Assembly: GCF_007483665.1 (NCBI RefSeq)
Contig: NZ_ML660188.1
Span: 253,105-317,104 of the forward strand
Direction: 5' to 3'
DNA length: 64,000 nt
Source of the DNA: Catellatospora sichuanensis
GTDB lineage: Bacteria > Actinomycetota > Actinomycetes > Mycobacteriales > Micromonosporaceae
The notes beneath the pieces were generated by a model that saw nothing but the letters and a program-made list of their open reading frames with translations, was not told the origin of the DNA and did not search any database. The translations under genes were made by a program, and so were the position numbers. Positions 1-64,000 of the stretch are shown piece after piece. The first letter of the stretch is position 1, and each line of letters starts with the position of its first letter.

Positions 1-2098
1 GCGCGTCGACCAGGGGCCCCAGCGCCCCGACCGTGTGATCGGCGGCTACGACGGCGACGCTGCCCTCACGCGGAGCGGTGCGTGCGGCCTCACGCACCGC
101 CGCAGCGAGGTCGTCGACCTGCCGCACCGAGAGTTCGCCGCCGGGCCGGTACGACTGTGTCGGCGCGATGCCCGGGGCCAGCATCCGGGCCGCGTAGTCC
201 GCGAGGACCTGCGGCACCCGGTAGCCGGTGCGCAGGTCGAGCATCCGCGAGTCCCGCCGGTCGAGCCGGGCCAGCAGCTCCTGCCACGACGCGGCGGCCA
301 GCGGATGGGTCGCCTGGCCCAGATCGCCGACGATCGTCATCGAGGCGTACGCCGCCCGGCGCGCGATCATGCGGCACTCCATCGGTGACAGATCCTGGGA
401 CTCGTCGAGGATCACGTGCGCGTAGTCGTCCCAGGTGGCCGGTTCATCCTCCGGCTCGGGGACCGGCAGCGGCTCGGCGAGCACCGGCACGTAGGCGTCC
501 TCGCCGTACGGGTCGTAACCGTCGATCCAGCTGACCACCTGGTGTCCTTCGCGCAGGATGATCGCGGCGGCCCAGCGCTGCGCGGCGGCGGTCGCGTCGT
601 TGTCGATCGCCTGTCCGGCGACGGCCATGGGGGTGGGCAGTCCGGGCGCGTACAGGCTCCAGCCGTCGTGCAGCCCGCAGCTGAGCGCGAAGGTGTCCAC
701 CGGCTGCGGGCCCATGGTCAGTTCCCGCAGCCGGGCCGGCTCGGCTCGGGCCGCGGGGGCGGCGGGCGGTTCGCCGAGCAGTTCGGTGAGTTCGTCGAGC
801 AGCGGCACGTCGTCGATCGACCAGTCGGCGCCGCCGCGGTACGACGCGGCCAGGGTCTCGGCCGCGCCGTCGCCCAGCACGCCGCGGACCCGGTCGGCGT
901 CGCCGAGCCACGCCAGCACGTCCGGCGGACTCAGCCGGGGCCACCACGCGACGAGGAAGCGCCGGAACTCGGAGCGGTCGCCGACATCGTCGACGAAAAG
1001 TTCCCGGTCCAGGTGCTCGCCCTCGACCTCCGCCCACAGCGCTTCCAGCAGCGCCTTCGCGGCGACGGGCCGGGCGGTGTTGGGCAGTGTGCTGCTCGCC
1101 GTGGCCATGGTGCGCACCCGCTCGCGCACTGCGGACAGTTCGGCGGACCCGAGCTTCAGGACCTGGCCCGCGTACACCAGTTTGAGCTGGTCCGGCGCGG
1201 TCGGCGGGGCCTGCCAGATCAGCTCCCCCAGCACCGCGTCCATGCGGGTGCTGCCCTTGATCTCGGCCACCGGCGCGGGATCGCGGCGAGTGGCGGTCAC
1301 GCCCTCGACGAGTTCGCCGATGGCGCGCAGGTGGATGCTGTCCTCACCGAGGGCGGGCAGCACGCGGCTGATGTAGTTGGTGAAGACCGTGGAGGGTCCG
1401 ACGACCAGGACCCGGCCGTCGGCGAACCGGCCCCGGTCGGTGTAGAGCAGATACGCGGCGCGGTGCAGCGCCACCTGAGTCTTGCCGGTGCCGGGCCCGC
1501 CGGTGATGAGCGTGACGCCGCGGGCGGGTGCCCGGATCGCCTCGTCCTGCTCGCGTTGGATGGTGGTCACGATGTCGCGCATCTGCGGGCCGCGGGCGCG
1601 CTGCAGTGCCGCGAGCAGCGAACCTTCACCCAGTACGCGCAGCTCGCCGGCGTCGTCCGGGCACAGCAGGTCGTCGTCGAGGTCGACGACGTCGCGGCCG
1701 CGGCTGATGATGACGCGGCGGCGGACGACGCCGAGCGGTTCGCCGGGCGTCGCCCGGTAGAACGCCGCCGCGGCGGGCGCCCGCCAGTCGATCAGGAGCG
1801 GTTCCCGGTCTTCGTCGCGAATGCCGAGCCGCCCGATGTGGTAGGTCTCGCCGTCGTCGAAGTCGAGGCGGCCGAACACGAGGCCTTCGGCTTCAGCGTC
1901 CAGCGCGCGCAGCTTGCCCGCCGCGTGGTGGACCATCGCGTCGCGTTCCACGAGTCCGCCGGCCGGTCCGGCGGCGGCCCGCCCGTGGCCCTCGCGGGCC
2001 AGCTGTCGGGCCTGGGCGCGCATGGCGTCGGCGCGGTCGTAGACCCGGTCGACGACCTGCTGCTCGCCGGCGATCTCCTGGGTTCTTGCGTCAGGCAC
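1..2098 (-). CDS. helR: HelR-type RNA polymerase recycling ATPase (UvrD/Rep-like helicase fold), 3' end cut by the window
   Basis: The minus strand stays open from a GTG start at 2098 to the window edge, giving 699 residues without the C-terminus. GGGGAG lies 5 nt before the GTG. Visible features are an N-terminal coiled region, Walker A GGPGTGKT at residues 200-207, and late SF1 helicase motifs such as LDESQD and VGDLGQATHP. The layout matches the actinobacterial HelD/HelR family, which releases stalled RNA polymerase and, in HelR members, displaces rifampicin. That role is family knowledge; here it is inferred from motifs. The long plus-strand frames over the gene are antisense shadows. I see no convincing rifampicin-associated element upstream. 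Confidence 0.85.
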   Translation of the reverse strand, partial: MPDARTQEIAGEQQVVDRVYDRADAMRAQARQLAREGHGRAAAGPAGGLVERDAMVHHAAGKLRALDAEAEGLVFGRLDFDDGETYHIGRLGIRDEDREPLLIDWRAPAAAAFYRATPGEPLGVVRRRVIISRGRDVVDLDDDLLCPDDAGELRVLGEGSLLAALQRARGPQMRDIVTTIQREQDEAIRAPARGVTLITGGPGTGKTQVALHRAAYLLYTDRGRFADGRVLVVGPSTVFTNYISRVLPALGEDSIHLRAIGELVEGVTATRRDPAPVAEIKGSTRMDAVLGELIWQAPPTAPDQLKLVYAGQVLKLGSAELSAVRERVRTMATASSTLPNTARPVAAKALLEALWAEVEGEHLDRELFVDDVGDRSEFRRFLVAWWPRLSPPDVLAWLGDADRVRGVLGDGAAETLAASYRGGADWSIDDVPLLDELTELLGEPPAAPAARAEPARLRELTMGPQPVDTFALSCGLHDGWSLYAPGLPTPMAVAGQAIDNDATAAAQRWAAAIILREGHQVVSWIDGYDPYGEDAYVPVLAEPLPVPEPEDEPATWDDYAHVILDESQDLSPMECRMIARRAAYASMTIVGDLGQATHPLAAASWQELLARLDRRDSRMLDLRTGYRVPQVLADYAARMLAPGIAPTQSYRPGGELSVRQVDDLAAAVREAARTAPREGSVAVVAADHTVGALGPLVDA

Positions 2099-2467
2099 AG
2101 TGCTCCCCGATGAGTGGGCAATGGGGTTGAGTGACGAGCATATGTGCGGCTCAGCGGACAAAGATCGTCATTCGGGCTGATTCGATACGGGCCATGCGTC
2201 GGTTAGACTTGAACCGCGGGAGGGACAAGCGAAGAGCTTGTACACCTCCCGTCGCTGTATCCGGTGACGCGCCTCGGACAGCGCGGGCAGGGCGCGCCGG
2301 GCCTCGTGGTGTCGAACCACGCCAGGGTGCACAGCCTCGCCGATAATCATTTCCGTGAATATTTCCATCGGGGCGCTCTGCCGCTAAGGTCAGGACACCG
2401 ATTGAGGATCTTTCGGTCGGCAGCGCGGAAATCACGCGCAATCATGGGGAACCGGAGGGGTGGGCAG
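2099..2467. other. Divergent intergenic region between helR and the winged-helix regulator
   Basis: No credible gene is seen. The stretch carries two inverted repeats: ACAAGC/GCTTGT with a 5-nt spacer at 2225-2241, and CGTGGT/ACCACG around GTCGA at about 2305-2321. Local AT content is higher near 2340-2370. One is a possible regulatory site and the other a possible RNA hairpin; neither matches a motif I can name. Confidence 0.5.
2362..2390 (+). promoter_or_regulatory. Possible housekeeping-type promoter for the winged-helix regulator
   Basis: TTTCCA at 2362-2367 and TAAGGT at 2385-2390 are 17 nt apart, a plausible -35/-10 pair. The following GTCAGGACA (2389-2397) also occurs at 7730-7738 upstream of the paralogous regulator, although there without an obvious -10. 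Prediction by eye only. Confidence 0.3.
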
Positions 2468-2983
2468 ATGCGGGGAATCCCGGTCGCCTCGCTGGTCATC
2501 GGCATCGCGTCCTCGCCGGCCGAACGCCGCCACCTGGCCCGGACGCTCGGCGGGAGCCCCGCCCTGCTGATCGTGTCCAGCGTCGAGCAGGCCCGCGAGT
2601 TCCTCGGCGTTACCGAGAAACCCCCGGTCACCACCGTGCCGCCACTCGCAAGGACCGCGACAGCGCACGCCGCGGAGCCCGCGCCGGCGGTGCCCTCGAC
2701 TCACCTGGCTGTCGACTCCGACCGGCGGGTGCTGTGCTGGCGCGGCCGGGAGGTCGGCCTGACCCGCCTGGAACACGCCTTCCTGATCTGTCTGACCGAG
2801 ACGCCCGGCCAGGTCTGGACCTACGAGCGGCTGCACCTCGAGGTGTGGGGCAACAAGCACCTGGGCCGCGGCTCCGACATGCATTCGGTGGTGCGGCGGG
2901 TGCGGCGCAAACTCGCCCGGCTGAACGCCTCGGTGACCGTCCACGCGGTCCGCGGGGTCGGTTTCCGGCTCGCCCCGGTCTGA
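2468..2983 (+). CDS. Receiver-less winged-helix (OmpR/PhoB-type) regulator, paralog 1
   Basis: 171 residues. The C-terminal half (about 75-171) is a Trans_reg_C winged helix with a recognition-helix segment SDMHSVVRRVRRKL and the terminal wing AVRGVGFRL. The N-terminal part is not a receiver domain: it has no phosphoacceptor Asp pattern, but carries a short IASSPAERRHLARTL block that the regulator at 7783-8310 shares. ATG 2468 was chosen because GGAGGGG lies just upstream; ATG 2444 in the same frame would add 8 residues. It converges on the large subtilisin gene. Target genes are unknown; the flanking protease is the obvious candidate. Confidence 0.8.
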   Translation: MRGIPVASLVIGIASSPAERRHLARTLGGSPALLIVSSVEQAREFLGVTEKPPVTTVPPLARTATAHAAEPAPAVPSTHLAVDSDRRVLCWRGREVGLTRLEHAFLICLTETPGQVWTYERLHLEVWGNKHLGRGSDMHSVVRRVRRKLARLNASVTVHAVRGVGFRLAPV

Positions 2984-3032
2984 CCGCCGCGCGGGACGCC
3001 GCGTCCGTCCCCAGGTGTCGCCGACACCGGAC

Positions 3033-3075
3033 ATGGTCCGGCCCGCCTGGTCGTCGACCAGGCGGGCCGGATCAC
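3033..3075. terminator. Bidirectional hairpin between the convergent regulator and protease genes
   Basis: Bases 3037-3053 and 3055-3071 are perfect inverted repeats of 17 bp around a single central base, extended outward by a G-T wobble and two more pairs. It sits between the stop at 2983 and the protease stop at 3090. There is no U-tract on either strand, as is common for actinobacterial terminators. Confidence 0.75.
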
Positions 3076-3089
3076 CTAGCGGTCAGGCG

Positions 3090-6000
3090 TCAACACCGGA
3101 TGGGAGACAAGGCGAAGTCCTCCACCGTGGGTGTGGTGGTGTTGATCCTCGTCTGACGGGTCTGGGGCTTCCAGCCGTCCTTGGCGACGATCAACGTCAG
3201 CGGGTTGTTGCGGCGGTCCATCCAGTAGGCGTACTTGCCCTGGGCGTCGGTGGCGAAGGTCCACGAGTTCGCCCACGAGTCGACCTGGACCACCGCGCCG
3301 ACGATCGGCGAGCCGACGCCCTGGCAGCTGGTCCCGGTGACCGTGCCCAGCAGCTTGCCCCAGGTCTTCGGAGGCGTCACGGTCATCGTGACGGCCACCG
3401 GCGACACCGGGTAGGGCGTGTTCTCCTTGATCCCGACCGAGGCGGTGTAGGTGCCGGGCTGGTCGACGTTCGCCGTCATCGTGACGGTGACGGTGACCTT
3501 CGCGCCCGGTGCCAGCGTGACGGCGGTCTTGTCGACCGTAAGCCAGCTGACGTCGGCGGCGGCCGCGGCGCAGCCCTCGAGCCCCGGCAGCACCTCGCTG
3601 TCGGGCATCGCACTGAAGTTGCCCGACGAACCGCCGATCTTGTAGAAGCCGCACGCCGCGCCGCCGCGGTAGCGGGCGGTGTTGGCGTTGGGCAGGTTGG
3701 ACCACGACCCGGTGGCCGGGTCGTAGGCGAAGCCGGCGTTGGTGATGGCCCCGCCCTGCGAGCCGCCGACGACCAGCAGCTTGCCGCTGGCGACGGCGAA
3801 GGAGCTGGCCCAGCTGTCGGTCGGCGCGTCGGCGATGGCCGTCCAGCTGTCGGCACCCGGGTCGTAGGCGTAGCCGGCCTTCTGCGCGGCGGTTCCGTCG
3901 TTGCCGCCGGTGCAGTAGACCGTGCCGTCGATCCCGCCGCAGGAGGCGAACGCCACCGACTTCGGGTAGTCGGCCACGGCCGTCCAGGTGTCGGTGGCCG
4001 GGTCGTAGCGGACGACGTCGTTCGACATCGGGGTGCAGGCGGCGGTGGTGCAGCCGCCGATGGCGTACAGCTTGCCGTCGGCTACCGCCTGCCCGGCCGC
4101 GGACCGCGGCGCGGGGTTGTCGGCCTTCTCCGTCCAGGCGTTCGCCGCCGGGTCGTACGACCAGGTGGTGGCATCGGGGCCGGCATCGCCCCAGCCGCCG
4201 GTCGCGATGATCTTCCCGCCGACCACGCCCACCGCCATGGCGTTGCGGGCGCCGGGCAGGTCGGCGATCGCCGTCCAGGTCTGGGCGACCGGGTCGTAGA
4301 CGAAGTTCTTCGTCGTGGAATCAGTGCCGTTGCTACCCGCGATCGAGTACACCTTGCCGTCGAGGGTCACCACCCGGTTGTCCATCACGTTCGCCGGGTA
4401 GTCGGCGATGTCCGTCCAGGGTTCGGCCTGGGGGCCGACCGCGGGGGACGCCGCGTTCGAAGACTTGCCGGACGACTTCGCGGCGAACGACGTCGGCGCG
4501 TCGAGCCGCTGCTCAGGAGCCCCGGCACTGCCGAGAACCTCCTGCTTGGTGGTACGTGACCCGTCGGCCCGGAGCAGTTCGAATCCGCCCTCGCGCTCAC
4601 TGAACTCGACCTCGACCGGCGCACCGCCGGTGTTGGTCACCGTGAACGTCTTGGCGGCCGTGCCGGTCGGCATCTGGACCGTGGCGCTCAGCGCGACCGG
4701 AGCCACCTTCAGCCGGCCGGCCGCGAGCTGGTAGTTCGCCGCGGTCGCCCAGTCGGGCTGCACGTCGACCTGCTTGCTCTGGCTGACGTAGTTGCCGGCC
4801 CGCGCGGTGAACGGGTGCGTGCCGGTCAGCGACGAGAACAGCCAGTAGAAGCCGTCCTCCAGCGCCGGGTCGTCCGGTGTGGCCGCGGTGACGGCCTTCT
4901 CCGACGGCCGGGCGTCGCTGGTGACCGTCGCGCCGTTGACATAGCTGTTGTCGTTCTTGTCACGGACGTTGCCGACCACCAGGCCGCCGTCGACCGGAGC
5001 GCAGGTGACCTGGCTGCCGATCAGCACGTTGTCGACCTCCCACCACCACTCGTACGACGCGTCGTAGTAGTGGAAGCGGACCTGGACCTGGGCCTTGCCC
5101 GCGGCCTGCGGGATCGGGAGCTCGGTCGTGCGCGGCCCGCGGAAGTCGGCCGCCTGCCGGAGCACGTTCGTCCAGGTGGCACCGCCGTCGAGGCTGAGGT
5201 CGACGTCGGCCCGGTCCGAGCCCAGATGGTTGAAGTCCTGGTTGAACCGGATGACCGGAGCCGTGACGGCCGTCAGGTTGACCACGGGGCTGACCAGTGA
5301 GGTGTCCTGCGCCCCGCCGAGCCCGTAGTCGTCACTGTCGATCATGGCGAAGTTGCCGCTGCCGCCGGTGAGGTTGCCGCGGTTGCCGTCGTCGGTGAAC
5401 TTCCACACCTGGCCGGTGCCCGCGTTGTCCACCACGGACCAGCCGGCCGGCACGGTCGTGCCGTCGAAGGTCTCGTACTCCCCGTCCGAGCCGAACCCGT
5501 AGCCGGGAGCCGCGGTACAGGTGGCGGCGTTCACCGGCACCGCGACGTTCGCGGTGACGTTGCCCGAACCGACCACGACCTGCTTGGTGACGGTCTGGTA
5601 GCCCGGATACAACGACTCGACCTTCAGGCTGTACGTCGCCCCGGCCGGGAGCTTGACGCTGTAGCGGCCGTTGACCGGAGTGGTGTGGTCGTAGACGCCG
5701 GACGGGCCCTCCACGGTGACCTTCGCGTACAGCGGCCAGCCGTGCCCGGAGCCGTCGGTGACCGAACCACTGACGTTCACGCTGGGCACCGGGCTCAGTG
5801 CCACGTCGACGGTCGTGGTCACGCCGTCGGTGACGGTCGCCGACCGCGTCACGCCGGTGTACCCGAACAGCGCGACCGCGACCTGGTAGTCACCGACCGG
5901 GAGCAGGGTCGAGAACTTGCCGTCCGCGCCCGTGGTCACCTCGCGGCCGACCGAGCCGGTGATGGTCACCGTCGCGCCGGCGAGCGGGCTGCCGGTGGAC

Positions 6001-7493
6001 GCGTCGGTGACGGTGCCGGCGAGGGTGCCGGTGTCGCCGATCGGGGCGGAGTTGAGCAGCACCAGGGCGTCCAGCCGGCCTTCGCCGTAGACGTTGTTGT
6101 CGGCCGCGGTGCCGCCGCACTGGGCGTCGGCCTTGTCGATCGCGGCGCCGTTGAGCAGCGCACGGGTCGCGTCGATGTCGCCGACCAGCGCCGGGGCCGC
6201 CGACCACAGCAGCGCGATCGCACCCGCAAGGTGCGGGGCGGCCATCGAGGTGCCGCTGATGCTGGCGTAGCCGTCGCCCGGCACGCTGGAGCGCACGTTC
6301 ACCCCGGGCGCGGAGATGTTGGGCTTGATCTCCCCGCTCTGCCCGGTGCCGCGGGACGAGAAGCCCGCGATGTTGTCGTTGACGTCGTACGCGCCGGTCG
6401 AGTAGTTGCTGATCCGGCTGCCCGGCGAGCCGCTGGTCTGGCACGCGGATCCGTTGTTGCCGTTGGACCAGGTGCCGAAGATGCCCGACGCGGCCCAGGC
6501 CAGCGTCACGTCCTCCATGAACGGGTCGTTGGAGGGCAACTCGCTTCCCCACGAGTTGTTGATGATGTTCGGGCGCTTGGCCGCGTTCGGGTTCTGGCCG
6601 TTGAGGTCGGTCGGCTCCAGCATCCACTCGCCGGAGGTGACCAGCGCGGCGTCGCTGGGGCAGCAGCCGTTCGCGGCTATCCACTTGACGCCGGGGGCGA
6701 CGCCGATCTGGTTCGCGCCGTCGGCCCCGGCCATGGTGCCCATGGTGTGGGTGCCGTGGCCGTCGTCGTCGCAGGGCGTGTCACAGGTGTCCGCCGCGTT
6801 GAACCAGTTGTAGTTGTGGTCGAACGTGCCGTCGCCGTTGTTGCCGCGGTAGGAGGCGACCAGCGCCGGGTGGTCGAACTGGACCCCGGTGTCGATGTTG
6901 GCGATGGTGACGCCCTCGCCCTTGACGCCGTACTGGGACCAGACGTCGTCGGCGTTGATGTTCGCGATGCCCCATTCGAGGGCGTTGACGGTCTGCTCAT
7001 CGGTGCCCTTGGTGGTCTCGGGCACCTTGTAGGCGATCGGGGCGTAGAGCCCCTCGACCTCGGCGTGCGCGGCGAACTTCTGCACCGTCGCCAGCGAACC
7101 GCTGCTCACCTTGATGGCGTTGGACGCCCAGAACGTCTGGTACTTCAGGCCCGCGGCGTCCAACTCGGCCCGGACCTTGGCCTGACTCTCGGCCGCGGTC
7201 TTGCGCAGGGCGTCCGCGACCGCGGTGCCGCGCTGGGTCCAGTCCTTGATGGCCTGGGCCTTGCTGAGGTCGGCCCGGTCGGTGAACCGGATCCAGAAGT
7301 CTCCCTCGCTCTTGGCCTGGAGCTGCTTGGCGAGCTCCGGTCGTATCTTGTCGCCTACTGCGGTTCCGGCCCCCGGCGCGGCCGACGCGCCGGAGCCGGC
7401 CGCGGCCACGCCTGTCGCGGCGAGGATCATCGCCGCACCGGCGCTGACCAGTGATCTGGCTGCGCGCCGCCGCCATGGTGGACGTCTGAACAT
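3090..7493 (-). CDS. Secreted S8 (subtilisin-like) peptidase with Kelch repeats
   Basis: 1467 residues from ATG 7493, with GGGAGG about 8 nt upstream; the open frame extends to 7640 but lacks a signal peptide at that start. Domains in order: signal peptide (about 1-38), I9-like propeptide (to about 160), S8 catalytic domain with Asp201 (IDTG), His246 (GHGTHT), an oxyanion Asn near 346 and Ser416 (SGTSMAAP). Then carboxypeptidase-regulatory-like beta-sandwiches, a MAM/jelly-roll-like module, a second such sandwich, about six Kelch-type repeats, a BACON-like module and a final beta-sandwich. All catalytic residues are intact, so it is probably active outside the cell. Substrate is unknown. Flanked by two paralogous winged-helix regulators. 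Confidence 0.9.
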   Translation of the reverse strand: MFRRPPWRRRAARSLVSAGAAMILAATGVAAAGSGASAAPGAGTAVGDKIRPELAKQLQAKSEGDFWIRFTDRADLSKAQAIKDWTQRGTAVADALRKTAAESQAKVRAELDAAGLKYQTFWASNAIKVSSGSLATVQKFAAHAEVEGLYAPIAYKVPETTKGTDEQTVNALEWGIANINADDVWSQYGVKGEGVTIANIDTGVQFDHPALVASYRGNNGDGTFDHNYNWFNAADTCDTPCDDDGHGTHTMGTMAGADGANQIGVAPGVKWIAANGCCPSDAALVTSGEWMLEPTDLNGQNPNAAKRPNIINNSWGSELPSNDPFMEDVTLAWAASGIFGTWSNGNNGSACQTSGSPGSRISNYSTGAYDVNDNIAGFSSRGTGQSGEIKPNISAPGVNVRSSVPGDGYASISGTSMAAPHLAGAIALLWSAAPALVGDIDATRALLNGAAIDKADAQCGGTAADNNVYGEGRLDALVLLNSAPIGDTGTLAGTVTDASTGSPLAGATVTITGSVGREVTTGADGKFSTLLPVGDYQVAVALFGYTGVTRSATVTDGVTTTVDVALSPVPSVNVSGSVTDGSGHGWPLYAKVTVEGPSGVYDHTTPVNGRYSVKLPAGATYSLKVESLYPGYQTVTKQVVVGSGNVTANVAVPVNAATCTAAPGYGFGSDGEYETFDGTTVPAGWSVVDNAGTGQVWKFTDDGNRGNLTGGSGNFAMIDSDDYGLGGAQDTSLVSPVVNLTAVTAPVIRFNQDFNHLGSDRADVDLSLDGGATWTNVLRQAADFRGPRTTELPIPQAAGKAQVQVRFHYYDASYEWWWEVDNVLIGSQVTCAPVDGGLVVGNVRDKNDNSYVNGATVTSDARPSEKAVTAATPDDPALEDGFYWLFSSLTGTHPFTARAGNYVSQSKQVDVQPDWATAANYQLAAGRLKVAPVALSATVQMPTGTAAKTFTVTNTGGAPVEVEFSEREGGFELLRADGSRTTKQEVLGSAGAPEQRLDAPTSFAAKSSGKSSNAASPAVGPQAEPWTDIADYPANVMDNRVVTLDGKVYSIAGSNGTDSTTKNFVYDPVAQTWTAIADLPGARNAMAVGVVGGKIIATGGWGDAGPDATTWSYDPAANAWTEKADNPAPRSAAGQAVADGKLYAIGGCTTAACTPMSNDVVRYDPATDTWTAVADYPKSVAFASCGGIDGTVYCTGGNDGTAAQKAGYAYDPGADSWTAIADAPTDSWASSFAVASGKLLVVGGSQGGAITNAGFAYDPATGSWSNLPNANTARYRGGAACGFYKIGGSSGNFSAMPDSEVLPGLEGCAAAAADVSWLTVDKTAVTLAPGAKVTVTVTMTANVDQPGTYTASVGIKENTPYPVSPVAVTMTVTPPKTWGKLLGTVTGTSCQGVGSPIVGAVVQVDSWANSWTFATDAQGKYAYWMDRRNNPLTLIVAKDGWKPQTRQTRINTTTPTVEDFALSPIRC

Positions 7494-7782
7494 CGGTGCT
7501 ACCTCCCTCAGAACGACCCAGAGTGAAACGAGCCATGGTGAGGGTGCAGGGGGAACCGTCGCGACGAAGCGAACCGACGAACCCCCTCCATGCCCACCCA
7601 ACAAAACCGCGCGGGTCACGCCGGTTGCCCGTTTGGACACTATGATCGAGCAGAAAGGACGATCAATAACTTGACGTGAGCAACTTGTCGCTAACGGTTG
7701 CCAGGTTGGCGACGCGCTTGCCCATCACTGTCAGGACAATGACGAGAGTGGGCGCAAGCCCACAGATCCCGGGCGGGTTGCG

Positions 7783-8310
7783 GTGACCGAGCACGAGGAA
7801 AGTACGGCGACGGGGTCCGATCCGGACGGCGGACCGTTCCCGCTGCTGATCGCGGTGGCGCCGTCGCCGGCCGAGCGGATCCGGCTCGCGGAGCGGCTGG
7901 ACGGCATCGCCCCGCTGCTGCTGGTGGCCGACCTCGACGAGCTGCGCCGGCTGATCGCGGCTCCGCAGCAGCGCGCCGAGACCGCGGCCGCGGCGGCCGA
8001 CACGTCGCTGGTCATCGACTCCGCCCGGTCCACGGCACGCTGCCGCAACCGCGAGATCGACCTGACCCGGCTCGAGCTCGACCTGCTGACCTGCCTGACC
8101 ATCGAGCCGGTCCGGGTCTGGAGCTACGCCGAACTGCACCGCTCGGTGTGGCAGGACGAGGGGCTCGACCGCAAGTCGGACGTGCAGTCCGTGGTCAAAC
8201 GGCTGCGGCACAAGCTGCGCGAGCTCGGCACCGGTGCCACCATCGACGCGGTGCGGGGAGTCGGGCTGCGGCTGACCGATCGCCGGCAACCGCGGATCGG
8301 GCGCGCCTGA
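7783..8310 (+). CDS. Receiver-less winged-helix regulator, paralog 2
   Basis: 175 residues from GTG 7783, without a strong ribosome binding site. Same architecture as the regulator at 2468-2983: an N-terminal VAPSPAERIRLAERL block, a linker, then a PhoB-type winged helix ending AVRGVGLRL. The two proteins can be aligned by eye almost throughout and are clearly paralogs. It is divergent from the subtilisin gene across a 289-bp gap, the best place for shared control. No receiver domain or phosphoacceptor is seen, so activity is probably controlled by something other than a cognate kinase. Confidence 0.8.
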   Translation: MTEHEESTATGSDPDGGPFPLLIAVAPSPAERIRLAERLDGIAPLLLVADLDELRRLIAAPQQRAETAAAAADTSLVIDSARSTARCRNREIDLTRLELDLLTCLTIEPVRVWSYAELHRSVWQDEGLDRKSDVQSVVKRLRHKLRELGTGATIDAVRGVGLRLTDRRQPRIGRA

Positions 8311-8470
8311 TTCCTGCCTTAATTGGGCAGCGTCGATGGCCGGTCGGATCCCCGACATTGCCGGTCCGCGCCGCCGGGCGGCCGGTGCTGGTCCGCCCGA
8401 AATCGGAGGTGCGGCCCGTTCATAGAATGGCGTTCGGCTGCCGCCGCAGCCCATACCGTCAGGAACGCCG

Positions 8471-9148
8471 ATGGTCGTTCGGAGAGTCGGCAGGCGACCA
8501 GCCGTCCCCACCGATGAGCAGATCCGGGAATTGCACGAACGGTTCGCGCCCACCCCGGAAGCCTTCGACCTCGTCTACACCCACTGCCGGATCGTCTGCG
8601 CGGTGGCAGAGCAGCTGCTCGACGGCCGACGCTCGGCGTACGACGTCGACCTCGTGCGGGCGGGCAGCCTGCTACACGACATCGGCGTCTACCGCCTGTA
8701 CGACACCCACGGCCGGCTCGACCACCGCAACTACGTCCGCCACGGGCTGCTCGGCCACGACCTGCTGCGCGAACTCGGCTTCCCGGAGGCGCTGTGCCGG
8801 TTCTGCTCCCGCCACACAGGCGTCGGGCTCACCCGCGAGGACGTGCTGCGTCAGCGGCTGCCCCTGCCCGCCGCCGACTACGTCGCCGAGACCGGCGAGG
8901 AGCAGCTCGTCATGTACGCCGACAAGTTCCACAGCAAGACGACCCCACCGAAGTTCGTGACCGCGGCCGCCTACACGGCCGATGTGCGCCGGTTCGGCGA
9001 GGACAAGGCCGACCGGTTCACCGCGATGGTGGCGCACTACGGCGAGCCGGACCTCACCCGGCTGGCAGACCAGCACCAGCACCCGCCGGCCGCTGACGGA
9101 GTTTCGCCACTCGGCGCAGGATCGCCACGGCCGCCCGGGCCGGACTGA
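8471..9148 (+). CDS. HD-domain metal-dependent phosphohydrolase
   Basis: 225 residues from ATG 8471. It carries a spaced HD signature: His38, His69-Asp70 (LLHDIG), His91/His96, His115 (CSRHTG) and Asp151 (YADKFH), the pattern of small HD hydrolases acting on nucleotides or phosphoesters with a bound divalent metal. The last 20 residues are Pro/Gly-rich and probably disordered. It stands alone; the 3' neighbour is a broken nucleotidyltransferase in the opposite direction. Substrate cannot be read from sequence. Confidence 0.8.
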   Translation: MVVRRVGRRPAVPTDEQIRELHERFAPTPEAFDLVYTHCRIVCAVAEQLLDGRRSAYDVDLVRAGSLLHDIGVYRLYDTHGRLDHRNYVRHGLLGHDLLRELGFPEALCRFCSRHTGVGLTREDVLRQRLPLPAADYVAETGEEQLVMYADKFHSKTTPPKFVTAAAYTADVRRFGEDKADRFTAMVAHYGEPDLTRLADQHQHPPAADGVSPLGAGSPRPPGPD

Positions 9149-9203
9149 GGTCCGTGGTATCCAGCGTGAACAGGTGCGGGTCGGACGGGACGTGCGCGTC
9201 GGT

Positions 9204-9805
9204 TCACGCGGTCGCCGTCACCGTGTCGAGCTCGGCGAACAGTTCGGTGGGAACCTCGCAGCCGGCTCGGTCGGCCAGCGTGACCCAGTAGTCGCGGCCG
9301 CAAGTCCAGGCGGCGGCGACCGCCCCGGCGACCGCGTCGGCTTCGGCCACGGTGACGGTGACGGTGACGGTGACGGTGCGGCGTAGCACGCCGACCACCT
9401 CGGCGCCGAGGTCGGTCTCCGCCCGGCGTGACGGTGTCAGCCAGTGCTCGGTCCGGCCTTCGGCGAGGCGGGCCATCCAGAGCAGATACCGCTGGGCGTG
9501 TGACAGCGCATCGACGGCGCGCAGCAGCTCGCCACGCTGCGCGACGTGGTGGGCCAGGATGAGCCAGTTGCGTGGGAGCCGAACTCGTTGACGATCAGGT
9601 GCCGGATGGGCCCGATCCGGTCGAGCCAGGCCCGATGATCGAGCACCTCGGCCTGATCCGCCCCGAAGAACAGCCAGAACTCGACATCGCTGTGGGCGTC
9701 GCCCACGCCTTGCGCGAACGAGCCGTAGGTGAGTGCGGCGACGAGATCCTCGTCGCCGAGACAGAGTTCCCGGACACGGGTGATCAGATGTTCTTGCGGC
9801 AGCAC
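9204..9805 (-). pseudogene. Decayed lincosamide/aminoglycoside-type nucleotidyltransferase
   Basis: The first frame from 9805 encodes a nucleotidyltransferase fold start: YGSFAQGVGDAHSDVEFWLF contains the GS and DxE metal-binding pattern. After NEFGSH at about 9579 the reading continues sensibly only in another frame, beginning NWLILAHHVAQRGELL and reaching HWLTPSRR, which is typical of the C-terminal helical domain of Lnu(B)/Lnu(F)-like enzymes. In that family, as I remember it, roughly 80 residues separate these two blocks; here they abut. So the gene seems to have an internal deletion plus a frameshift. A sequencing error could explain the frame change but not the missing core. Confidence 0.7.
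9351..9378. repeat. Hexanucleotide tandem repeat (GGTGAC, about 4.7 copies)
   Basis: Four perfect GGTGAC units followed by GGTG lie inside the pseudogene, giving an alternating Val-Thr run in the shifted frame. A short slippage-prone repeat, consistent with relaxed selection there. Confidence 0.85.
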
Positions 9806-9888
9806 CCGGCGACCTTAACCACCCCGGCACGATCTCGCCTGCCTGTTTCCGGCGGCCGTGCCTGCATTAACAGGTGAGCGCAGTGGCG

Positions 9889-10626
9889 TCAGGCTCCGCG
9901 CGGAGACAGCGCGGGGTCCGTGGTCGGCAGCTGCCCGCGCGCCTGGGCGACCGCGTGTCCGCGCTCCGATTCCGGGAAACGGTCGAGGCGGGCGCGCACC
10001 TCGGCCGCCTCGACATCGGCGCCGAAGAGTTCGGTGCCCGGTTCGAAACGTACGCCTTCGGCCAGCGGACCGGCGACGACCGGGTCGAAGCCGAGCGCAT
10101 CGACCAGCGCGGCGACCGCGGCCACGTCGGCCGGGCCGTCGCCCGCGATCGCGACGGCGGTGCGTCCGGCAACGCCTGCGGGCCGGGCCTGGTCCTCGAT
10201 GTCGTGGTAGCCCACGTGGTTGAACGCCTTCACGACGCGAGCCCCGGACAGGAACGCCTGCACCGTCTCGCTGGAGGACGTACGCGGATCGGTGAGGTCG
10301 TCGCGGCTGCCGTCGATCTCCCACCAGTAGTTCATGGCGTCGACGACGAGCTTGCCGCGCAGCGCGTCCGCGGCGATGCTGCGGTACCTGCCGAGCGGCA
10401 GGGCGAGCACGACGATGTCGGCGCGGGCCGCCACGTCGGCGGCGGTGGCGGCGGTCGCGCCGGGGGTGAGCACCTCCACGGTCAGCGCGATCTTCGCGGG
10501 GTCGCCGGAGCCAGCGATGAGCACCCGGTACCCGGCGGCCAGGGCGAGCCGGCCGAGGACCGTGCCCAGTTTGCCCGCGCCGAGGATGCCGAGGGTCCGG
10601 GGACCTGCTTGAGGGGTGTCGTCCAT
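9889..10626 (-). CDS. NADPH-dependent F420 reductase-like / NAD(P)-binding oxidoreductase
   Basis: 245 residues. The N-terminus is a Rossmann fold with [13 protein letters not shown] (GxGxxG type), followed by [10 protein letters not shown] and [11 protein letters not shown], the pattern of the F420:NADPH oxidoreductase and related short reductases. It starts 34 nt after the luciferase-like gene and reads in the same direction, so it is probably the third gene of that operon. It could regenerate reduced F420 or act on another small substrate; cofactor choice is inferred from family and context, not shown. Confidence 0.8.
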
Positions 10627-10660
10627 GTCGTGTCCTTCGGTGTCTGGGCCTGCCGACGGG

Positions 10661-11692
10661 TCAGCCGGCGAGCATGTCGCGGACCATGGGGATCACCTTC
10701 GCGCCGTACAGCTCGACGGCGCGCAGGCGGGCGCTCACCGGCTGCGCGCCCGCGGTGTAGATGAGGTCGAACCGGCCGACGCCGAGCGCGCCGACCGTAC
10801 GGGCGATCTTGCGGGCGACGGTCTCCGGCGAGCCGATGTAGAGGGACCCGTGCTCGACCTCGGCGTCGAATTCGGCGCGGCGGATCGGCGGCCAGCCGCG
10901 CAGGGCGCCGATCCGGTCGCGAATGACCCGGTAGTGCGGCCAGAAGATCTCCTTGGCCTGCTCGTCGGTGTCGGCGACGAAGCCGGGTGAGTGCATGCCG
11001 ACCGGGTGCGCGGTGGTGCCGAGCTGGCCGGCGGCGCGCCGGTACAGGTCGATGTAGGGGGCGAACCGGCTGGGCTGCCCGCCGATGATCGCGAGCATGA
11101 GCGGCAGGCCGTAGCGTGCGGTGCGCACCACCGACTGCGGCGAGCCGCCGACGCCCACCCAGGTGGTCAGGCGGCCCGACTCGGTCTTGGGGAAGACGTC
11201 GGCGTTGCGCAGCGGGGCGCGCACGGTGCCGCTCCAGGTCACCGGCTGCTCGTCGAGCAGCTTGACGAAGAGGTCGATCTTCTCCTCGAACAGCACCTCG
11301 TAGTCGGCCAGGTCGTAGCCGAACAGTGGGAACGACTCTGTGAACGAGCCACGGCCGAGGATGACCTCGGCCCGGCCGTGCGCCAGGGCGTCGACCGTGG
11401 CGAAGCGCTGGAACACCCGGACCGGGTCGTCGGAGCTGAGCACGGTCACTCCGGAACCGAGGCGGATGCGCGAGGTGCGTGTCGCGATGCCGGCCAGCAC
11501 CGTCTCCGGGGTCGACACCGAGTACTCCGGCCGGTGGTGCTCGCCGACGGCGATGGCGTCGACGCCGAGTTCGTCGGCGAGCACGGCTTCGTCGACGACC
11601 TGCCGAATCGCGGCGGCGTACGAAACCGGTCGGCCGGAGTCGTCGTCCGGCACGTCGCCGAAGGTGTCGAGGCCGAACACGGGATCAGACAT
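10661..11692 (-). CDS. LLM-class (luciferase-like) flavin/F420 oxidoreductase, second of a tandem pair
   Basis: 343 residues from ATG 11692. TIM-barrel family features include GEHHRPEY near the start, [16 protein letters not shown], and a [11 protein letters not shown] segment near the C-terminus. The start overlaps the end of the upstream LLM gene by 8 nt, so translation is probably coupled. The two proteins share long blocks such as [11 protein letters not shown], which shows an old tandem duplication. Substrate is unknown; both FMN and F420 are used in this superfamily. The longer open frame up to 12070 overlaps the upstream gene and is not used. Confidence 0.9.
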
Positions 11693-12734
11693 GGGTGGGC
11701 TCCTTCGTGAGCAGTTCCCGCACCCGCGGGGCGACTTCACGGCCGAACAGCTCGATGCTGCGGGCGCGGGCCTCGCGGGGCAGGCGCATGATGTCGTACT
11801 TGAGGTCGAAACGGCTGATCCGCAGGTCGCGGGCCATGGTGGCGATCTTCTGCGCGACCGTCTCGGGCGAGCCGACGAACAGCGCTCCGCCGTCGAGTTC
11901 GGTCTCGTAGCGTTCGCGGGTCGGCTGGTAGAAGCCGCGTTCACGGGCGAGCTGCGCGACGACCGGTTGCCAGTGGCGCCACCAGGTCTCGACGGCCTCT
12001 TCGTCGGTGTCGGCGACCAGGCCGAGCGAGTGCTGCCCGATCGGCAACGCGGGATGCCCGAACTCGTCAAGGGCGCGCAGATAGAGCTCGACGTTGCCGG
12101 CGAACCGCTGGGGCCGGCCGCCGATGATCGCCATCATGAGCGGCAGTCCGTGGCGGGCGGCGCGCAGCACCGAGTTCGGGCTGCCGCCCACGCCGATCCA
12201 GGTGGGGATGCCTCCCTCGGGCATCCGGGGGTGCAGCCGCTGCGCGGTCAGCGGGCTGCGCACGGTGCCCGACCAGGTGACGGTGTCCTGGCGCTGGAGC
12301 CGCATGAACAGGTCGAGCTTCTCCTCGAACAGGCGCTCGTAGTCAGCCAGGTCGTAGCCGAACAGCGGGAACGACTCGGCCGCCGAGGCCCGGCCGAGGA
12401 CGAGCTGGGCGCGGCCGCCGGACACGGCGTCCAGCGTCGAGAACTCGTGGTAGAGCCGCACGGGGTCGTTGGTGCTCAGCACGGTGACGGAGGTGCCGAG
12501 CCGGATCCGCTCGGTGGCTCGCGCGATGGCCGCGAGCAGCACGGGCGTCGCGGAGTCGGTGAAGCCTTCCCGGTAGTGCTCGCCAACGCTGAACACGTCG
12601 AGGCCGACCGAGTCGGCGAGCTGCGCCTCCTCGACGATCAGCCGCACGGTCTCGGCGTCACTCAGCACCCGGTCGCCGTCGGTGGCCAGCTCCCCGAACG
12701 AATTGAGGCCCAGTTCGAATCCTTCGGTCGTCAT
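11685..12734 (-). CDS. LLM-class (luciferase-like) oxidoreductase, first of a tandem pair
   Basis: 349 residues from ATG 12734, with GGGGAG close upstream. Same family landmarks as its downstream paralog: [41 protein letters not shown] and GSPETVAQKIA. It is the first gene of an apparent three-gene operon (LLM, LLM, F420-reductase-like) facing a MarR regulator. Two 14-bp palindromes lie in the 100-bp gap before it, so induction by a small molecule through the MarR protein is likely. The open frame upstream of 12734 runs through those operator sites and is not a credible N-terminus. Confidence 0.9.
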   Translation of the reverse strand: MTTEGFELGLNSFGELATDGDRVLSDAETVRLIVEEAQLADSVGLDVFSVGEHYREGFTDSATPVLLAAIARATERIRLGTSVTVLSTNDPVRLYHEFSTLDAVSGGRAQLVLGRASAAESFPLFGYDLADYERLFEEKLDLFMRLQRQDTVTWSGTVRSPLTAQRLHPRMPEGGIPTWIGVGGSPNSVLRAARHGLPLMMAIIGGRPQRFAGNVELYLRALDEFGHPALPIGQHSLGLVADTDEEAVETWWRHWQPVVAQLARERGFYQPTRERYETELDGGALFVGSPETVAQKIATMARDLRISRFDLKYDIMRLPREARARSIELFGREVAPRVRELLTKEPTHV

Positions 12735-12777
12735 GGTCTCCCCTGCCCCGGTCCCGGCCGCACACCGAGCGCGGCTG

Positions 12778-12791
12778 ATTGACATGTCAAT
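12778..12791. promoter_or_regulatory. MarR-type operator, copy 1
   Basis: Perfect 14-bp palindrome ATTGACATGTCAAT. An identical copy lies 30 bp away centre to centre (about three helical turns), in the gap between the divergent LLM operon and the MarR gene. Confidence 0.75.
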
Positions 12792-12807
12792 TATGTAGGC
12801 CGGTATG

Positions 12808-12821
12808 ATTGACATGTCAAT
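12808..12821. promoter_or_regulatory. MarR-type operator, copy 2, next to the regulator's ribosome binding site
   Basis: Second perfect ATTGACATGTCAAT. It ends 2 nt before the GGAGG of the MarR gene, so bound protein could block the regulator's own transcription. Confidence 0.75.
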
Positions 12822-12834
12822 CGGAGGCGGAATG

Positions 12835-13368
12835 ATGCAGGACACACCACGGCCACGCCGGGCACGCCGGCTGCCCACCACCGAAGAGCTGCGGATCTGG
12901 CGGGACTTCATCGAGACGGCCGAAACCCTCAGATCCGAGCTCACCGCACGCCTGCAGAGCGAGTCCTCCCTGTCGTCGGGCGACTATGCGGTGCTGCTCG
13001 CCCTCAGCGAGGCCGAAGGACACCGGATGCGCTCCTCCGACCTCGCGTCCCACATCGACTGGGAACGCAGCCGCCTCTCGCATCACCTGGGCCGGATGGA
13101 GCGCCGCGACCTCATCCGCCGCGAGGAGTGCGCCGCCGACAGCCGCGGTGCCGAGATCGTGCTGACCCCCACCGGCCTTCAGTCGTTCCGGCAGGCCACG
13201 GTGCCGCACCTGAGTGCCGTACGGGAACTGTTCGTCGACGCGCTCACGCACGAACAGCTGATCGCGGCGGGCGACCTCGCCGCCACGCTCCGGGCCCGCC
13301 TCAGCGTGTCGGGCCGGCGGCGAGGTAGCGCCGCACAGACGAAAGCCGCCCGATCCGACGACGGCTAG
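12835..13368 (+). CDS. MarR-family transcriptional regulator
   Basis: 177 residues. Winged-helix core with the recognition helix in HIDWERSRLSHHLGRMERRDLIRRE and the wing in CAADSRGAEIVLT, the usual MarR layout, plus a basic Arg-rich start. ATG 12835 is 7 nt from GGAGG (12823-12827); ATG 12832 is 4 nt away and also possible. The ATG at 12805 lies before the second operator palindrome and is unlikely. Divergent from two luciferase-like oxidoreductases, with twin palindromes between. Probably represses itself and that operon until a ligand binds. Confidence 0.9.
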   Translation: MQDTPRPRRARRLPTTEELRIWRDFIETAETLRSELTARLQSESSLSSGDYAVLLALSEAEGHRMRSSDLASHIDWERSRLSHHLGRMERRDLIRREECAADSRGAEIVLTPTGLQSFRQATVPHLSAVRELFVDALTHEQLIAAGDLAATLRARLSVSGRRRGSAAQTKAARSDDG

Positions 13369-13381
13369 TGTCCCGGGCGGA

Positions 13382-13891
13382 TCAGCGCCCTTTCTCCCAG
13401 ACCGGGACAGAGGGAAGTCCGCGTTCGGCCCGGGCCAGATCGGTGAGCTCCTGAACCAGTGCGGTCTTGTGACCGGAGTAGCCGGGCAGCCCGGCGATCT
13501 CCCGTTTGAGCCGCGCGTACCGCTCCGCGTCGGCGGAGTGCCTGCGGAGATGGTCGCGCAGGATGCGCTGGTTGCGCGTGGGCCAACTCTCCAGGGTCAC
13601 GACGTGCAGGATGTGCGTACGGTGCTCGTCCCGCTCACGGACGTAGAGGAGCCGATCTTCCATGCCGTTGTGGTGGCGCCGATAACCGAGTCGCTCGACA
13701 GCGGCGTCGTCCACGCAGTCCAATGAGGTCACCGCGGCCATCAGGTCGATCACCGGCTTCGCGGCGAGGCCGGGAACGGCGGTCGAGCCGATGTGCTCGA
13801 TCTCCAGGATGACGCGGGGCAGTGCCGCACGGAGTTCGGTCATGGCCGCTTCCGCCATGGCCGGCCAGGCCGAGTCGTAGTCGACGATCAC
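13382..13891 (-). CDS. GrpB-family (UPF0157) nucleotidyltransferase-like protein
   Basis: 169 residues from GTG 13891. IEHIGSTAVPGLAAKPVIDLMAAV is the hallmark GrpB motif (GS and D residues of a nucleotidyltransferase fold), followed by a conserved region with LRDHLRRH and a C-terminal YSGHKTALVQEL helix. Members are small stand-alone proteins of unproven substrate. It converges on the MarR gene with 13 bp between the stops. No operon partner is evident. Confidence 0.85.
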   Translation of the reverse strand: MIVDYDSAWPAMAEAAMTELRAALPRVILEIEHIGSTAVPGLAAKPVIDLMAAVTSLDCVDDAAVERLGYRRHHNGMEDRLLYVRERDEHRTHILHVVTLESWPTRNQRILRDHLRRHSADAERYARLKREIAGLPGYSGHKTALVQELTDLARAERGLPSVPVWEKGR

Positions 13892-13960
13892 GGTCTCACG
13901 TTAGCGCGATCGACATGACCGTACTCGGCCCTGGCCGCCATCCCATTGCGAGACGGCACA

Positions 13961-14716
13961 CTAGCTGGCGCGGACGAACGTCGCGACGTGGCCTCGGAAC
14001 AGCACGGTCAGCTCCCCTGCCCCGAAAACGTCGGCGAGAGTCTGCTCGCACCAGCCCCGAGCCTCGCCCCGGGCACGGACATCGGCGCGGACGGCCCAGT
14101 CGGCGTTGACCTCGCTGAGCGCATACCGCTGATAGGTCTGCCTGGTCATCGGCAGTGCCACCACCTGGTGCCGCGACTCCAGCAGCCGCAGGCCGGGCTC
14201 GGTTCCGGGCAGGTCGCGCGGATCGAGCGGCCGCCACCCCGGCGGCCAGGGAAACCGCTGCTCGAAGCGGGCGAACCAATCGCTCAGCGCCGGCCCCTCC
14301 GCAGCATTGCGCGCCTCGCTGAAGTCGTACACGACCAGTCGGCCCGCCGGGGTGAGCACACGCCGCAGCTGTGGCAGCGACCGGGCCAGGTCGGTGTAGT
14401 TGAGCGCGCCGGCCGCCGTGACCGGGTCGAACGACGAGTCGGGGAACGGCAGCGCCTCGGCCCGGGCGACGGCGAACGACGCGCCGGGCGCGACCGCCTC
14501 GCGATGGGCGAGCATGGCGGCCGCCGGTTCGACCCCGATCACCTGTGCGGCCAGCGGCCGCAGCGCGGCGGTCGACACCCCGGCGCCGCAGCCGACGTCC
14601 AGCGCTCGCCGGGCCGTGCCGGTCACGCCCGAGGCGGCCAGCAGGCGGTGATGCACCGCGGGCCGGTCGAAGGCATAGCCACGAGCCAGTTCGGCGCTGT
14701 CGTAGACACCGCTCAT
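13961..14716 (-). CDS. Class I SAM-dependent methyltransferase
   Basis: 251 residues from ATG 14716, placed 7 nt after a GGAG; the ATG at 14722 lies too near it. Motif I is LDVGCGAGVSTAAL, with an acidic motif II IGVEPAAAMLA and the post-motif region LPFPDSSFDPVTAAGALNYT, typical of UbiE/Methyltransf_11-like enzymes. The acceptor substrate is unknown. A basic frame upstream of 14716 lacks family similarity and is excluded. Confidence 0.85.
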   Translation of the reverse strand: MSGVYDSAELARGYAFDRPAVHHRLLAASGVTGTARRALDVGCGAGVSTAALRPLAAQVIGVEPAAAMLAHREAVAPGASFAVARAEALPFPDSSFDPVTAAGALNYTDLARSLPQLRRVLTPAGRLVVYDFSEARNAAEGPALSDWFARFEQRFPWPPGWRPLDPRDLPGTEPGLRLLESRHQVVALPMTRQTYQRYALSEVNADWAVRADVRARGEARGWCEQTLADVFGAGELTVLFRGHVATFVRAS

Positions 14717-14947
14717 CGGCATGCTCCAACGGCCGCCGACGCCACCTGACCTGACCGCACGGACACCATTGCAGCACAACGAAGGCGTCAGCGAGGTCCG
14801 GAGCGGACTCGACGACGCCTTCGGCACAACCGATTTCGCGGCACAGGACTTCGCCGGCCTTCGGCGGCCCACGGGCCCGCAGCGGAGGGACCGCCGGCAC
14901 GGGGAAAGCGCGTGGCCGGACCCGTGTGCCGGGCCCGGCCCATCACG

Positions 14948-15346
14948 TCACTGCCGGTGGGATCGCGCCGCCACGGCGCGGCGGATACCGAAGGCCAGCG
15001 CGGCGGCCTTGCCCAGCGGCGTCGCCGACGCCTCGGTGACCGTGTTCGCGACCTTGGCGATGTTCGCCGCGGCCGCCGACAGCGGCCCGGTCACCGCGTC
15101 GACCCGGACCAGCTGGAGGTTGATGCCGTCCAGTGTGGTCTGCACCTGCCCGACGGTGGTGTTCACACCGTCGACGGTGTTGTTGACGTTGTCCAGCAGC
15201 GGACCCGTCTTCGCGGTGACCTCACGGATCATGTCGGTGGTCGCGTCGACGGTGCGCCGCAGCCGCAGGATCGGCACCGCGAGCACCAGCACGAGCATCG
15301 CGAAAGCTCCCGAGGCGACCAGCGCCGCGATCTCCGTACCCGACAT
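14948..15346 (-). CDS. DUF948-like membrane-anchored protein
   Basis: 132 residues. One N-terminal transmembrane helix (about 6-28), then a long helical region rich in Thr/Asn/Val (LLDNVNNTVDGVNTTVGQVQ) of coiled-coil character, and a short basic tail. This is the DUF948 pattern, related to general-stress membrane proteins. It lies 6 nt after the gene at 15353-15715 and is probably co-transcribed with it. Confidence 0.75.
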   Translation of the reverse strand: MSGTEIAALVASGAFAMLVLVLAVPILRLRRTVDATTDMIREVTAKTGPLLDNVNNTVDGVNTTVGQVQTTLDGINLQLVRVDAVTGPLSAAAANIAKVANTVTEASATPLGKAAALAFGIRRAVAARSHRQ

Positions 15347-15352
15347 CTGCGG

Positions 15353-15715
15353 CTACTTCTTCGACCCGGCCGAGTTCCGGCCGATCAGCCAGCCGATGAG
15401 GAACACAGCGGCCCCGGTGGCCCACGGCGTGGGGTTGCGGCGGATGCTGGCCAACAGGTCGCGTCCGGCGCTCTCCCACTCGTCGGCCGTGTGCGGAATC
15501 CGCTCGTTGACCGCCGACAGGGCTTCCGTGGCCGCGTCCTTCGCCGCCACCGCGGTGTGGCTGACGTTGGCCTTGAGCTCGCCGGCACCGGCGGCCAGGG
15601 CGTGTCCGGTGTCGATCGCCGCCTGCTTGGCCTCCGCCGCCTTCTCGGCGACGGCGGCGGAGGCCGTATTGAGCGCGTCCTGCGCGCCGGCGATGGCGTC
15701 GTCCTTGCTTGGCAT
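15353..15715 (-). CDS. Small helical protein with C-terminal membrane anchor
   Basis: 120 residues: an Ala-rich amphipathic helix (residues 1-85), then one transmembrane segment near the C-terminus (PWATGAAVFLIGWLIG) and a short polar tail. Resembles YtxH/DUF3618-type stress-associated membrane proteins, but no defined family can be claimed from sequence alone. It sits between the MMPL transporter and the DUF948-like gene on the same strand. Confidence 0.65.
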   Translation of the reverse strand: MPSKDDAIAGAQDALNTASAAVAEKAAEAKQAAIDTGHALAAGAGELKANVSHTAVAAKDAATEALSAVNERIPHTADEWESAGRDLLASIRRNPTPWATGAAVFLIGWLIGRNSAGSKK

Positions 15716-15784
15716 GTCGTCTCCCCTTCGAGGTGTGGTGATGGCGGACCGATACCCGGCCGCCCGCTCCTTATGCAGTGGCGG

Positions 15785-18088
15785 TCATTCGGTCGCGGCG
15801 GCGCTCGCCGGCTCGTCGCCCGGCAGTGGCGCCGCGGGCGGGCGGCGCAGCGCGGCGAACCGGCCGAACAGTCGGCGGCCCGGCCATTCGCTGGCCGATC
15901 CGAGCACCGTCAGCAGCGCGGGGGCGAGAATCGACCGGACGATGAACGCGTCGATGAGGATGCCCACCGACAACGCGAACGCGAGTTCCCGGAACGGGCG
16001 CAGCGGCACCAGAGCCAGCAGGCCGAAACTGACCGCGAGGGTGAACGCGGCGATGCGGATCGCGTGCGCCGACTGCGGCAGCGTGATCGCGAGCGCTTCG
16101 CGCAACGGGCGTCCGCGGGCCTCCTTCCAGGCCGGGCCGATGCCGAAGATGTTGTAGTCCGAGCCCAGCGCGACCAGCAGCACCGCGGCGGCGAACGGTA
16201 CGTAGAAGGTCAGTCCGTCGGCGCCGAGGACGTCCTGGAACAGCCAAGTGGTCGCCCCGAGCGTGGCCCCGATGGCGAGCACGCTGCAGGCGAGCAGGCC
16301 GATGGGTGCCACCAGTGCACGCAGGAACAGCATGAGGAACAGCAGATTCGCGACGAGTGCCGCGAGCGCGATACGACCGAGGTCCTGCTTGGTCTGGTCG
16401 ACGATGAGCTGCGCGATGGCGGTGTCGCCGCCGAGGCTCGTCTGCACGTCGGTCAGCCCCACGGCCCGCACGAGGCCGGGGAGGTCCTGCTGCAGCCGGG
16501 ACAGGGTCTGCACGGCGCGGGCGCCGAGCGGTTCGTCGGACAGGATCAGCAGGTAGCGTGCCGCGGTGTCGTCGGGAGTGCGGAACACGTGCAGGTCCTG
16601 CGGGACGATGTCGTCGCCGGGTCCGAGCACGGCGGCCACCCCGGGCACCTTCCGCAGCGCCTGCTGCAGGCCGTCGAGTTCCTTCTCCTTCGCGGCCACT
16701 CCCGGGCCTTCCAGGAGCAGTTCGGTCGGTGACAGGATGCCCTCGGCGAATCCGGTCTGGGCCTGGGCGGCGGCCTGGCGGGTCGGGTGGTCGGCGGGCA
16801 GCGCCTCTACGAACGACACGCCCAGGGCGAGGTCACGCACGGGCAGCGCGGCCGCGACCAGGCCGCCGACGCACAGCAGCAGCACGGGTGCGGCGACCCA
16901 GGGCCGGGTCAGCAGCCGTGACCAGCGCCCGCTGCCGACCTCCGGTGCCGCGACGGGTTCGGTGGACGCGCCGCGCCGCGGCGACCACAGCACCGCGCGC
17001 CCCAGGATGGCCAGCAGCGCGGGCACGAGGGTGACCGCCACGACCATGCCGATGAGCACGGCCAGCGCCATGCCGGGCCCGAACGCCCGGAACGCCGCCG
17101 ATCCGGCGACCACCAGCGCGCCGGTGCCGGCGGCGGCGGTCGCGCCGGCGGTGGCGATGATGGGGGTGAACCGGGCGGTCGCGTGCTCTGCCGCCTCCAG
17201 CCTGCCCGCACCGGAGGCGAGCTGGGTGCGGACCGCGGCCAGGTAGAAGACGACGTAGTCGGTGACCACGCCGAGCAGCAGCGCCACCAGCAGCGGCTGG
17301 GTCTCCTGCGGCACCGGCACCCCGAGCCGGTCGGCGAGCGCGCCGCCGACGTGCAGGGTGAGCACGATCGCGACCCCGGCCACGCCCAGGGCGAGCAACG
17401 GCGCGATGAGCGAGCGGAACGCGATCGCGACGATGAGGAACACGGCCGCGACGGTCACCGCCTCCAGCCAGGGCAGTGTCGACAGTACGAGGTCGCCCTG
17501 CTCGACCCGGGCCGGAACCGAACCGGTCACCCCGACGACGGCGTCGTCGGCGTCGTAGTGTGCCGCCACGAACTTCTCGGCGGCGGCCAGCTGGCCGGCG
17601 AAGGTGACGTCGGGTGCGGTGAACAGCATGGTGATGACGGTCGTGCCGTTCTCCTGCGAGCCCGGCATCAGCTGCAGTGTGTTGGTCACCGGCACGGCGG
17701 CGAGGATGGGCGCGGCGTCGGGAAACCTGCCCTCCGTCACGTCGCGGGCGCGGGCGACCGCTTCGGCTTGCACCGACAGGGGCAGTCCGTCGGGGTTGCG
17801 CTGCACCACCGAGACCCGGCTCAGCAGCGGAAACCCGAACTTCTCGAAGGAGCGGACCTCGCTGCGCACCGCGGCGTTGTCGGCCGACACCAGTTGTCCG
17901 AGGTCGCTGCCGCCGTGGCCGATGGCCGGCAGGTACAGCACCGACGCCGCCACGGCCACCGCCCACAGCGCCACGACGACCCAGCGCAGCCAGACCACCG
18001 AAATCGCGTAGTACTCCAGCAGCCGGCTCGGGCGCCAGCGGCTGCGCGCGGGCATGTCCACACCCGACGGTGGCGCTGCCCCGCTCAC
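15785..18088 (-). CDS. MMPL/RND-family transporter
   Basis: 767 residues from GTG 18088. Two repeats of one TM helix, a large extracytoplasmic loop and five clustered TM helices, the MMPL layout. Motifs include LLLGVVTDYVVFYL in the first TM bundle and ALGSDYNIFGIG in the second, carrying the Asp-Tyr pairs involved in proton transfer. In actinobacteria such proteins export lipids, siderophores or peptides; the cargo here is unknown. The start is ambiguous: GTG 18157 and ATG 18055 are in frame. GTG 18088 is favoured because it overlaps the stop of a 16-codon leader with a strong ribosome binding site. Confidence 0.85.
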   Translation of the reverse strand: MSGAAPPSGVDMPARSRWRPSRLLEYYAISVVWLRWVVVALWAVAVAASVLYLPAIGHGGSDLGQLVSADNAAVRSEVRSFEKFGFPLLSRVSVVQRNPDGLPLSVQAEAVARARDVTEGRFPDAAPILAAVPVTNTLQLMPGSQENGTTVITMLFTAPDVTFAGQLAAAEKFVAAHYDADDAVVGVTGSVPARVEQGDLVLSTLPWLEAVTVAAVFLIVAIAFRSLIAPLLALGVAGVAIVLTLHVGGALADRLGVPVPQETQPLLVALLLGVVTDYVVFYLAAVRTQLASGAGRLEAAEHATARFTPIIATAGATAAAGTGALVVAGSAAFRAFGPGMALAVLIGMVVAVTLVPALLAILGRAVLWSPRRGASTEPVAAPEVGSGRWSRLLTRPWVAAPVLLLCVGGLVAAALPVRDLALGVSFVEALPADHPTRQAAAQAQTGFAEGILSPTELLLEGPGVAAKEKELDGLQQALRKVPGVAAVLGPGDDIVPQDLHVFRTPDDTAARYLLILSDEPLGARAVQTLSRLQQDLPGLVRAVGLTDVQTSLGGDTAIAQLIVDQTKQDLGRIALAALVANLLFLMLFLRALVAPIGLLACSVLAIGATLGATTWLFQDVLGADGLTFYVPFAAAVLLVALGSDYNIFGIGPAWKEARGRPLREALAITLPQSAHAIRIAAFTLAVSFGLLALVPLRPFRELAFALSVGILIDAFIVRSILAPALLTVLGSASEWPGRRLFGRFAALRRPPAAPLPGDEPASAAATE

Positions 18089-18135
18089 GGGTGCACCCGC
18101 TCGGCGACGACCGGGTCCGACTGCCTCATACGCAT
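18085..18135 (-). CDS. Putative 16-aa leader peptide coupled to the MMPL gene
   Basis: ATG 18135 follows a perfect AGGAGG by 6 nt, the best ribosome binding site in this promoter region. It opens a frame reading MRMRQSDPVVAERVHP and stopping at TGA 18085-18087. That stop overlaps the GTG 18088 of the transporter as GTGA. The transporter has no comparable site of its own, so re-initiation from the leader would explain its translation. Too short for coding statistics; it could be chance. Confidence 0.45.
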   Translation of the reverse strand: MRMRQSDPVVAERVHP

Positions 18136-18350
18136 GGCGTTCCTCCTGTGACGGCACCCGTCGAGCCGCCTCGCGCAGCCGCAGGGGCCGCTTCGCGCGG
18201 GGCGGTTCGGCAGGCGATGGGATTTCGTGAGTCGGGTACCCGGCCGGTTGCCCGGCAAACGGCGGCAGTCCGGCGCACGTCGGCCGGCCTCCGGACGCAC
18301 GTGGGCACAGGCCGGGTTAGCGGCAGCCGGGCCCGCGGTATGGCAGGAGC

Positions 18351-19346
18351 ATGACTCAGGATGCCCAGCCGGCGAAAACCGTGACCGCGCCGCCGCCCGA
18401 CGCCGGCCCGCGCAGTCCCACCCAGCTCAGCCTGCGGTCCTGGTGGAAGGTGCTGCGCCGGACCGCGAAGGAGTTCGACACCGACAGCCTGCAGGTGTGG
18501 GCCGCGGCGCTGACCTACTACGGCGTGCTGTCGCTGTTCCCGGGCATCCTCGTGCTGGCCGCGGTCGTCGGCCTGTTCGACGACCGGCTGGTCGATGACG
18601 TCCTGAACGACGTCACGCCGATCATGCCGACGGCGGTGCGGGAGGTCTTCACCGCCGCGCTCGACAACGTGCAGGCCAACGACAGCAAGGCGGGCATCGC
18701 CGCGATCATCGGTCTGGCGGTGGCCATGTGGTCGGCGTCGGGTTACGTCGACGCGTTCATGCAGGCGTCCAACGCGATCTACGACGTGCCCGAAGGCCGG
18801 CCGTTGTGGAAGCGGCTGCCGATCCGGCTCGCGGTGACGCTGGCGACCGGTGTGCTGCTGGTCGCGAGCGTCCTCATCGTCGTGGTGAGCGGCCGGCTGG
18901 CCGAGGCGCTCGGCGGTGTGCTCGGCCTGTCCGGGCCGGTGGTGGCGGCTTGGCAGATCGGCAAGTGGCCGGTGCTCATCGCGCTGATCGCGCTGCTGTT
19001 CGCGATCCTGTACTGGGCCTCCCCCAACGCGCGGCAGGGCGGCTTCCGGTGGATCAGTCCCGGCGGCCTGGTCGCCGTCGTGCTGTGGATCGCCGCCTCG
19101 GCCGGATTCGGGTTCTACGTGGCCCACTTCGGCTCGTACGCCGAGACCTACGGCAGCCTGGGCGGCATCATCGTGTTCCTCATCTGGCTGTGGATCTCCA
19201 ATCTGGCGATCCTGTTCGGCGCCGAACTCGACGCGGAACTCGAACGCCAGCGCGCCATCGCCGCGGGCCATCCCGCCGACAGCGAGCCCTACCTGCAGAT
19301 GCGGGACAGCTCCGCGCTCGATCACGGCGACAAGGAGCAGCTCTGA
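18351..19346 (+). CDS. YihY/BrkB-family inner membrane protein
   Basis: 331 residues with about six transmembrane helices between residues 45 and 280. Family landmarks are WAAALTYYGVLSLFPG near the start, YVDAFMQASNAIYDV, and the last helices GGIIVFLIWLWISNLAILFGAELDAELER. The proteins are probably conserved membrane transport or envelope factors; the earlier ribonuclease BN label is obsolete. It is divergent from the MMPL gene and converges, 12 bp from the stop, on an anti-sigma-type ATPase. Confidence 0.9.
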   Translation: MTQDAQPAKTVTAPPPDAGPRSPTQLSLRSWWKVLRRTAKEFDTDSLQVWAAALTYYGVLSLFPGILVLAAVVGLFDDRLVDDVLNDVTPIMPTAVREVFTAALDNVQANDSKAGIAAIIGLAVAMWSASGYVDAFMQASNAIYDVPEGRPLWKRLPIRLAVTLATGVLLVASVLIVVVSGRLAEALGGVLGLSGPVVAAWQIGKWPVLIALIALLFAILYWASPNARQGGFRWISPGGLVAVVLWIAASAGFGFYVAHFGSYAETYGSLGGIIVFLIWLWISNLAILFGAELDAELERQRAIAAGHPADSEPYLQMRDSSALDHGDKEQL

Positions 19347-19358
19347 CCTGCCGCCCCG

Positions 19359-19766
19359 TCACAGCCGGAACAGCAGCCGCCACCTCGACCGGCCCGGTTC
19401 ACTGTGGAGGTAGAACCCGTCCGCGACCTCCGCGGCGATCTTGAGTCCCCAGCCGCCGCCCCCCTCGCGGGCGGCGGCCGGGGGATTTGCGGGAACGAAG
19501 GTGCCGGTGTCGACGACCTCGCAGACGACGCTGCCGGACTCGGGCCAGACCCGGATGGTCCCGCCGGACGGCGTGTGGCGCAGCGTATTGGTGGCCAGCT
19601 CGCTCACCGCCACCTCGAGCGCGGCCGCGCGGGCGGGTGCCAGGCCGGCCGCGCGGGCGGCCGCGCCGGCGAACTGCCGGACCGCCGAAAGGTCGTCAGG
19701 GCCGGCGAAGGTCGCCGATGCCGCGTACGGCGGAGGCGGCCTGAACGGTTCTGGTGCCTGCAGCAT
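19359..19766 (-). CDS. HATPase_c anti-sigma-factor-type serine kinase (RsbW/SpoIIAB-like)
   Basis: 135 residues, a single GHKL ATP-binding domain. The N-box is EVAVSELATNTLRHT and the G1 box VCEVVDTGTF, followed by GGGGWGLKIAAEVADG as the glycine lid. No sensor or histidine domain, as in RsbW-like anti-sigma kinases of Streptomyces relatives. A STAS protein lies 200 bp upstream on the same strand, so a partner-switch pair is plausible. No sigma factor gene is present in the window. Confidence 0.85.
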   Translation of the reverse strand: MLQAPEPFRPPPPYAASATFAGPDDLSAVRQFAGAAARAAGLAPARAAALEVAVSELATNTLRHTPSGGTIRVWPESGSVVCEVVDTGTFVPANPPAAAREGGGGWGLKIAAEVADGFYLHSEPGRSRWRLLFRL

Positions 19767-19968
19767 GGGCCCTCCGGCCGCCCGCCCGTACCGGTCCCGG
19801 TGACCGCCGAGCTACCGGGTGCGAAGACCGGCGACGGCGGCGACCCGAGGGAAAGCCGACATAGCGGGCAGCGTCCGTGACGTTCATTCACCCGGATATC
19901 TGCTTCCTACCCCGCAGGCGGCCGCACGTAAACACCGGTGCGAAACGGATCCCGGGCCGCCACGCCGA

Positions 19969-20295
19969 TCACTCCGCCGGTTCGTCGCAGAGATGGCCGT
20001 AGACACCCGAGACCTGCAGCACGCGCAGCGCCATACCGCTGAGATTGGTCAACCGAAGTTCGCTGCCGGACGCCACCACCTCGTCGCGGGCGACGACGAG
20101 AGTCCTGATCCCCGACGAGTCGATGAACGTCACGGCACACATGTCCACGGCCACCGCGAGTCCCGGCCGCCGACACCCCGCCGAGACCAGCAACTCGCGC
20201 AGCTCATCGACAACGGCGAGATCTATTTCACCCGTGAGGCCGATCCGGACCACGGTGCCGTCGCACTCGACATGGTGGCTCAGCTGGGAGGTCAC
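19969..20295 (-). CDS. STAS-domain anti-sigma factor antagonist
   Basis: 108 residues, one STAS domain: LTGEIDLAVVDELRELL at the start and the conserved VTFIDSSGIRTL loop whose serine is the usual phosphorylation site. It probably binds an anti-sigma kinase such as the one at 19359-19766; phosphorylation would turn the interaction off. It lies between the transmembrane Ser/Thr kinase and the ATPase, all on the minus strand, with gaps of 58 and 202 bp. Confidence 0.85.
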   Translation of the reverse strand: MTSQLSHHVECDGTVVRIGLTGEIDLAVVDELRELLVSAGCRRPGLAVAVDMCAVTFIDSSGIRTLVVARDEVVASGSELRLTNLSGMALRVLQVSGVYGHLCDEPAE

Positions 20296-20353
20296 CCGAC
20301 CTTTCTAGCACAGCGGCCGGGTGTCCGGCCGTCCCCGAATCAGCGCGGTCGCG

Positions 20354-21862
20354 CTAGGGCTTCGCCTTCTTCGGCTTCGGTTTGCCATGCGGCTCGGGGG
20401 CGCCGACGGGCTTCCGGGCCACTGGTGTGGGCTCGGCCGCGGGCACCGGCGAAGGAACGGTGCTGAACACGTTGACACTGCTCTGGCAGGTGGTGCCGTC
20501 GAGCGCGAACTCCGCCGGAGCAGCGCCCGAAACTCTCCCGGTGCCCGCGAGCCCGATGGCGACCGGGCTGCCCGCGGCGAGGTCGACGTGCCCGGTGACG
20601 ACGGCCCGGTGACCGTCCTGCCGGACCGTGCCCGGCCGGTCGCCTCTCACCTGCCAGCCGTCGACGGTGAAGGTCAACCGCCATGGCTGGGGGTGGTCGT
20701 GTGCGGTGCTGACGGCGAGGGATGCGGTGTACTCGGCTCCGACGACGTGGATCTGCAGACCGACCTGGCAAACGTCCGGTGGCGTGGGCACCTGGGTCGC
20801 GCCGGCGATGTCCGCGAGTCCCGTGTTGAAGACCAACGCGCCCACCAGACCGGTGACGGCGACCACGCCGGCCGACAGCCCCACGCGCCGACGTGCGGGC
20901 ATGGCCCGGACCGAAGCGGCCAACCGGCCGGCCACGCCGGCAACCTTTTGCGGGTCGCGCCGGGTGAGTTCGACCGGCAGAGCCAGCAGGCGGGTGTGCT
21001 CGTCGGCCTCTGCCGACCGTGCAGCGCGGAGTTCCGGCACGGTCCAGTGGTCCAGGCCGGCGGCGATCTCGGCCGCAGTGGGCCGGTCGGCGGGATTCTT
21101 CGCCAGGCAGCTCAGGCATAGCTCCATGACCGCCGCAGGCATGCCCGGCACCACCGGGAGCGCGTCCGGCGGGCTGAACACGTGTTGGCGCAACCGCTGC
21201 GCGGGTGTCGCGAGGTCCCATGGCAGACGACCCGACAGGCAGCGGTACAAGACCATGCCCAGCGAGTACACGTCACTGGCGGGTGTCACGGCGCTGCGCC
21301 CGGTGACACGTTCGGGCGCGATGTAGTCGACGGTCCCCAACAGCTCGTCGTCCTGGCCGTCGTCGAAGCCGGAGAGCACGCATATGCCGAAGTCGAGCAC
21401 CTTCACCCCGGCCGCGGTCAGCATGATGTTGGCGGGTGTCACGTCGCGATGCACGATGCCACGCACATGGGCTTCGGCCAGGGCCGCGGCGACCTGCGCG
21501 GTGATCGACACCGCGTCCTGCCAATCGAGTCCGGACGCATTCTCCTGCAACGCCTGCCGCAGCGTGACGCCGTCCACCAGCTCCATGACGAGGTACGGCT
21601 GCTCGTGGCCGTGGAGCCGCTGCTGCCCGTAGTCGTAGACGCTGGTGATGCGCGGATGGGTCAGGCCCGCCACGGCGAGTGCCTCGGCGCGCAGCAGTCG
21701 GAGGTTGTCCGGCTGCGAGGCCAGTATCGGCGAGAGCATCTTGACCGCGACCGTCCGGTGCAGAAGCTCGTCGAATGCGCGCCACACCACCGCCATCCCG
21801 CCGGCGCCGATGCGCTCGACAAGGCGGTAGCGCCGGCCGAGCACCACGGGTTGATCCATCAC
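20354..21862 (-). CDS. Transmembrane Ser/Thr protein kinase with extracytoplasmic CBM2-like domain
   Basis: 502 residues. Kinase domain 1-270 with glycine loop IGAGGMAVVW, Lys41 (VAVK), catalytic loop HRDVTPAN at 138-145 and DFG 157-159. Then a juxtamembrane linker, one TM helix at about 327-348, and a beta-rich outer domain bounded by Cys365 and Cys459, with the Trp/Gly and PAEFALDG pattern of carbohydrate-binding module family 2. A Pro/Lys-rich tail ends the protein. Asp140 and Asn145 are present, but the catalytic-loop Lys is replaced by Thr142. It may sense a polysaccharide or cell wall ligand; its targets could include the nearby STAS protein. PASTA repeats are absent. Confidence 0.85.
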   Translation of the reverse strand: MMDQPVVLGRRYRLVERIGAGGMAVVWRAFDELLHRTVAVKMLSPILASQPDNLRLLRAEALAVAGLTHPRITSVYDYGQQRLHGHEQPYLVMELVDGVTLRQALQENASGLDWQDAVSITAQVAAALAEAHVRGIVHRDVTPANIMLTAAGVKVLDFGICVLSGFDDGQDDELLGTVDYIAPERVTGRSAVTPASDVYSLGMVLYRCLSGRLPWDLATPAQRLRQHVFSPPDALPVVPGMPAAVMELCLSCLAKNPADRPTAAEIAAGLDHWTVPELRAARSAEADEHTRLLALPVELTRRDPQKVAGVAGRLAASVRAMPARRRVGLSAGVVAVTGLVGALVFNTGLADIAGATQVPTPPDVCQVGLQIHVVGAEYTASLAVSTAHDHPQPWRLTFTVDGWQVRGDRPGTVRQDGHRAVVTGHVDLAAGSPVAIGLAGTGRVSGAAPAEFALDGTTCQSSVNVFSTVPSPVPAAEPTPVARKPVGAPEPHGKPKPKKAKP

Positions 21863-21963
21863 ATTGCTGACCTACCCCTCTGCTCGCCGCGTTAACGTCA
21901 AGCCCGGCACCAGGACGCCGGCTCGGCTCCGCGACGGCGGCACACCACCGGAGGCGGCAGACC

Positions 21964-22001
21964 GGCGCAGGGCCCGGGACGAGTGTCCCGGGCCCTGCGC
22001 C
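21964..22001 (-). terminator. Strong hairpin after the GlsB-type gene
   Basis: Bases 21964-21980 and 21985-22001 form a perfect 17-bp GC-rich stem with loop GAGT, 22 nt after the GlsB-type stop. No U-tract follows, so it is a U-less actinobacterial terminator. Confidence 0.8.
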
Positions 22002-22022
22002 ACATACGGTTTCAGTTGGGGA

Positions 22023-22292
22023 TCAGACGGCCGAACGGCCGCGCACCCCGGCGACCAGGGCGACGCCGAGTGCGGCGAGGCCGATCTGGAACACGAGCTC
22101 GATCCAGTCGATGCCGTCGGTGACGGCGACGCCGACCGCCTGCGCGATGGCGGTGCCGATGAGCGCGGCGACGATGCCGACGACGATGGTCAGCCAGATC
22201 GGGAGGTTCTGCCGGCCCGGGACGACCAGGCGGCCGAGGGCGCCGATGACGAGGCCGACGATGATGGCGGAGATGATTCCGGCGACGGTCAT
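22023..22292 (-). CDS. GlsB/YeaQ/YmgE-family stress membrane protein
   Basis: 89 residues from ATG 22292, with AGGAG 7 nt upstream. Three transmembrane segments; GALGRLVVPGRQNLPIWLTIVVGIVAALIG is the family core with its GR..PG loop. These small proteins appear under stress in many bacteria; mechanism unknown. Monocistronic, closed by the hairpin at 21964-22001. Confidence 0.9.
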   Translation of the reverse strand: MTVAGIISAIIVGLVIGALGRLVVPGRQNLPIWLTIVVGIVAALIGTAIAQAVGVAVTDGIDWIELVFQIGLAALGVALVAGVRGRSAV

Positions 22293-22436
22293 GACCAAAT
22301 CTCCTTGTACGAAACGACGTTGCCTGACTACCGGTCGTGTGCCCACCGGCCCTGCCCGGTAAACAAACCTCACCGGCGCCGGCATCGGCACCGCGGCAGG
22401 ACCGCCGCATCCGGCCTGTCGCTTGGCGTGCCGGCG

Positions 22437-22469
22437 CCTGCGTACGTTCTCCGTCACTTCGTACGCAGG
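22437..22469 (-). terminator. Hairpin downstream of the pseudoprotease gene
   Basis: CCTGCGTACG (22437-22446) pairs perfectly with 22460-22469 across a 13-nt loop, about 90 nt after the stop at 22561. No U-tract is seen; a terminator or mRNA 3'-end stabiliser is likely. Confidence 0.5.
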
Positions 22470-22560
22470 CAGGCGGAGAGGACAGGCCGCCACCGACGAC
22501 GATGGCGACCTGTCATGCAACGATGCGACCAGGCACTACGAGCCTGTGTCACATGCATCG

Positions 22561-23358
22561 TCAGACCCACACCCGGCTGCGTGGCACACCGACTCCGGTG
22601 GCGACCTGCCCAAGACCGGACCAGCCGCCGCGGCCGTCCCCGCCCCGGTTGAGCCAGACGATCACTGCACCGTTGTCTGCAACAGGCAGGTAGTCAGCCT
22701 TACGGTCCCCGTCGAAGTCGGCGAACCGGATACTGCTGCCGGGCACACCGACTCCGGTGGCCACCTGCCCGAGATTCGACCAGCCGCCGCGGCCGTCACC
22801 GCCCTTGTTGAGCCAGACGTTCACCGCGCCGTTGTCCGCAACAGGCAGGTAGTCAGCCTTACGGTCCCCATCGAAATCGGCGAACCGGATCCTGCTGCCG
22901 GGCACACCGACTCCACCGGCGACCTGCCCGAGATTCTCCCAGCCGCCGCGGCCGTCACCGCCCTTGTTGAGCCAGGCCGTCACCGCACCGTTGTCCGCAA
23001 CCGTCAGATAATCGGCTTTACGGTCCCCATCGAAATCGGCGAACCGAACACTGCTGCCGGGCACACCGAATCCGCCGGCCACCAGCCCGAGACCGGACCA
23101 GCCGCCGCGGCCGTCACCGCCCTTGTTGAGCCAGACCGTCACCGCACCGTTGTCCGCGACCGCGAGATAATCGGCTTTGGCGTCGCCGTCGAAGTCGGCG
23201 AATCGAACACTGCTGCCGGGCACACCGAATCCGCCGGCGACCTGCCCGAAAACCGACCAGCCGCCACGGCCGTCACCGCCCCGGTTGAGCCAAGCGGCCA
23301 CCGCGCCGTTGTCCGCGACCGTCAGATAATCGGCCTTGGCGTCGCCGTCGAAGTCGAT
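22561..23358 (-). repeat. Five tandem 159-bp coding repeats
   Basis: Each unit encodes 53 residues; equivalent points lie exactly 159 bp apart (22741, 22900, 23059, 23218). The units are very similar in DNA as well as protein, so they expanded recently or are kept alike by recombination. Confidence 0.9.
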
Positions 23359-25203
23359 GTTGCTGTTCCAGGTCGCCGGGGTACGGTTCCAGTCCAGCGG
23401 ATTACATTGGACTGCCGGGTCCGCCGGCATGTTCGCGGAGTTCCAGGTCTGCACATTGGCGACCTGGCCGTCGAGGTGGCTTCCGAACGCAGCGGCGCCG
23501 GTCTTGACTGCGCCGACCCGGAACCCGCCGGTGCCGCCCCAGGTCGTGGCGTGGTTGATGCTGGCCGCGCACCCGCCGTTGATCCTCAACTGTGCCGACG
23601 ACGGCTGCTGGAAGTGCACCGAGATGTGAGTCCAGGCGCCTAGCTGGGCGGTTTCCGGCGCGGCGACGGCGGTGTCCCACACCGGGCTCACGGCATCGGT
23701 CCGCGACATGGCGAACCGCCAGGATCTGTCGGACGGGTCGGTCCAGAGTTTGAACGCAGCGGTGTTGGTGCCGTCCTGGGACAGGACGACGCCACCGAGC
23801 GCGTCGAGTTTGACCCAGACGCCGACGTTGAAGTCGCCGTTCGTCGCGACCGCCGGACCACCGGTGGCCAGCGATCCGGAGACGCCATCGAGTTCGACAG
23901 CGGGGCTGTAGGTGCCTCCCGTGTTCCATGTCGCGCCCGCGGTGGCCGTCATGGGCAGTGCCACGCCGCTGAACACGCTGTCGGCGACAGTGGCGACGCT
24001 GCTGCCCGGAGTCGCACCGACGGGCATGTCGGCCATTGTCCAGGTGTGCGCGGCCGTGGTCGTGGTGATGGCGTTGAACCAGGTAGCGAGATCATCGGTA
24101 CGTGCGGCCGTGACAGTGCTGTCGGTCCCGGCGGCGCCGGGGCACCCCGCCTGGCCCGCCCGGCTGAGTACGGCGGCGAGCTTCCCGTCAGCCAGGACGG
24201 GAGCGCCGGCCATGCCACTGCACACCAGCGGACCTGTACCGGCGACGAGCGTGCCGGCGCTGGTGGCGGTGAACGTGATCTGGGCGGTCTGCTGCTGGTC
24301 GGCGGTCAGGTCCGACGGTGTACGCCCGAAGCCGACGGCAGGCACATCAACCCCGGTCGGCGCGGCGGCAGCGGCCAAAGCCACCGGGGTGACGTCCGGC
24401 ACCGGGGCAGCCAATCGGGCGAGGACCACATCGCGACCCGGACTCGGGCTCAGCCAGTCGACCGCAGTGCTCGCATGCCCGGGGAACACCACATGGTTGG
24501 CGCCGGCCGGTGGGCCTTCGACCAGCTGCGGATGGTTCGGGTCGTCGGCGAAACAGCTGGCGGCGCCGAGCACCCAGCGTGGCGCGACCAGGGTCACGGT
24601 GCACATCCGGTCGCGGGCGGACAGCTTGCCGACCGCCGCCTGCCCGCCGGTGACCGGCGCGGGGCCCGTCCCCACCCGCAGCTGCAGCAGCATCGTGGGC
24701 GAGGCGTCCGGGTCGGCGCCCAGTCCAACCTGGGTACTGCCGTCGGGGTCCACGTCGACGGTGATCTCCTCACCCTCAGCGCTGACGAGTTCGGCGGTCA
24801 CCTCGTGGCCGGTGCCGGTCCGCTGGCCGTCCCCGCGGATCTCATACACCCCCGGGACCTGCAGGTTGAGCAGCCCGGATGAAGCCGTCACCTTGAAGCA
24901 CACACGGCCGATGCCATCTGCGCCGATCGCCTCGTCGGTGGTATAGACCTTCAGCAAGCCGATGTCACCTTGCGGCGGCGTCGCGCAATCGGCAAGGACA
25001 ATGTGCCCATCGCCGGAGATAAGCATGACGTTCTGGGCCGCCAGGATCTCCGCCGCCCCGGGGTACGGGTAGACACCATCGTCGACCAGAGACGGCGCGA
25101 CGATCGGATCCGCCACGGCGGGCGCGGATCCGCCGACCACCGCCAAGGACATGACCAGCGCGGTGGCGGCTCCGTGCGCCACCAAACGCGACATAGTATT
25201 CAT
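22561..25203 (-). CDS. Secreted trypsin-fold pseudoprotease with LamG-like domain and FG-GAP-like repeats
   Basis: 880 residues. Signal peptide (about 1-31), a beta-rich N-terminal region, then an S1 fold at about 185-380. Its catalytic positions are changed: the usual AAHC reads AASC (Ser216 for His), Asp258 remains (DVVLARL), and the GDSGGP site reads GMAGAP (Ala332 for Ser). A LamG/concanavalin-like domain follows (about 400-610), then five 53-residue repeats with an FADFDGDRKADYL calcium-loop pattern as in FG-GAP/VCBS propeller blades. It is probably a secreted binding protein rather than an enzyme. Ligand unknown. No operon partner. Confidence 0.85.
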   Translation of the reverse strand: MNTMSRLVAHGAATALVMSLAVVGGSAPAVADPIVAPSLVDDGVYPYPGAAEILAAQNVMLISGDGHIVLADCATPPQGDIGLLKVYTTDEAIGADGIGRVCFKVTASSGLLNLQVPGVYEIRGDGQRTGTGHEVTAELVSAEGEEITVDVDPDGSTQVGLGADPDASPTMLLQLRVGTGPAPVTGGQAAVGKLSARDRMCTVTLVAPRWVLGAASCFADDPNHPQLVEGPPAGANHVVFPGHASTAVDWLSPSPGRDVVLARLAAPVPDVTPVALAAAAAPTGVDVPAVGFGRTPSDLTADQQQTAQITFTATSAGTLVAGTGPLVCSGMAGAPVLADGKLAAVLSRAGQAGCPGAAGTDSTVTAARTDDLATWFNAITTTTAAHTWTMADMPVGATPGSSVATVADSVFSGVALPMTATAGATWNTGGTYSPAVELDGVSGSLATGGPAVATNGDFNVGVWVKLDALGGVVLSQDGTNTAAFKLWTDPSDRSWRFAMSRTDAVSPVWDTAVAAPETAQLGAWTHISVHFQQPSSAQLRINGGCAASINHATTWGGTGGFRVGAVKTGAAAFGSHLDGQVANVQTWNSANMPADPAVQCNPLDWNRTPATWNSNIDFDGDAKADYLTVADNGAVAAWLNRGGDGRGGWSVFGQVAGGFGVPGSSVRFADFDGDAKADYLAVADNGAVTVWLNKGGDGRGGWSGLGLVAGGFGVPGSSVRFADFDGDRKADYLTVADNGAVTAWLNKGGDGRGGWENLGQVAGGVGVPGSRIRFADFDGDRKADYLPVADNGAVNVWLNKGGDGRGGWSNLGQVATGVGVPGSSIRFADFDGDRKADYLPVADNGAVIVWLNRGGDGRGGWSGLGQVATGVGVPRSRVWV

Positions 25204-25377
25204 AACGAATAACCCCCGTGTTCGGTCCGTCCGGACCGCGGATGCAAGATCCGGCGCGCGGAACCTAACGCTCCAATGCAGAGATCGTCAAGGGCGCGCA
25301 TGTCGTGATTGCCGCCGTGGCAACCCAGCCGCTGGGACAGGGCTTGCGTATTCGCCGACGACAGCCGTACACCTGAT

Positions 25378-25402
25378 GGTGCCCCGACCCGGTCAGGGCA
25401 CC
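25378..25402 (-). terminator. Short hairpin after the anchored NTF2-like gene
   Basis: GGTGCCC (25378-25384) and GGGCACC (25396-25402) form a 7-bp stem with an 11-nt loop about 80 nt after the stop at 25483. It may end that transcript; the stem is modest. Confidence 0.35.
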
Positions 25403-25482
25403 TGGTTAGGCGAACCGCTCGGGCTGACCGGGGTGACCCGGTGGTGATCGTGGACTTGTCGTAGGGGGCCCACCGTCCGGCC

Positions 25483-25935
25483 TTACTTGAGCGGGCGCGC
25501 GATGCCGGTCTCGTAGCAGACGCGCCAGCCGTCGCTCTCGTCATACAGCACGTAGTGCCACAGTTGCGTCCGGCCGTCGGCATAGCGGACGTCGGCATTG
25601 ACGTAGTAGCTCGTGGGAGCTTCCGAGAGATCCTGGATCACCACCTCGGTGATCTCGTAGCTTTCGATGTCGGGCTCGACGTGATAGCGGGTCCACTGGT
25701 CCAGCGGATACTTCTTCTGCTCACTCGCGCAGACCCACCGGTAGGCCGCCGGGTGGTCGCCGTCACGGAGCGCGTCGAGATAGGCCGTGGCGGCCTCGGT
25801 CATGCCCGCCTTCGTCCGCGGGTCGGCCCACTGCCGGTAGATCACCCACGCCGGGGTGCCCACGCACATCAGCAGGACGACGACGACCAGGCCGGGGACC
25901 AGCCCGCGTTCCTTCGGCTCCGCGGAGTCGGCCAT
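25483..25935 (-). CDS. Membrane-anchored protein of unknown function, NTF2-like outer domain
   Basis: 150 residues: a short cytoplasmic start, one TM helix (about 13-35), then a soluble domain of helix plus beta strands (TEAATAYLDALRDGD, SYYVNADVRYADG, DGWRVCYE). The last part looks like the SnoaL/NTF2-like fold seen in many small actinobacterial surface proteins, but I cannot name a family. Two cysteines in the outer domain might pair. It is 68 bp downstream of the response regulator on the same strand and may belong to that operon. Confidence 0.6.
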   Translation of the reverse strand: MADSAEPKERGLVPGLVVVVLLMCVGTPAWVIYRQWADPRTKAGMTEAATAYLDALRDGDHPAAYRWVCASEQKKYPLDQWTRYHVEPDIESYEITEVVIQDLSEAPTSYYVNADVRYADGRTQLWHYVLYDESDGWRVCYETGIARPLK

Positions 25936-26003
25936 GACGTCCCTTCGATCGGCGTTCGGCTATCGAAGGGTACGGCGGCACCGCCATCCGCCGCCCGCGC
26001 GGC

Positions 26004-26657
26004 TCAGGGCTCGACCAGGCCCTCCTGGTAGGCGAGCGCGACGAGCTGGGAGCGGTCGCGGGCACGCAGCTTGCTCAGCAGGCGGCTGACATAGGTGCGC
26101 GCGGTGGCCGGTGTGATGTGCAGTTCGTCGGCGATCTCGTCATTGGACATACCGCGGCCGATGTGGCGGAGGAATTCGCGTTCCCGGTCGGTGAGCCTGC
26201 CGACCAGCTCGGTGTTGCGGGGCCGGACGGCCGAGCGGGCGGCCGCGTCCATCACGCGCCGGGTGACCGCGGGTGAGAGCAGCGCGTCACCGGTGGCCAC
26301 CACGTGCACGGCCCGGCGCAGTTCGTCGGGGTGGGTGTCCTTGAGCAGGAAACCGGCGGCGCCGGCCTGGATGGCGTCGAACAGGTGGTCGTCGGTGTCG
26401 AACGTGGTCAGCACCACGACCTGGGTGGCGGCCAGCCGCGCGTCCCCGGTGATGCGGCGGGTGGCCTCTATGCCGTCCATACCGGGCATACGGACGTCCA
26501 TCAGCGCCACGTCCGGCCGCAGCTCGCGGACCAGCACCAGGGCCTGCTCCCCGTCGGCCGCCTCGCCGACCACGGTGATGTCGGGGGCGCGTTCGAGCAG
26601 GGCGCGCAGTCCGGCCCGGACCAGCTGCTGGTCGTCGACGATCACCACGCGGATCAC
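26004..26657 (-). CDS. NarL/LuxR-family response regulator
   Basis: 217 residues. Receiver domain 1-120 with acidic pair DD (9-10), phosphoacceptor Asp54 (LMDVRMPG) and Lys near 105 (LLKDTHPDE). LuxR-type helix-turn-helix from about 150, LTDREREFLRHIGRGMSNDEIADEL. Its start overlaps the stop of the sensor kinase gene by 4 nt (ATGA), so the two are a cognate, translationally coupled pair. Stimulus and regulon are unknown. Confidence 0.95.
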   Translation of the reverse strand: MIRVVIVDDQQLVRAGLRALLERAPDITVVGEAADGEQALVLVRELRPDVALMDVRMPGMDGIEATRRITGDARLAATQVVVLTTFDTDDHLFDAIQAGAAGFLLKDTHPDELRRAVHVVATGDALLSPAVTRRVMDAAARSAVRPRNTELVGRLTDREREFLRHIGRGMSNDEIADELHITPATARTYVSRLLSKLRARDRSQLVALAYQEGLVEP

Positions 26658-27796
26658 GGCGTCTCCTCGACGGGCAGCGACGCGGCGACCTCGAAGCCGT
26701 CCCGGGCGGCCGTGGCGGTGAGGGTGCCGCCGATCAGCTCCGCTCGTTCGCGCATACCGGCCAGACCGTGGCCGCCGCCGGAACCGCCGTCCGCACCGCG
26801 GCCGTCGTCCTTGACGGTGAGGTCGAGCCGTCCGGGCAGGTAGCGCACGTGTATGTCGACCAGGGTCGCGTCGGCGTGGCGGACGGCGTTGGTCAGCGCC
26901 TCCTGCACGATCCGGTAGGCCGTGGCATCGACGACCGCCGGCAGGTCCACCGGACGGCCGTGCACGTGTACGGCGACGGGCAGCCCGCTGTCGGTGGTCG
27001 CGGCGGCGAGCCGGTCCAGGTGCGCCATGCTCCCGACGGGTGCGCGCGAAGTCTGCTCGGCGGGCCGGCGCAGCAGGGTGACCGTGGAGCGCAGCTCCTG
27101 GGTCGCCTGGCCGCTGGCGGACCGGATGACCGCGAGCGCGGAACGCGCGGCGGTGGTGTCGCCGTCGTCGAGGGCCTCGCGGGCGACGTCGGCCTGCAGC
27201 GAGATCACCGTGGTGGTGTGCGCGAGCACGTCGTGCAGGTCGCGGGCGACCTGCAGCCGCTCGTTCTCGATCCGGCGGGCGGCCTCCTGCCGGCTCGCCT
27301 GCAGCAGGTCCCGCTCGCGCTGGCGCTGCTGCGCGCTGCGCAGCTGCCGGTTGCGGACCCCGTCACCGAGGGCGATCGCACCTGCCATGATCGCCACCGA
27401 CCAGGGCAGTTCGTAGCCGAACAGGTAGCCGAGTTCCTCGCCGTCGCGCAGCCGGAAGAAACTGGAACCCGCCAGCAGGACGGCGGCCACGCTGACGGCG
27501 AGCACGGTCCGGCCGTACTCGGCCGCCGAGTACAACGCGGCGGCGGCGGGCACGGCGAGCCCGATCGGCGGGTAGTCCGCGATGTAGTAGCCGGCCAGGC
27601 CGGCGGCGGTGGCGAGCAGGGTCAGCGCGGGGTGCTGCCGCCGGAGGAGCATCAGCAGGCCGAGGCCCAGCGCGAACAGGTAGGCGCCGAGGTCGGGGCC
27701 GCGTTCGCCGCCGACGTTCGCCGAGATGGCGACCGCGACGACCAACGTCACCACGGCGCCCAGGCAGCCGTCGAGCAGGAGCTGTCGTCGGCGCAT
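26654..27796 (-). CDS. NarL-system sensor histidine kinase (HisKA_3)
   Basis: 380 residues from ATG 27796. The N-terminal 145 residues hold several transmembrane helices with no large outer domain, so it probably senses an envelope state or a membrane ligand. Dimerisation helix with His188 in VARDLHDVLAHT, then the ATPase domain with N-box EALTNAVRHA, DDGRG and GHGLAGMRERAELIGG. The frame continuing upstream of 27796 is basic and low in hydrophobics and is not used. Divergent from a small membrane protein gene across 168 bp. Confidence 0.9.
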   Translation of the reverse strand: MRRRQLLLDGCLGAVVTLVVAVAISANVGGERGPDLGAYLFALGLGLLMLLRRQHPALTLLATAAGLAGYYIADYPPIGLAVPAAAALYSAAEYGRTVLAVSVAAVLLAGSSFFRLRDGEELGYLFGYELPWSVAIMAGAIALGDGVRNRQLRSAQQRQRERDLLQASRQEAARRIENERLQVARDLHDVLAHTTTVISLQADVAREALDDGDTTAARSALAVIRSASGQATQELRSTVTLLRRPAEQTSRAPVGSMAHLDRLAAATTDSGLPVAVHVHGRPVDLPAVVDATAYRIVQEALTNAVRHADATLVDIHVRYLPGRLDLTVKDDGRGADGGSGGGHGLAGMRERAELIGGTLTATAARDGFEVAASLPVEETP

Positions 27797-27964
27797 TCCG
27801 GCAGCGTAACCGACCACGGCGCCGCCGAAGTCGGGCTCCAGGGGGAGCCTCGTGTCGACACCTGGGGTACGCGGGACCCTGACGCGTACGTCAGGAGTCG
27901 ACAGGGTTTCCGTCGACTCCGCGCGGACGCCCCGGCGTCCTCGGCCCGCATACCGTCCACGGCC

Positions 27965-28180
27965 ATGAGAACTCTCGGCATGGCCGTGCTCGGCCTGTTC
28001 CTCGGTCTGGTCGCGGGCGCGTTGCTGACCTCGGCCATCGCCCGGCCCATGGTCGACGGCGACGGCGCGCACATCCCCGTCGGCGTGGCCATCGTGCTGG
28101 GCATGCTGATGCCCGCGCTGGGCATCGCGGGCGCGGTGATCGCCGTGCTGGTCGACCGCAAGTCGCGGAGCGGCTCGTGA
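27965..28180 (+). CDS. Small two-helix membrane protein
   Basis: 71 residues from ATG 27965: two hydrophobic segments (about 5-25 and 40-63) joined by a short polar loop and ending in a basic tail. No family recognised. Its stop overlaps the GTG of the next gene (GTGA), which in turn overlaps the multicopper oxidase gene, so the three form a tightly coupled operon. Confidence 0.65.
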   Translation: MRTLGMAVLGLFLGLVAGALLTSAIARPMVDGDGAHIPVGVAIVLGMLMPALGIAGAVIAVLVDRKSRSGS

Positions 28181-28611
28181 CCGGCACGGCTGAGCCCGCC
28201 CGGCCGCCCGTGCCCGGCTGGGCGGTGTGGCCGCTGCGCGGGCTCGCCGCGGCGACGACCGGGCTCGTGCTCGTCCAGCCGGTGCTGGCGGGGCTGTTCG
28301 TGACCGGCGACGTCGGCATGCTCGACCTGCACGGCATCGCCGCCTCGTTCCTGGTCATGCTGGTCTTCTTCCAGCTTCTCGCCGCGATCCTGGTGTGGCG
28401 GCCGGGCCGCGGCCCGGCCTGGCCGATCGGCGCGTGCGTCGCCGCGTTCGTCCTGGTCGAGCTGCAGAGCGGGCTCGGGTACGCCCGCGCCGTGGCCGTG
28501 CACATGCCGCTCGGCGTGCTGTTGTTCGGGCTGTCGGTCGCGCTGCTCATCGGGGTGTGGCGACCGGGGCTGCGCCGCCGCCCCGCCCGCGCGGAGAAGG
28601 CCGCCCGATGA
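28177..28611 (+). CDS. Four-helix membrane protein preceding the multicopper oxidase
   Basis: 144 residues from GTG 28177. Four transmembrane helices with a conserved-looking MLDLHGIAASFLVM segment and His residues near helix ends, resembling DUF6220-type proteins that often sit in redox operons. It overlaps both neighbours by 4 nt (GTGA and ATGA), so it is probably made in proportion to the oxidase. It could hold heme or help deliver copper or electrons; that is speculation from position. Confidence 0.7.
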   Translation: MTGTAEPARPPVPGWAVWPLRGLAAATTGLVLVQPVLAGLFVTGDVGMLDLHGIAASFLVMLVFFQLLAAILVWRPGRGPAWPIGACVAAFVLVELQSGLGYARAVAVHMPLGVLLFGLSVALLIGVWRPGLRRRPARAEKAAR

Positions 28612-30164
28612 GTCCGGCCAGGCTGTCGCGGCGGGGCTTGTTCGGCGTGCTCGCCGCGAGCGCCGCGGCCACGGCCGGGTGCGGGGGCCTGCCCGCCGAG
28701 CGCAGTGGCGCGCCGCTGACCAGCAGGCTGACGCTGCCGCAACCGTTCACCGTCCCGCTGCCCCTCCCCCGCACCGCCCGGCCCGGTGCCGACGGCACGT
28801 ACGAACTCGTCCAGCGTCCGGCCCAGGTCGAGATCATCCCCGGTCACCGCACCGAGGTGTGGGGATACGACGGCACGTTCCCCGGGCCGACGTTCGACGT
28901 GCGCGCAGGGCGGCCGGCGCGGGTGCGCATCGTCAACGAGCTGCCCGTGCCCACCACCACGCACCTGCACGGCGGTGTCACGCGGCCCGAGTTCGACGGC
29001 TATCCCACCCATCTGGTCGTGCCGGATTCGCTCACGGGGCGGTTCCATCCGGTCCACGGGCAGCATGCCGGACACGGGTCGGCGTGGAAGACGTCCCCGG
29101 GACGGTTCGTGCACGAGTACCCGCTGGATCAGCCGGCCGCCATGCTCTGGTATCACGACCACCGCATGGACTTCACCGCGCCGCAGGTGTACCGCGGACT
29201 GGCCGGCATGTTCCTCGTCCGCGACGACGTCGAGGACGCGCTGCCGCTGCCCCGCGGCGCCCGGGAGCTCCCGCTGCTGATCTGCGACCGCGCCTTCGAG
29301 TCCGACGGCGCGCTGCGCTACCCGGCCGTCGACCCGACGCTGCTCGGCGAACCGGGCGTGACCGGCGCGCACCACCAGGGGGTCGAGGGCGACGTGATCC
29401 TCGTCAACGGCGCGCCGTGGCCTGAGGCGGAGGTCGCCGCGGTCCGCCACCGGCTGCGGATACTCAACGCGTCCAACTCCCGCCGACTCGACCTGCGCCT
29501 GGACCCGCCGCCCCCGACGGGCAGCCCGTTCACCCAGCTCGGCAGCGACCTCGGCCTGCTCGCCCGACCGCAGCACCTGGACCAGGTCGTGCTGGCTTCC
29601 GCCGAACGCGCCGACGTCGTCGTCGACTTCGGGGCGTATCCGGTCGGCACGCGCGTGGTGCTGCGCAACCATCTCGGGGCCGGGCGGGCCCGCGACGTCA
29701 TGCGCTTCCACGTCACCCGCCGCGAGGCCGACGACAGCGCGGTCCCGGCAGTGCTCGCCGACGTCCCGACGCTGTCGGCGGACCAGGCGGTGCGCAGCCG
29801 CCGGTTCGACTTCCGGCTCAGCGGGCCCGGCCCGCACGGCAAGAAGTGGATGATCAACGGGCAGCCGTTCGATCCCGGCGCCTCGCTCGCCTCCCCCGAG
29901 CTGGGCACGACCGAGCTGTGGACGCTCACTTCCGACTTCCACCACCCGGTCCACGTCCACCTCGGCCACTTCCAGGTGCTCAGCCGCAACGGCCGCACCC
30001 CGCGGCCGTCGGACGCCGGGTGGAAGGACACCGTCGACGTACGCCCGTACGAGGTGGTCCAGCTGCTGGTGCGCTTCGCGGGTTTCCGCGGCCGCTACAT
30101 GCTGCACTGCCACAACCTCGAGCACGAGGACATGGCGATGATGGCCAACATCGACGTCGTCTGA
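28608..30164 (+). CDS. Tat-exported multicopper oxidase (CotA/bilirubin-oxidase-like)
   Basis: 518 residues. Start has a twin-arginine motif SRRGLFG and a TAGC sequence at 22-25 that could be a lipobox. All four copper motifs are present: THLHGG, WYHDHRMDF, HPVHVHLGHFQV and HCHNLEHEDMAMM, the last giving the type 1 His-Cys-His and an axial Met. The three-cupredoxin length fits CotA-like oxidases that oxidise phenols, bilirubin or Mn/Cu ions with oxygen. Folded before export, probably lipid-anchored. Last gene of a three-gene coupled operon, 17 bp from a convergent channel gene. Confidence 0.9.
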   Translation: MSPARLSRRGLFGVLAASAAATAGCGGLPAERSGAPLTSRLTLPQPFTVPLPLPRTARPGADGTYELVQRPAQVEIIPGHRTEVWGYDGTFPGPTFDVRAGRPARVRIVNELPVPTTTHLHGGVTRPEFDGYPTHLVVPDSLTGRFHPVHGQHAGHGSAWKTSPGRFVHEYPLDQPAAMLWYHDHRMDFTAPQVYRGLAGMFLVRDDVEDALPLPRGARELPLLICDRAFESDGALRYPAVDPTLLGEPGVTGAHHQGVEGDVILVNGAPWPEAEVAAVRHRLRILNASNSRRLDLRLDPPPPTGSPFTQLGSDLGLLARPQHLDQVVLASAERADVVVDFGAYPVGTRVVLRNHLGAGRARDVMRFHVTRREADDSAVPAVLADVPTLSADQAVRSRRFDFRLSGPGPHGKKWMINGQPFDPGASLASPELGTTELWTLTSDFHHPVHVHLGHFQVLSRNGRTPRPSDAGWKDTVDVRPYEVVQLLVRFAGFRGRYMLHCHNLEHEDMAMMANIDVV

Positions 30165-30181
30165 GCGGCAGCGACCGGCGG

Positions 30182-31168
30182 TCAGCGGTGGATCGGGTCC
30201 CGCTCCGGCCGGGCCGACGGATGGTCCCGGTCCACGCGCAGGTCCCGCTCCAGGTCGTCCAGGAGTGCGCGCAGGTCCGCCAGCCGGCGGCTGATCACGA
30301 TCCGGTCGACGTCGTCGGGCGCGCCGTCGGAGTCGAAGCCCGGCGCCGTCTCCTGGGGCTGCTCCAGGCGACGCGCCTCCTCCATCGAGTTGATGATCAC
30401 GCCGACCAGGATGTTGACCAGCAGATTCGCCGTGATGAGCACGTAGCTGATGTAGAAGACGACCGTCCATGGCGACACCGCCATGCCCTGTTCGATGAGG
30501 TCCGGCAGGTTCTCCAGCGACAGCAGCACGAACAGGGTGAGTACGGCGCTGCCGATCGTGCCGTACTGCTCGGGCTGGTGCTCGGCGAAGATCAGCCAGC
30601 CGGCCATGCCGTAGATGTAGAGCGTGACGATCGCCAGGGCCAGGAAACCGCCCACGCCCGGCAGGCTGCGCAGCAGCGCGGTGACAATGGTGCGCAGGCC
30701 CGGCATGAAGCGCATCAACCGCACGACCCGCGCGATCCGGATGACCCGCAGGATGGCCGAGTCGCCGTGCAGGCCCGGGATGAACGCCGCCGCCACGACC
30801 GCGAGGTCGAAGACGTTCCAGCCGTGCCGGAAGAAGTCCAGCGGGCGCCTGCCGTAGCTGAGCATGCGGACCACGATCTCCGCGACAAACAACGCCCGGA
30901 ACAGCCACTCCAGCGCGTTGAGCCAGCCGGCCGACCTCAGGTCGGGATAGGTCTCCAGGCCGAGGATGACGGCGTTGGCCGCGATGGCGGCCATGATCGT
31001 GATCTCGAAGCCACGGGATGCGGCGACCCTGGCGCACCAGGTCGTGATCCCTGGCGTCGGTGCCGGTTCCGCACCGGCGTCGGCATCGGCCTGCCTGCTG
31101 CGTTCGAGGAGTCGGCTCATGCCCCGATCCGGGTCGTCGACCGGTGCGCAAGCGTCCGAACCGGACAT
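30182..31168 (-). CDS. Voltage-gated ion channel (BacNav-like, 6 TM)
   Basis: 328 residues with six TM helices between about 55 and 262. S4 at 137-155 has Arg141, 144, 147, 150 and 153 at every third position, the voltage-sensor pattern. The pore loop reads LLSLENLPD with Glu219, where characterised bacterial Na+ channels have TLESW; the Glu is kept but the Trp is replaced. An acidic C-terminal helix after S6 (IINSMEEARR and onward) may form the tetramer coiled coil. Met17 is an alternative start. Ion selectivity cannot be decided from this variant filter. Confidence 0.85.
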   Translation of the reverse strand: MSGSDACAPVDDPDRGMSRLLERSRQADADAGAEPAPTPGITTWCARVAASRGFEITIMAAIAANAVILGLETYPDLRSAGWLNALEWLFRALFVAEIVVRMLSYGRRPLDFFRHGWNVFDLAVVAAAFIPGLHGDSAILRVIRIARVVRLMRFMPGLRTIVTALLRSLPGVGGFLALAIVTLYIYGMAGWLIFAEHQPEQYGTIGSAVLTLFVLLSLENLPDLIEQGMAVSPWTVVFYISYVLITANLLVNILVGVIINSMEEARRLEQPQETAPGFDSDGAPDDVDRIVISRRLADLRALLDDLERDLRVDRDHPSARPERDPIHR

Positions 31169-31333
31169 ACAGCCCGGATGAGCGGTGAAGACATGGGCAA
31201 CACCCTACGGGCAGCCGTCGCGACGGCCTTCAGCGGACGCGTGTCCCGTGCGTTCCCCGGCTCACCAACCACGACGACCTTTCCACATCGCCGGTGTCGG
31301 CGACGACGTCCGGCTGGTCCGCGTTCTGATCCA

Positions 31334-34138
31334 CTACTGAGCGGGCGCCGGGCCGGCCGCAGTCGCGCGGTGCTCGATGGTGGAGGCGCCGACGGCGATC
31401 TCGACGCGCGAGCGCAGGCCGAGTTTCGCCAGGATGCTCGACACGTGCGACTGGACTGTCCGCGGCGACAGGAACATCTGCGCGGCTATGTCGGGGTTGG
31501 ACCTGCCCTCCGCGACGGCCAGGGCGACCTTGTACTCGGTCTCGCTCAGGGCGGCCCAGCCGTGCTTCGGACGCCCGCGCGGGCCGCGTACGCCCTGCCT
31601 GATGCCCGCCTGGCGGCCCCGGGCGCGGGCACGGTCGATGTCGCGTGCGGCGTCCAGTCCGGTGTAGAGCGCCACCGCGCTCGCCAGCTCGTCGCGGGCG
31701 GGCTGAAGGCGACCGTTCCCGGCGAGGAGGATGGCCGCGTGCTCGTGGGCATATCCCTCGTGCAGCGGCCAGCCGACCTGCGCGAACGACGCCGCCGCGG
31801 CCAGCAGCTGCGACGGGTCGTCGTCCAGCATCCCGCGGCACAACGCGGCGGTGCCCTCGACACTGGAGGTGGCCTGTTCGGCCAGCAGCTCGGCCATGCT
31901 GTCGGCGAGGTCCCGCAGGCGATCCGCGTCACCGGCCGCGTGGGCGAGCCGGGCCAGGTCCGCGCACAGCCGGTAGCCGATGCAGCGCGGGCTGAACGTC
32001 GGCGGCTGCTCCCACAGCGGGTACAGGATGTCGAGGGCCTCGCCGGGACCGGTGTCCGCCTCCACGGCCAGGGCGTGAGCCCAGCGCAGCGGCGCGGTGA
32101 ACCTGGTCTCGAGCGGGCTGGAGGTGGCCAGCGCGGCCAGTTCGGCGTCGAGGGTGCGGGCCTGGCCACGGTGCATGGCGATCATCGCGGCGAGTCCATG
32201 CAGCGCGGGCGCCTGGCACAACGGGTCGGGGCTGTCCAGGCTGGTGCGGATCTCGGCCAGCGCGTCGTCCCAGCGTCCGCGCAGGAACAGCACGTTGGCG
32301 CGCAGTAGTTGCGCGGTGGTGAGGTACACCCCGCCGGTGTCCCGGTTGCGCCGCATGGCAGCGTCCAGGACCTGGTCGAGTTCGGCCGGACGGTCCAGCG
32401 CGAACAGGCACAGCGCCCGCACCACGAGCGGGTCCACGATCAGGACACTGTCGGGGTGGTCGAGCGCGTTCATCGCTGCGGCGTTGAGGTCCAGCGCCTC
32501 CCGCACCCGGTTCTGCGCGAACCGCAGCACGGCGAGGGTGTTGTGGCCGTACGCCTGCGCGACGACATCGCCGGAGGCCAGGCCCGTACGCAAGGCCTCG
32601 CTGGCCAGGCGGTCGCCGGCGTCGAACTCGCCGATCAGCAGCCGGCACACGGCGGCGAAGCCGTACAGGCGGCCGGGGTGCACCGGTGCCAGCCGGGCCG
32701 CGTCCTCGCCGGCCGCCGCTGCCTGCTGCAGGCGACCTTGCCGGAAGTAGCCGTCCATCCGCAGTTCGAGCAGTTGCGTGCGCACGGCCGACGACTGGTA
32801 CGCGGCGAGCTGGTCGTGCAGGATCTGCTCGGCCTCGTCGGTCTGACCGGCCCACAGCAGCGCCCGGATCAGGTCGACGTTCAGGCGGGTGGCCGTCACG
32901 TCGTCGGCCGCGTCGGCCGCGGCGGCGCGCAGCAGGGTCACGGCCAGGTCCGGTGCGCGCACGGTCAGCTGTGGTGCCACTTCCATGAGCCACTGCCCGT
33001 GTTCGGCGCGGTCGGCCTGGGCGAGGTGTTCGGCGATCTGCTCGACGTCCGCGCCGCGGTCCATCAGCACCTGTGCGGCTCGCAGATGCAGCATGCTGCG
33101 GACCGAGGACGGTGTCTGCCGGGCGAGCCCCTGCCGGATCAGGTCGTGGCGGAACTGCAGCCCGGCCTCGGTCTCGACCAGCAGCCCCGCGCCGGTCGCC
33201 GCGGTACAGGCCTCGGCCAGGTCCAGCACGGGCACGTCGAGCACGGCGGCCAGCAGTGGCAGGTCGACGGGGCCGCCGAGGGCGGCGGCCTGGTGCAGGA
33301 CAGCCTGCGTCGGCGCGGGCAGCGGCCCGAGCCGCGACATGATCATCGCCTGTAGTGATTGCGCGGGAGGTGTGTCGTGGTCGGTCTCGGCGTGGCCGCG
33401 GCTGATCCGCAGCGCGCCGTCACGTTCCAGGCCGGCCACGAGCTCGGTCAGGTAGAGGGGATGACCTTCGGCGGCGGCGAGCAGCTGCGTCAGCTGCGGC
33501 CCGGTGGGCGCGCCGACCGAGGCCTGGACCAGCTCGGCCACTGCCTGCGGGTCGAGGGGTGGCAGGGTCATCCGTTGCGCGCCCTTGGCGGTCATGCTGC
33601 GCACCAGCGCGCTCATCGCCTCGCCCCGCGGTTCGGGCGCGGCGGAGATGACGACCAGCAGCGGATACTGCCCGATGCCGCGGCACAGCCGATGCAGGAC
33701 CACGATGCTCTGCGGGTCGGCCCACTGGACGTCGTCGACGATCACCGCGACCGGCCCGGCCGAGCACCATTCGTCGACCAGGTCCAGCATCGCCTCCGTG
33801 ACGACGAAGTCGTGCCCGGCCGCGCCGGGCTGACGGTCCGCGCCTGCACCGCGCAGCAGCGCCGCCACCCGGGCCCGTTGCGGCTCGCCACCGGTCGTCA
33901 GCACGTCCAGGCATGCACCGGCGACCGCGAACGGCAGGTCCTGTTCCAGCTGCTCGCCCGCCGCGCGCAGGATCCGCATCCCCAGCCGGTCGCAGTACGC
34001 CGCGACCGCGTCCAGCAGCACCGACTTGCCGATGCCCGCCTCGCCCTCGACCAGCGTCGCCGAACCTCGCCCGGCGGCGGCCTCGTCCGCAGCCGCCTGC
34101 AGCAACCGCAGTTGCGGGTCACGGCCGAACAGCGTCAT
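31334..34138 (-). CDS. LAL-type LuxR regulator with AAA/NTPase domain, copy 1
   Basis: 934 residues from ATG 34138. N-terminal P-loop NTPase with Walker A EGEAGIGKSVLL and Walker B VAVIVDDVQWAD, a long tetratricopeptide-like helical middle, and a C-terminal LuxR helix-turn-helix ending SPRTVQSHVSSILAKLGLRSR. Large ATP-binding LuxR (LAL) proteins are activators of metabolic or secondary-metabolite genes in actinobacteria. ATG 34144 or 34159 are alternative starts; the frame continuing to 35008 overlaps the diguanylate cyclase gene and is excluded. No adjacent biosynthetic cluster is visible, so the target is unknown. Confidence 0.85.
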   Translation of the reverse strand: MTLFGRDPQLRLLQAAADEAAAGRGSATLVEGEAGIGKSVLLDAVAAYCDRLGMRILRAAGEQLEQDLPFAVAGACLDVLTTGGEPQRARVAALLRGAGADRQPGAAGHDFVVTEAMLDLVDEWCSAGPVAVIVDDVQWADPQSIVVLHRLCRGIGQYPLLVVISAAPEPRGEAMSALVRSMTAKGAQRMTLPPLDPQAVAELVQASVGAPTGPQLTQLLAAAEGHPLYLTELVAGLERDGALRISRGHAETDHDTPPAQSLQAMIMSRLGPLPAPTQAVLHQAAALGGPVDLPLLAAVLDVPVLDLAEACTAATGAGLLVETEAGLQFRHDLIRQGLARQTPSSVRSMLHLRAAQVLMDRGADVEQIAEHLAQADRAEHGQWLMEVAPQLTVRAPDLAVTLLRAAAADAADDVTATRLNVDLIRALLWAGQTDEAEQILHDQLAAYQSSAVRTQLLELRMDGYFRQGRLQQAAAAGEDAARLAPVHPGRLYGFAAVCRLLIGEFDAGDRLASEALRTGLASGDVVAQAYGHNTLAVLRFAQNRVREALDLNAAAMNALDHPDSVLIVDPLVVRALCLFALDRPAELDQVLDAAMRRNRDTGGVYLTTAQLLRANVLFLRGRWDDALAEIRTSLDSPDPLCQAPALHGLAAMIAMHRGQARTLDAELAALATSSPLETRFTAPLRWAHALAVEADTGPGEALDILYPLWEQPPTFSPRCIGYRLCADLARLAHAAGDADRLRDLADSMAELLAEQATSSVEGTAALCRGMLDDDPSQLLAAAASFAQVGWPLHEGYAHEHAAILLAGNGRLQPARDELASAVALYTGLDAARDIDRARARGRQAGIRQGVRGPRGRPKHGWAALSETEYKVALAVAEGRSNPDIAAQMFLSPRTVQSHVSSILAKLGLRSRVEIAVGASTIEHRATAAGPAPAQ

Positions 34139-34184
34139 CGGCATACCCCACTTCACCATGCGGCCACCGTTGATCATCGCCGAT

Positions 34185-34198
34185 CCGGTGATCACCGG
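34185..34198. promoter_or_regulatory. Palindrome upstream of the LAL regulator
   Basis: Perfect 14-bp palindrome CCGGTGATCACCGG lies 47 bp before the LAL start codon. It may be an operator, perhaps autoregulatory. A single copy, so by chance it is not negligible in GC-rich DNA. Confidence 0.35.
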
Positions 34199-34323
34199 CG
34201 CGTTTCGGTGACGACACCGCACGAACGACACGGAAACCGGCCCTGGTCCGCCCAGGTGCGGGCACTCGGGCGAGGTAGGCGACCCGCCGGTGACAAGCGT
34301 ACGGCGGGCGGCGGCGCGGCGGC

Positions 34324-35649
34324 TCAGGTCACGGGCGGGCTGTGCACCTGGTCGCGGCCGGCCCGCTTGGCATGGTAGAGCGCGGCGTCGGCGCGGCGGA
34401 CCAGGTCCTCGATGGTCCGGCCGTGTTCGGGATAGGCGACCACGCCCAGGCTCGCCGTGACCTTCACCGAGTGGCCCTGGAAGGTGATCGCCGCCGCGGA
34501 CAGCGCCGCCCGTACGCGTTCCGCGGTGCGCATCGCCGAGTCGCGGCCGGTGTCGGGCAGGAGCACGGCGAACTCCTCCCCGCCGTGCCGGGCGGCCAGA
34601 TCGGTGGAGCGCACCTGGGCCTGGAGGATCTCCCCCACCCGGCGCAGCACCGCGTCGCCGGTGAGGTGTCCGTGCTCGTCGTTGATCGCCTTGAAGTGGT
34701 CGAGGTCCAGCAGGATCAGCGACAGCGGCGTGCCGCGGCGGCGGGCGTGGTCGAGATCGCGGGCCAGGCCGGCGCGCAGCGCGCGGCGGTTGGGCAGTCC
34801 GGTCAGCGGGTCGGTGGTGGCCAGGTCGACCAGCACCGCCTTGCGCTCCGCGATGCGTTCGGCCATCGCGTTGAGCGCCTGGGCGAGTTCGCGCAGCTCG
34901 CCGCGCGACTTCACCTGTGCCCGGGTGCCGTAGTGGCCTTCGGCGAACATGCCTGCCGCCTGCGTGAGCCGGCGGACGTCGCGGACCAGCCCACGCGACA
35001 GCGCCCACCCGAGCCCGAGCGCCACCGCCATGCCTGCCAGACCTGCCGCGAGGGTCAGCCGACGGCTGGACGCACCGGCGGACATGACCTGGTCGTAGAG
35101 GGCGGTGTAGTCGAGCACCAGCGCTCCGACGACGCCGTCGGCGGGGGTGCGGATCGGGACGACGACCAGCTTGAGCGGCACGCCCGCGTCATCGCGGGTG
35201 ATGGTGCGGACCAGCCCGTCGCGCAGGGTGGCGGCGATCTTGCCGTCCGGGTCGGCGCCCAGCCGCGCCGCCCCGGCGGGCATCGTGTCGGCGACGCTGT
35301 CACGCCGCAGGTCGACGATCTCGACGTCGCCGCCGATCTGGCGTCGCAGGTTGTCCAGGTAGGGCCGTATCTTCGCGGGATCCAACGGGCGGCCGGTGTC
35401 GGCGCCGTCGGCGACGTCGTCGGCGATCACCCTGGCGAGGTGCTGCGCTTCGACCCGGGCGTCCCGTGCGGCGGCCAGGCGCTGCTCGCGTTCGGCGATC
35501 AACCCGATCACCGGCAGGAGCGCGGACACCAGCAGGAACGCCACCGCCAACCGCGGACCGACCCGGACGAGCCAGCCGGGCTCGCGCAGCCTCTTCAGCG
35601 GCCGCAGCACTCGCCGCGTGCCCCGTGCGAAACCCCCGCGCAGATCCAT
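34324..35649 (-). CDS. Diguanylate cyclase with extracytoplasmic sensor, HAMP and GGDEF domains
   Basis: 441 residues. TM helix at about 32-52, an extracytoplasmic sensor region to about 195, second TM near 198-219, HAMP linker to about 280, then a GGDEF domain. The active site is GGEEF at 356-360, and RSTD at 347-350 lies five residues before it, the RxxD inhibitory site for c-di-GMP feedback. So it is probably an active, product-regulated diguanylate cyclase. Nearest neighbours are the LAL regulator and the epoxide hydrolase operon; no phosphodiesterase is in the window. Confidence 0.9.
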   Translation of the reverse strand: MDLRGGFARGTRRVLRPLKRLREPGWLVRVGPRLAVAFLLVSALLPVIGLIAEREQRLAAARDARVEAQHLARVIADDVADGADTGRPLDPAKIRPYLDNLRRQIGGDVEIVDLRRDSVADTMPAGAARLGADPDGKIAATLRDGLVRTITRDDAGVPLKLVVVPIRTPADGVVGALVLDYTALYDQVMSAGASSRRLTLAAGLAGMAVALGLGWALSRGLVRDVRRLTQAAGMFAEGHYGTRAQVKSRGELRELAQALNAMAERIAERKAVLVDLATTDPLTGLPNRRALRAGLARDLDHARRRGTPLSLILLDLDHFKAINDEHGHLTGDAVLRRVGEILQAQVRSTDLAARHGGEEFAVLLPDTGRDSAMRTAERVRAALSAAAITFQGHSVKVTASLGVVAYPEHGRTIEDLVRRADAALYHAKRAGRDQVHSPPVT

Positions 35650-35925
35650 GGCAATGGACGGTCAGCCGGCGACCGTCACTTCGCCCTCTGCGCGGCCTGC
35701 CTCCAGGCCGGCCCTCGCCGGCACGTCCGGTACCTGGCTGAACTGTGCATACGGCCACCTTATCCGCCGACTCGCCGGGCCGGTCCGGCCGCGGCGATGC
35801 GCCGCCGCACCGTGACCATATGTGACGGTTCAACTATATTTGCGCGGAGCTGCCCGCACGCACCGCCTGGTAGCCGGTGCGCTCGGGCAGCCGGCGCGAC
35901 GCTCAGGTCCCTCGCCGGTCGGCCG

Positions 35926-36114
35926 TCAACGCTGCAGCGTCTCCATGTGCTGCGCCGCGGCGGCGGACGCCTCGTCGGGCGTCCGGCCCTGCTCGCGAGC
36001 GACGAGGTAGGCCGCATACCAGTCCGACCAGTGGTGCTTCGGGGCGCTGGCCTCGTACGGGCCGTGATGCTGTTCCGTCTCGCGCAGCAGCTCGGCCAAC
36101 TTGGCGACGTCCAT
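35926..36114 (-). CDS. Small helical protein linked to glyoxalase genes
   Basis: 62 residues from ATG 36114. Two or three helices with an aromatic patch (HHWSDWYAAYLVAREQGRTP). As I recall, the same segment occurs as a separate small gene beside, or as a tail of, glyoxalase/bleomycin-resistance-type proteins in actinobacteria. Here it follows such a gene by 29 nt, in the same operon. Function unknown. Confidence 0.65.
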   Translation of the reverse strand: MDVAKLAELLRETEQHHGPYEASAPKHHWSDWYAAYLVAREQGRTPDEASAAAAQHMETLQR

Positions 36115-36143
36115 GGTGAAACCTCCTCGATCGTGCGGACTGG

Positions 36144-36623
36144 TCACCGCCCCGGTGCCCGCTCCTTGACCTCCTGCAGCAGCCACCCGTTGCCGTCCGG
36201 GTCGCTGAACGTGGCGTACGAGGCGTAGCTGCGCCCGTCGGGGGCGGGGCCGTCCACCCGCTCCTGGAAGCCGTTGTCGTAGATGTTGTGGAAGATCTCG
36301 CTCACCTCGACGCCCCTGCCGATCAGGTCGGCGCGGGCCTGATCGAGGTCGGCGACGACGAGGTAGGTGCCCTGGGTCGTGCCCGGCGCCGCCGGGGTGA
36401 GCCCGCGGCCCAGATGGACCGAGCACTCCGACCCGGGCGGCGTCAGCTGCACGATCCTGAACTTCGGACCGGCCTCGTAGTCCGCGTCGAGCCGCCACCC
36501 CAGGCTGCGGTAGAAGCTCAGGGAACGGTCTATGTCGGCCACCGGGATGACGACGACCTCGACCTTCATGTCCATCGTCGGCGGTGTGACGTCGTCCGTC
36601 GCGCCGTCCTGCGTAGTGCTCAT
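36144..36623 (-). CDS. VOC-family (glyoxalase/dioxygenase fold) protein
   Basis: 159 residues. Beta-alpha-beta-beta-beta repeats of the vicinal oxygen chelate fold: VVVIPVADIDRSLSFYRSLG at the start of the first half and DGRSYASYATFSDPDGNGWLLQEV at the end of the second. Could be a glyoxalase-like isomerase, an extradiol enzyme or a drug-binding protein; the metal residues do not decide. Third gene of the operon epoxide hydrolase, redoxin, VOC, small protein. Confidence 0.85.
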   Translation of the reverse strand: MSTTQDGATDDVTPPTMDMKVEVVVIPVADIDRSLSFYRSLGWRLDADYEAGPKFRIVQLTPPGSECSVHLGRGLTPAAPGTTQGTYLVVADLDQARADLIGRGVEVSEIFHNIYDNGFQERVDGPAPDGRSYASYATFSDPDGNGWLLQEVKERAPGR

Positions 36624-36638
36624 GTGGACCTCCTGGGT

Positions 36639-37592
36639 TCAGCCGAACGTGAACGCGTACACCTCGGCGCCGGGCGCCCGGAACGTGATCTCCAGGGTCC
36701 GCTCGCGCACCGCGCCCCGCTCGCGTACGAGCTGGTAGAGCCGACCTTCCCGGAGCAGGCCGGCGCCGTTCTCGTCGACGTCGACGCCGTGCGACCGGCC
36801 CGGTGCCTCGCCGTCCACGAGCACGCGGAACGGAATGGGCTCATGCATCCCCGCGGACAGCACGAGATGCGCGTCGCGCGCGTGGAACCGGCAGGCGACG
36901 GTTCCACCGGCCCGGGCCAGCAGGACGTTCTCCCGCTCGGCCGTCCACTCACCGGCCAGGGCCCAGTGGTTGATGCGCAGGTCATCAGGCAGCTCGTAGG
37001 CGCGGCGTTCGTCGAACGCGATCCCGCCCGGCGAGGCGAAGTTCTCGCCGCGTGCATAGCCGAGATACGTCTCGGGCGTACGCAGGTGCGGCCAGTCCGC
37101 CTCCGCCTCCACACCGCGACCTTCCACGAAGGTGGACACCAGTTCGCGCTCCACGCCGAGCATCCGCTGGATGGCCTGCTCCGATCGCTCGTAGCGCCCC
37201 TCGCCGAAGTGCTCGTCGCGGATCACACCGGCCGCGTCGACGAAGTAGAGCGCGGGCCAGTAGTGGTTGTCGAACGCCCGCCAGATTGCGTAGTCGTTGT
37301 CGATGGCGACCGGGTAGTCGATCTCCCGCGCCGCCACCGCCAGCCGGACCAGGTCGCTGTCGCGTTCGAACGAGAACTCCGGGGTGTGGACGCCGACGAC
37401 GACCAGCCCGTCGTCGCGGTATGCCTTCGACCAGGCACGGACGTACGGCTGCGCGCGCAGCCAGTTGATGCAGGTCAGCGTCCAGAAGTCCACCAGCACC
37501 GCCCGGCCGCGCAGCTCGGGGCGACCGAGCGGCTCGGTGTCGAGCCACTCGGTCGCCCCGTCGAACGCGGGCAGGTGCACACGCTCGAACAT
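36639..37592 (-). CDS. Redoxin (TlpA/DipZ-like) with single active-site cysteine and C-terminal beta domain
   Basis: 317 residues. Residues 1-150 form a thioredoxin-like fold: VLVDFWTLTCINWLRAQPY has Cys41 but Trp44 where DipZ relatives have the second Cys of CxxC. The rest (about 160-317) is the beta-rich domain found at the end of DipZ-type proteins. Without the resolving Cys it cannot work as a standard dithiol oxidoreductase; a one-cysteine peroxidase-like or binding role is possible. No signal peptide is visible. It starts 6 nt after the epoxide hydrolase gene. Confidence 0.8.
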   Translation of the reverse strand: MFERVHLPAFDGATEWLDTEPLGRPELRGRAVLVDFWTLTCINWLRAQPYVRAWSKAYRDDGLVVVGVHTPEFSFERDSDLVRLAVAAREIDYPVAIDNDYAIWRAFDNHYWPALYFVDAAGVIRDEHFGEGRYERSEQAIQRMLGVERELVSTFVEGRGVEAEADWPHLRTPETYLGYARGENFASPGGIAFDERRAYELPDDLRINHWALAGEWTAERENVLLARAGGTVACRFHARDAHLVLSAGMHEPIPFRVLVDGEAPGRSHGVDVDENGAGLLREGRLYQLVRERGAVRERTLEITFRAPGAEVYAFTFG

Positions 37593-37598
37593 GGCCGG

Positions 37599-38813
37599 CT
37601 ATCGCAGCGAGCGAAGGCCGGTGCGGACCTCGTTCACCAGCAGCTCCGGCTGCTCCCAGGCGGCGAAGTGCCCGCCCTTGGGCAGCTTGTTGTAGTGGAC
37701 GAGCTGGGGATATGCCTTCTCCGCCCAGCTCCTGGGCGCCTGGTAGAGCTCGTCAGGGAAGACGCTCACCGCGACCGGCAGTTTGACTCCCTTGACGCCG
37801 AAGAACGAGACCGTGTTCTCCGCGTACAGCCGGCCGGCCGAGACGCCCGTGTTCGTCAGCCAGAAGTGCGTGACGTTGTCGAGCACGTCGTCACGGGTCA
37901 GGCCCTCGGGCACGCCCGCGAAGGACCGCGAGATGAGCGCCATGCTCCTCGGGTCGTGATCGAGCAGCCACGCCGCCAGGAAGACCGGCGAGTCCGCCAG
38001 ACCGGTCAGCGTCTGCGGCCGCGAACCCATCTGCAGCGCGTACGCGACGTGCTTCCAGGTGAAGTCGAGCTGCTCGCAGGTGGCCCGCTCCTCGTCGGAC
38101 AGCCCGGCCGGCAGGTTCTCCAGCGCGTTCGCCGCGCCGATGACGTTCTTCTGGAACAGGTTGTCGATCTCGGCCGGCACCACGCCGGCCATGTTGGTGT
38201 GCAGGCCGACCAGCCCCGGGACCTCCTGCGCGGCCATCAGGTCGACGACGATCGCGCCCCAGTCGCCGCCCTGCGCGACATAGCGGTCGTAGTCCAGGCG
38301 CTTCATCAGTTCGCCGTAGGCGCGGGCGATGCGGTCCGGGCCCCAGCCTTTCTCGGTCGGCTTGCCCGAGTACCCGTAGCCGGGCATCGACGGGATCACG
38401 ACGTGGAACGCGTCCTCGGCGCGGCCGCCGTGGGCGGTCGGATCGGTCAGCGGCTCGATGAGCTTCAGCTGCTCGATGACCGAGCCGGGCCAGCCGTGCG
38501 CGATGATGATCGGCAGGGCGTTCTCATGCTTCGAGCGGACATGGACGAAGTGGATGTCCAAACCGTCGATCTCGGTGAGCTGGTTCGGGTACGAGTTGAG
38601 CTTCGCCTCGCACCTGCGCCAGTCGTACTCCTCGGCCCAATAGCGTGCGAGCTCCTTCATCGTCGCCAGCCGCGGACCCTGCGACTCGTCGTCGACGGTC
38701 TCCTGCTCCGGCCAGCGCGTGTGCAGGATGCGCTCGCGCAGCATCTTGAGTTCGGCATCGGGGACCTCGATGGCGAACGGCCGGATCGCCGATGACTCGG
38801 ATATGACAGACAT
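37599..38813 (-). CDS. Epoxide hydrolase (EHN plus alpha/beta-hydrolase)
   Basis: 404 residues. N-terminal EHN domain (to about 110) and alpha/beta-hydrolase core with oxyanion motif HGWPGS, nucleophile Asp in GGDWGA, a candidate proton-donor Tyr in AGRLYAENT and the catalytic His in KGGHFAAWEQP. This is the microsomal/juvenile-hormone epoxide hydrolase type. It is the first gene of a four-gene operon that ends with the small helical protein, and it is divergent from a LAL regulator across about 500 bp. The native epoxide is unknown. Confidence 0.9.
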   Translation of the reverse strand: MSVISESSAIRPFAIEVPDAELKMLRERILHTRWPEQETVDDESQGPRLATMKELARYWAEEYDWRRCEAKLNSYPNQLTEIDGLDIHFVHVRSKHENALPIIIAHGWPGSVIEQLKLIEPLTDPTAHGGRAEDAFHVVIPSMPGYGYSGKPTEKGWGPDRIARAYGELMKRLDYDRYVAQGGDWGAIVVDLMAAQEVPGLVGLHTNMAGVVPAEIDNLFQKNVIGAANALENLPAGLSDEERATCEQLDFTWKHVAYALQMGSRPQTLTGLADSPVFLAAWLLDHDPRSMALISRSFAGVPEGLTRDDVLDNVTHFWLTNTGVSAGRLYAENTVSFFGVKGVKLPVAVSVFPDELYQAPRSWAEKAYPQLVHYNKLPKGGHFAAWEQPELLVNEVRTGLRSLR

Positions 38814-39321
38814 GATCTTCCTTGCTGTGCTGATGGGAGGTGGGCAGGGCCGTCAGCCCTCCCGCGGTGAGACATGGGGTACACCGGTTCTGCTCTCGCA
38901 GGCATCAGGTTCACCGACGCCCGCCTACCTTGTACTACTTCGGCATGGCTCTAACCTCTTTGCTCATCTTAGAGGTGATTCAGCTCCGGGAAGCCCGGTC
39001 CGCATCCCTGCCCGACCCACCGGCGAGGCTGTCTCGCCGACCCGTCCACGATCGCTCGGTTCAACCCGAGTCGCCCCAGGAGAAACCCCGGGGTCACCCC
39101 CGTGGCTCGACCCGGGCCCCGGCCCGTCCCTGCCGCCCGCGGCAGAGTTCTGGAGGTGTCCCGTGTCGTTCGAGATGTTTGTCCGGTTCTGCCGAGCCGC
39201 CGGGACACTGGGCCCCGATCTCCCGTCTGACCGTCGCGCCACAGGTCAGCCCACCGTGGCCGACTAGAATGCGGGTATCGGCCGCGCGATGTGCGCCAGC
39301 CGCGAAAAGGAAGATCGGCCC
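38814..39321. other. 508-bp divergent regulatory region between the epoxide hydrolase operon and LAL regulator 2
   Basis: No credible gene. The AT-richest part at 38925-38985 holds the inverted repeat ACCTCT/AGAGGT (38954-38959 and 38971-38976, 11-bp spacer), a possible operator. The remainder is GC-rich with no long hairpin. A 3' flank at about 39300-39321 carries the ribosome binding site of the LAL gene. Confidence 0.5.
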
Positions 39322-42123
39322 ATGGGCGTGTCAACCATCGATGCGCAGGTCGAGCTGCGGGGCCGACGCCTCGAACTTGCGGCGCTACAGCAGGCGCTGG
39401 CCGACGCGAGAGCGGGCACCGGTGCGGTCCTCGTGCTTCGCGGCGAGGCCGGAATCGGCAAGACAGCGCTGCTGGAACATGCGGCCGGGCACGCGGCCGG
39501 CTTCCGTGTCGTCTCCGTAGTCGGCATCGAGTCGGAGATGGAACTTCCGTTCGCCAGCCTGCACCAGCTGTGCGCGCCGATGCTCGCCAGACTCGATGAG
39601 CTGCCCGGCCCGCAACGCGATGCCCTGTCCGTCGCGTTCGGAACACAGTCGGGCGAGGCTCCTGGCCGCTTCCTGGTGGGCCTGGCGGTGCTCAGCCTGC
39701 TGGCCGGCGCCGCCGCGGACCAGCCGCTCCTGTGCCTCATCGACGACGCGCAGTGGCTCGACGCCGGATCATTGCAGGCGCTGGCGTTCGTCGCCCGACG
39801 GCTGCGGCACGAACCGATCGCTCTGATCTTCGCCCAGCGGGAGCCGGCCCACGATCGCGAACTGGCCGGTCTGCCCGAATTGACCGTCGGCGGTCTCCGC
39901 GAACCTGACGCGCGAGCACTGCTGGCCTCGGCCGTACACGCGCCGCTCGACCCGCTGGTGCGGGACCGGATCGTCGCCGAGGCACACGGCAACCCGATGG
40001 CCCTGCTGCACCTGCCGCGCTCGCTCACCCCCGCCGAGCTGGCCGGCGGTTTCTGGCTCTCCGGCAGCCGCCCGGTGGCCGCCTGCCTCGAAGACGCCTT
40101 CCACCGGCGGATCCAGGCACTCCCGGAGGACACGCGGCGGGTGCTGCTGACCGCGGCGGCGGAGCCGACCGGCGACGTCGGCCTGCTGTGGCGAGCCGCC
40201 GGACTGCAGCGCATACCGGTGGACGCCGCCGCACCGGCCGAGGTGGCAGGACTGGTCGAGTTCGGCGCGCGGGTGCGGTTCCACCATCCGCTGGTGCGTT
40301 CCGCCATCTACCAGCGGACGTCCCCGCCGCAGCGCCGGACGGCGCATCATGCGCTGGCGGACGCCACGGATCCGGACCTTGATCCCGATCGCCGGGCGTG
40401 GCACCACGCCAATGCCACCACCGGCCCCGACGAGGACATCGCCCGCGAACTGGAACGCTCCGCGGACCGCGCGCAGAGCCGGGGCGGTGCCGCCGCGGCG
40501 GCCGCGTTCCTACGACGTGCGGCGGAACTGACGCCCGACCCGGCCCACCGGGTCGCCCGCACACTCGCCGCCGCCCAGGCGGAGATCGACGCCGGCGGCA
40601 CCGATCAGGCGCGCAACCTGCTCGCCGCCGCCGCCGCAGGCCCACTCGACGACCTGCAACGTGCCCGCCTCGAACGCCTGCACGCGCGGGTCGCGTTCAC
40701 CCGGGCACGTGGCAGCGACGCGCCCCGGCTGCTGCTCGACGCCGCACGTCGGCTGGCGCCACTCGACGCAGCCCTCGCCCGGGACACCCTGCTCGAAGCG
40801 GCCGGCGCGGCGATCTTCGCGGGCCGGCTGAGCCGGGGACCCGGGCAGCGTGAGATCGCCGAGGCGGCCCGCACCGGCCCTGCGTCGCCGACACCAGCGC
40901 GGTCGGTCGACGTCCTGCTCGACGGCGTGGCCGCGCTGGCCATCGACGGTTATGCCGCCGGCATCGACGACCTGCGGCGCGCCCTGCACGCCGTCCGGCA
41001 GGAACAGCGGTCCGGCCTCCGGCAGGCCGACCGGCGCTGGCTGTGGCTGGCCTGCCCGGTGACGCCCGAGCCGCTCGCCCCCGAGCTGTGGGACGACGAA
41101 GCCTGGTCCGAGCTCGCGACCCGCGCCGTCGACCTCGCCCGCGAATCGGGGGCGCTCGCCGTCCTCCCGATGGCGTTGAGTTACCAGGCGTGCCTGCACG
41201 TGCACACCGGCGACTTCGACCACGCGGCGGCGCTGATCGACGAGGCGAACGCGATCTCCGAGGCGACCGGCAGCGCACCCATGCTGTACACGCCGATGCT
41301 GCTCAGCGCCTGGCGGGCACAGGAGTCGCAGTCGATGCGCCTCATCGAGACCGGACTCGAGGAGGCGCGCAGGCGGGGTGAGGGACGTGCCGTCAGTCTG
41401 GCCGAGTACGCGACCGCGGTCCTGTGCAACGGCCTCGGCCGCTACGACGACGCGCTGGCGGCCGCGACGCGGGCATGCGAGTACGAGGATCCGGGGTTCT
41501 TCGGCTGGGCCCTGATCGAGCTGATCGAGGCCGCCGCGCGCAGCGGCCGTCCGGAGGCCGCCGCGGCAGCGCTCGACCTGCTGACCGAACGCACCACGGC
41601 CGCCGCGACCGAGTGGGCCCTGGGCACGCTGGCCTGCGCACGCGCGCTGCTGGCCGACGGCCCGGGTGCCGACGAGCTCTACCGGGAGGCGATCAGGCGG
41701 CTGAGCCACTGCCGGATCACCGTGCACCTGGCCCGCGCCCGCCTGCTGTACGGCGAATGGCTGCGCCGGCAGAACCGACGCGGACAGAGCCGGGAGCAGC
41801 TGCGGACCGCGTACCAGGAGTTCAGCCGGATCGGAGCCGACGGTTTCGCCGAGCGTGCCCGCCGGGAACTGCTGGCGACCGGCGAGACGGTGCGCAAGCG
41901 CACGGTCTCGGCCGTCGCCGAGCTCACCGGCCAGGAGACCCAGATCGCCAGGCTGGCCGGGGAAGGCCACACCAACGCCGAGATCGCCGCCCAGCTGTTC
42001 ATCAGCCCGCGCACCGTGGAGTGGCACCTGGGCAACGTCTTCACCAAGCTCGGTGTCAGCTCGCGCCGGCAACTGCGTACGGCTCTGCCGCCGCCGAAGC
42101 CGGCACGTCCTGCGCACCCGTGA
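39322..42123 (+). CDS. LAL-type LuxR regulator with AAA/NTPase domain, copy 2
   Basis: 933 residues from ATG 39322, with GGAAG 7 nt upstream. Walker A RGEAGIGKTALL, Walker B LLCLIDDAQWLD, a long helical middle and a C-terminal LuxR domain (LTGQETQIARLAGEGHTNAEIAAQLF). Same architecture and nearly the same length as the regulator at 31334-34138, but clearly divergent in sequence. It is divergent from the epoxide hydrolase operon and so is the best candidate for its regulator. It converges on the ribosomal protection gene with 5 bp between the stops. Confidence 0.9.
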   Translation: MGVSTIDAQVELRGRRLELAALQQALADARAGTGAVLVLRGEAGIGKTALLEHAAGHAAGFRVVSVVGIESEMELPFASLHQLCAPMLARLDELPGPQRDALSVAFGTQSGEAPGRFLVGLAVLSLLAGAAADQPLLCLIDDAQWLDAGSLQALAFVARRLRHEPIALIFAQREPAHDRELAGLPELTVGGLREPDARALLASAVHAPLDPLVRDRIVAEAHGNPMALLHLPRSLTPAELAGGFWLSGSRPVAACLEDAFHRRIQALPEDTRRVLLTAAAEPTGDVGLLWRAAGLQRIPVDAAAPAEVAGLVEFGARVRFHHPLVRSAIYQRTSPPQRRTAHHALADATDPDLDPDRRAWHHANATTGPDEDIARELERSADRAQSRGGAAAAAAFLRRAAELTPDPAHRVARTLAAAQAEIDAGGTDQARNLLAAAAAGPLDDLQRARLERLHARVAFTRARGSDAPRLLLDAARRLAPLDAALARDTLLEAAGAAIFAGRLSRGPGQREIAEAARTGPASPTPARSVDVLLDGVAALAIDGYAAGIDDLRRALHAVRQEQRSGLRQADRRWLWLACPVTPEPLAPELWDDEAWSELATRAVDLARESGALAVLPMALSYQACLHVHTGDFDHAAALIDEANAISEATGSAPMLYTPMLLSAWRAQESQSMRLIETGLEEARRRGEGRAVSLAEYATAVLCNGLGRYDDALAAATRACEYEDPGFFGWALIELIEAAARSGRPEAAAAALDLLTERTTAAATEWALGTLACARALLADGPGADELYREAIRRLSHCRITVHLARARLLYGEWLRRQNRRGQSREQLRTAYQEFSRIGADGFAERARRELLATGETVRKRTVSAVAELTGQETQIARLAGEGHTNAEIAAQLFISPRTVEWHLGNVFTKLGVSSRRQLRTALPPPKPARPAHP

Positions 42124-42128
42124 CCGGC

Positions 42129-44066
42129 TCAGGCCATGCCGTTGCCGGAAGAAGGTGAGCGCCGTCGCGCGGGCAGCGCTCCCCGCACCGGCCGGTAGCC
42201 CGCGAACGCCGACTCCAGCACGCCTTCGCCGCCGGTCACCTCCGGCAGCACCCGGTGCAGCTCCTGGGCGTGCGCGGCGGTGAGCGTCGCGACGACGGTC
42301 ATCTCGTCGCCGCGCGCGACCTGGTCGGCCACGACGGACCGGAGCTTGCTGAGCACGCTGAGGACCGGGCCGAGCGCCCACGCCGGAATGTCGAGGGTCA
42401 CCCTGGCCAGCGGCTCGCACACGGTGGTGCCGGACGCGGCCAGCGCCTGCGACATGACCAGCGGGGTCAGCTTGCGGAAGTCCGCGGCCGTGCTGTCCGG
42501 TCCGCGCAGCGACGGCGGCCCGTCCGCAACGCTGTACCGCGACTCGGTCATCGTCACGACGCAGTCCGTCACCGGCCAGCCGCGCGGGCCCGCGCGCAGC
42601 GCGTCGCGGATGTACTCGCCCATGCTCTCCTTGAACAGGTCGAGCGTGCGGTAGACGTACAGCGGCGCGAACCGGTAGTCCACCGGCACTCGCACCTGGA
42701 CACCCGATCCCAGGGGCGCGGGTTCGATGCGCAGCCCGATGGTGGCCCGGTACGGGTTGGACGGTGTGTTGAGCCGTTCCACCGCCTCGCCGACGCCGGC
42801 CGGGCGCTCGACGCACAGCGTCGTGGTCTCCCGGAAGTCGGCCTCGACGCCGAACTCGGCGGCCAGGGTCGCCCGGATGACCTCCTTCTGCACCTCGCCG
42901 TAGAGCGAGACCGCCGTGCCCAGGTTCTCGTCGGCCCGTACGTTGATCAGCGGGTCCTGCTCGGCGAGCTGCGCCAGCGCCGAGCGCAGCCGCGCGCCGT
43001 CGGCGGGAGACGCGGGCACGAGCAGTGCTTCGAGCATGGGCGGGGCGAAGTGGTGCGCGGTCAGCCCGTCCGCCTCGCCGATGGCGTCGCCGACGTGGAC
43101 GGCGGTCAGGCCGCGCAGCGTCGCGATGCCGCCCGCGGTGACGCTGTGGTGCGGGACCCACTCGCCGTGCGCCAGCATGTGCAGCGCCGTGATCCGGTCC
43201 CGGCCGCCGGTCGGGTGGTCCCGCACGTGCAGGGTGCCGTCGAACATGCGCACGTAGGCGACCTTCTCCCCCGCCGACCCGCGTTCGATCTTGAAGATTC
43301 GCCCGCTCGGGCGCGCCACAGGGTTCCCGGCCGACGCAGGCAGCAGGTCCGTCAGACCCGCCATGAGCGCGTCGACTCCGGCGCCGGTCATCGCCGAACC
43401 GGCGAAGACCGGGTGCACCGCGCACCGGGCCGTCTGCGCGGCGAGTTCCGCACGCAGCCGCCGGGGCGTCAGGCTGGACTCGTCCGCGACGTACGCGGCC
43501 AGCAGTGCTTCGTCCTCACCGGTGAGCACGTCGGCGAGCATCCGGGTGTCCGCTTCGGCCACGGCGCCCCGTTCGCCGGGCCGCACCACCCGGGTCATCG
43601 GTGCGGCCTTCACCGCGAGGCGGCGCGCCAGGTCGGCGAGGGTGCGTTCGGCGTCGGCGCCACCTCGGTCGATCTTGTTGATGAAGATCAGTGTGGGCAC
43701 CGCGAGCCGCCGCAGCGCGCGCATGAGCAGCCGGGTCTGCGGCTGAACCCCCTCGACGGCCGACACGACGAGCACCGCCCCGTCGAGCACGCCCAGGACA
43801 CGGTCCACCTCGGCGATGAAGTCCGGGTGACCCGGGGTGTCGATGATGTTGACCGCGGTGTCGCCGATCCGCAGTGCCGCCACGGCCGAGCGGATGGTGA
43901 TGCCCCGCTGGCGCTCCAGCGCCAGCGAGTCGGTCTGCGTCGTGCCCGCGTCGACACTGCCGACCGCGTCGATGACCCCGGCCGCGTAGAGCAGCCGTTC
44001 GGTCAGTGACGTCTTACCGGCGTCGACATGGGCCAAGATCCCGAGATTGAGCGTGCGGAGCGACAA
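42129..44066 (-). CDS. Tetracycline-type ribosomal protection protein (Tet/OtrA family translational GTPase)
   Basis: 645 residues from TTG 44066. EF-G-like: G1 AHVDAGKTS near residue 12, RQRGITI, DTPGHPDF and NKID, then the EF-G-like domains, with a C-terminus matching Tet(O/M)/OtrA proteins that remove tetracycline from the ribosome. An in-frame TGA two codons before TTG rules out a longer start. The start is served by AAGGA (44075-44079) lying inside a leader reading frame. In actinobacteria the family includes both self-resistance and intrinsic resistance genes, so the drug concerned cannot be named with certainty. Confidence 0.9.
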   Translation of the reverse strand: MSLRTLNLGILAHVDAGKTSLTERLLYAAGVIDAVGSVDAGTTQTDSLALERQRGITIRSAVAALRIGDTAVNIIDTPGHPDFIAEVDRVLGVLDGAVLVVSAVEGVQPQTRLLMRALRRLAVPTLIFINKIDRGGADAERTLADLARRLAVKAAPMTRVVRPGERGAVAEADTRMLADVLTGEDEALLAAYVADESSLTPRRLRAELAAQTARCAVHPVFAGSAMTGAGVDALMAGLTDLLPASAGNPVARPSGRIFKIERGSAGEKVAYVRMFDGTLHVRDHPTGGRDRITALHMLAHGEWVPHHSVTAGGIATLRGLTAVHVGDAIGEADGLTAHHFAPPMLEALLVPASPADGARLRSALAQLAEQDPLINVRADENLGTAVSLYGEVQKEVIRATLAAEFGVEADFRETTTLCVERPAGVGEAVERLNTPSNPYRATIGLRIEPAPLGSGVQVRVPVDYRFAPLYVYRTLDLFKESMGEYIRDALRAGPRGWPVTDCVVTMTESRYSVADGPPSLRGPDSTAADFRKLTPLVMSQALAASGTTVCEPLARVTLDIPAWALGPVLSVLSKLRSVVADQVARGDEMTVVATLTAAHAQELHRVLPEVTGGEGVLESAFAGYRPVRGALPARRRSPSSGNGMA

Positions 44067-44127
44067 ACGTCAAGTCCTTCGAACGAGCGGGCAAGAGAGC
44101 TTCGAAAGAGTTGAACGTCGCTCGCAT
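44014..44127 (-). CDS. Leader peptide overlapping the ribosomal protection gene
   Basis: 37 codons from ATG 44127, preceded by GAGGAG, ending at 44014 inside the resistance gene in another frame. It begins MRATFNSFEALLPARSKD. The resistance gene start and its SD lie within it, so a ribosome moving or stalling on the leader would change access to that SD. Similar in principle to known leader-controlled resistance genes. No homology is claimed. Confidence 0.6.
   Translation of the reverse strand: MRATFNSFEALLPARSKDLTFVAPHAQSRDLGPCRRR
44075..44109 (-). promoter_or_regulatory. SD-sequestering hairpin of the ribosomal protection gene
   Basis: On the minus strand, TCTTTCGAA (44109-44101) pairs with TTCGAAGGA (44083-44075) over a 17-nt loop, 9 bp including one G-U. 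The second arm contains the AAGGA ribosome binding site of the TTG start. A ribosome stalled in the leader would open it. Confidence 0.55.
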
Positions 44128-44230
44128 GTCTTGCTCCTCGCTCGTGGAACGCCTGTCGCCGACCACGTAACCATCATCCGCACCCGCCGCGCGACCCATT
44201 TCCGTCCCGCCACGCCGCTCACGTGCAGAA

Positions 44231-44276
44231 GGAAGGGCACCTTCTTGACGGACGTCCGTCAAGAAGGTGCCCTTCC
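44231..44276. terminator. Perfect 46-bp palindromic terminator after the SDR gene
   Basis: Two 23-base arms meet without a loop at 44253/44254 and contain an AAGGGCACCTTC core. It starts 9 bp beyond the SDR stop. I recall closely similar hairpins repeated through Micromonospora-type genomes; that needs a search. Confidence 0.8.
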
Positions 44277-44284
44277 CTCGTCTT

Positions 44285-45091
44285 TCAGCTGTCGAGCAGG
44301 GACTTCATGCGGTCGGCGATGAGGGCGGTGGCGCGCTGCGGGATCAGTCGGGCGAGCCGGTCGAGCAGGCGCGCGTCGCCGCCGATGCGTACCCGGAAGC
44401 TGCCCTTCTCCACCGCCTGGATGATCTGCTTGGCGGCGTCGGCGGGGCTGGTCAGCTTCGACCCGGTGCCCGCCGAGTCCATGTCGCGGCCGGCCATGCT
44501 GACCCCGGAGTTGCCGAGGATGTTGGTGGCGACGCCGCCGGGGAACACCACGGTCACCGCGACCGGGGTGCCGCGCAGCTCGGCGTACAGGCCCTCGGTC
44601 AGCAGCTTGACCGCCGCCTTGCTCGCGCCGTACGCGCTCTGCCCCGGCACCGGCAGCAGCGCGCCCATGCTGGACACGTTGACCAGGCTGGCCTGCGGGC
44701 GGGCGAGCAGTTCGGGCAGGAACACCTTGCTCATGTTCACCACGCCCCAGAAGTTCACCGCCATCACCCGCTCGATCTCGTCGAAGCCGAGGTCCTGGAC
44801 GCGGGCGAAGCGCTGCACGATCCCGGCGACGTTGATCAGGCCGTCGATCTGGCCGTGCTCGGCGATCACGTCGCCGGGCAGCTTCTCGACCGCGGTGCGG
44901 TCGGCGATGCTCAGTACGTGGCCGCTCAGCCGCTCCCCGGCCGCAGCGAGGCGGGCGGTCTCGGCCAGGCCGGTCTCGCTGAGGTCGACGGCGGCGACGC
45001 GGGCGCCACGGGCCAGCAACCCGAGGACGACCTCGCGGCCGATGCCGTTGCCGCCGCCGGTGACGACGAAGACCCGCTGTGCGATCTGCAT
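44285..45091 (-). CDS. Short-chain dehydrogenase/reductase
   Basis: 268 residues. Rossmann TGGGNGIG near residue 11, NVAG strand-4 motif, catalytic Ser in VNVSSMGALLP, and YxxxK as YGASK. A classical SDR with a C-terminal extension of about 30 residues. It follows the ketosteroid dehydrogenase-like gene by 42 nt and is probably co-transcribed; a hydroxysteroid or similar alicyclic alcohol is a reasonable but unproven substrate. Confidence 0.9.
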   Translation of the reverse strand: MQIAQRVFVVTGGGNGIGREVVLGLLARGARVAAVDLSETGLAETARLAAAGERLSGHVLSIADRTAVEKLPGDVIAEHGQIDGLINVAGIVQRFARVQDLGFDEIERVMAVNFWGVVNMSKVFLPELLARPQASLVNVSSMGALLPVPGQSAYGASKAAVKLLTEGLYAELRGTPVAVTVVFPGGVATNILGNSGVSMAGRDMDSAGTGSKLTSPADAAKQIIQAVEKGSFRVRIGGDARLLDRLARLIPQRATALIADRMKSLLDS

Positions 45092-45133
45092 GGTGCGCTG
45101 CCTTTGCTGTGGATCAGAAGGATGAACGACGGG

Positions 45134-46789
45134 TCAGGCGCTGGTGGCACGGGTGGCGGCGTGCCGTCCGGCCAGGAAGCCGAAGACGGTCGCCGGGCCG
45201 ATGGTCGAGCCGGGGCCCGGATAGGTGCGGCCCATGACGGAGGCGGTGCTGTTGCCCGCGCCGTAGAGCCCGGCGATCGGTGCGCCGTCGCCGTCGAGGA
45301 CCCGGGCGTGTTCGTCGGTGAGCAGGCCGCCCTTGGTGCCGAGGTCGCCCGGCACGAGCTGGATCGCGGTGAACGGGCCCTTCTCCAGCGGGCCGAGGTT
45401 CGGGTTCGGCTTGACGCGTGGGTCGCCGTAGTAGTTGTCGTACGCGGTGCGCCCGCGCCCGAAGTCCTCGTCGACGCCACTGCGGGCGAAGCCGTTGAAC
45501 CGGTCGACGGTGGCCCGCAGCGCCGCCGGGTCCATGCCCAGCTCGACCGCCAGTGCCTCGACAGTCTCGGCCGAACGGACCGTGCCGGCCTCGCGCAGCT
45601 TCTTGGTGCCCTGCGCCAGTGCACTGAACAGGTAACGACGGCGGTGGCGGGCGTCGACGATCATCCAGCTCGGAATGGCCGGGACGGTCTTGTCGCGATC
45701 GAGCATCGCGTGGCCGAAGTCGATGTAGCTGGCCGACTCGTTGGTGTAGCGCCCGCCGTTGGAGTCCACCACGATGCTGAACGGCATCGAGCGCTCGGAG
45801 ACCACGAACTGGGTCGAACCGTCGGGCATCGGCACCGACGGCCCCCACCACGCGTCGTCCATGAGGGCGAGCTGCGCGCCGACGGACTCGGCGATGCGGA
45901 TCGGGTCGCCGAGGTCGCCGTCGGCAGCGGAGGTGTAGCCGGGGATGCCGTGGTACTTCTGCCGCCACTCGGTGTTGCGGGCGAAGCCTCCGGCGGCCAC
46001 GACGACTCCACCGCGTGCCCGGATGCGCCTGGTGGCCCCGGCTGCGTCGGTGACCACTGCGCCGGTGACCGCGCCGCCCTCGACGACGAGTTCGGTGAGC
46101 GGCGTCTTGAGCAGCACCTCGGTGCCCTGGCGGGTGACGATCGCCATCAGGTGGGCGGACAGGCCCGCGCCGATGCCGTGCAGGCGCTTGCCGCGGGCGA
46201 AGCCCCACAGCGTCCGGAACACGAACTGCGCGCCGCGTACGAAGCCGGAGAACGTCGACCAGGCGCGGACGAGCAGCCATACGTCGTCGGTCTTGAGCGG
46301 CACGGGCGGCGTCGCGCCGCGGAAGCGGGCGGTCTCCAGCCAGGGCCCGAGACGGCGTACGTCGAACGGCTCGGACTCGATGCCGCGGCCGATCATGCCG
46401 CCGGGCCGGTCCGGATAGTAGTCGGGGTACTCCGGCGCGTCGGCCCAGGTCACCCCGAGCCGCTCCAGGGCGTGGTAGACCTCGGGCACCGTCTCGACGA
46501 ACGCGCGCCGCCGCGTGTCGGAGCTGGCCGGACCGGCGTCGCCGATGGCCGCCTCCAGGTAGGTCAGCGCCTTGTCGACCGAGTCCTCGCGGCCCTCGGC
46601 GAGCATGAGCGGGTTGGTGGGCATCCACAGCCCGCCGCCGCTGAGCGAGGTGGTGCCGCCCCAGGTGGCGGTGCTCTCCACGACCGTGACCGTGCGGCCG
46701 GCGTCGGCGGCGGCGATGGCGGCGGTGAGGCCGGCCGCGCCCGTGCCGACGACGAGTACGTCGACTTCCTTGTCCCAAGCGGTGCCCAT
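45134..46789 (-). CDS. FAD-dependent 3-ketosteroid-delta1-dehydrogenase-like enzyme
   Basis: 551 residues. N-terminal FAD dinucleotide motif VVGTGAAGLTAAIAAADAG, then GGTTSLSGGGLWMPTNP. The C-terminus has YGAGNSTASVMGRTYPGPGST, the KstD active-site region with its Tyr and Gly. The protein is close in length to KstD and to 3-ketosteroid-4-dehydrogenase types; which bond is oxidised cannot be decided from sequence. It is the first gene of an operon with an SDR and is divergent from a TetR regulator with twin operators. No full steroid catabolic cluster is present in the window. Confidence 0.85.
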   Translation of the reverse strand: MGTAWDKEVDVLVVGTGAAGLTAAIAAADAGRTVTVVESTATWGGTTSLSGGGLWMPTNPLMLAEGREDSVDKALTYLEAAIGDAGPASSDTRRRAFVETVPEVYHALERLGVTWADAPEYPDYYPDRPGGMIGRGIESEPFDVRRLGPWLETARFRGATPPVPLKTDDVWLLVRAWSTFSGFVRGAQFVFRTLWGFARGKRLHGIGAGLSAHLMAIVTRQGTEVLLKTPLTELVVEGGAVTGAVVTDAAGATRRIRARGGVVVAAGGFARNTEWRQKYHGIPGYTSAADGDLGDPIRIAESVGAQLALMDDAWWGPSVPMPDGSTQFVVSERSMPFSIVVDSNGGRYTNESASYIDFGHAMLDRDKTVPAIPSWMIVDARHRRRYLFSALAQGTKKLREAGTVRSAETVEALAVELGMDPAALRATVDRFNGFARSGVDEDFGRGRTAYDNYYGDPRVKPNPNLGPLEKGPFTAIQLVPGDLGTKGGLLTDEHARVLDGDGAPIAGLYGAGNSTASVMGRTYPGPGSTIGPATVFGFLAGRHAATRATSA

Positions 46790-46823
46790 GACGCCTCCGT
46801 CTGACGGCCGTGGCCGAACTGGA

Positions 46824-46837
46824 TAGCCGATCGGCTA
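46824..46837. promoter_or_regulatory. TetR-type operator, copy 1
   Basis: Perfect 14-bp palindrome TAGCCGATCGGCTA in the divergent gap. An identical copy lies 25 bp away centre to centre. Confidence 0.75.
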
Positions 46838-46848
46838 GGCGGCAAAGC

Positions 46849-46862
46849 TAGCCGATCGGCTA
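46849..46862. promoter_or_regulatory. TetR-type operator, copy 2
   Basis: Second perfect TAGCCGATCGGCTA, 60 bp before the TetR start codon. Twin sites suggest two dimers binding on nearly the same face and controlling both directions. Confidence 0.75.
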
Positions 46863-46922
46863 TCCGGGCGCAAGATGCGGTTAGGATCACCCCGGCGAGC
46901 TGATCGACGGACGGAGGCACCG

Positions 46923-47546
46923 ATGGCGGGGCGCGGCGCACGGCCCGATCGGCCGGCCCGGGAACGGGTACTGGAGGCGGCGCTCGACCTGTTCGCCGAG
47001 CACGGCGTAAGCGGCACCTCGCTGCAGATGATCGCCGACCGGATGGGCGTGACGAAGGCGGCCGTCTACCACCAGTTCCACACCAAGGAGGACATCGTCT
47101 TCGCGGTCGTCGGGCCCGCGCTCGACCGGCTGCTCGAGATCGCCGACGCGATCGACGCCGAGCCGGACCACGAGCAGCGGTTCACCGAGACCCTCGCCGG
47201 CATCATCGACCTGATCGTCACGCATCGCCGCCTGGCCGCGATCGTGCAGTTCGACCCGATGGTCGCGCGGCTGGTCCGAGGACATCCGGCGCACGCGTCG
47301 TTCGAGCGGATCCGAGCCCTGTTCACCGGGCCGGACCCGGACGCCGCCGCGTTGGTGGCCGCCGCCATGGTCAGCGGCGGGCTGATCGTGGCCGGGGTCG
47401 ACCCGGCACTGATGCGGCTCGGCGACGACGAGCTGCGCGAGCACCTGTTCGACACGGCAGCGCGGCTGCTGCGGCCGATGCCTACCGGCCTGCCGCCCGC
47501 CAGGGCGCGGGGCGCCCGTGCAGCCACCACTCCAGCGTCCGGGTGA
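46923..47546 (+). CDS. TetR-family transcriptional regulator
   Basis: 207 residues from ATG 46923, GGAGG 6 nt upstream. N-terminal helix-turn-helix TSLQMIADRMGVTKAAVYHQFHTKEDI, then a helical ligand domain with no metal or Cys motif. Divergent from the ketosteroid dehydrogenase-like/SDR operon, with two identical palindromes between, so it is probably a local autoregulated repressor. The last 65 nt overlap the 3' end of the convergent monooxygenase-domain gene. Confidence 0.9.
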   Translation: MAGRGARPDRPARERVLEAALDLFAEHGVSGTSLQMIADRMGVTKAAVYHQFHTKEDIVFAVVGPALDRLLEIADAIDAEPDHEQRFTETLAGIIDLIVTHRRLAAIVQFDPMVARLVRGHPAHASFERIRALFTGPDPDAAALVAAAMVSGGLIVAGVDPALMRLGDDELREHLFDTAARLLRPMPTGLPPARARGARAATTPASG

Positions 47547-48075
47547 TCCACGGCAGCATCAGATAGGTCATCAGCGGGGTCAGGCACAGTGTGATGACCA
47601 GGGTGCGGACCACGAGCACGGTCCCGGCCAGGTATCGGACCGCGAGCGCGTTGGCCAGCAGGCTGAGTGGGAAGAACACCAGCCAGATGGTGACCGCCTG
47701 CTTCCACCGCGGCGGGGCGGGCGCGCGCGCCTCCTCGATGCTGTGCTCCTGCGGCGGGTCGAACCAGCCTTCGATGCCCGTACGCCGTTCAGTGCGGGCG
47801 TGCTCGACGATGCCCTGGGCCGACGACAGCCACCACTGCCGCTGTGACGACTCCTCCCAGGTCCGCAGCGCGTCTGCGTCGGCGAACCGGTAGAGCATGT
47901 GCCACTCGGTGGAGCCGGGCCCCGGCCGCACCCACCCTGCCCCCAGGAACCCGGGGAACTCCTCGGCCAGCGTCGTGCCCGCCCGCATCCACGCGATCAT
48001 CTCCCGGGCGTGGGAGGGGTCGGCGCGGCGCGTGATGGCGATGGTCACCGGTACGGCGCCGTTGCTGCTGGTCAT
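47482..48075 (-). CDS. Antibiotic biosynthesis monooxygenase (ABM) domain protein with two C-terminal TM helices
   Basis: 197 residues from ATG 48075. Residues 1-100 form an ABM-like ferredoxin fold (VTIAITRRADPSHAREMIAWM, EWHMLYRFADADALRTWEES). Then a linker and two TM helices (about 130-150 and 155-180), ending in a basic tail. ABM proteins are small heme- or quinone-related monooxygenases or simple dimers; the membrane anchor is common in one actinobacterial subgroup. The 3' end overlaps the TetR gene by 65 nt in the opposite sense. Confidence 0.85.
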   Translation of the reverse strand: MTSSNGAVPVTIAITRRADPSHAREMIAWMRAGTTLAEEFPGFLGAGWVRPGPGSTEWHMLYRFADADALRTWEESSQRQWWLSSAQGIVEHARTERRTGIEGWFDPPQEHSIEEARAPAPPRWKQAVTIWLVFFPLSLLANALAVRYLAGTVLVVRTLVITLCLTPLMTYLMLPWITRTLEWWLHGRPAPWRAAGR

Positions 48076-48272
48076 GCCTCCATCTTGCGCGAGCGGACGG
48101 GGCGGCGATGTCACCGAGATCGCGATCGGGACGCGTTCTTCGTCACCTCGGCGTCCGCTTCCGCGAGGACGTGTACGAGTGCGGGCCAGCCGACGCTGCC
48201 CCGAGTTGGCGATATCGTCAGAACTCGGACGACCGTAGGGGCCGAGATGATCAGCCACACAGTTGGCAGCCG

Positions 48273-49301
48273 ATGAACCGACCAGGACGACCCGGCCCCG
48301 ACGAGCCGGAGGTGCCGGTCGCCGGGGACGAACCGCAGTCCTTCGGCCTCGGGTTCCCGCTTCCCGGCGACGCCCGCGGGTCCGACAGCTTCCTGACCGT
48401 GTTCGTCGCGCTCGGGGCAAATCTGCTGATCGCGGTCGCGAAGACGGCCGCTGCCCTGATCACCAGGTCGGCGTCGCTGACCGCGGAGGCGGCGCACTCC
48501 TGGGCGGACACCGGCAACGAGGTGTTCCTGGTCGTGGCCAACCGCCGGGCGGCCCGGCCAGCCGACCGGGAGCATCCGCTCGGACACGGCCGCGAGGCCT
48601 ACGTGTGGTCGCTGTTCGCCGCGGTCGGGCTGTTCGTGGCCGGTGGCGCTTTCTCGATCACACACGGCGTCGGCCAGCTGCGCGCGCCCTCCCCCGCCGA
48701 CGACTTCATCGTGGGGTACGCGGTGCTGGCGGTCTCGTTCGTGCTGGAGGGGGTGTCGTTCCGGCAGTCCGTACGCCAGGCCAGGGCTGACGCCGCGACG
48801 ATGCAGCGCGACCTCATCGAGCACGTGCTGGCCACGTCCGACCCCGCGTTGCGGGCCGTGTTCGCCGAGGACGCCGCCGCACTGATCGGCCTGCTGCTGG
48901 CCACCGCCGGGCTGGCCGCCCACCAGCTGACGGGCTCACCGGTGCCGGACGCCGTCGGGTCGATCCTGGTCGGGATCCTGCTCGTGGTGGTCGCGGTGGT
49001 GCTCATCAACCGCAACCGCAGGTTCCTCGTCGGGGAGGAGGCCGATCCGCGGGTGCGGGCCGCGGTCCTGCGGGCGCTGCTGGCCATGCCCGAGGTCGCG
49101 CGGGTGACCTACCTGCGGCTGGAGGTGGTCGGCCCGCGAATGATCTCCGTGGTGGGCGATGTCGACCTCGCCGGTGACGACGTCGAGTCCCACGTGGCCG
49201 TACGCCTGCGCGCGCTGGAGGCGAAGGTCAGCTCGTCGCCCGCCGTGGCGGGCACGGTGCTCAGCCTCTCCGCGCCGGACGAGCCGTCGTTGACAGTATG
49301 A
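48273..49301 (+). CDS. Cation diffusion facilitator (CDF) transporter
   Basis: 342 residues from ATG 48273. About six TM helices between 40 and 260, with HSWADTGNE carrying the His/Asp metal site in TM2 and AVFAEDAAALIGLL in TM5 giving the second acidic site, then a cytoplasmic C-terminal domain (RVTYLRLEVVGPRMISVVGDVDL). It probably exports Zn, Fe or Mn with protons. Divergent from the ABM gene; convergent with the esterase gene behind the hairpin at 49370-49413. Confidence 0.85.
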   Translation: MNRPGRPGPDEPEVPVAGDEPQSFGLGFPLPGDARGSDSFLTVFVALGANLLIAVAKTAAALITRSASLTAEAAHSWADTGNEVFLVVANRRAARPADREHPLGHGREAYVWSLFAAVGLFVAGGAFSITHGVGQLRAPSPADDFIVGYAVLAVSFVLEGVSFRQSVRQARADAATMQRDLIEHVLATSDPALRAVFAEDAAALIGLLLATAGLAAHQLTGSPVPDAVGSILVGILLVVVAVVLINRNRRFLVGEEADPRVRAAVLRALLAMPEVARVTYLRLEVVGPRMISVVGDVDLAGDDVESHVAVRLRALEAKVSSSPAVAGTVLSLSAPDEPSLTV

Positions 49302-49369
49302 GCCGCGCTCGCTGCGGGGCCCACGGCGCGACCACCGGCGCTGCCGATCCGGGCCGCCGTCGAGGCCGG

Positions 49370-49413
49370 GCCGGTCAGGGGACGTGCGGTCGTGCGCACA
49401 TGCCCTGACCGGC
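49370..49413. terminator. Bidirectional hairpin between the CDF and esterase genes
   Basis: GCCGGTCAGGG (49370-49380) pairs perfectly with 49403-49413 over a 22-nt loop that can itself pair in part. It sits between two convergent stops at 49301 and 49460. Confidence 0.65.
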
Positions 49414-49459
49414 GTCCTACGTCGAAAACCGGTGCAGGCGGTGGAAGGAACCGCCTGTG

Positions 49460-51163
49460 TCAGGGAGTGGCGCAGGCGGCGACGGACGGAACCGTCGTGT
49501 CGCCGTTGGGCCTGCCGGCCTGGAAACCCCAGGTGGTGCCGGCGCCGGCACCGAGATTGGCGTTCTGGCCGGTGACGCCGCGAGCCGTGACGGTCTGGCC
49601 GCTGACGGTCACGGTGGCGTTCCATGATCCGGTGATGACGTGTCCTGCGGGCAGCGTGAGGGTGACGGTCCATCCGCTGATGGCCGCGGTGCCGGTGTTG
49701 GTGACCGTGTTGGGTTGCATGACGTAACCGCCGCCCCACCCGGTCTGCAGGGTCAGTGTCGCGGAGCAGCCCCCGGTGCCTCCGGCGGTTCGGACCGTGC
49801 CGGCGGCGGAGAACGTAGAGGTGTTGCCGGCCGCGTCACGGGCACGGATCTGGTATCGGTAGTCGGTCGCCGCGCTCAGCCCGGTGTCGGTGAAGGCGGC
49901 GGTGGTCGAGGTGCCGACCGGGGTGAAGCTGCCGCCATACCCGGGTGCCCGGTACACCTCATAACCGGCGACGCCCACATTGTCGGTCGACACCGTCCAG
50001 ACCAGACCGACGCTCGTGGTGGTGGTCGTCGGCGCGGTAGGTGTGCCGGGCACGGTGGGCGGCTGCGTGTCCTGCGGACACGGCGGCGGCAGCGCGCTAA
50101 CCGGTGCGGTGAAGGCGGAGGTGTTGCCTGCCGCGTCGCGGGCGCGAACCTGGTACTGGTACATGCCGTTCAACGTGTCGGTGAACGGTGGCGCGGCCGC
50201 CGTGCCGATCGACGTGAACGCACCGCCGTTCAGGGAGCGGAACACGTCGTAGCCGGTGACCGCGACGTTGTCGGTGGACGCTGCCCAGCGCACGGTGACC
50301 CTGAGGCTGCAGTCGACGGTGGCGGTGAGCCCGGTGGGGGTGCTCGGAGGTGTGGCGTCGCCGGGCGTGCTCCCGCCGAGCAGCGGGACCAGCGCGGGAT
50401 ACCAGCGGTCCGACATCTTCTGGAAGCCCGAGTCGTCGGGGTGCACGCCGTCACTGGTATCGGCGGCGGTGTCGAAGCCGGTGAACTGGTCCACGACGGT
50501 GATCGGCGACTGGGCCGTCGTCCTGCTCGCCACCCAGCCGGGGATGGCACTGTTGAGCGCGGCGACACCCGACGGGCACCAGGCGCATCCGCTCGGCGTC
50601 ATCGGGATGATCTGGGCCACCAGGATCTTCGTCGCCGGGTTGCTCGCGCGCATCTGGTCGACGAGCTTGCCGTACGCGGTGAGGATCGTCGCCGTCGGCG
50701 TGTTGCCCCAGATGTCGTTGGTGCCCAGGTGCATGAGCACGACATCGGGATGCGTGGCGGCCAGCCATCCCGGCAGCTGGTTCTGGTCGGCGATGCCGAC
50801 GGCCCGGTATCCGCCGTGGCCTTCGTTGTCGCCGTCCCAGCTCGCGAGGTTGCAGCCGCCACCCGGCTGGGTGCCGACGAAGTCGATGTCGCGGTAGCCG
50901 TTGCGTTGCAGGCGGTCCCAGAGCACGGCGCGCCAGCATCCGGGGCCACCCGTGATGGAGTCGCCGAGCGGCATGATCCGGACCGGGGTCGCGGCCTGGG
51001 CAGGGGAAACGCCGACCACCGCAACAGCGATCATGATCGCGAGCGCGGACAGCGCGGCCAGGGCGGAGCGGGTGGCTCTGTTTCGTACCGGATGCGTCGG
51101 GTGTGGAGTGGGCAGGGTTTCGTGGCGTGCGACCCGTTGCAGGTCAGGGCGGGGTCGAGACAT
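49460..51163 (-). CDS. Secreted SGNH/GDSL esterase with two FN3 domains and CBM2
   Basis: 567 residues from ATG 51163, GGAGG upstream. Long signal peptide (to about 57). SGNH hydrolase with Ser69 (MPLGDSITGG), Gly-Thr-Asn-Asp at 147-150 (GTND), Asp238 and His241 (SDGVHPDD). Two fibronectin type III domains (about 265-360 and 370-455) and a C-terminal CBM2 (about 468-567). A carbohydrate esterase acting on plant polysaccharide, such as an acetyl-xylan or related esterase, is most likely. A CebR-like operator upstream supports control by cello-oligosaccharides. Confidence 0.9.
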   Translation of the reverse strand: MSRPRPDLQRVARHETLPTPHPTHPVRNRATRSALAALSALAIMIAVAVVGVSPAQAATPVRIMPLGDSITGGPGCWRAVLWDRLQRNGYRDIDFVGTQPGGGCNLASWDGDNEGHGGYRAVGIADQNQLPGWLAATHPDVVLMHLGTNDIWGNTPTATILTAYGKLVDQMRASNPATKILVAQIIPMTPSGCAWCPSGVAALNSAIPGWVASRTTAQSPITVVDQFTGFDTAADTSDGVHPDDSGFQKMSDRWYPALVPLLGGSTPGDATPPSTPTGLTATVDCSLRVTVRWAASTDNVAVTGYDVFRSLNGGAFTSIGTAAAPPFTDTLNGMYQYQVRARDAAGNTSAFTAPVSALPPPCPQDTQPPTVPGTPTAPTTTTTSVGLVWTVSTDNVGVAGYEVYRAPGYGGSFTPVGTSTTAAFTDTGLSAATDYRYQIRARDAAGNTSTFSAAGTVRTAGGTGGCSATLTLQTGWGGGYVMQPNTVTNTGTAAISGWTVTLTLPAGHVITGSWNATVTVSGQTVTARGVTGQNANLGAGAGTTWGFQAGRPNGDTTVPSVAACATP

Positions 51164-51198
51164 GGGCGTGCCTCCGGGAGTGTGTTCGGCTTCGTCGA

Positions 51199-51212
51199 TG
51201 GAAGCGCTCCCA
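51199..51212 (-). promoter_or_regulatory. CebR-like cellobiose operator
   Basis: On the minus strand TGGGAGCGCTTCCA, one base from the CebR/CelR box TGGGAGCGCTCCCA of actinobacterial cellulose genes. It lies 35 bp before the esterase start. Confidence 0.7.
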
Positions 51213-51252
51213 CCCTGCGCTGACGCCGGACCAAAGTCAAGCCGAAGCGAGC

Positions 51253-52992
51253 TCAGGCCTTGTCGCCGTGCCAGGACCGCCACAACGCCGCGTACGCCCC
51301 GCCCGCCCGGACCAGCTCGTCATGGCTGCCCAGCTCGCTGATCCGGCCGTCGGCGAGCACGGCGACCCGGTCGGCGTCGTGTGCGGTGTAGAGGCGGTGC
51401 GCGATGGCGATCACGGTCCGTCCTTGCAGGACCGCGCCGAGCGAGCGTTCGGTGCGCCGGGCGGTCGTCGGGTCCAGCGCCGCGGTCGCCTCGTCGAGGA
51501 TCAGCGTGTGCGGATCGGCCAGCACCAGCCGTGCCAGCGCCACCTGCTGCGCGTCGGCCGGGTTCAGCGCCCGCGCGCCGTCGCCGAGTTCGGTGTCGAG
51601 GCCGTCGGGCAGGTCGGCGTACCAGTCCGCGCCCACCGCGGCGAGCGCGCCGAGCATGTCGTCGTCGGTGGCGCCGGGCGCGGAGAAGGCGAGGTTGTCG
51701 CGCAGCGTGCCGATGAAGACGTGGTGTTCCTGGGTGACCAGGGCGATGCGGCGGCGGCGTTCGGCCGGGTCGAGGTCGGTCACCGGGACGCCGCCGAGGC
51801 TGACCTCGCCTTCGCGGGGCGCATCGATCCCGGCCAGCAGGCGGGCCAGTGTCGACTTGCCCGCGCCGGAAGGCCCGACGATGGCGAGCCGCTCGCCCGG
51901 GCGCACCTCCAGGTCGATGCCGTGCAGCACGTCGTGGCCGCCGGCGTAGCGGAACCGCGCGCCGCGGACCGTGAGCCGCTGGCCGGGCGGGGCCGAGGCG
52001 ACTCCGCGGGGCTCGGGCGGGACCAGGCCGATGCCGAGCACGCGGGCCAGTGAGGCGACACCCCGCTGGGCCTGCTCCAGAAAGATCATGATGTGGTCGA
52101 TCGGTTCGATCGCCTGCTGCGCGTAGAGGGTCGCCGCCACGACCGCGCCGAGGGTGACCCAGCCCTCGCTGAGGAAGAACCCGCCCGCGAGCAGCATCGC
52201 CGCGGCGGGCAGCGCGTAGCCGGACTCGACGACCGGGAAGAAGACGCTGCGCAGCGCCAGCGTCGCCCGGCGCGTCGTCCACTGCCGAGCGATCCGCGCG
52301 GTGCCGTCGCGGGTCCGGTCCTCGGTCAGCCGCAGCGCCTCCACGGTCCGCGCGCCCTCGGCGGTCGCGGTCAGCGACTCCGTGAGCTCCGAGCTCGCCT
52401 CGCCCTCGGCCAGGTAGGCCTGCGGGGCCCGGCGCAGATACCAGCGGGCGACGGCGACCGACGTCGGCGCGCCGGCGAGGATGAGCAGCCCGAGCAGCGG
52501 GTGCAGCAGGAACACGGCCGTGATGACCAGGAGGAGCTGGATCACCGAGATGACCACGATCGGCACGACCTGGCGGACTGCGTTGCCGACGGTGGCGACG
52601 TCGACGGAGCTGCGGGTGGCGAGGTCGCCGGTGCCGGCCCGCTCGACCACGGCGATCGGCAGGCGCAGCGTACGCGCGACGAAATCCTCGCGCAGCCGGG
52701 CGTTGGCGCGTTCGCCGAACCGGTTGCCGACGTTCTGGGCGGTGCGGAACAGGAGGATCTGTGCCAGCACGCACCCCGCCATGACCAGGGCGTACGTGTC
52801 CACGTCAGAGGCGGTCGCGCCGACGGAGACCTGGTCGACGATCCGTCCCACCAGCCACGGTGCGGCGAGTCCGGCAGCCGCGGCGGCGACGTACAGCGCG
52901 AGCGCGAGGCTCAGGGACCTCTTCTCGGTCCGGGCCAGCTCGGCCACCGACCGGCGGACGGTCGCCTTGTCGGCGACGGGCAGCGCCTTCAT
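51253..52992 (-). CDS. ABC exporter half-transporter with active ATP site and degenerate signature
   Basis: 579 residues: six-helix membrane domain (to about 320) and nucleotide-binding domain. Walker A GPSGAGKS (373-380) and Walker B LILDEAT (498-503) are intact, but the signature LSGGQ is replaced by LNPAD (476-480). The second gene of the operon; its start overlaps the end of the partner gene by 4 nt. With the partner's intact LSGGQ it would form one competent ATP site. Likely exports a drug or lipid-like molecule; cargo unknown. Confidence 0.9.
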   Translation of the reverse strand: MKALPVADKATVRRSVAELARTEKRSLSLALALYVAAAAAGLAAPWLVGRIVDQVSVGATASDVDTYALVMAGCVLAQILLFRTAQNVGNRFGERANARLREDFVARTLRLPIAVVERAGTGDLATRSSVDVATVGNAVRQVVPIVVISVIQLLLVITAVFLLHPLLGLLILAGAPTSVAVARWYLRRAPQAYLAEGEASSELTESLTATAEGARTVEALRLTEDRTRDGTARIARQWTTRRATLALRSVFFPVVESGYALPAAAMLLAGGFFLSEGWVTLGAVVAATLYAQQAIEPIDHIMIFLEQAQRGVASLARVLGIGLVPPEPRGVASAPPGQRLTVRGARFRYAGGHDVLHGIDLEVRPGERLAIVGPSGAGKSTLARLLAGIDAPREGEVSLGGVPVTDLDPAERRRRIALVTQEHHVFIGTLRDNLAFSAPGATDDDMLGALAAVGADWYADLPDGLDTELGDGARALNPADAQQVALARLVLADPHTLILDEATAALDPTTARRTERSLGAVLQGRTVIAIAHRLYTAHDADRVAVLADGRISELGSHDELVRAGGAYAALWRSWHGDKA

Positions 52993-54773
52993 CGCCGGGC
53001 CGCCGGTGCGGTGCGGGCCTCGGTGGTGATGGTCTCGGTCATCGTCGCTCCCCCTCGCGCGGCGTCGGTCCCGGGCTCGGCGGCGTCGCGGGCGACCAGT
53101 GCCCGGTAGCCGGGTTCGGTCTCCAGCAGCTCGTCGTGTGTGCCGACGGCGGCGACCCGCCCGTCACGTACGAACGCGACGAGGTCGGTGCGGTCCAGCA
53201 GCAGCGGCGATGTGGCGACCACGACCGTGGTCCGGCCGGTGCGGTGCTCGTGCAGCCGGTCGGCGATGCGGGCCTCGGTGTGCGAGTCGACGGCCGAGGT
53301 CGGGTCGACGAGGATCAGCACGTCGGGTTCGGCCAGCAGGTGCTGGGCCAGGCGTATCCGCTGGCGCTGGCCGCCGGAGAGGTTGCTGCCGCGGGCCTCG
53401 ATCGGTGCGTCCAGGCCGCCGGGCAGCGACTCGACGATGTCGTCGGCGGAGGCGGTGCGGATCGCGGCGGCGAGCTGCGCGTCGGTGATGCCGTCGCGGG
53501 TCCGCAGCACGTCGCGCAGCGTGCCCGGAAACAGGTAGGAGTCGTGGTCGGCGACGAGGATCCGGGCCCGGACGTCGGCCGGGTCGACGCCGGTGATCGG
53601 CAGCCCGCCCCAGGTCACCTCGCTGTCGACGTAGCGGCCGAGCCGGTCGGCGAGGGCGATCGCGTCCGCCGGGTCCTCGGCCGCGACACCGATCATCCGG
53701 CCGGTCGGCACGGTCAGCGCCGACTGCGGGTCGTGCAGCTCGGCGGGGCCGGCGGGGGCGGGGCCGTCCGCTGCGGCGTCGGGCCGGATCCGCAGCACCG
53801 CGATGATCCGGCGGGCCGCGACGATGCCCCGCACGGCCATGAAGCCGCCTTCTAGCAGGAACCAGACCGGGACCGACAGGATGGCGACGTAGCCGTATAC
53901 GGCGACCATCTCACCGACGGTGATCTGCCCTTCGGCCGCCATCCGTGCGGACAGCCAGACGATCGCGGCCAGGAACAGGGCGGGGATGCCCCCGGTCAGC
54001 GCATGCACCCAGCTGGTGATCGAGCCGACGCGGTAGCCGTGCCGAAGCAGGCTCTGCGACCGGGCGGCGTAGCGGCGGGCGAACAGGTCGCGGCCGCCGA
54101 CCCCGGCGAGCACGCGCAGCCCGGCCACGATGTCACCGGCCCGGGTGGTCAGGATCCCCAGTTCATGCCGGTAGTCGGTGTCGACGCGCTGCAGCCGGTT
54201 GAGCAGCGGCCCCACCACCAGCACGACCATGGGCACGCCGAGCAGCACGAAGACGGCCAGCAGCGGGTCGACGGACCAGAGCACGACGGCGGCGGTGGCG
54301 TAGGCGAGAACCGCACCGACGCCCGGCCCGGTCATCGTCAGCGCCCACGAGGCCTGGGAGATGTCCGTGCCGGCGACCGTCGCGATCTCGCCCGCCGCGA
54401 CCGTACGCGGCAGGACCGCGCCCAGCCGGGCGATGTGCCGCAGCACCACCTGCGAGGAGCGGGCCGTCGCGTCCTCCCGGAGGAAGGTCATCGTCCGGTG
54501 CCGCATGATGCCCAGGTACGCCACGACGACGCCGGCCCCGACGATCGCGGCGACCCAGGCGAGCAGCGCCTGCGTGTCGCCCGTGCGCAGGCCGTCGTCG
54601 ATCGCGCGGGCGATCAGGTACGGCCGCACCGCGAGACCGATCATCCAGGCCGTACCGACGAAGCTGCCGCGCAGCGCACGCGGCCACTGGCTGGTGACCA
54701 GCCACCACAGATACCGCGCCGGGCCTCTGGTATCCGGAATGCCGGGATCGGGATGCGGGAGGTGTGGGGGCAT
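52989..54773 (-). CDS. ABC exporter half-transporter with degenerate nucleotide-binding domain
   Basis: 594 residues. Six-helix membrane domain, then an NBD in which the Walker A slot reads GVAAEDPADAI (362-372) with no GxxGxGKS, and the Walker B glutamate is replaced by Pro (LVDP, 488-491). The signature NLSGGQRQ (464-471) is intact. So it cannot bind ATP normally but supplies the signature motif for its partner. The start codon is ATG 54773 with no close alternative. Overlaps the next gene by ATGA and must form a heterodimer with it. Confidence 0.9.
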   Translation of the reverse strand: MPPHLPHPDPGIPDTRGPARYLWWLVTSQWPRALRGSFVGTAWMIGLAVRPYLIARAIDDGLRTGDTQALLAWVAAIVGAGVVVAYLGIMRHRTMTFLREDATARSSQVVLRHIARLGAVLPRTVAAGEIATVAGTDISQASWALTMTGPGVGAVLAYATAAVVLWSVDPLLAVFVLLGVPMVVLVVGPLLNRLQRVDTDYRHELGILTTRAGDIVAGLRVLAGVGGRDLFARRYAARSQSLLRHGYRVGSITSWVHALTGGIPALFLAAIVWLSARMAAEGQITVGEMVAVYGYVAILSVPVWFLLEGGFMAVRGIVAARRIIAVLRIRPDAAADGPAPAGPAELHDPQSALTVPTGRMIGVAAEDPADAIALADRLGRYVDSEVTWGGLPITGVDPADVRARILVADHDSYLFPGTLRDVLRTRDGITDAQLAAAIRTASADDIVESLPGGLDAPIEARGSNLSGGQRQRIRLAQHLLAEPDVLILVDPTSAVDSHTEARIADRLHEHRTGRTTVVVATSPLLLDRTDLVAFVRDGRVAAVGTHDELLETEPGYRALVARDAAEPGTDAARGGATMTETITTEARTAPAARR

Positions 54774-54907
54774 GGCGACAGGCTACCGACGGCCCCGATG
54801 CCCTGGCTTGCGGGTTTTGCCCCGACGCCGTCTGATCCCCGGTGACTCTCGCCGTGGCATCGACCCCCGCGACTTCACTGATGCCGTCGGACGCGGCGGC
54901 TTTGCGG

Positions 54908-56485
54908 CTACCCGCCCGAGTCCGTCGCGGCGTACTCGTCGAGCAGCCGCTGCTCCTCGGCCATGGCCGGGAAGAAGAAGAACACGACAGTCGCACCGAT
55001 CAGGACCGCGACGATGCCCGCGAGGTAGGCCCACTGGTCGCCCTGCAGGAACGCCGCTTTCGCGCCCGCGATGATCTGCTCGGAGTACTGCGGGTACTGC
55101 TCGGCGGTCGTGGCCGCGCTGGAGAACGACTTCGTGAGCTGCGTCTGCACGTTCGCGGTGATCGTCGGGTTGGGCGGGGCGGCACTGACTGCGGCCGCGG
55201 CGGCGCTGGCGTACCCGGCGGTCAGCAGCGCCCCGAAGATCGACTGCATGACCGCGCCGCCGAGGTCGCGCTGCAGGTCGGCCGTACCCGAGGCCATGCC
55301 TGCGCGGGTCACCGGGACCGAGCCGGTCAGCGAGTGGGAGGCGGGCGTGCCCGCGAAGCCGACTCCGGCGCCGATGAGGGCGTAGCCGAGCCCGACCTTC
55401 CAGTAGTCGATGCCCTCCTTCCACAGCAGAAGCATCGTCAGGAACCCGAGCAGGACGAAGACGTATCCGGTCAGCAGGGTGAACCTGGCGCCGTGCGACT
55501 CGACCAGCTTCGCCGACCGGGGCGCGATGATCACCATCAGCAGCGCCGCGGGCAGGATCGCCAGGCCGGCCTGCACGGTCGAGTAGCCGAGCACGTTCTG
55601 CAGGAACTGCTGGCCGATGAACATCGCGCCCATCAGCGACCCGAACACGATGATGCCCGCGCACGCGGCGACCCAGAACACCCGCCGTGAGGCGATGCCC
55701 AGGTCGTAGAGCGGGTTCGCGGCCCGGCGCTCACGCAGCACGAACCCGACGACCGCCGCCAGCGCGAGCACGGACAGTCCTGCGACCAGGGCGCCCGAGT
55801 TCGGCACCGGCGCGAAGTTGATCGCCAGGATCGCCGCGCCGACCAGGACGATCGACAGGATGCCGCCGAGGTTGTCGACCGGATCGGTGGTCTCGTTCAC
55901 GTGCGCAGGCACCAGCATGATGGCCATGACCAGCGCTATCGCCGCCAGTGGCAGCGTGATCAGGAAGACCGAGCCCCACCAGAAGCGCTCCAGCGCGAAA
56001 CCCGCGGCCAGCGGTCCCAGCGAGGCGATGGCACCGCCGGTCGCCGACCAGAGCGCGATGGAGCGGGTGCGGGCGGGTCCCGACCACAGCGCGGCGATGA
56101 GCGCCAGCGTGGTCGGGTAGGCCATGCCCGCGGACAGGCCGCCGAGCAGGCGGGCGACGATCAGGACGGTGTCCGACGGCGCGTACGCAGCGAGCAGGCA
56201 CGCAGGTACCGACAGCAGGATGCCGAGGACGAGCATCATCTTGCGCCCGTACCGGTCCCCGAGCGCGCCCAGGTAGATCACCGAGCAGGCCAGGCCGAGC
56301 GAGTACGCGACCGCGATGAGGTTGAGCGCCGTCTGCGACGAGTCGAACGCCCGGCCGATGTCGGGCAGTGCCACGTTGGCGACGGCCAGGTTCAGGTTGG
56401 CCACCGCCGCGACCATGATCAGCGCCGCTAGCACCAGTCCTGGACGCGCCGGTGCCGCCGACCGCCGATCAGGCGTTGAGGTCAT
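54908..56485 (-). CDS. MFS drug:H+ antiporter, DHA2 type
   Basis: 525 residues from ATG 56485, GGGAG 9 nt upstream; the frame up to 56539 adds 18 residues without support. About 14 TM helices; motif A LGDRYGRKMMLVLG after TM2, and the TM5 motif C-like region SATGGAIASLGPLAAG. This is the DHA2 group exporting multiple drugs or dyes. Near the end is a large extracytoplasmic segment (PTITANVQTQLTKSF) before the last helix. Downstream of it is the ABC exporter pair, but no operon link is clear. Confidence 0.85.
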   Translation of the reverse strand: MTSTPDRRSAAPARPGLVLAALIMVAAVANLNLAVANVALPDIGRAFDSSQTALNLIAVAYSLGLACSVIYLGALGDRYGRKMMLVLGILLSVPACLLAAYAPSDTVLIVARLLGGLSAGMAYPTTLALIAALWSGPARTRSIALWSATGGAIASLGPLAAGFALERFWWGSVFLITLPLAAIALVMAIMLVPAHVNETTDPVDNLGGILSIVLVGAAILAINFAPVPNSGALVAGLSVLALAAVVGFVLRERRAANPLYDLGIASRRVFWVAACAGIIVFGSLMGAMFIGQQFLQNVLGYSTVQAGLAILPAALLMVIIAPRSAKLVESHGARFTLLTGYVFVLLGFLTMLLLWKEGIDYWKVGLGYALIGAGVGFAGTPASHSLTGSVPVTRAGMASGTADLQRDLGGAVMQSIFGALLTAGYASAAAAAVSAAPPNPTITANVQTQLTKSFSSAATTAEQYPQYSEQIIAGAKAAFLQGDQWAYLAGIVAVLIGATVVFFFFPAMAEEQRLLDEYAATDSGG

Positions 56486-56854
56486 TGTCCGGACACTCCC
56501 CCACGTTTCGATCAGGCTATCGGGTGTCGCGACCCCCATGAGTAAATTGCATGATTGGAGCGGTTTCAGGCGTCTAAAGGTGGAAACTGACCACGAAGGC
56601 TAAGATCCCGTGAACCGGCGAGACCGACCCGACCCCCGCACACGAGCGGCTGCGCGCCAGCACGCCGACGATCTTGTCAATAAATGCGGTCTAATGTCCG
56701 TTTACGCTCCAGCTCAATTTGTGGGATCCCTACAAAACTCGCTGTCGCCTACTGAGGCGTACAGCGGTTTCCTACTCGCCAGTAGCTGGAAGGGTTGTTG
56801 ACGGGGACCCGCCCTGAAGGGGTCCCGAGTTCAGTCATTGGGAAGGCTTGATCG
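56486..56854. other. Divergent region between the MFS and acyl-CoA carboxylase genes
   Basis: No credible gene; a 63-codon frame at 56610 lacks support. This is one of the AT-richer stretches in the window. GGGACCC/GGGTCCC (56804-56810 and 56820-56826) form a 7-bp hairpin 28 nt before the carboxylase start, probably in the mRNA leader. No clear -35/-10 pair could be fixed. Confidence 0.5.
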
Positions 56855-62302
<5,448 letters not shown>

Positions 62303-62317
62303 CACCCCAACGGACCG

Positions 62318-62363
62318 GAAGCCGGTCAGCGTGCCAGATGACGGCACGCTGACCGGCTTCTTT
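62318..62363 (+). terminator. Rho-independent terminator after the carboxylase gene
   Basis: 18-bp perfect stem (62318-62335 with 62343-62360) and loop AGATGAC, followed by TTT. It is 16 nt after the stop, one of the few terminators here with a short U-tract. It may also serve the convergent MarR gene. Confidence 0.85.
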
Positions 62364-62396
62364 CGCAGCACAGGCGCAAGCCCTTGCTTGGGCCGG

Positions 62397-62810
62397 CTAG
62401 GTGAGTTTGCGCAGGATGTTGCCGAGCTGAGTGCGGTCGTCCGGATCAAGGGCGCTGAAGAAGCGGTCGGCCTCGGCGCGTCTGGCCACCTCGATCGCCT
62501 GGGCGGTGTCGCGACCCGGACCGGTGAGCGCCACCAGCGTCGCCCGGCGGTCGGCGGGGTCGGCGCGGCGCTCGACCAGGCCACGGGCCTGCAGGTCGTC
62601 GACGACCTCGGTGGCCGAGCGGGGGGCGATGCGCAGCTGCTCGGCCAGCTCGTTGAGGCGCAGCGCCTCCTGGCGGCCGAGCACGTTCAGCGCCCGCGAC
62701 TGCGACGGGGTGATCTGCCAGGGGGCCAGCGCGTCCTTGGTGAGGTGCCGCAGGCGGCGGGCGACTGCCCAGAAGGCCTCCGACAGGCCCGCTTCCTCGT
62801 GCTCGTCCAC
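62397..62810 (-). CDS. MarR-family transcriptional regulator
   Basis: 137 residues from GTG 62810. Winged helix with LNELAEQLRIAPRSATEVVDDLQARGLVERR and the wing DPADRRATLVALT. Divergent from an ABC exporter gene; a 13-bp palindrome and a half-site lie in the 79-bp gap. A local drug- or metabolite-responsive repressor of the exporter is likely. Confidence 0.9.
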   Translation of the reverse strand: MDEHEEAGLSEAFWAVARRLRHLTKDALAPWQITPSQSRALNVLGRQEALRLNELAEQLRIAPRSATEVVDDLQARGLVERRADPADRRATLVALTGPGRDTAQAIEVARRAEADRFFSALDPDDRTQLGNILRKLT

Positions 62811-62837
62811 GGGAATACGGTACCAGCGATTGCGGTT

Positions 62838-62862
62838 GTAACCTCATGTTGAGGTAACCTCA
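62838..62862. promoter_or_regulatory. Operator cluster between MarR and the ABC exporter
   Basis: Perfect palindrome TGAGGTAACCTCA (62850-62862) plus an additional ACCTCA half-site at 62841-62846; GTAACCTCA occurs twice (62838-62846, 62854-62862). A likely MarR site controlling both directions. Confidence 0.7.
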
Positions 62863-62889
62863 GCATTCGCACACGGAAGGAACCACCCG

Positions 62890-64000
62890 TTGGACAGCCC
62901 ACCCATGGAACGAGGAGGCCGCCGCGGCGGCCCGCACACCGTGACCGCCGAGGAGAAGGCGCAGGCCCGCGAGGTCTCGCTGCGCCGCATCGGCAGCCTG
63001 TTCACCGCCCACCGCGGGCAGCTCGCCGTGGTCACCGCGATCATCGTGGCCTCGTCCGTGATCGCCATGGCCGCACCGTTCCTGCTGCGCGAGGTCATCG
63101 ACGTAGCGCTCCCCCGGGCCGACCTGACCCTGCTGGTCTGGCTGGTGCTCGGCATGGTCGCCGTCGCCGCGCTGACCTCGGCGCTCGGCGTGGTGCAGAC
63201 CTGGATCTCCACCACCGTCGGGCAGCAGATCATGCACCGGCTGCGCACCGACGTCTTCGCCCACCTGCACCGACAGTCGATCGCCTTCTTCACCCGCACC
63301 CGCACCGGCGAGGTGCAGTCACGCATCACCAACGACATCGGCGGTATGCAGTCCGTGGTCACCTCGACCGCGACCTCCATCGCCTCGAACCTGACCACCA
63401 CCGTCGCGACCGCCGTGGCCATGGCCGCGCTGTCCTGGCGGCTGTCGCTGGTCTCGCTGGTCGTGGTGCCCCCGGCCGTCTACCTGACCCGCCGGGTCGC
63501 CCGCATGCGCCGCACGATCACCGCGCAGCGCCAGCGTGAACTGGCCGACCTCAACGTCACGATCGACGAGGGACTGTCGATCAGCGGCGTCCAGCTGAGC
63601 AAGACCACCGGCACCGGCCCCGCACTGGTCGAACGCTTCACCGCGTCGTCGGGCCGCCTCATCGAACTGGAGCTGCGCTCCGAGCTGGCCGGGCGCTGGC
63701 GGATGGCCTCGATGAGCGTCCTCTTCGCCGCCATCCCCGCGGTCATCTACCTCACCGCGGGCCTGCCTGCGACCGCCGGCACGCTGAGCATCGGCACCCT
63801 GGTCGCCTTCACCGCGCTGCAGGCCAACCTGTTCCGGCCGCTGATGGGCCTGCTCAACGTCGGCGTCTCGCTGACCAGCTCACTGGCCCTGTTCGCGCGC
63901 ATCTTCGAATACCTCGACCTGCCGGTCGACGTCGACGACCCGGCACACCCGGTCGAGCTCGACCCCGCCCGCGTCGCCGGCCACCTGCGCCTGCAGGACG
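62890..64000 (+). CDS. ABC exporter, membrane domain (3' end cut by the window)
   Basis: At least 370 residues from TTG 62890; GGAAGG is 9 nt upstream, while the next in-frame ATG at 62905 is about 24 nt away. Six-helix exporter fold: GQQIMHRLRTDVFAHLHRQ and FFTRTRTGEVQSRITNDI are the standard coupling-helix features, then the start of the linker to the NBD. The ATP-binding part lies beyond the window. Divergent from a MarR gene with an operator between, so probably induced by its own substrate. Confidence 0.9.
   Translation, partial: MDSPPMERGGRRGGPHTVTAEEKAQAREVSLRRIGSLFTAHRGQLAVVTAIIVASSVIAMAAPFLLREVIDVALPRADLTLLVWLVLGMVAVAALTSALGVVQTWISTTVGQQIMHRLRTDVFAHLHRQSIAFFTRTRTGEVQSRITNDIGGMQSVVTSTATSIASNLTTTVATAVAMAALSWRLSLVSLVVVPPAVYLTRRVARMRRTITAQRQRELADLNVTIDEGLSISGVQLSKTTGTGPALVERFTASSGRLIELELRSELAGRWRMASMSVLFAAIPAVIYLTAGLPATAGTLSIGTLVAFTALQANLFRPLMGLLNVGVSLTSSLALFARIFEYLDLPVDVDDPAHPVELDPARVAGHLRLQD

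Follow-up and report, generated by a model that had tools for sequence, protein, structure and literature searches.

A short leader open reading frame (ORF) and a hairpin enclosing the Shine-Dalgarno (SD) site of the following gene were found at the start of a ribosomal protection protein (RPP) gene in Catellatospora sichuanensis, and comparison with related loci indicates that the two together are very probably a real control switch. The best reading, to which a probability of roughly 0.7 was assigned, is a translational attenuator, in which the halting of a ribosome at the first codons of the leader would open the hairpin for the resistance gene. The window, meaning the whole stretch of DNA analyzed, comprised 64,000 nucleotides.

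The RPP gene occupies positions 42129-44066 on the minus strand and encodes, from a TTG start, a 645-aa GTPase related to Otr(A) and Tet(M). Among the NCBIfam models, Otr(A) ranked first with 646 bits (NF000120, cut-off 900) and tet_protect gave 625 bits (NF012153, cut-off 775), so that the protein lay under the curated cut-offs of both tetracycline protection families; eight further RPPs scored 604-729 bits on NF012153 and 625-760 bits on NF000120. Pfam EF-G domains were present, TetM and TetO were the nearest solved structures, and the nearest named relatives were the proteins of C. paridis (93%) and C. vulcania (90%). The domain IV loop, YSVADGPPSLRGPDST, is longer than the YYSPVST loop of the Tet(M/W)-like loci L127 and L128, and that of the Streptomyces relatives differs yet again.

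The leader ORF has 37 codons (44014-44127, minus strand), lies in the +1 frame and overlaps the RPP gene by 53 nt. It is preceded by its own SD site, GAGGAG (44134-44139, minus strand), and a purine-rich, SD-like stretch was also seen before the aligned leaders of relatives. The arrangement given in the initial annotation, a 37-codon leader with its own GAGGAG overlapping the start of the resistance gene, was thereby recovered in full. The leader stop codon, TAA (44014-44016, minus strand), arises where the P-loop codons GGT and AAG (Gly-Lys) of the RPP gene adjoin. Directly upstream of the TTG at 44066, a TGA stands in the RPP gene's own frame.

The same annotation had two arms pairing over 17 nt and hiding the AAGGA site of the RPP gene (44075-44079, minus strand, +48 from the leader ATG). 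The hiding held, while the 17 pairs did not: the quoted arms, TCTTTCGAA (44109-44101) and TTCGAAGGA (44083-44075), allow 9 pairs, including one G-U; 8 of them are used in the minimum-energy fold, and the stem continues outward. Followed in that direction, it reaches 15 pairs between 44118-44102 and 44082-44067, interrupted by a single bulge and a single mismatch, with three further pairs on the inner side, and it encloses the whole AAGGA. The 5' arm (44102-44118, minus strand) corresponds to leader codons 4-9, and the 3' arm (44067-44082, minus strand) includes the RPP SD. Taken by itself, the fold of the window RNA was ordinary (z = -1.50, with 18 of 200 shuffles equal or better), and the case therefore rests on comparison with relatives.

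Comparison of the leader across related genomes, a check proposed with the initial annotation, favored the leader. A first set contained 101 distinct homologous loci (50-100% protein identity) from Actinomycetota and some metagenome-assembled genomes (MAGs) labelled Chloroflexota, Saccharibacteria, Truepera and others, after seven duplicates and two loci with short upstream DNA (L019, L083) had been dropped. An ATG at -75 to -45 with an ORF running through the gene start was observed in the leader frame in 89 of these loci and in each other frame in one; when GTG was allowed, the counts were 93 for the leader frame and 9 and 2 for the others.

In an enlarged set from the same family and phylum, an ATG leader beginning at -90 to -40 and stopping by +75 was present in 164 of 174 RPP loci, with 5 and 0 in the other two frames under the same criteria. 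With GTG starts allowed, the leader frame reached 166 of 174 and the others 28 and 1. Within a set from the window's own family, 91 of 93 loci carried the ATG leader, the stop position being unrestricted; the other two are L191 and L194. Given its presence in 164 of 174 related loci and its occurrence before ABC and MFS transporters as described below, the element is widespread rather than confined to this genome. A narrow peptide pattern had suggested a leader confined to close relatives, which was overturned by listing the small ORFs at gene starts. Three MAGs labelled Thermomicrobiales (L022), Dehalococcoidia (L029) and Saccharibacteria (L067) had the leader at -58.

The ten loci without an ATG leader were L017 and L035 (both with a GTG start), L054, L191, L194, L030, L051, L064, L120 and L121. 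By reading, L054, L191 and L194 have a similar leader that is shorter or in another frame; in L191 and L194 it is shifted to the third frame and begins Met-Pro-Arg and Met-Ala-Arg, respectively. The 174-locus count excludes the Tet(M/W)-like loci L127, L128 and L130 (38-39% identity, genomes of 1.9-2.5 Mb), a label based on this identity and the YYSPVST loop. No leader was present in these three loci when they were read; two of them have an upstream ATG, but it opens a much longer ORF without leader sequence. An earlier, wider count of 168 of 177 had taken in L127 and L130, whose ATG opens a long unrelated ORF; that set left out six loci without the anchor peptide (L171, L177, L183, L196, L200, L201) and three duplicates. 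Fragment G027 is not part of the leader counts, and counts given below out of 160 refer to leaders starting at -52, -55, -58, -61, -64 or -79.

The leader stop falls at a nearly constant position inside the gene: +53 in 155 of the 174 loci, +44 in a further 11. The P-loop glycine that supplies the stop was encoded by GGT in 158 of 174 loci, and the share of GGT among 6771 other glycine codons in 111 of these genes was 10.5%. Judged by this codon usage, the stop position of the leader is under selection. A +1 frameshift from the leader into the gene was also considered; it was set aside because 116 of 160 loci have a TGA in the gene frame at 0, -3, -6 or -9 relative to the anchor, and because of the selection on the leader stop.

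Leader codon 2 was Arg in 148 of 160 loci with a free third base, since CGC, CGA, CGT and CGG all occur. Codons 8-16, which form the hairpin loop, were variable, the commonest residue at each reaching 16-43%. This variability makes a long arrest peptide unlikely, and the likely sensing point is for the same reason the start and first codons of the leader.

Stem pairing was evaluated by explicit pair counts. In the commonest class, with the leader ATG at -58, the 5' arm consists of codons 4-7 (GCG TTC ATG TCC) and the 3' arm, which holds the RPP SD, of codons 17-20 plus the base after them (AAG GAC ATG ACG C). Among 85 distinct leaders, 84.5% of the pair cells were canonical, compared with 25-56% when the partners were slid by 1-6 and with a mean of 77.9% (maximum 80.9%) when arms were swapped among loci in 2000 trials. 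Cells differing from the consensus on both sides were canonical in 41 of 63 cases. Duplex energy medians for the -58 class (n = 86) were -23.0 for cognate, -19.5 for swapped and -11.8 for shuffled arms; for the three leaders of the -64 class, the three kinds of arm hardly differed.

A pair-count alignment was made from 82 of the 86 leaders starting at -58, omitting L067, L188, L202 and one duplicate. Here 88.0% of the cells were paired, compared with 24.6-48.8% in slid versions, and the covariation score was 0.169, compared with 0.110 ± 0.006 in shuffles (none of 500 reached it) and 0.050-0.089 after sliding. Doubly changed cells numbered 25 versus 5.6 in shuffles, but slid versions gave 11-33. 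Six of the 11 pairs had changed on both sides, a value reached by 53 of 500 shuffles and by slid versions (5-10), and hence not above controls.

The changes were also placed on a FastTree phylogeny of 59 RPP genes, namely those of the 86 leaders with long gene sequence, from which the first 30 codons had been removed. Compensated pairs required 25 changes (33 of 48 doubly changed cells), and slid versions 9-18 (14-28 of 43-132). Independent-pair counts on the tree were 12.8 changing the same way and 0.6 the other, compared with 6.8-10.1 and 1.4-4.8 after sliding, which is a moderate excess; pair 10-59 showed no compensated change. With RNAalifold, neither the 82-row alignment nor sets of 89 and 52 rows yielded a structure, and 23 rows yielded a weak one (-7.1 kcal/mol); this result was counted as contrary evidence.

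A covariance model of the leader-hairpin element, R1, was used to search further genomes. Matches were obtained in 25 of 197 genomes of the class and in 56 of 200 genomes of the family of G539, both at E 0.01, and in 74 of 249 genomes of the family of G306 at E 0.001; matches in the window's own genome were weak (E 0.3 to 5.3). After removal of seven places seen twice, 151 places remained, of which 140 lay before RPP genes, 10 before ABC exporters and one before an MFS transporter. Most RPPs were recognized by the P-loop motif (22/25, 45/57 and 67/70), and L231, L232 and L327 by reading. Also by reading, the RPP genes at L238, L248, L299 and L361 are decayed, with the leader element still in place.

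RPP matches are expected from the way R1 was built; the transporter matches are not. The ABC-exporter loci are L226, L240, L247, L266, L271, L272, L274, L276, L280 and L282, all ten with membrane and ATPase domains, and the MFS locus is L284; in this sample, transporter loci were seen solely in the family of G539. In all 11, the gene start lies 61-64 nt and the leader stop 99-129 nt from the leader start, and by reading the promoter box is kept. Nine leaders begin Met-Arg (not those of L271 and L284), and codon 2 is the Arg codon AGG in five of the ten ABC-exporter leaders. When 13 loci were aligned to R1 (the 11 transporters and the decayed RPPs L238 and L248), 92.3% of the stem was paired; clear covariation was not found in this 13-locus set alone, in which the version slid by +2 scored 0.154 versus 0.150. 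The exporters of L240 and L247 retain an RPP-like DAGKT stretch at the N-terminus, and the overlapped code elsewhere looks unrelated. The N-termini of L240 and L247 suggest that capture of the element also brought along the opening codons of an RPP gene.

The distance from the leader ATG to the RPP SD was +48 in 101 of 160 loci, +45 in 26 and +47 in 11, with the pattern unmatched in 16. A ribosome on the leader ATG was modelled as covering the leader to +15. For 151 of the 160 leaders, the modelled median cost of opening the SD was 7.95 kcal/mol when free and 3.36 kcal/mol with the ribosome on the leader ATG; shuffling the 5' arm gave 3.28 kcal/mol, about equal to the ribosome-covered value.

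For the window RNA, the modelled opening cost was 5.1 kcal/mol when free, 6.6 kcal/mol with a ribosome on the ATG and 3.4-3.7 kcal/mol with one at codons 3-7, so that the modelled gain is nil for a ribosome on the leader start and small from codon 3 on. In the sister species L090, no relief was obtained (3.7 kcal/mol free, 3.6 kcal/mol at codon 3). The strongest part of the stem lies about three codons further into the leader in the window species than usual; in this species, the ribosome would need to halt on codons 3-9 and not at the start. On these models, energetic support for attenuation within the genus Catellatospora is weak.

The translational attenuator would operate as follows. Transcription would probably begin some 30 nt upstream of the leader ORF. 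In the absence of drug, the hairpin that holds the resistance-gene SD would form between leader codons 4-7 and 17-21 (4-9 and 16-21 in Catellatospora), and ribosomes translating the leader would pass over the SD and start codon and exit inside the gene; through the overlap, the gene start may in this way stay covered by leader ribosomes that are not disturbed. A ribosome-binding drug would stop a ribosome at the start or within the first few codons of the leader, and the footprint of this ribosome would take away the 5' arm. The SD at +48 would stay beyond the halted footprint, so that a second ribosome could enter at the resistance gene. That the leader is translated, where the ribosome halts, which drug induces and in which direction control acts are here inferred.

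Transcription would probably be driven by WhiB7/WblC. In the window, a putative A/T-rich box, GGAAAT (44198-44203, minus strand), which was read by eye and resembles a WhiB7/WblC box, is followed after 3 bp by a -35-like TCGCGC (44194-44189, minus strand) and, 18 bp from the latter, by a putative -10 element, TTACGT (44165-44170, minus strand). Across the family, an A/T run stands shortly before a -35-like GGTTG or GGTCG, at about -71 from the leader ATG. The pattern of box, -35 and -10 was found in 63 of 160 loci versus 0.56 in shuffles, and box plus -35 without the -10 in 84 of 160 versus 8.7, with the pattern composed after reading the sequences and shuffles that preserve base content only. 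The genome of the window also encodes a WhiB protein (L295, G000:C6:278678-278824), in which a Whib domain is followed by an RPRGRPRK AT-hook, a combination we take to be the mark of WhiB7/WblC. The family pattern has the layout given for WblC targets in the available part of one study, GAAAWY 3 bp before the -35; among the direct targets is tetM (SCO0783) in S. coelicolor (PMC7157823). A WhiB7/WblC-type promoter probably adds a second control, and two translation-stress responses would then be stacked.

A palindrome at 44228-44279, perhaps the terminator of the SDR gene upstream, separates that gene from the leader promoter; its two 26-nt arms are 96% complementary and directly adjacent. A similar palindrome was present in L090 and L092 and absent in L009, L010 and L093.

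With the promoter box in place and tetM a WblC target in the study just cited (PMC7157823, available part), the drug response could in principle come from the WhiB7/WblC promoter alone, any ribosome on the leader melting the hairpin by plain translational coupling. Such coupling would show the same leader, stem and spacing, and was nevertheless considered unlikely. The leader stop is conserved at a point 44-53 nt into the gene, and leader ribosomes would cover the SD; in coupled genes, the first stop is usually near the second start. In addition, a ribosome on the first codons would have a footprint ending just short of the SD, which is a better fit to a halted ribosome.

The conserved stop inside the gene, ABC and MFS loci included, would also suit a switch by occlusion, in which leader traffic covers the gene start, drug-halted leader initiation clears it, and the hairpin tunes the basal level only. 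This was judged quite improbable, as it leaves the covarying stem unexplained.

Transcription attenuation in the leader, intrinsic or Rho-dependent, would resemble the control of tet(M), wblC or ABCF genes. Other resistance genes of actinobacteria that have a uORF are controlled in this way, according to the available parts of two sources (PMC12421871, PMC11550727); for the present leader it was rated slightly less probable still. A scan of 43950-44330 on the minus strand, which is that of the leader, revealed nothing resembling a terminator, in agreement with the initial annotation, which had noted that a tet(M)-type transcription-attenuation layout is missing; moreover, the conserved stem holds the SD and, by reading, is followed by no U-run. 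Rfam 15 at gathering cut-offs gave no family in the window. A search with E up to 1 in L203, L209, L226 and L284 gave just two matches, both to miRNA families in L203 (E 0.04 and 0.43), which were rejected as chance.

The idea that there is no device, and that an accidental ORF and hairpin arose from overlapping coding constraint in high-GC DNA, agrees with the window fold (z of just -1.50) and has next to no probability, being contradicted by the frame, stop-codon, Arg2, covariation and reuse counts.

A broader proposal was held to be evenly balanced. According to it, the translational attenuator would be a portable actinobacterial mRNA module, in which the Met-Arg leader reports halted initiation or early elongation caused by any drug, which has been reused before RPPs, ABC exporters and an MFS transporter, which forms a two-key arrangement with the WhiB7/WblC promoter, and whose leader doubles as a shield in the off state. 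If the attenuator reading is true, a large group of intrinsic resistance-type genes in soil actinobacteria has a second, post-transcriptional switch, which would explain drug-dependent expression beyond promoter control and offer a simple way to ask whether drugs halting early translation are sensed generically. The R1 model would let further genes be found by their control element rather than by protein family.

No description of the leader element was found in the literature searched, which consisted of open-licence papers. In the available part of the paper naming SCO0783, the word "leader" is absent from the main text and "uORF" occurs once, for wblC (PMC7157823). A structured-RNA survey of 50 genomes lists eight uORF candidates, and "tetracycline" is absent from its main text as far as available (PMC11109978).

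Several known systems resemble the element in part. In tet(M), an RPP gene is controlled by transcription attenuation with a leader ORF before it; the present element has no terminator layout. The tet(Q) leader of Bacteroides, reportedly the four-codon uORF of Wang et al. 2005, likewise places a tetracycline resistance gene under a very short uORF; it belongs to other bacteria and has four codons, whereas the present leaders mostly have 35-37 codons and overlap the gene. The accessible part of PMC12121999 cites Wang et al. 2005 for a uORF of four codons in tetracycline resistance. For tet(W), a putative leader, tetLP, is placed before the RPP gene in the section at hand of PMC3350403. The wblC/whiB7 uORF also mediates an actinobacterial antibiotic response, but by transcription termination and with another leader, as stated in the available part of PMC11550727. 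The cplR uORF of Clostridia, MR[I/M], is short, begins Met-Arg and acts by translational attenuation; it differs in serving an ABCF gene and in being combined with transcription attenuation (PMC10201436, available part).

A precedent is toiL-topAI of E. coli, in which, according to the available part of PMC12121999, tetracycline halts ribosomes on the start codon of the toiL uORF and thereby opens the SD of topAI. It concerns a toxin-antitoxin gene, and no homology is claimed. Unlike toiL-topAI, the present element has a covarying stem, a stop inside the gene, a WhiB7/WblC-type promoter and resistance-type targets.

In cat attenuators, a halted leader ribosome frees a sequestered start, and erm and cat leaders end before the gene and sense the drug by the nascent peptide; the present leader overlaps its gene, and its loop codons are variable. 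The likeness to erm attenuators lies in the freeing of a sequestered start by a halted leader ribosome (PMC5118997, available part). Features of a translational attenuator observed here are an upstream leader with its own SD and a stem sequestering the gene SD, the latter weaker in the window RNA. The textbook leader that ends before the resistance gene was not found, the stop lying at +53 or +44 in 166 of 174 loci. Of the classical translational attenuation claimed initially, the attenuation is consistent with the comparative data and the classical layout was not upheld, because the leader stops inside the resistance gene. The element would work alike without its leader ending before the gene, and is for this reason best described as a variant of translational attenuation, classical in its logic and new in its layout and reuse.
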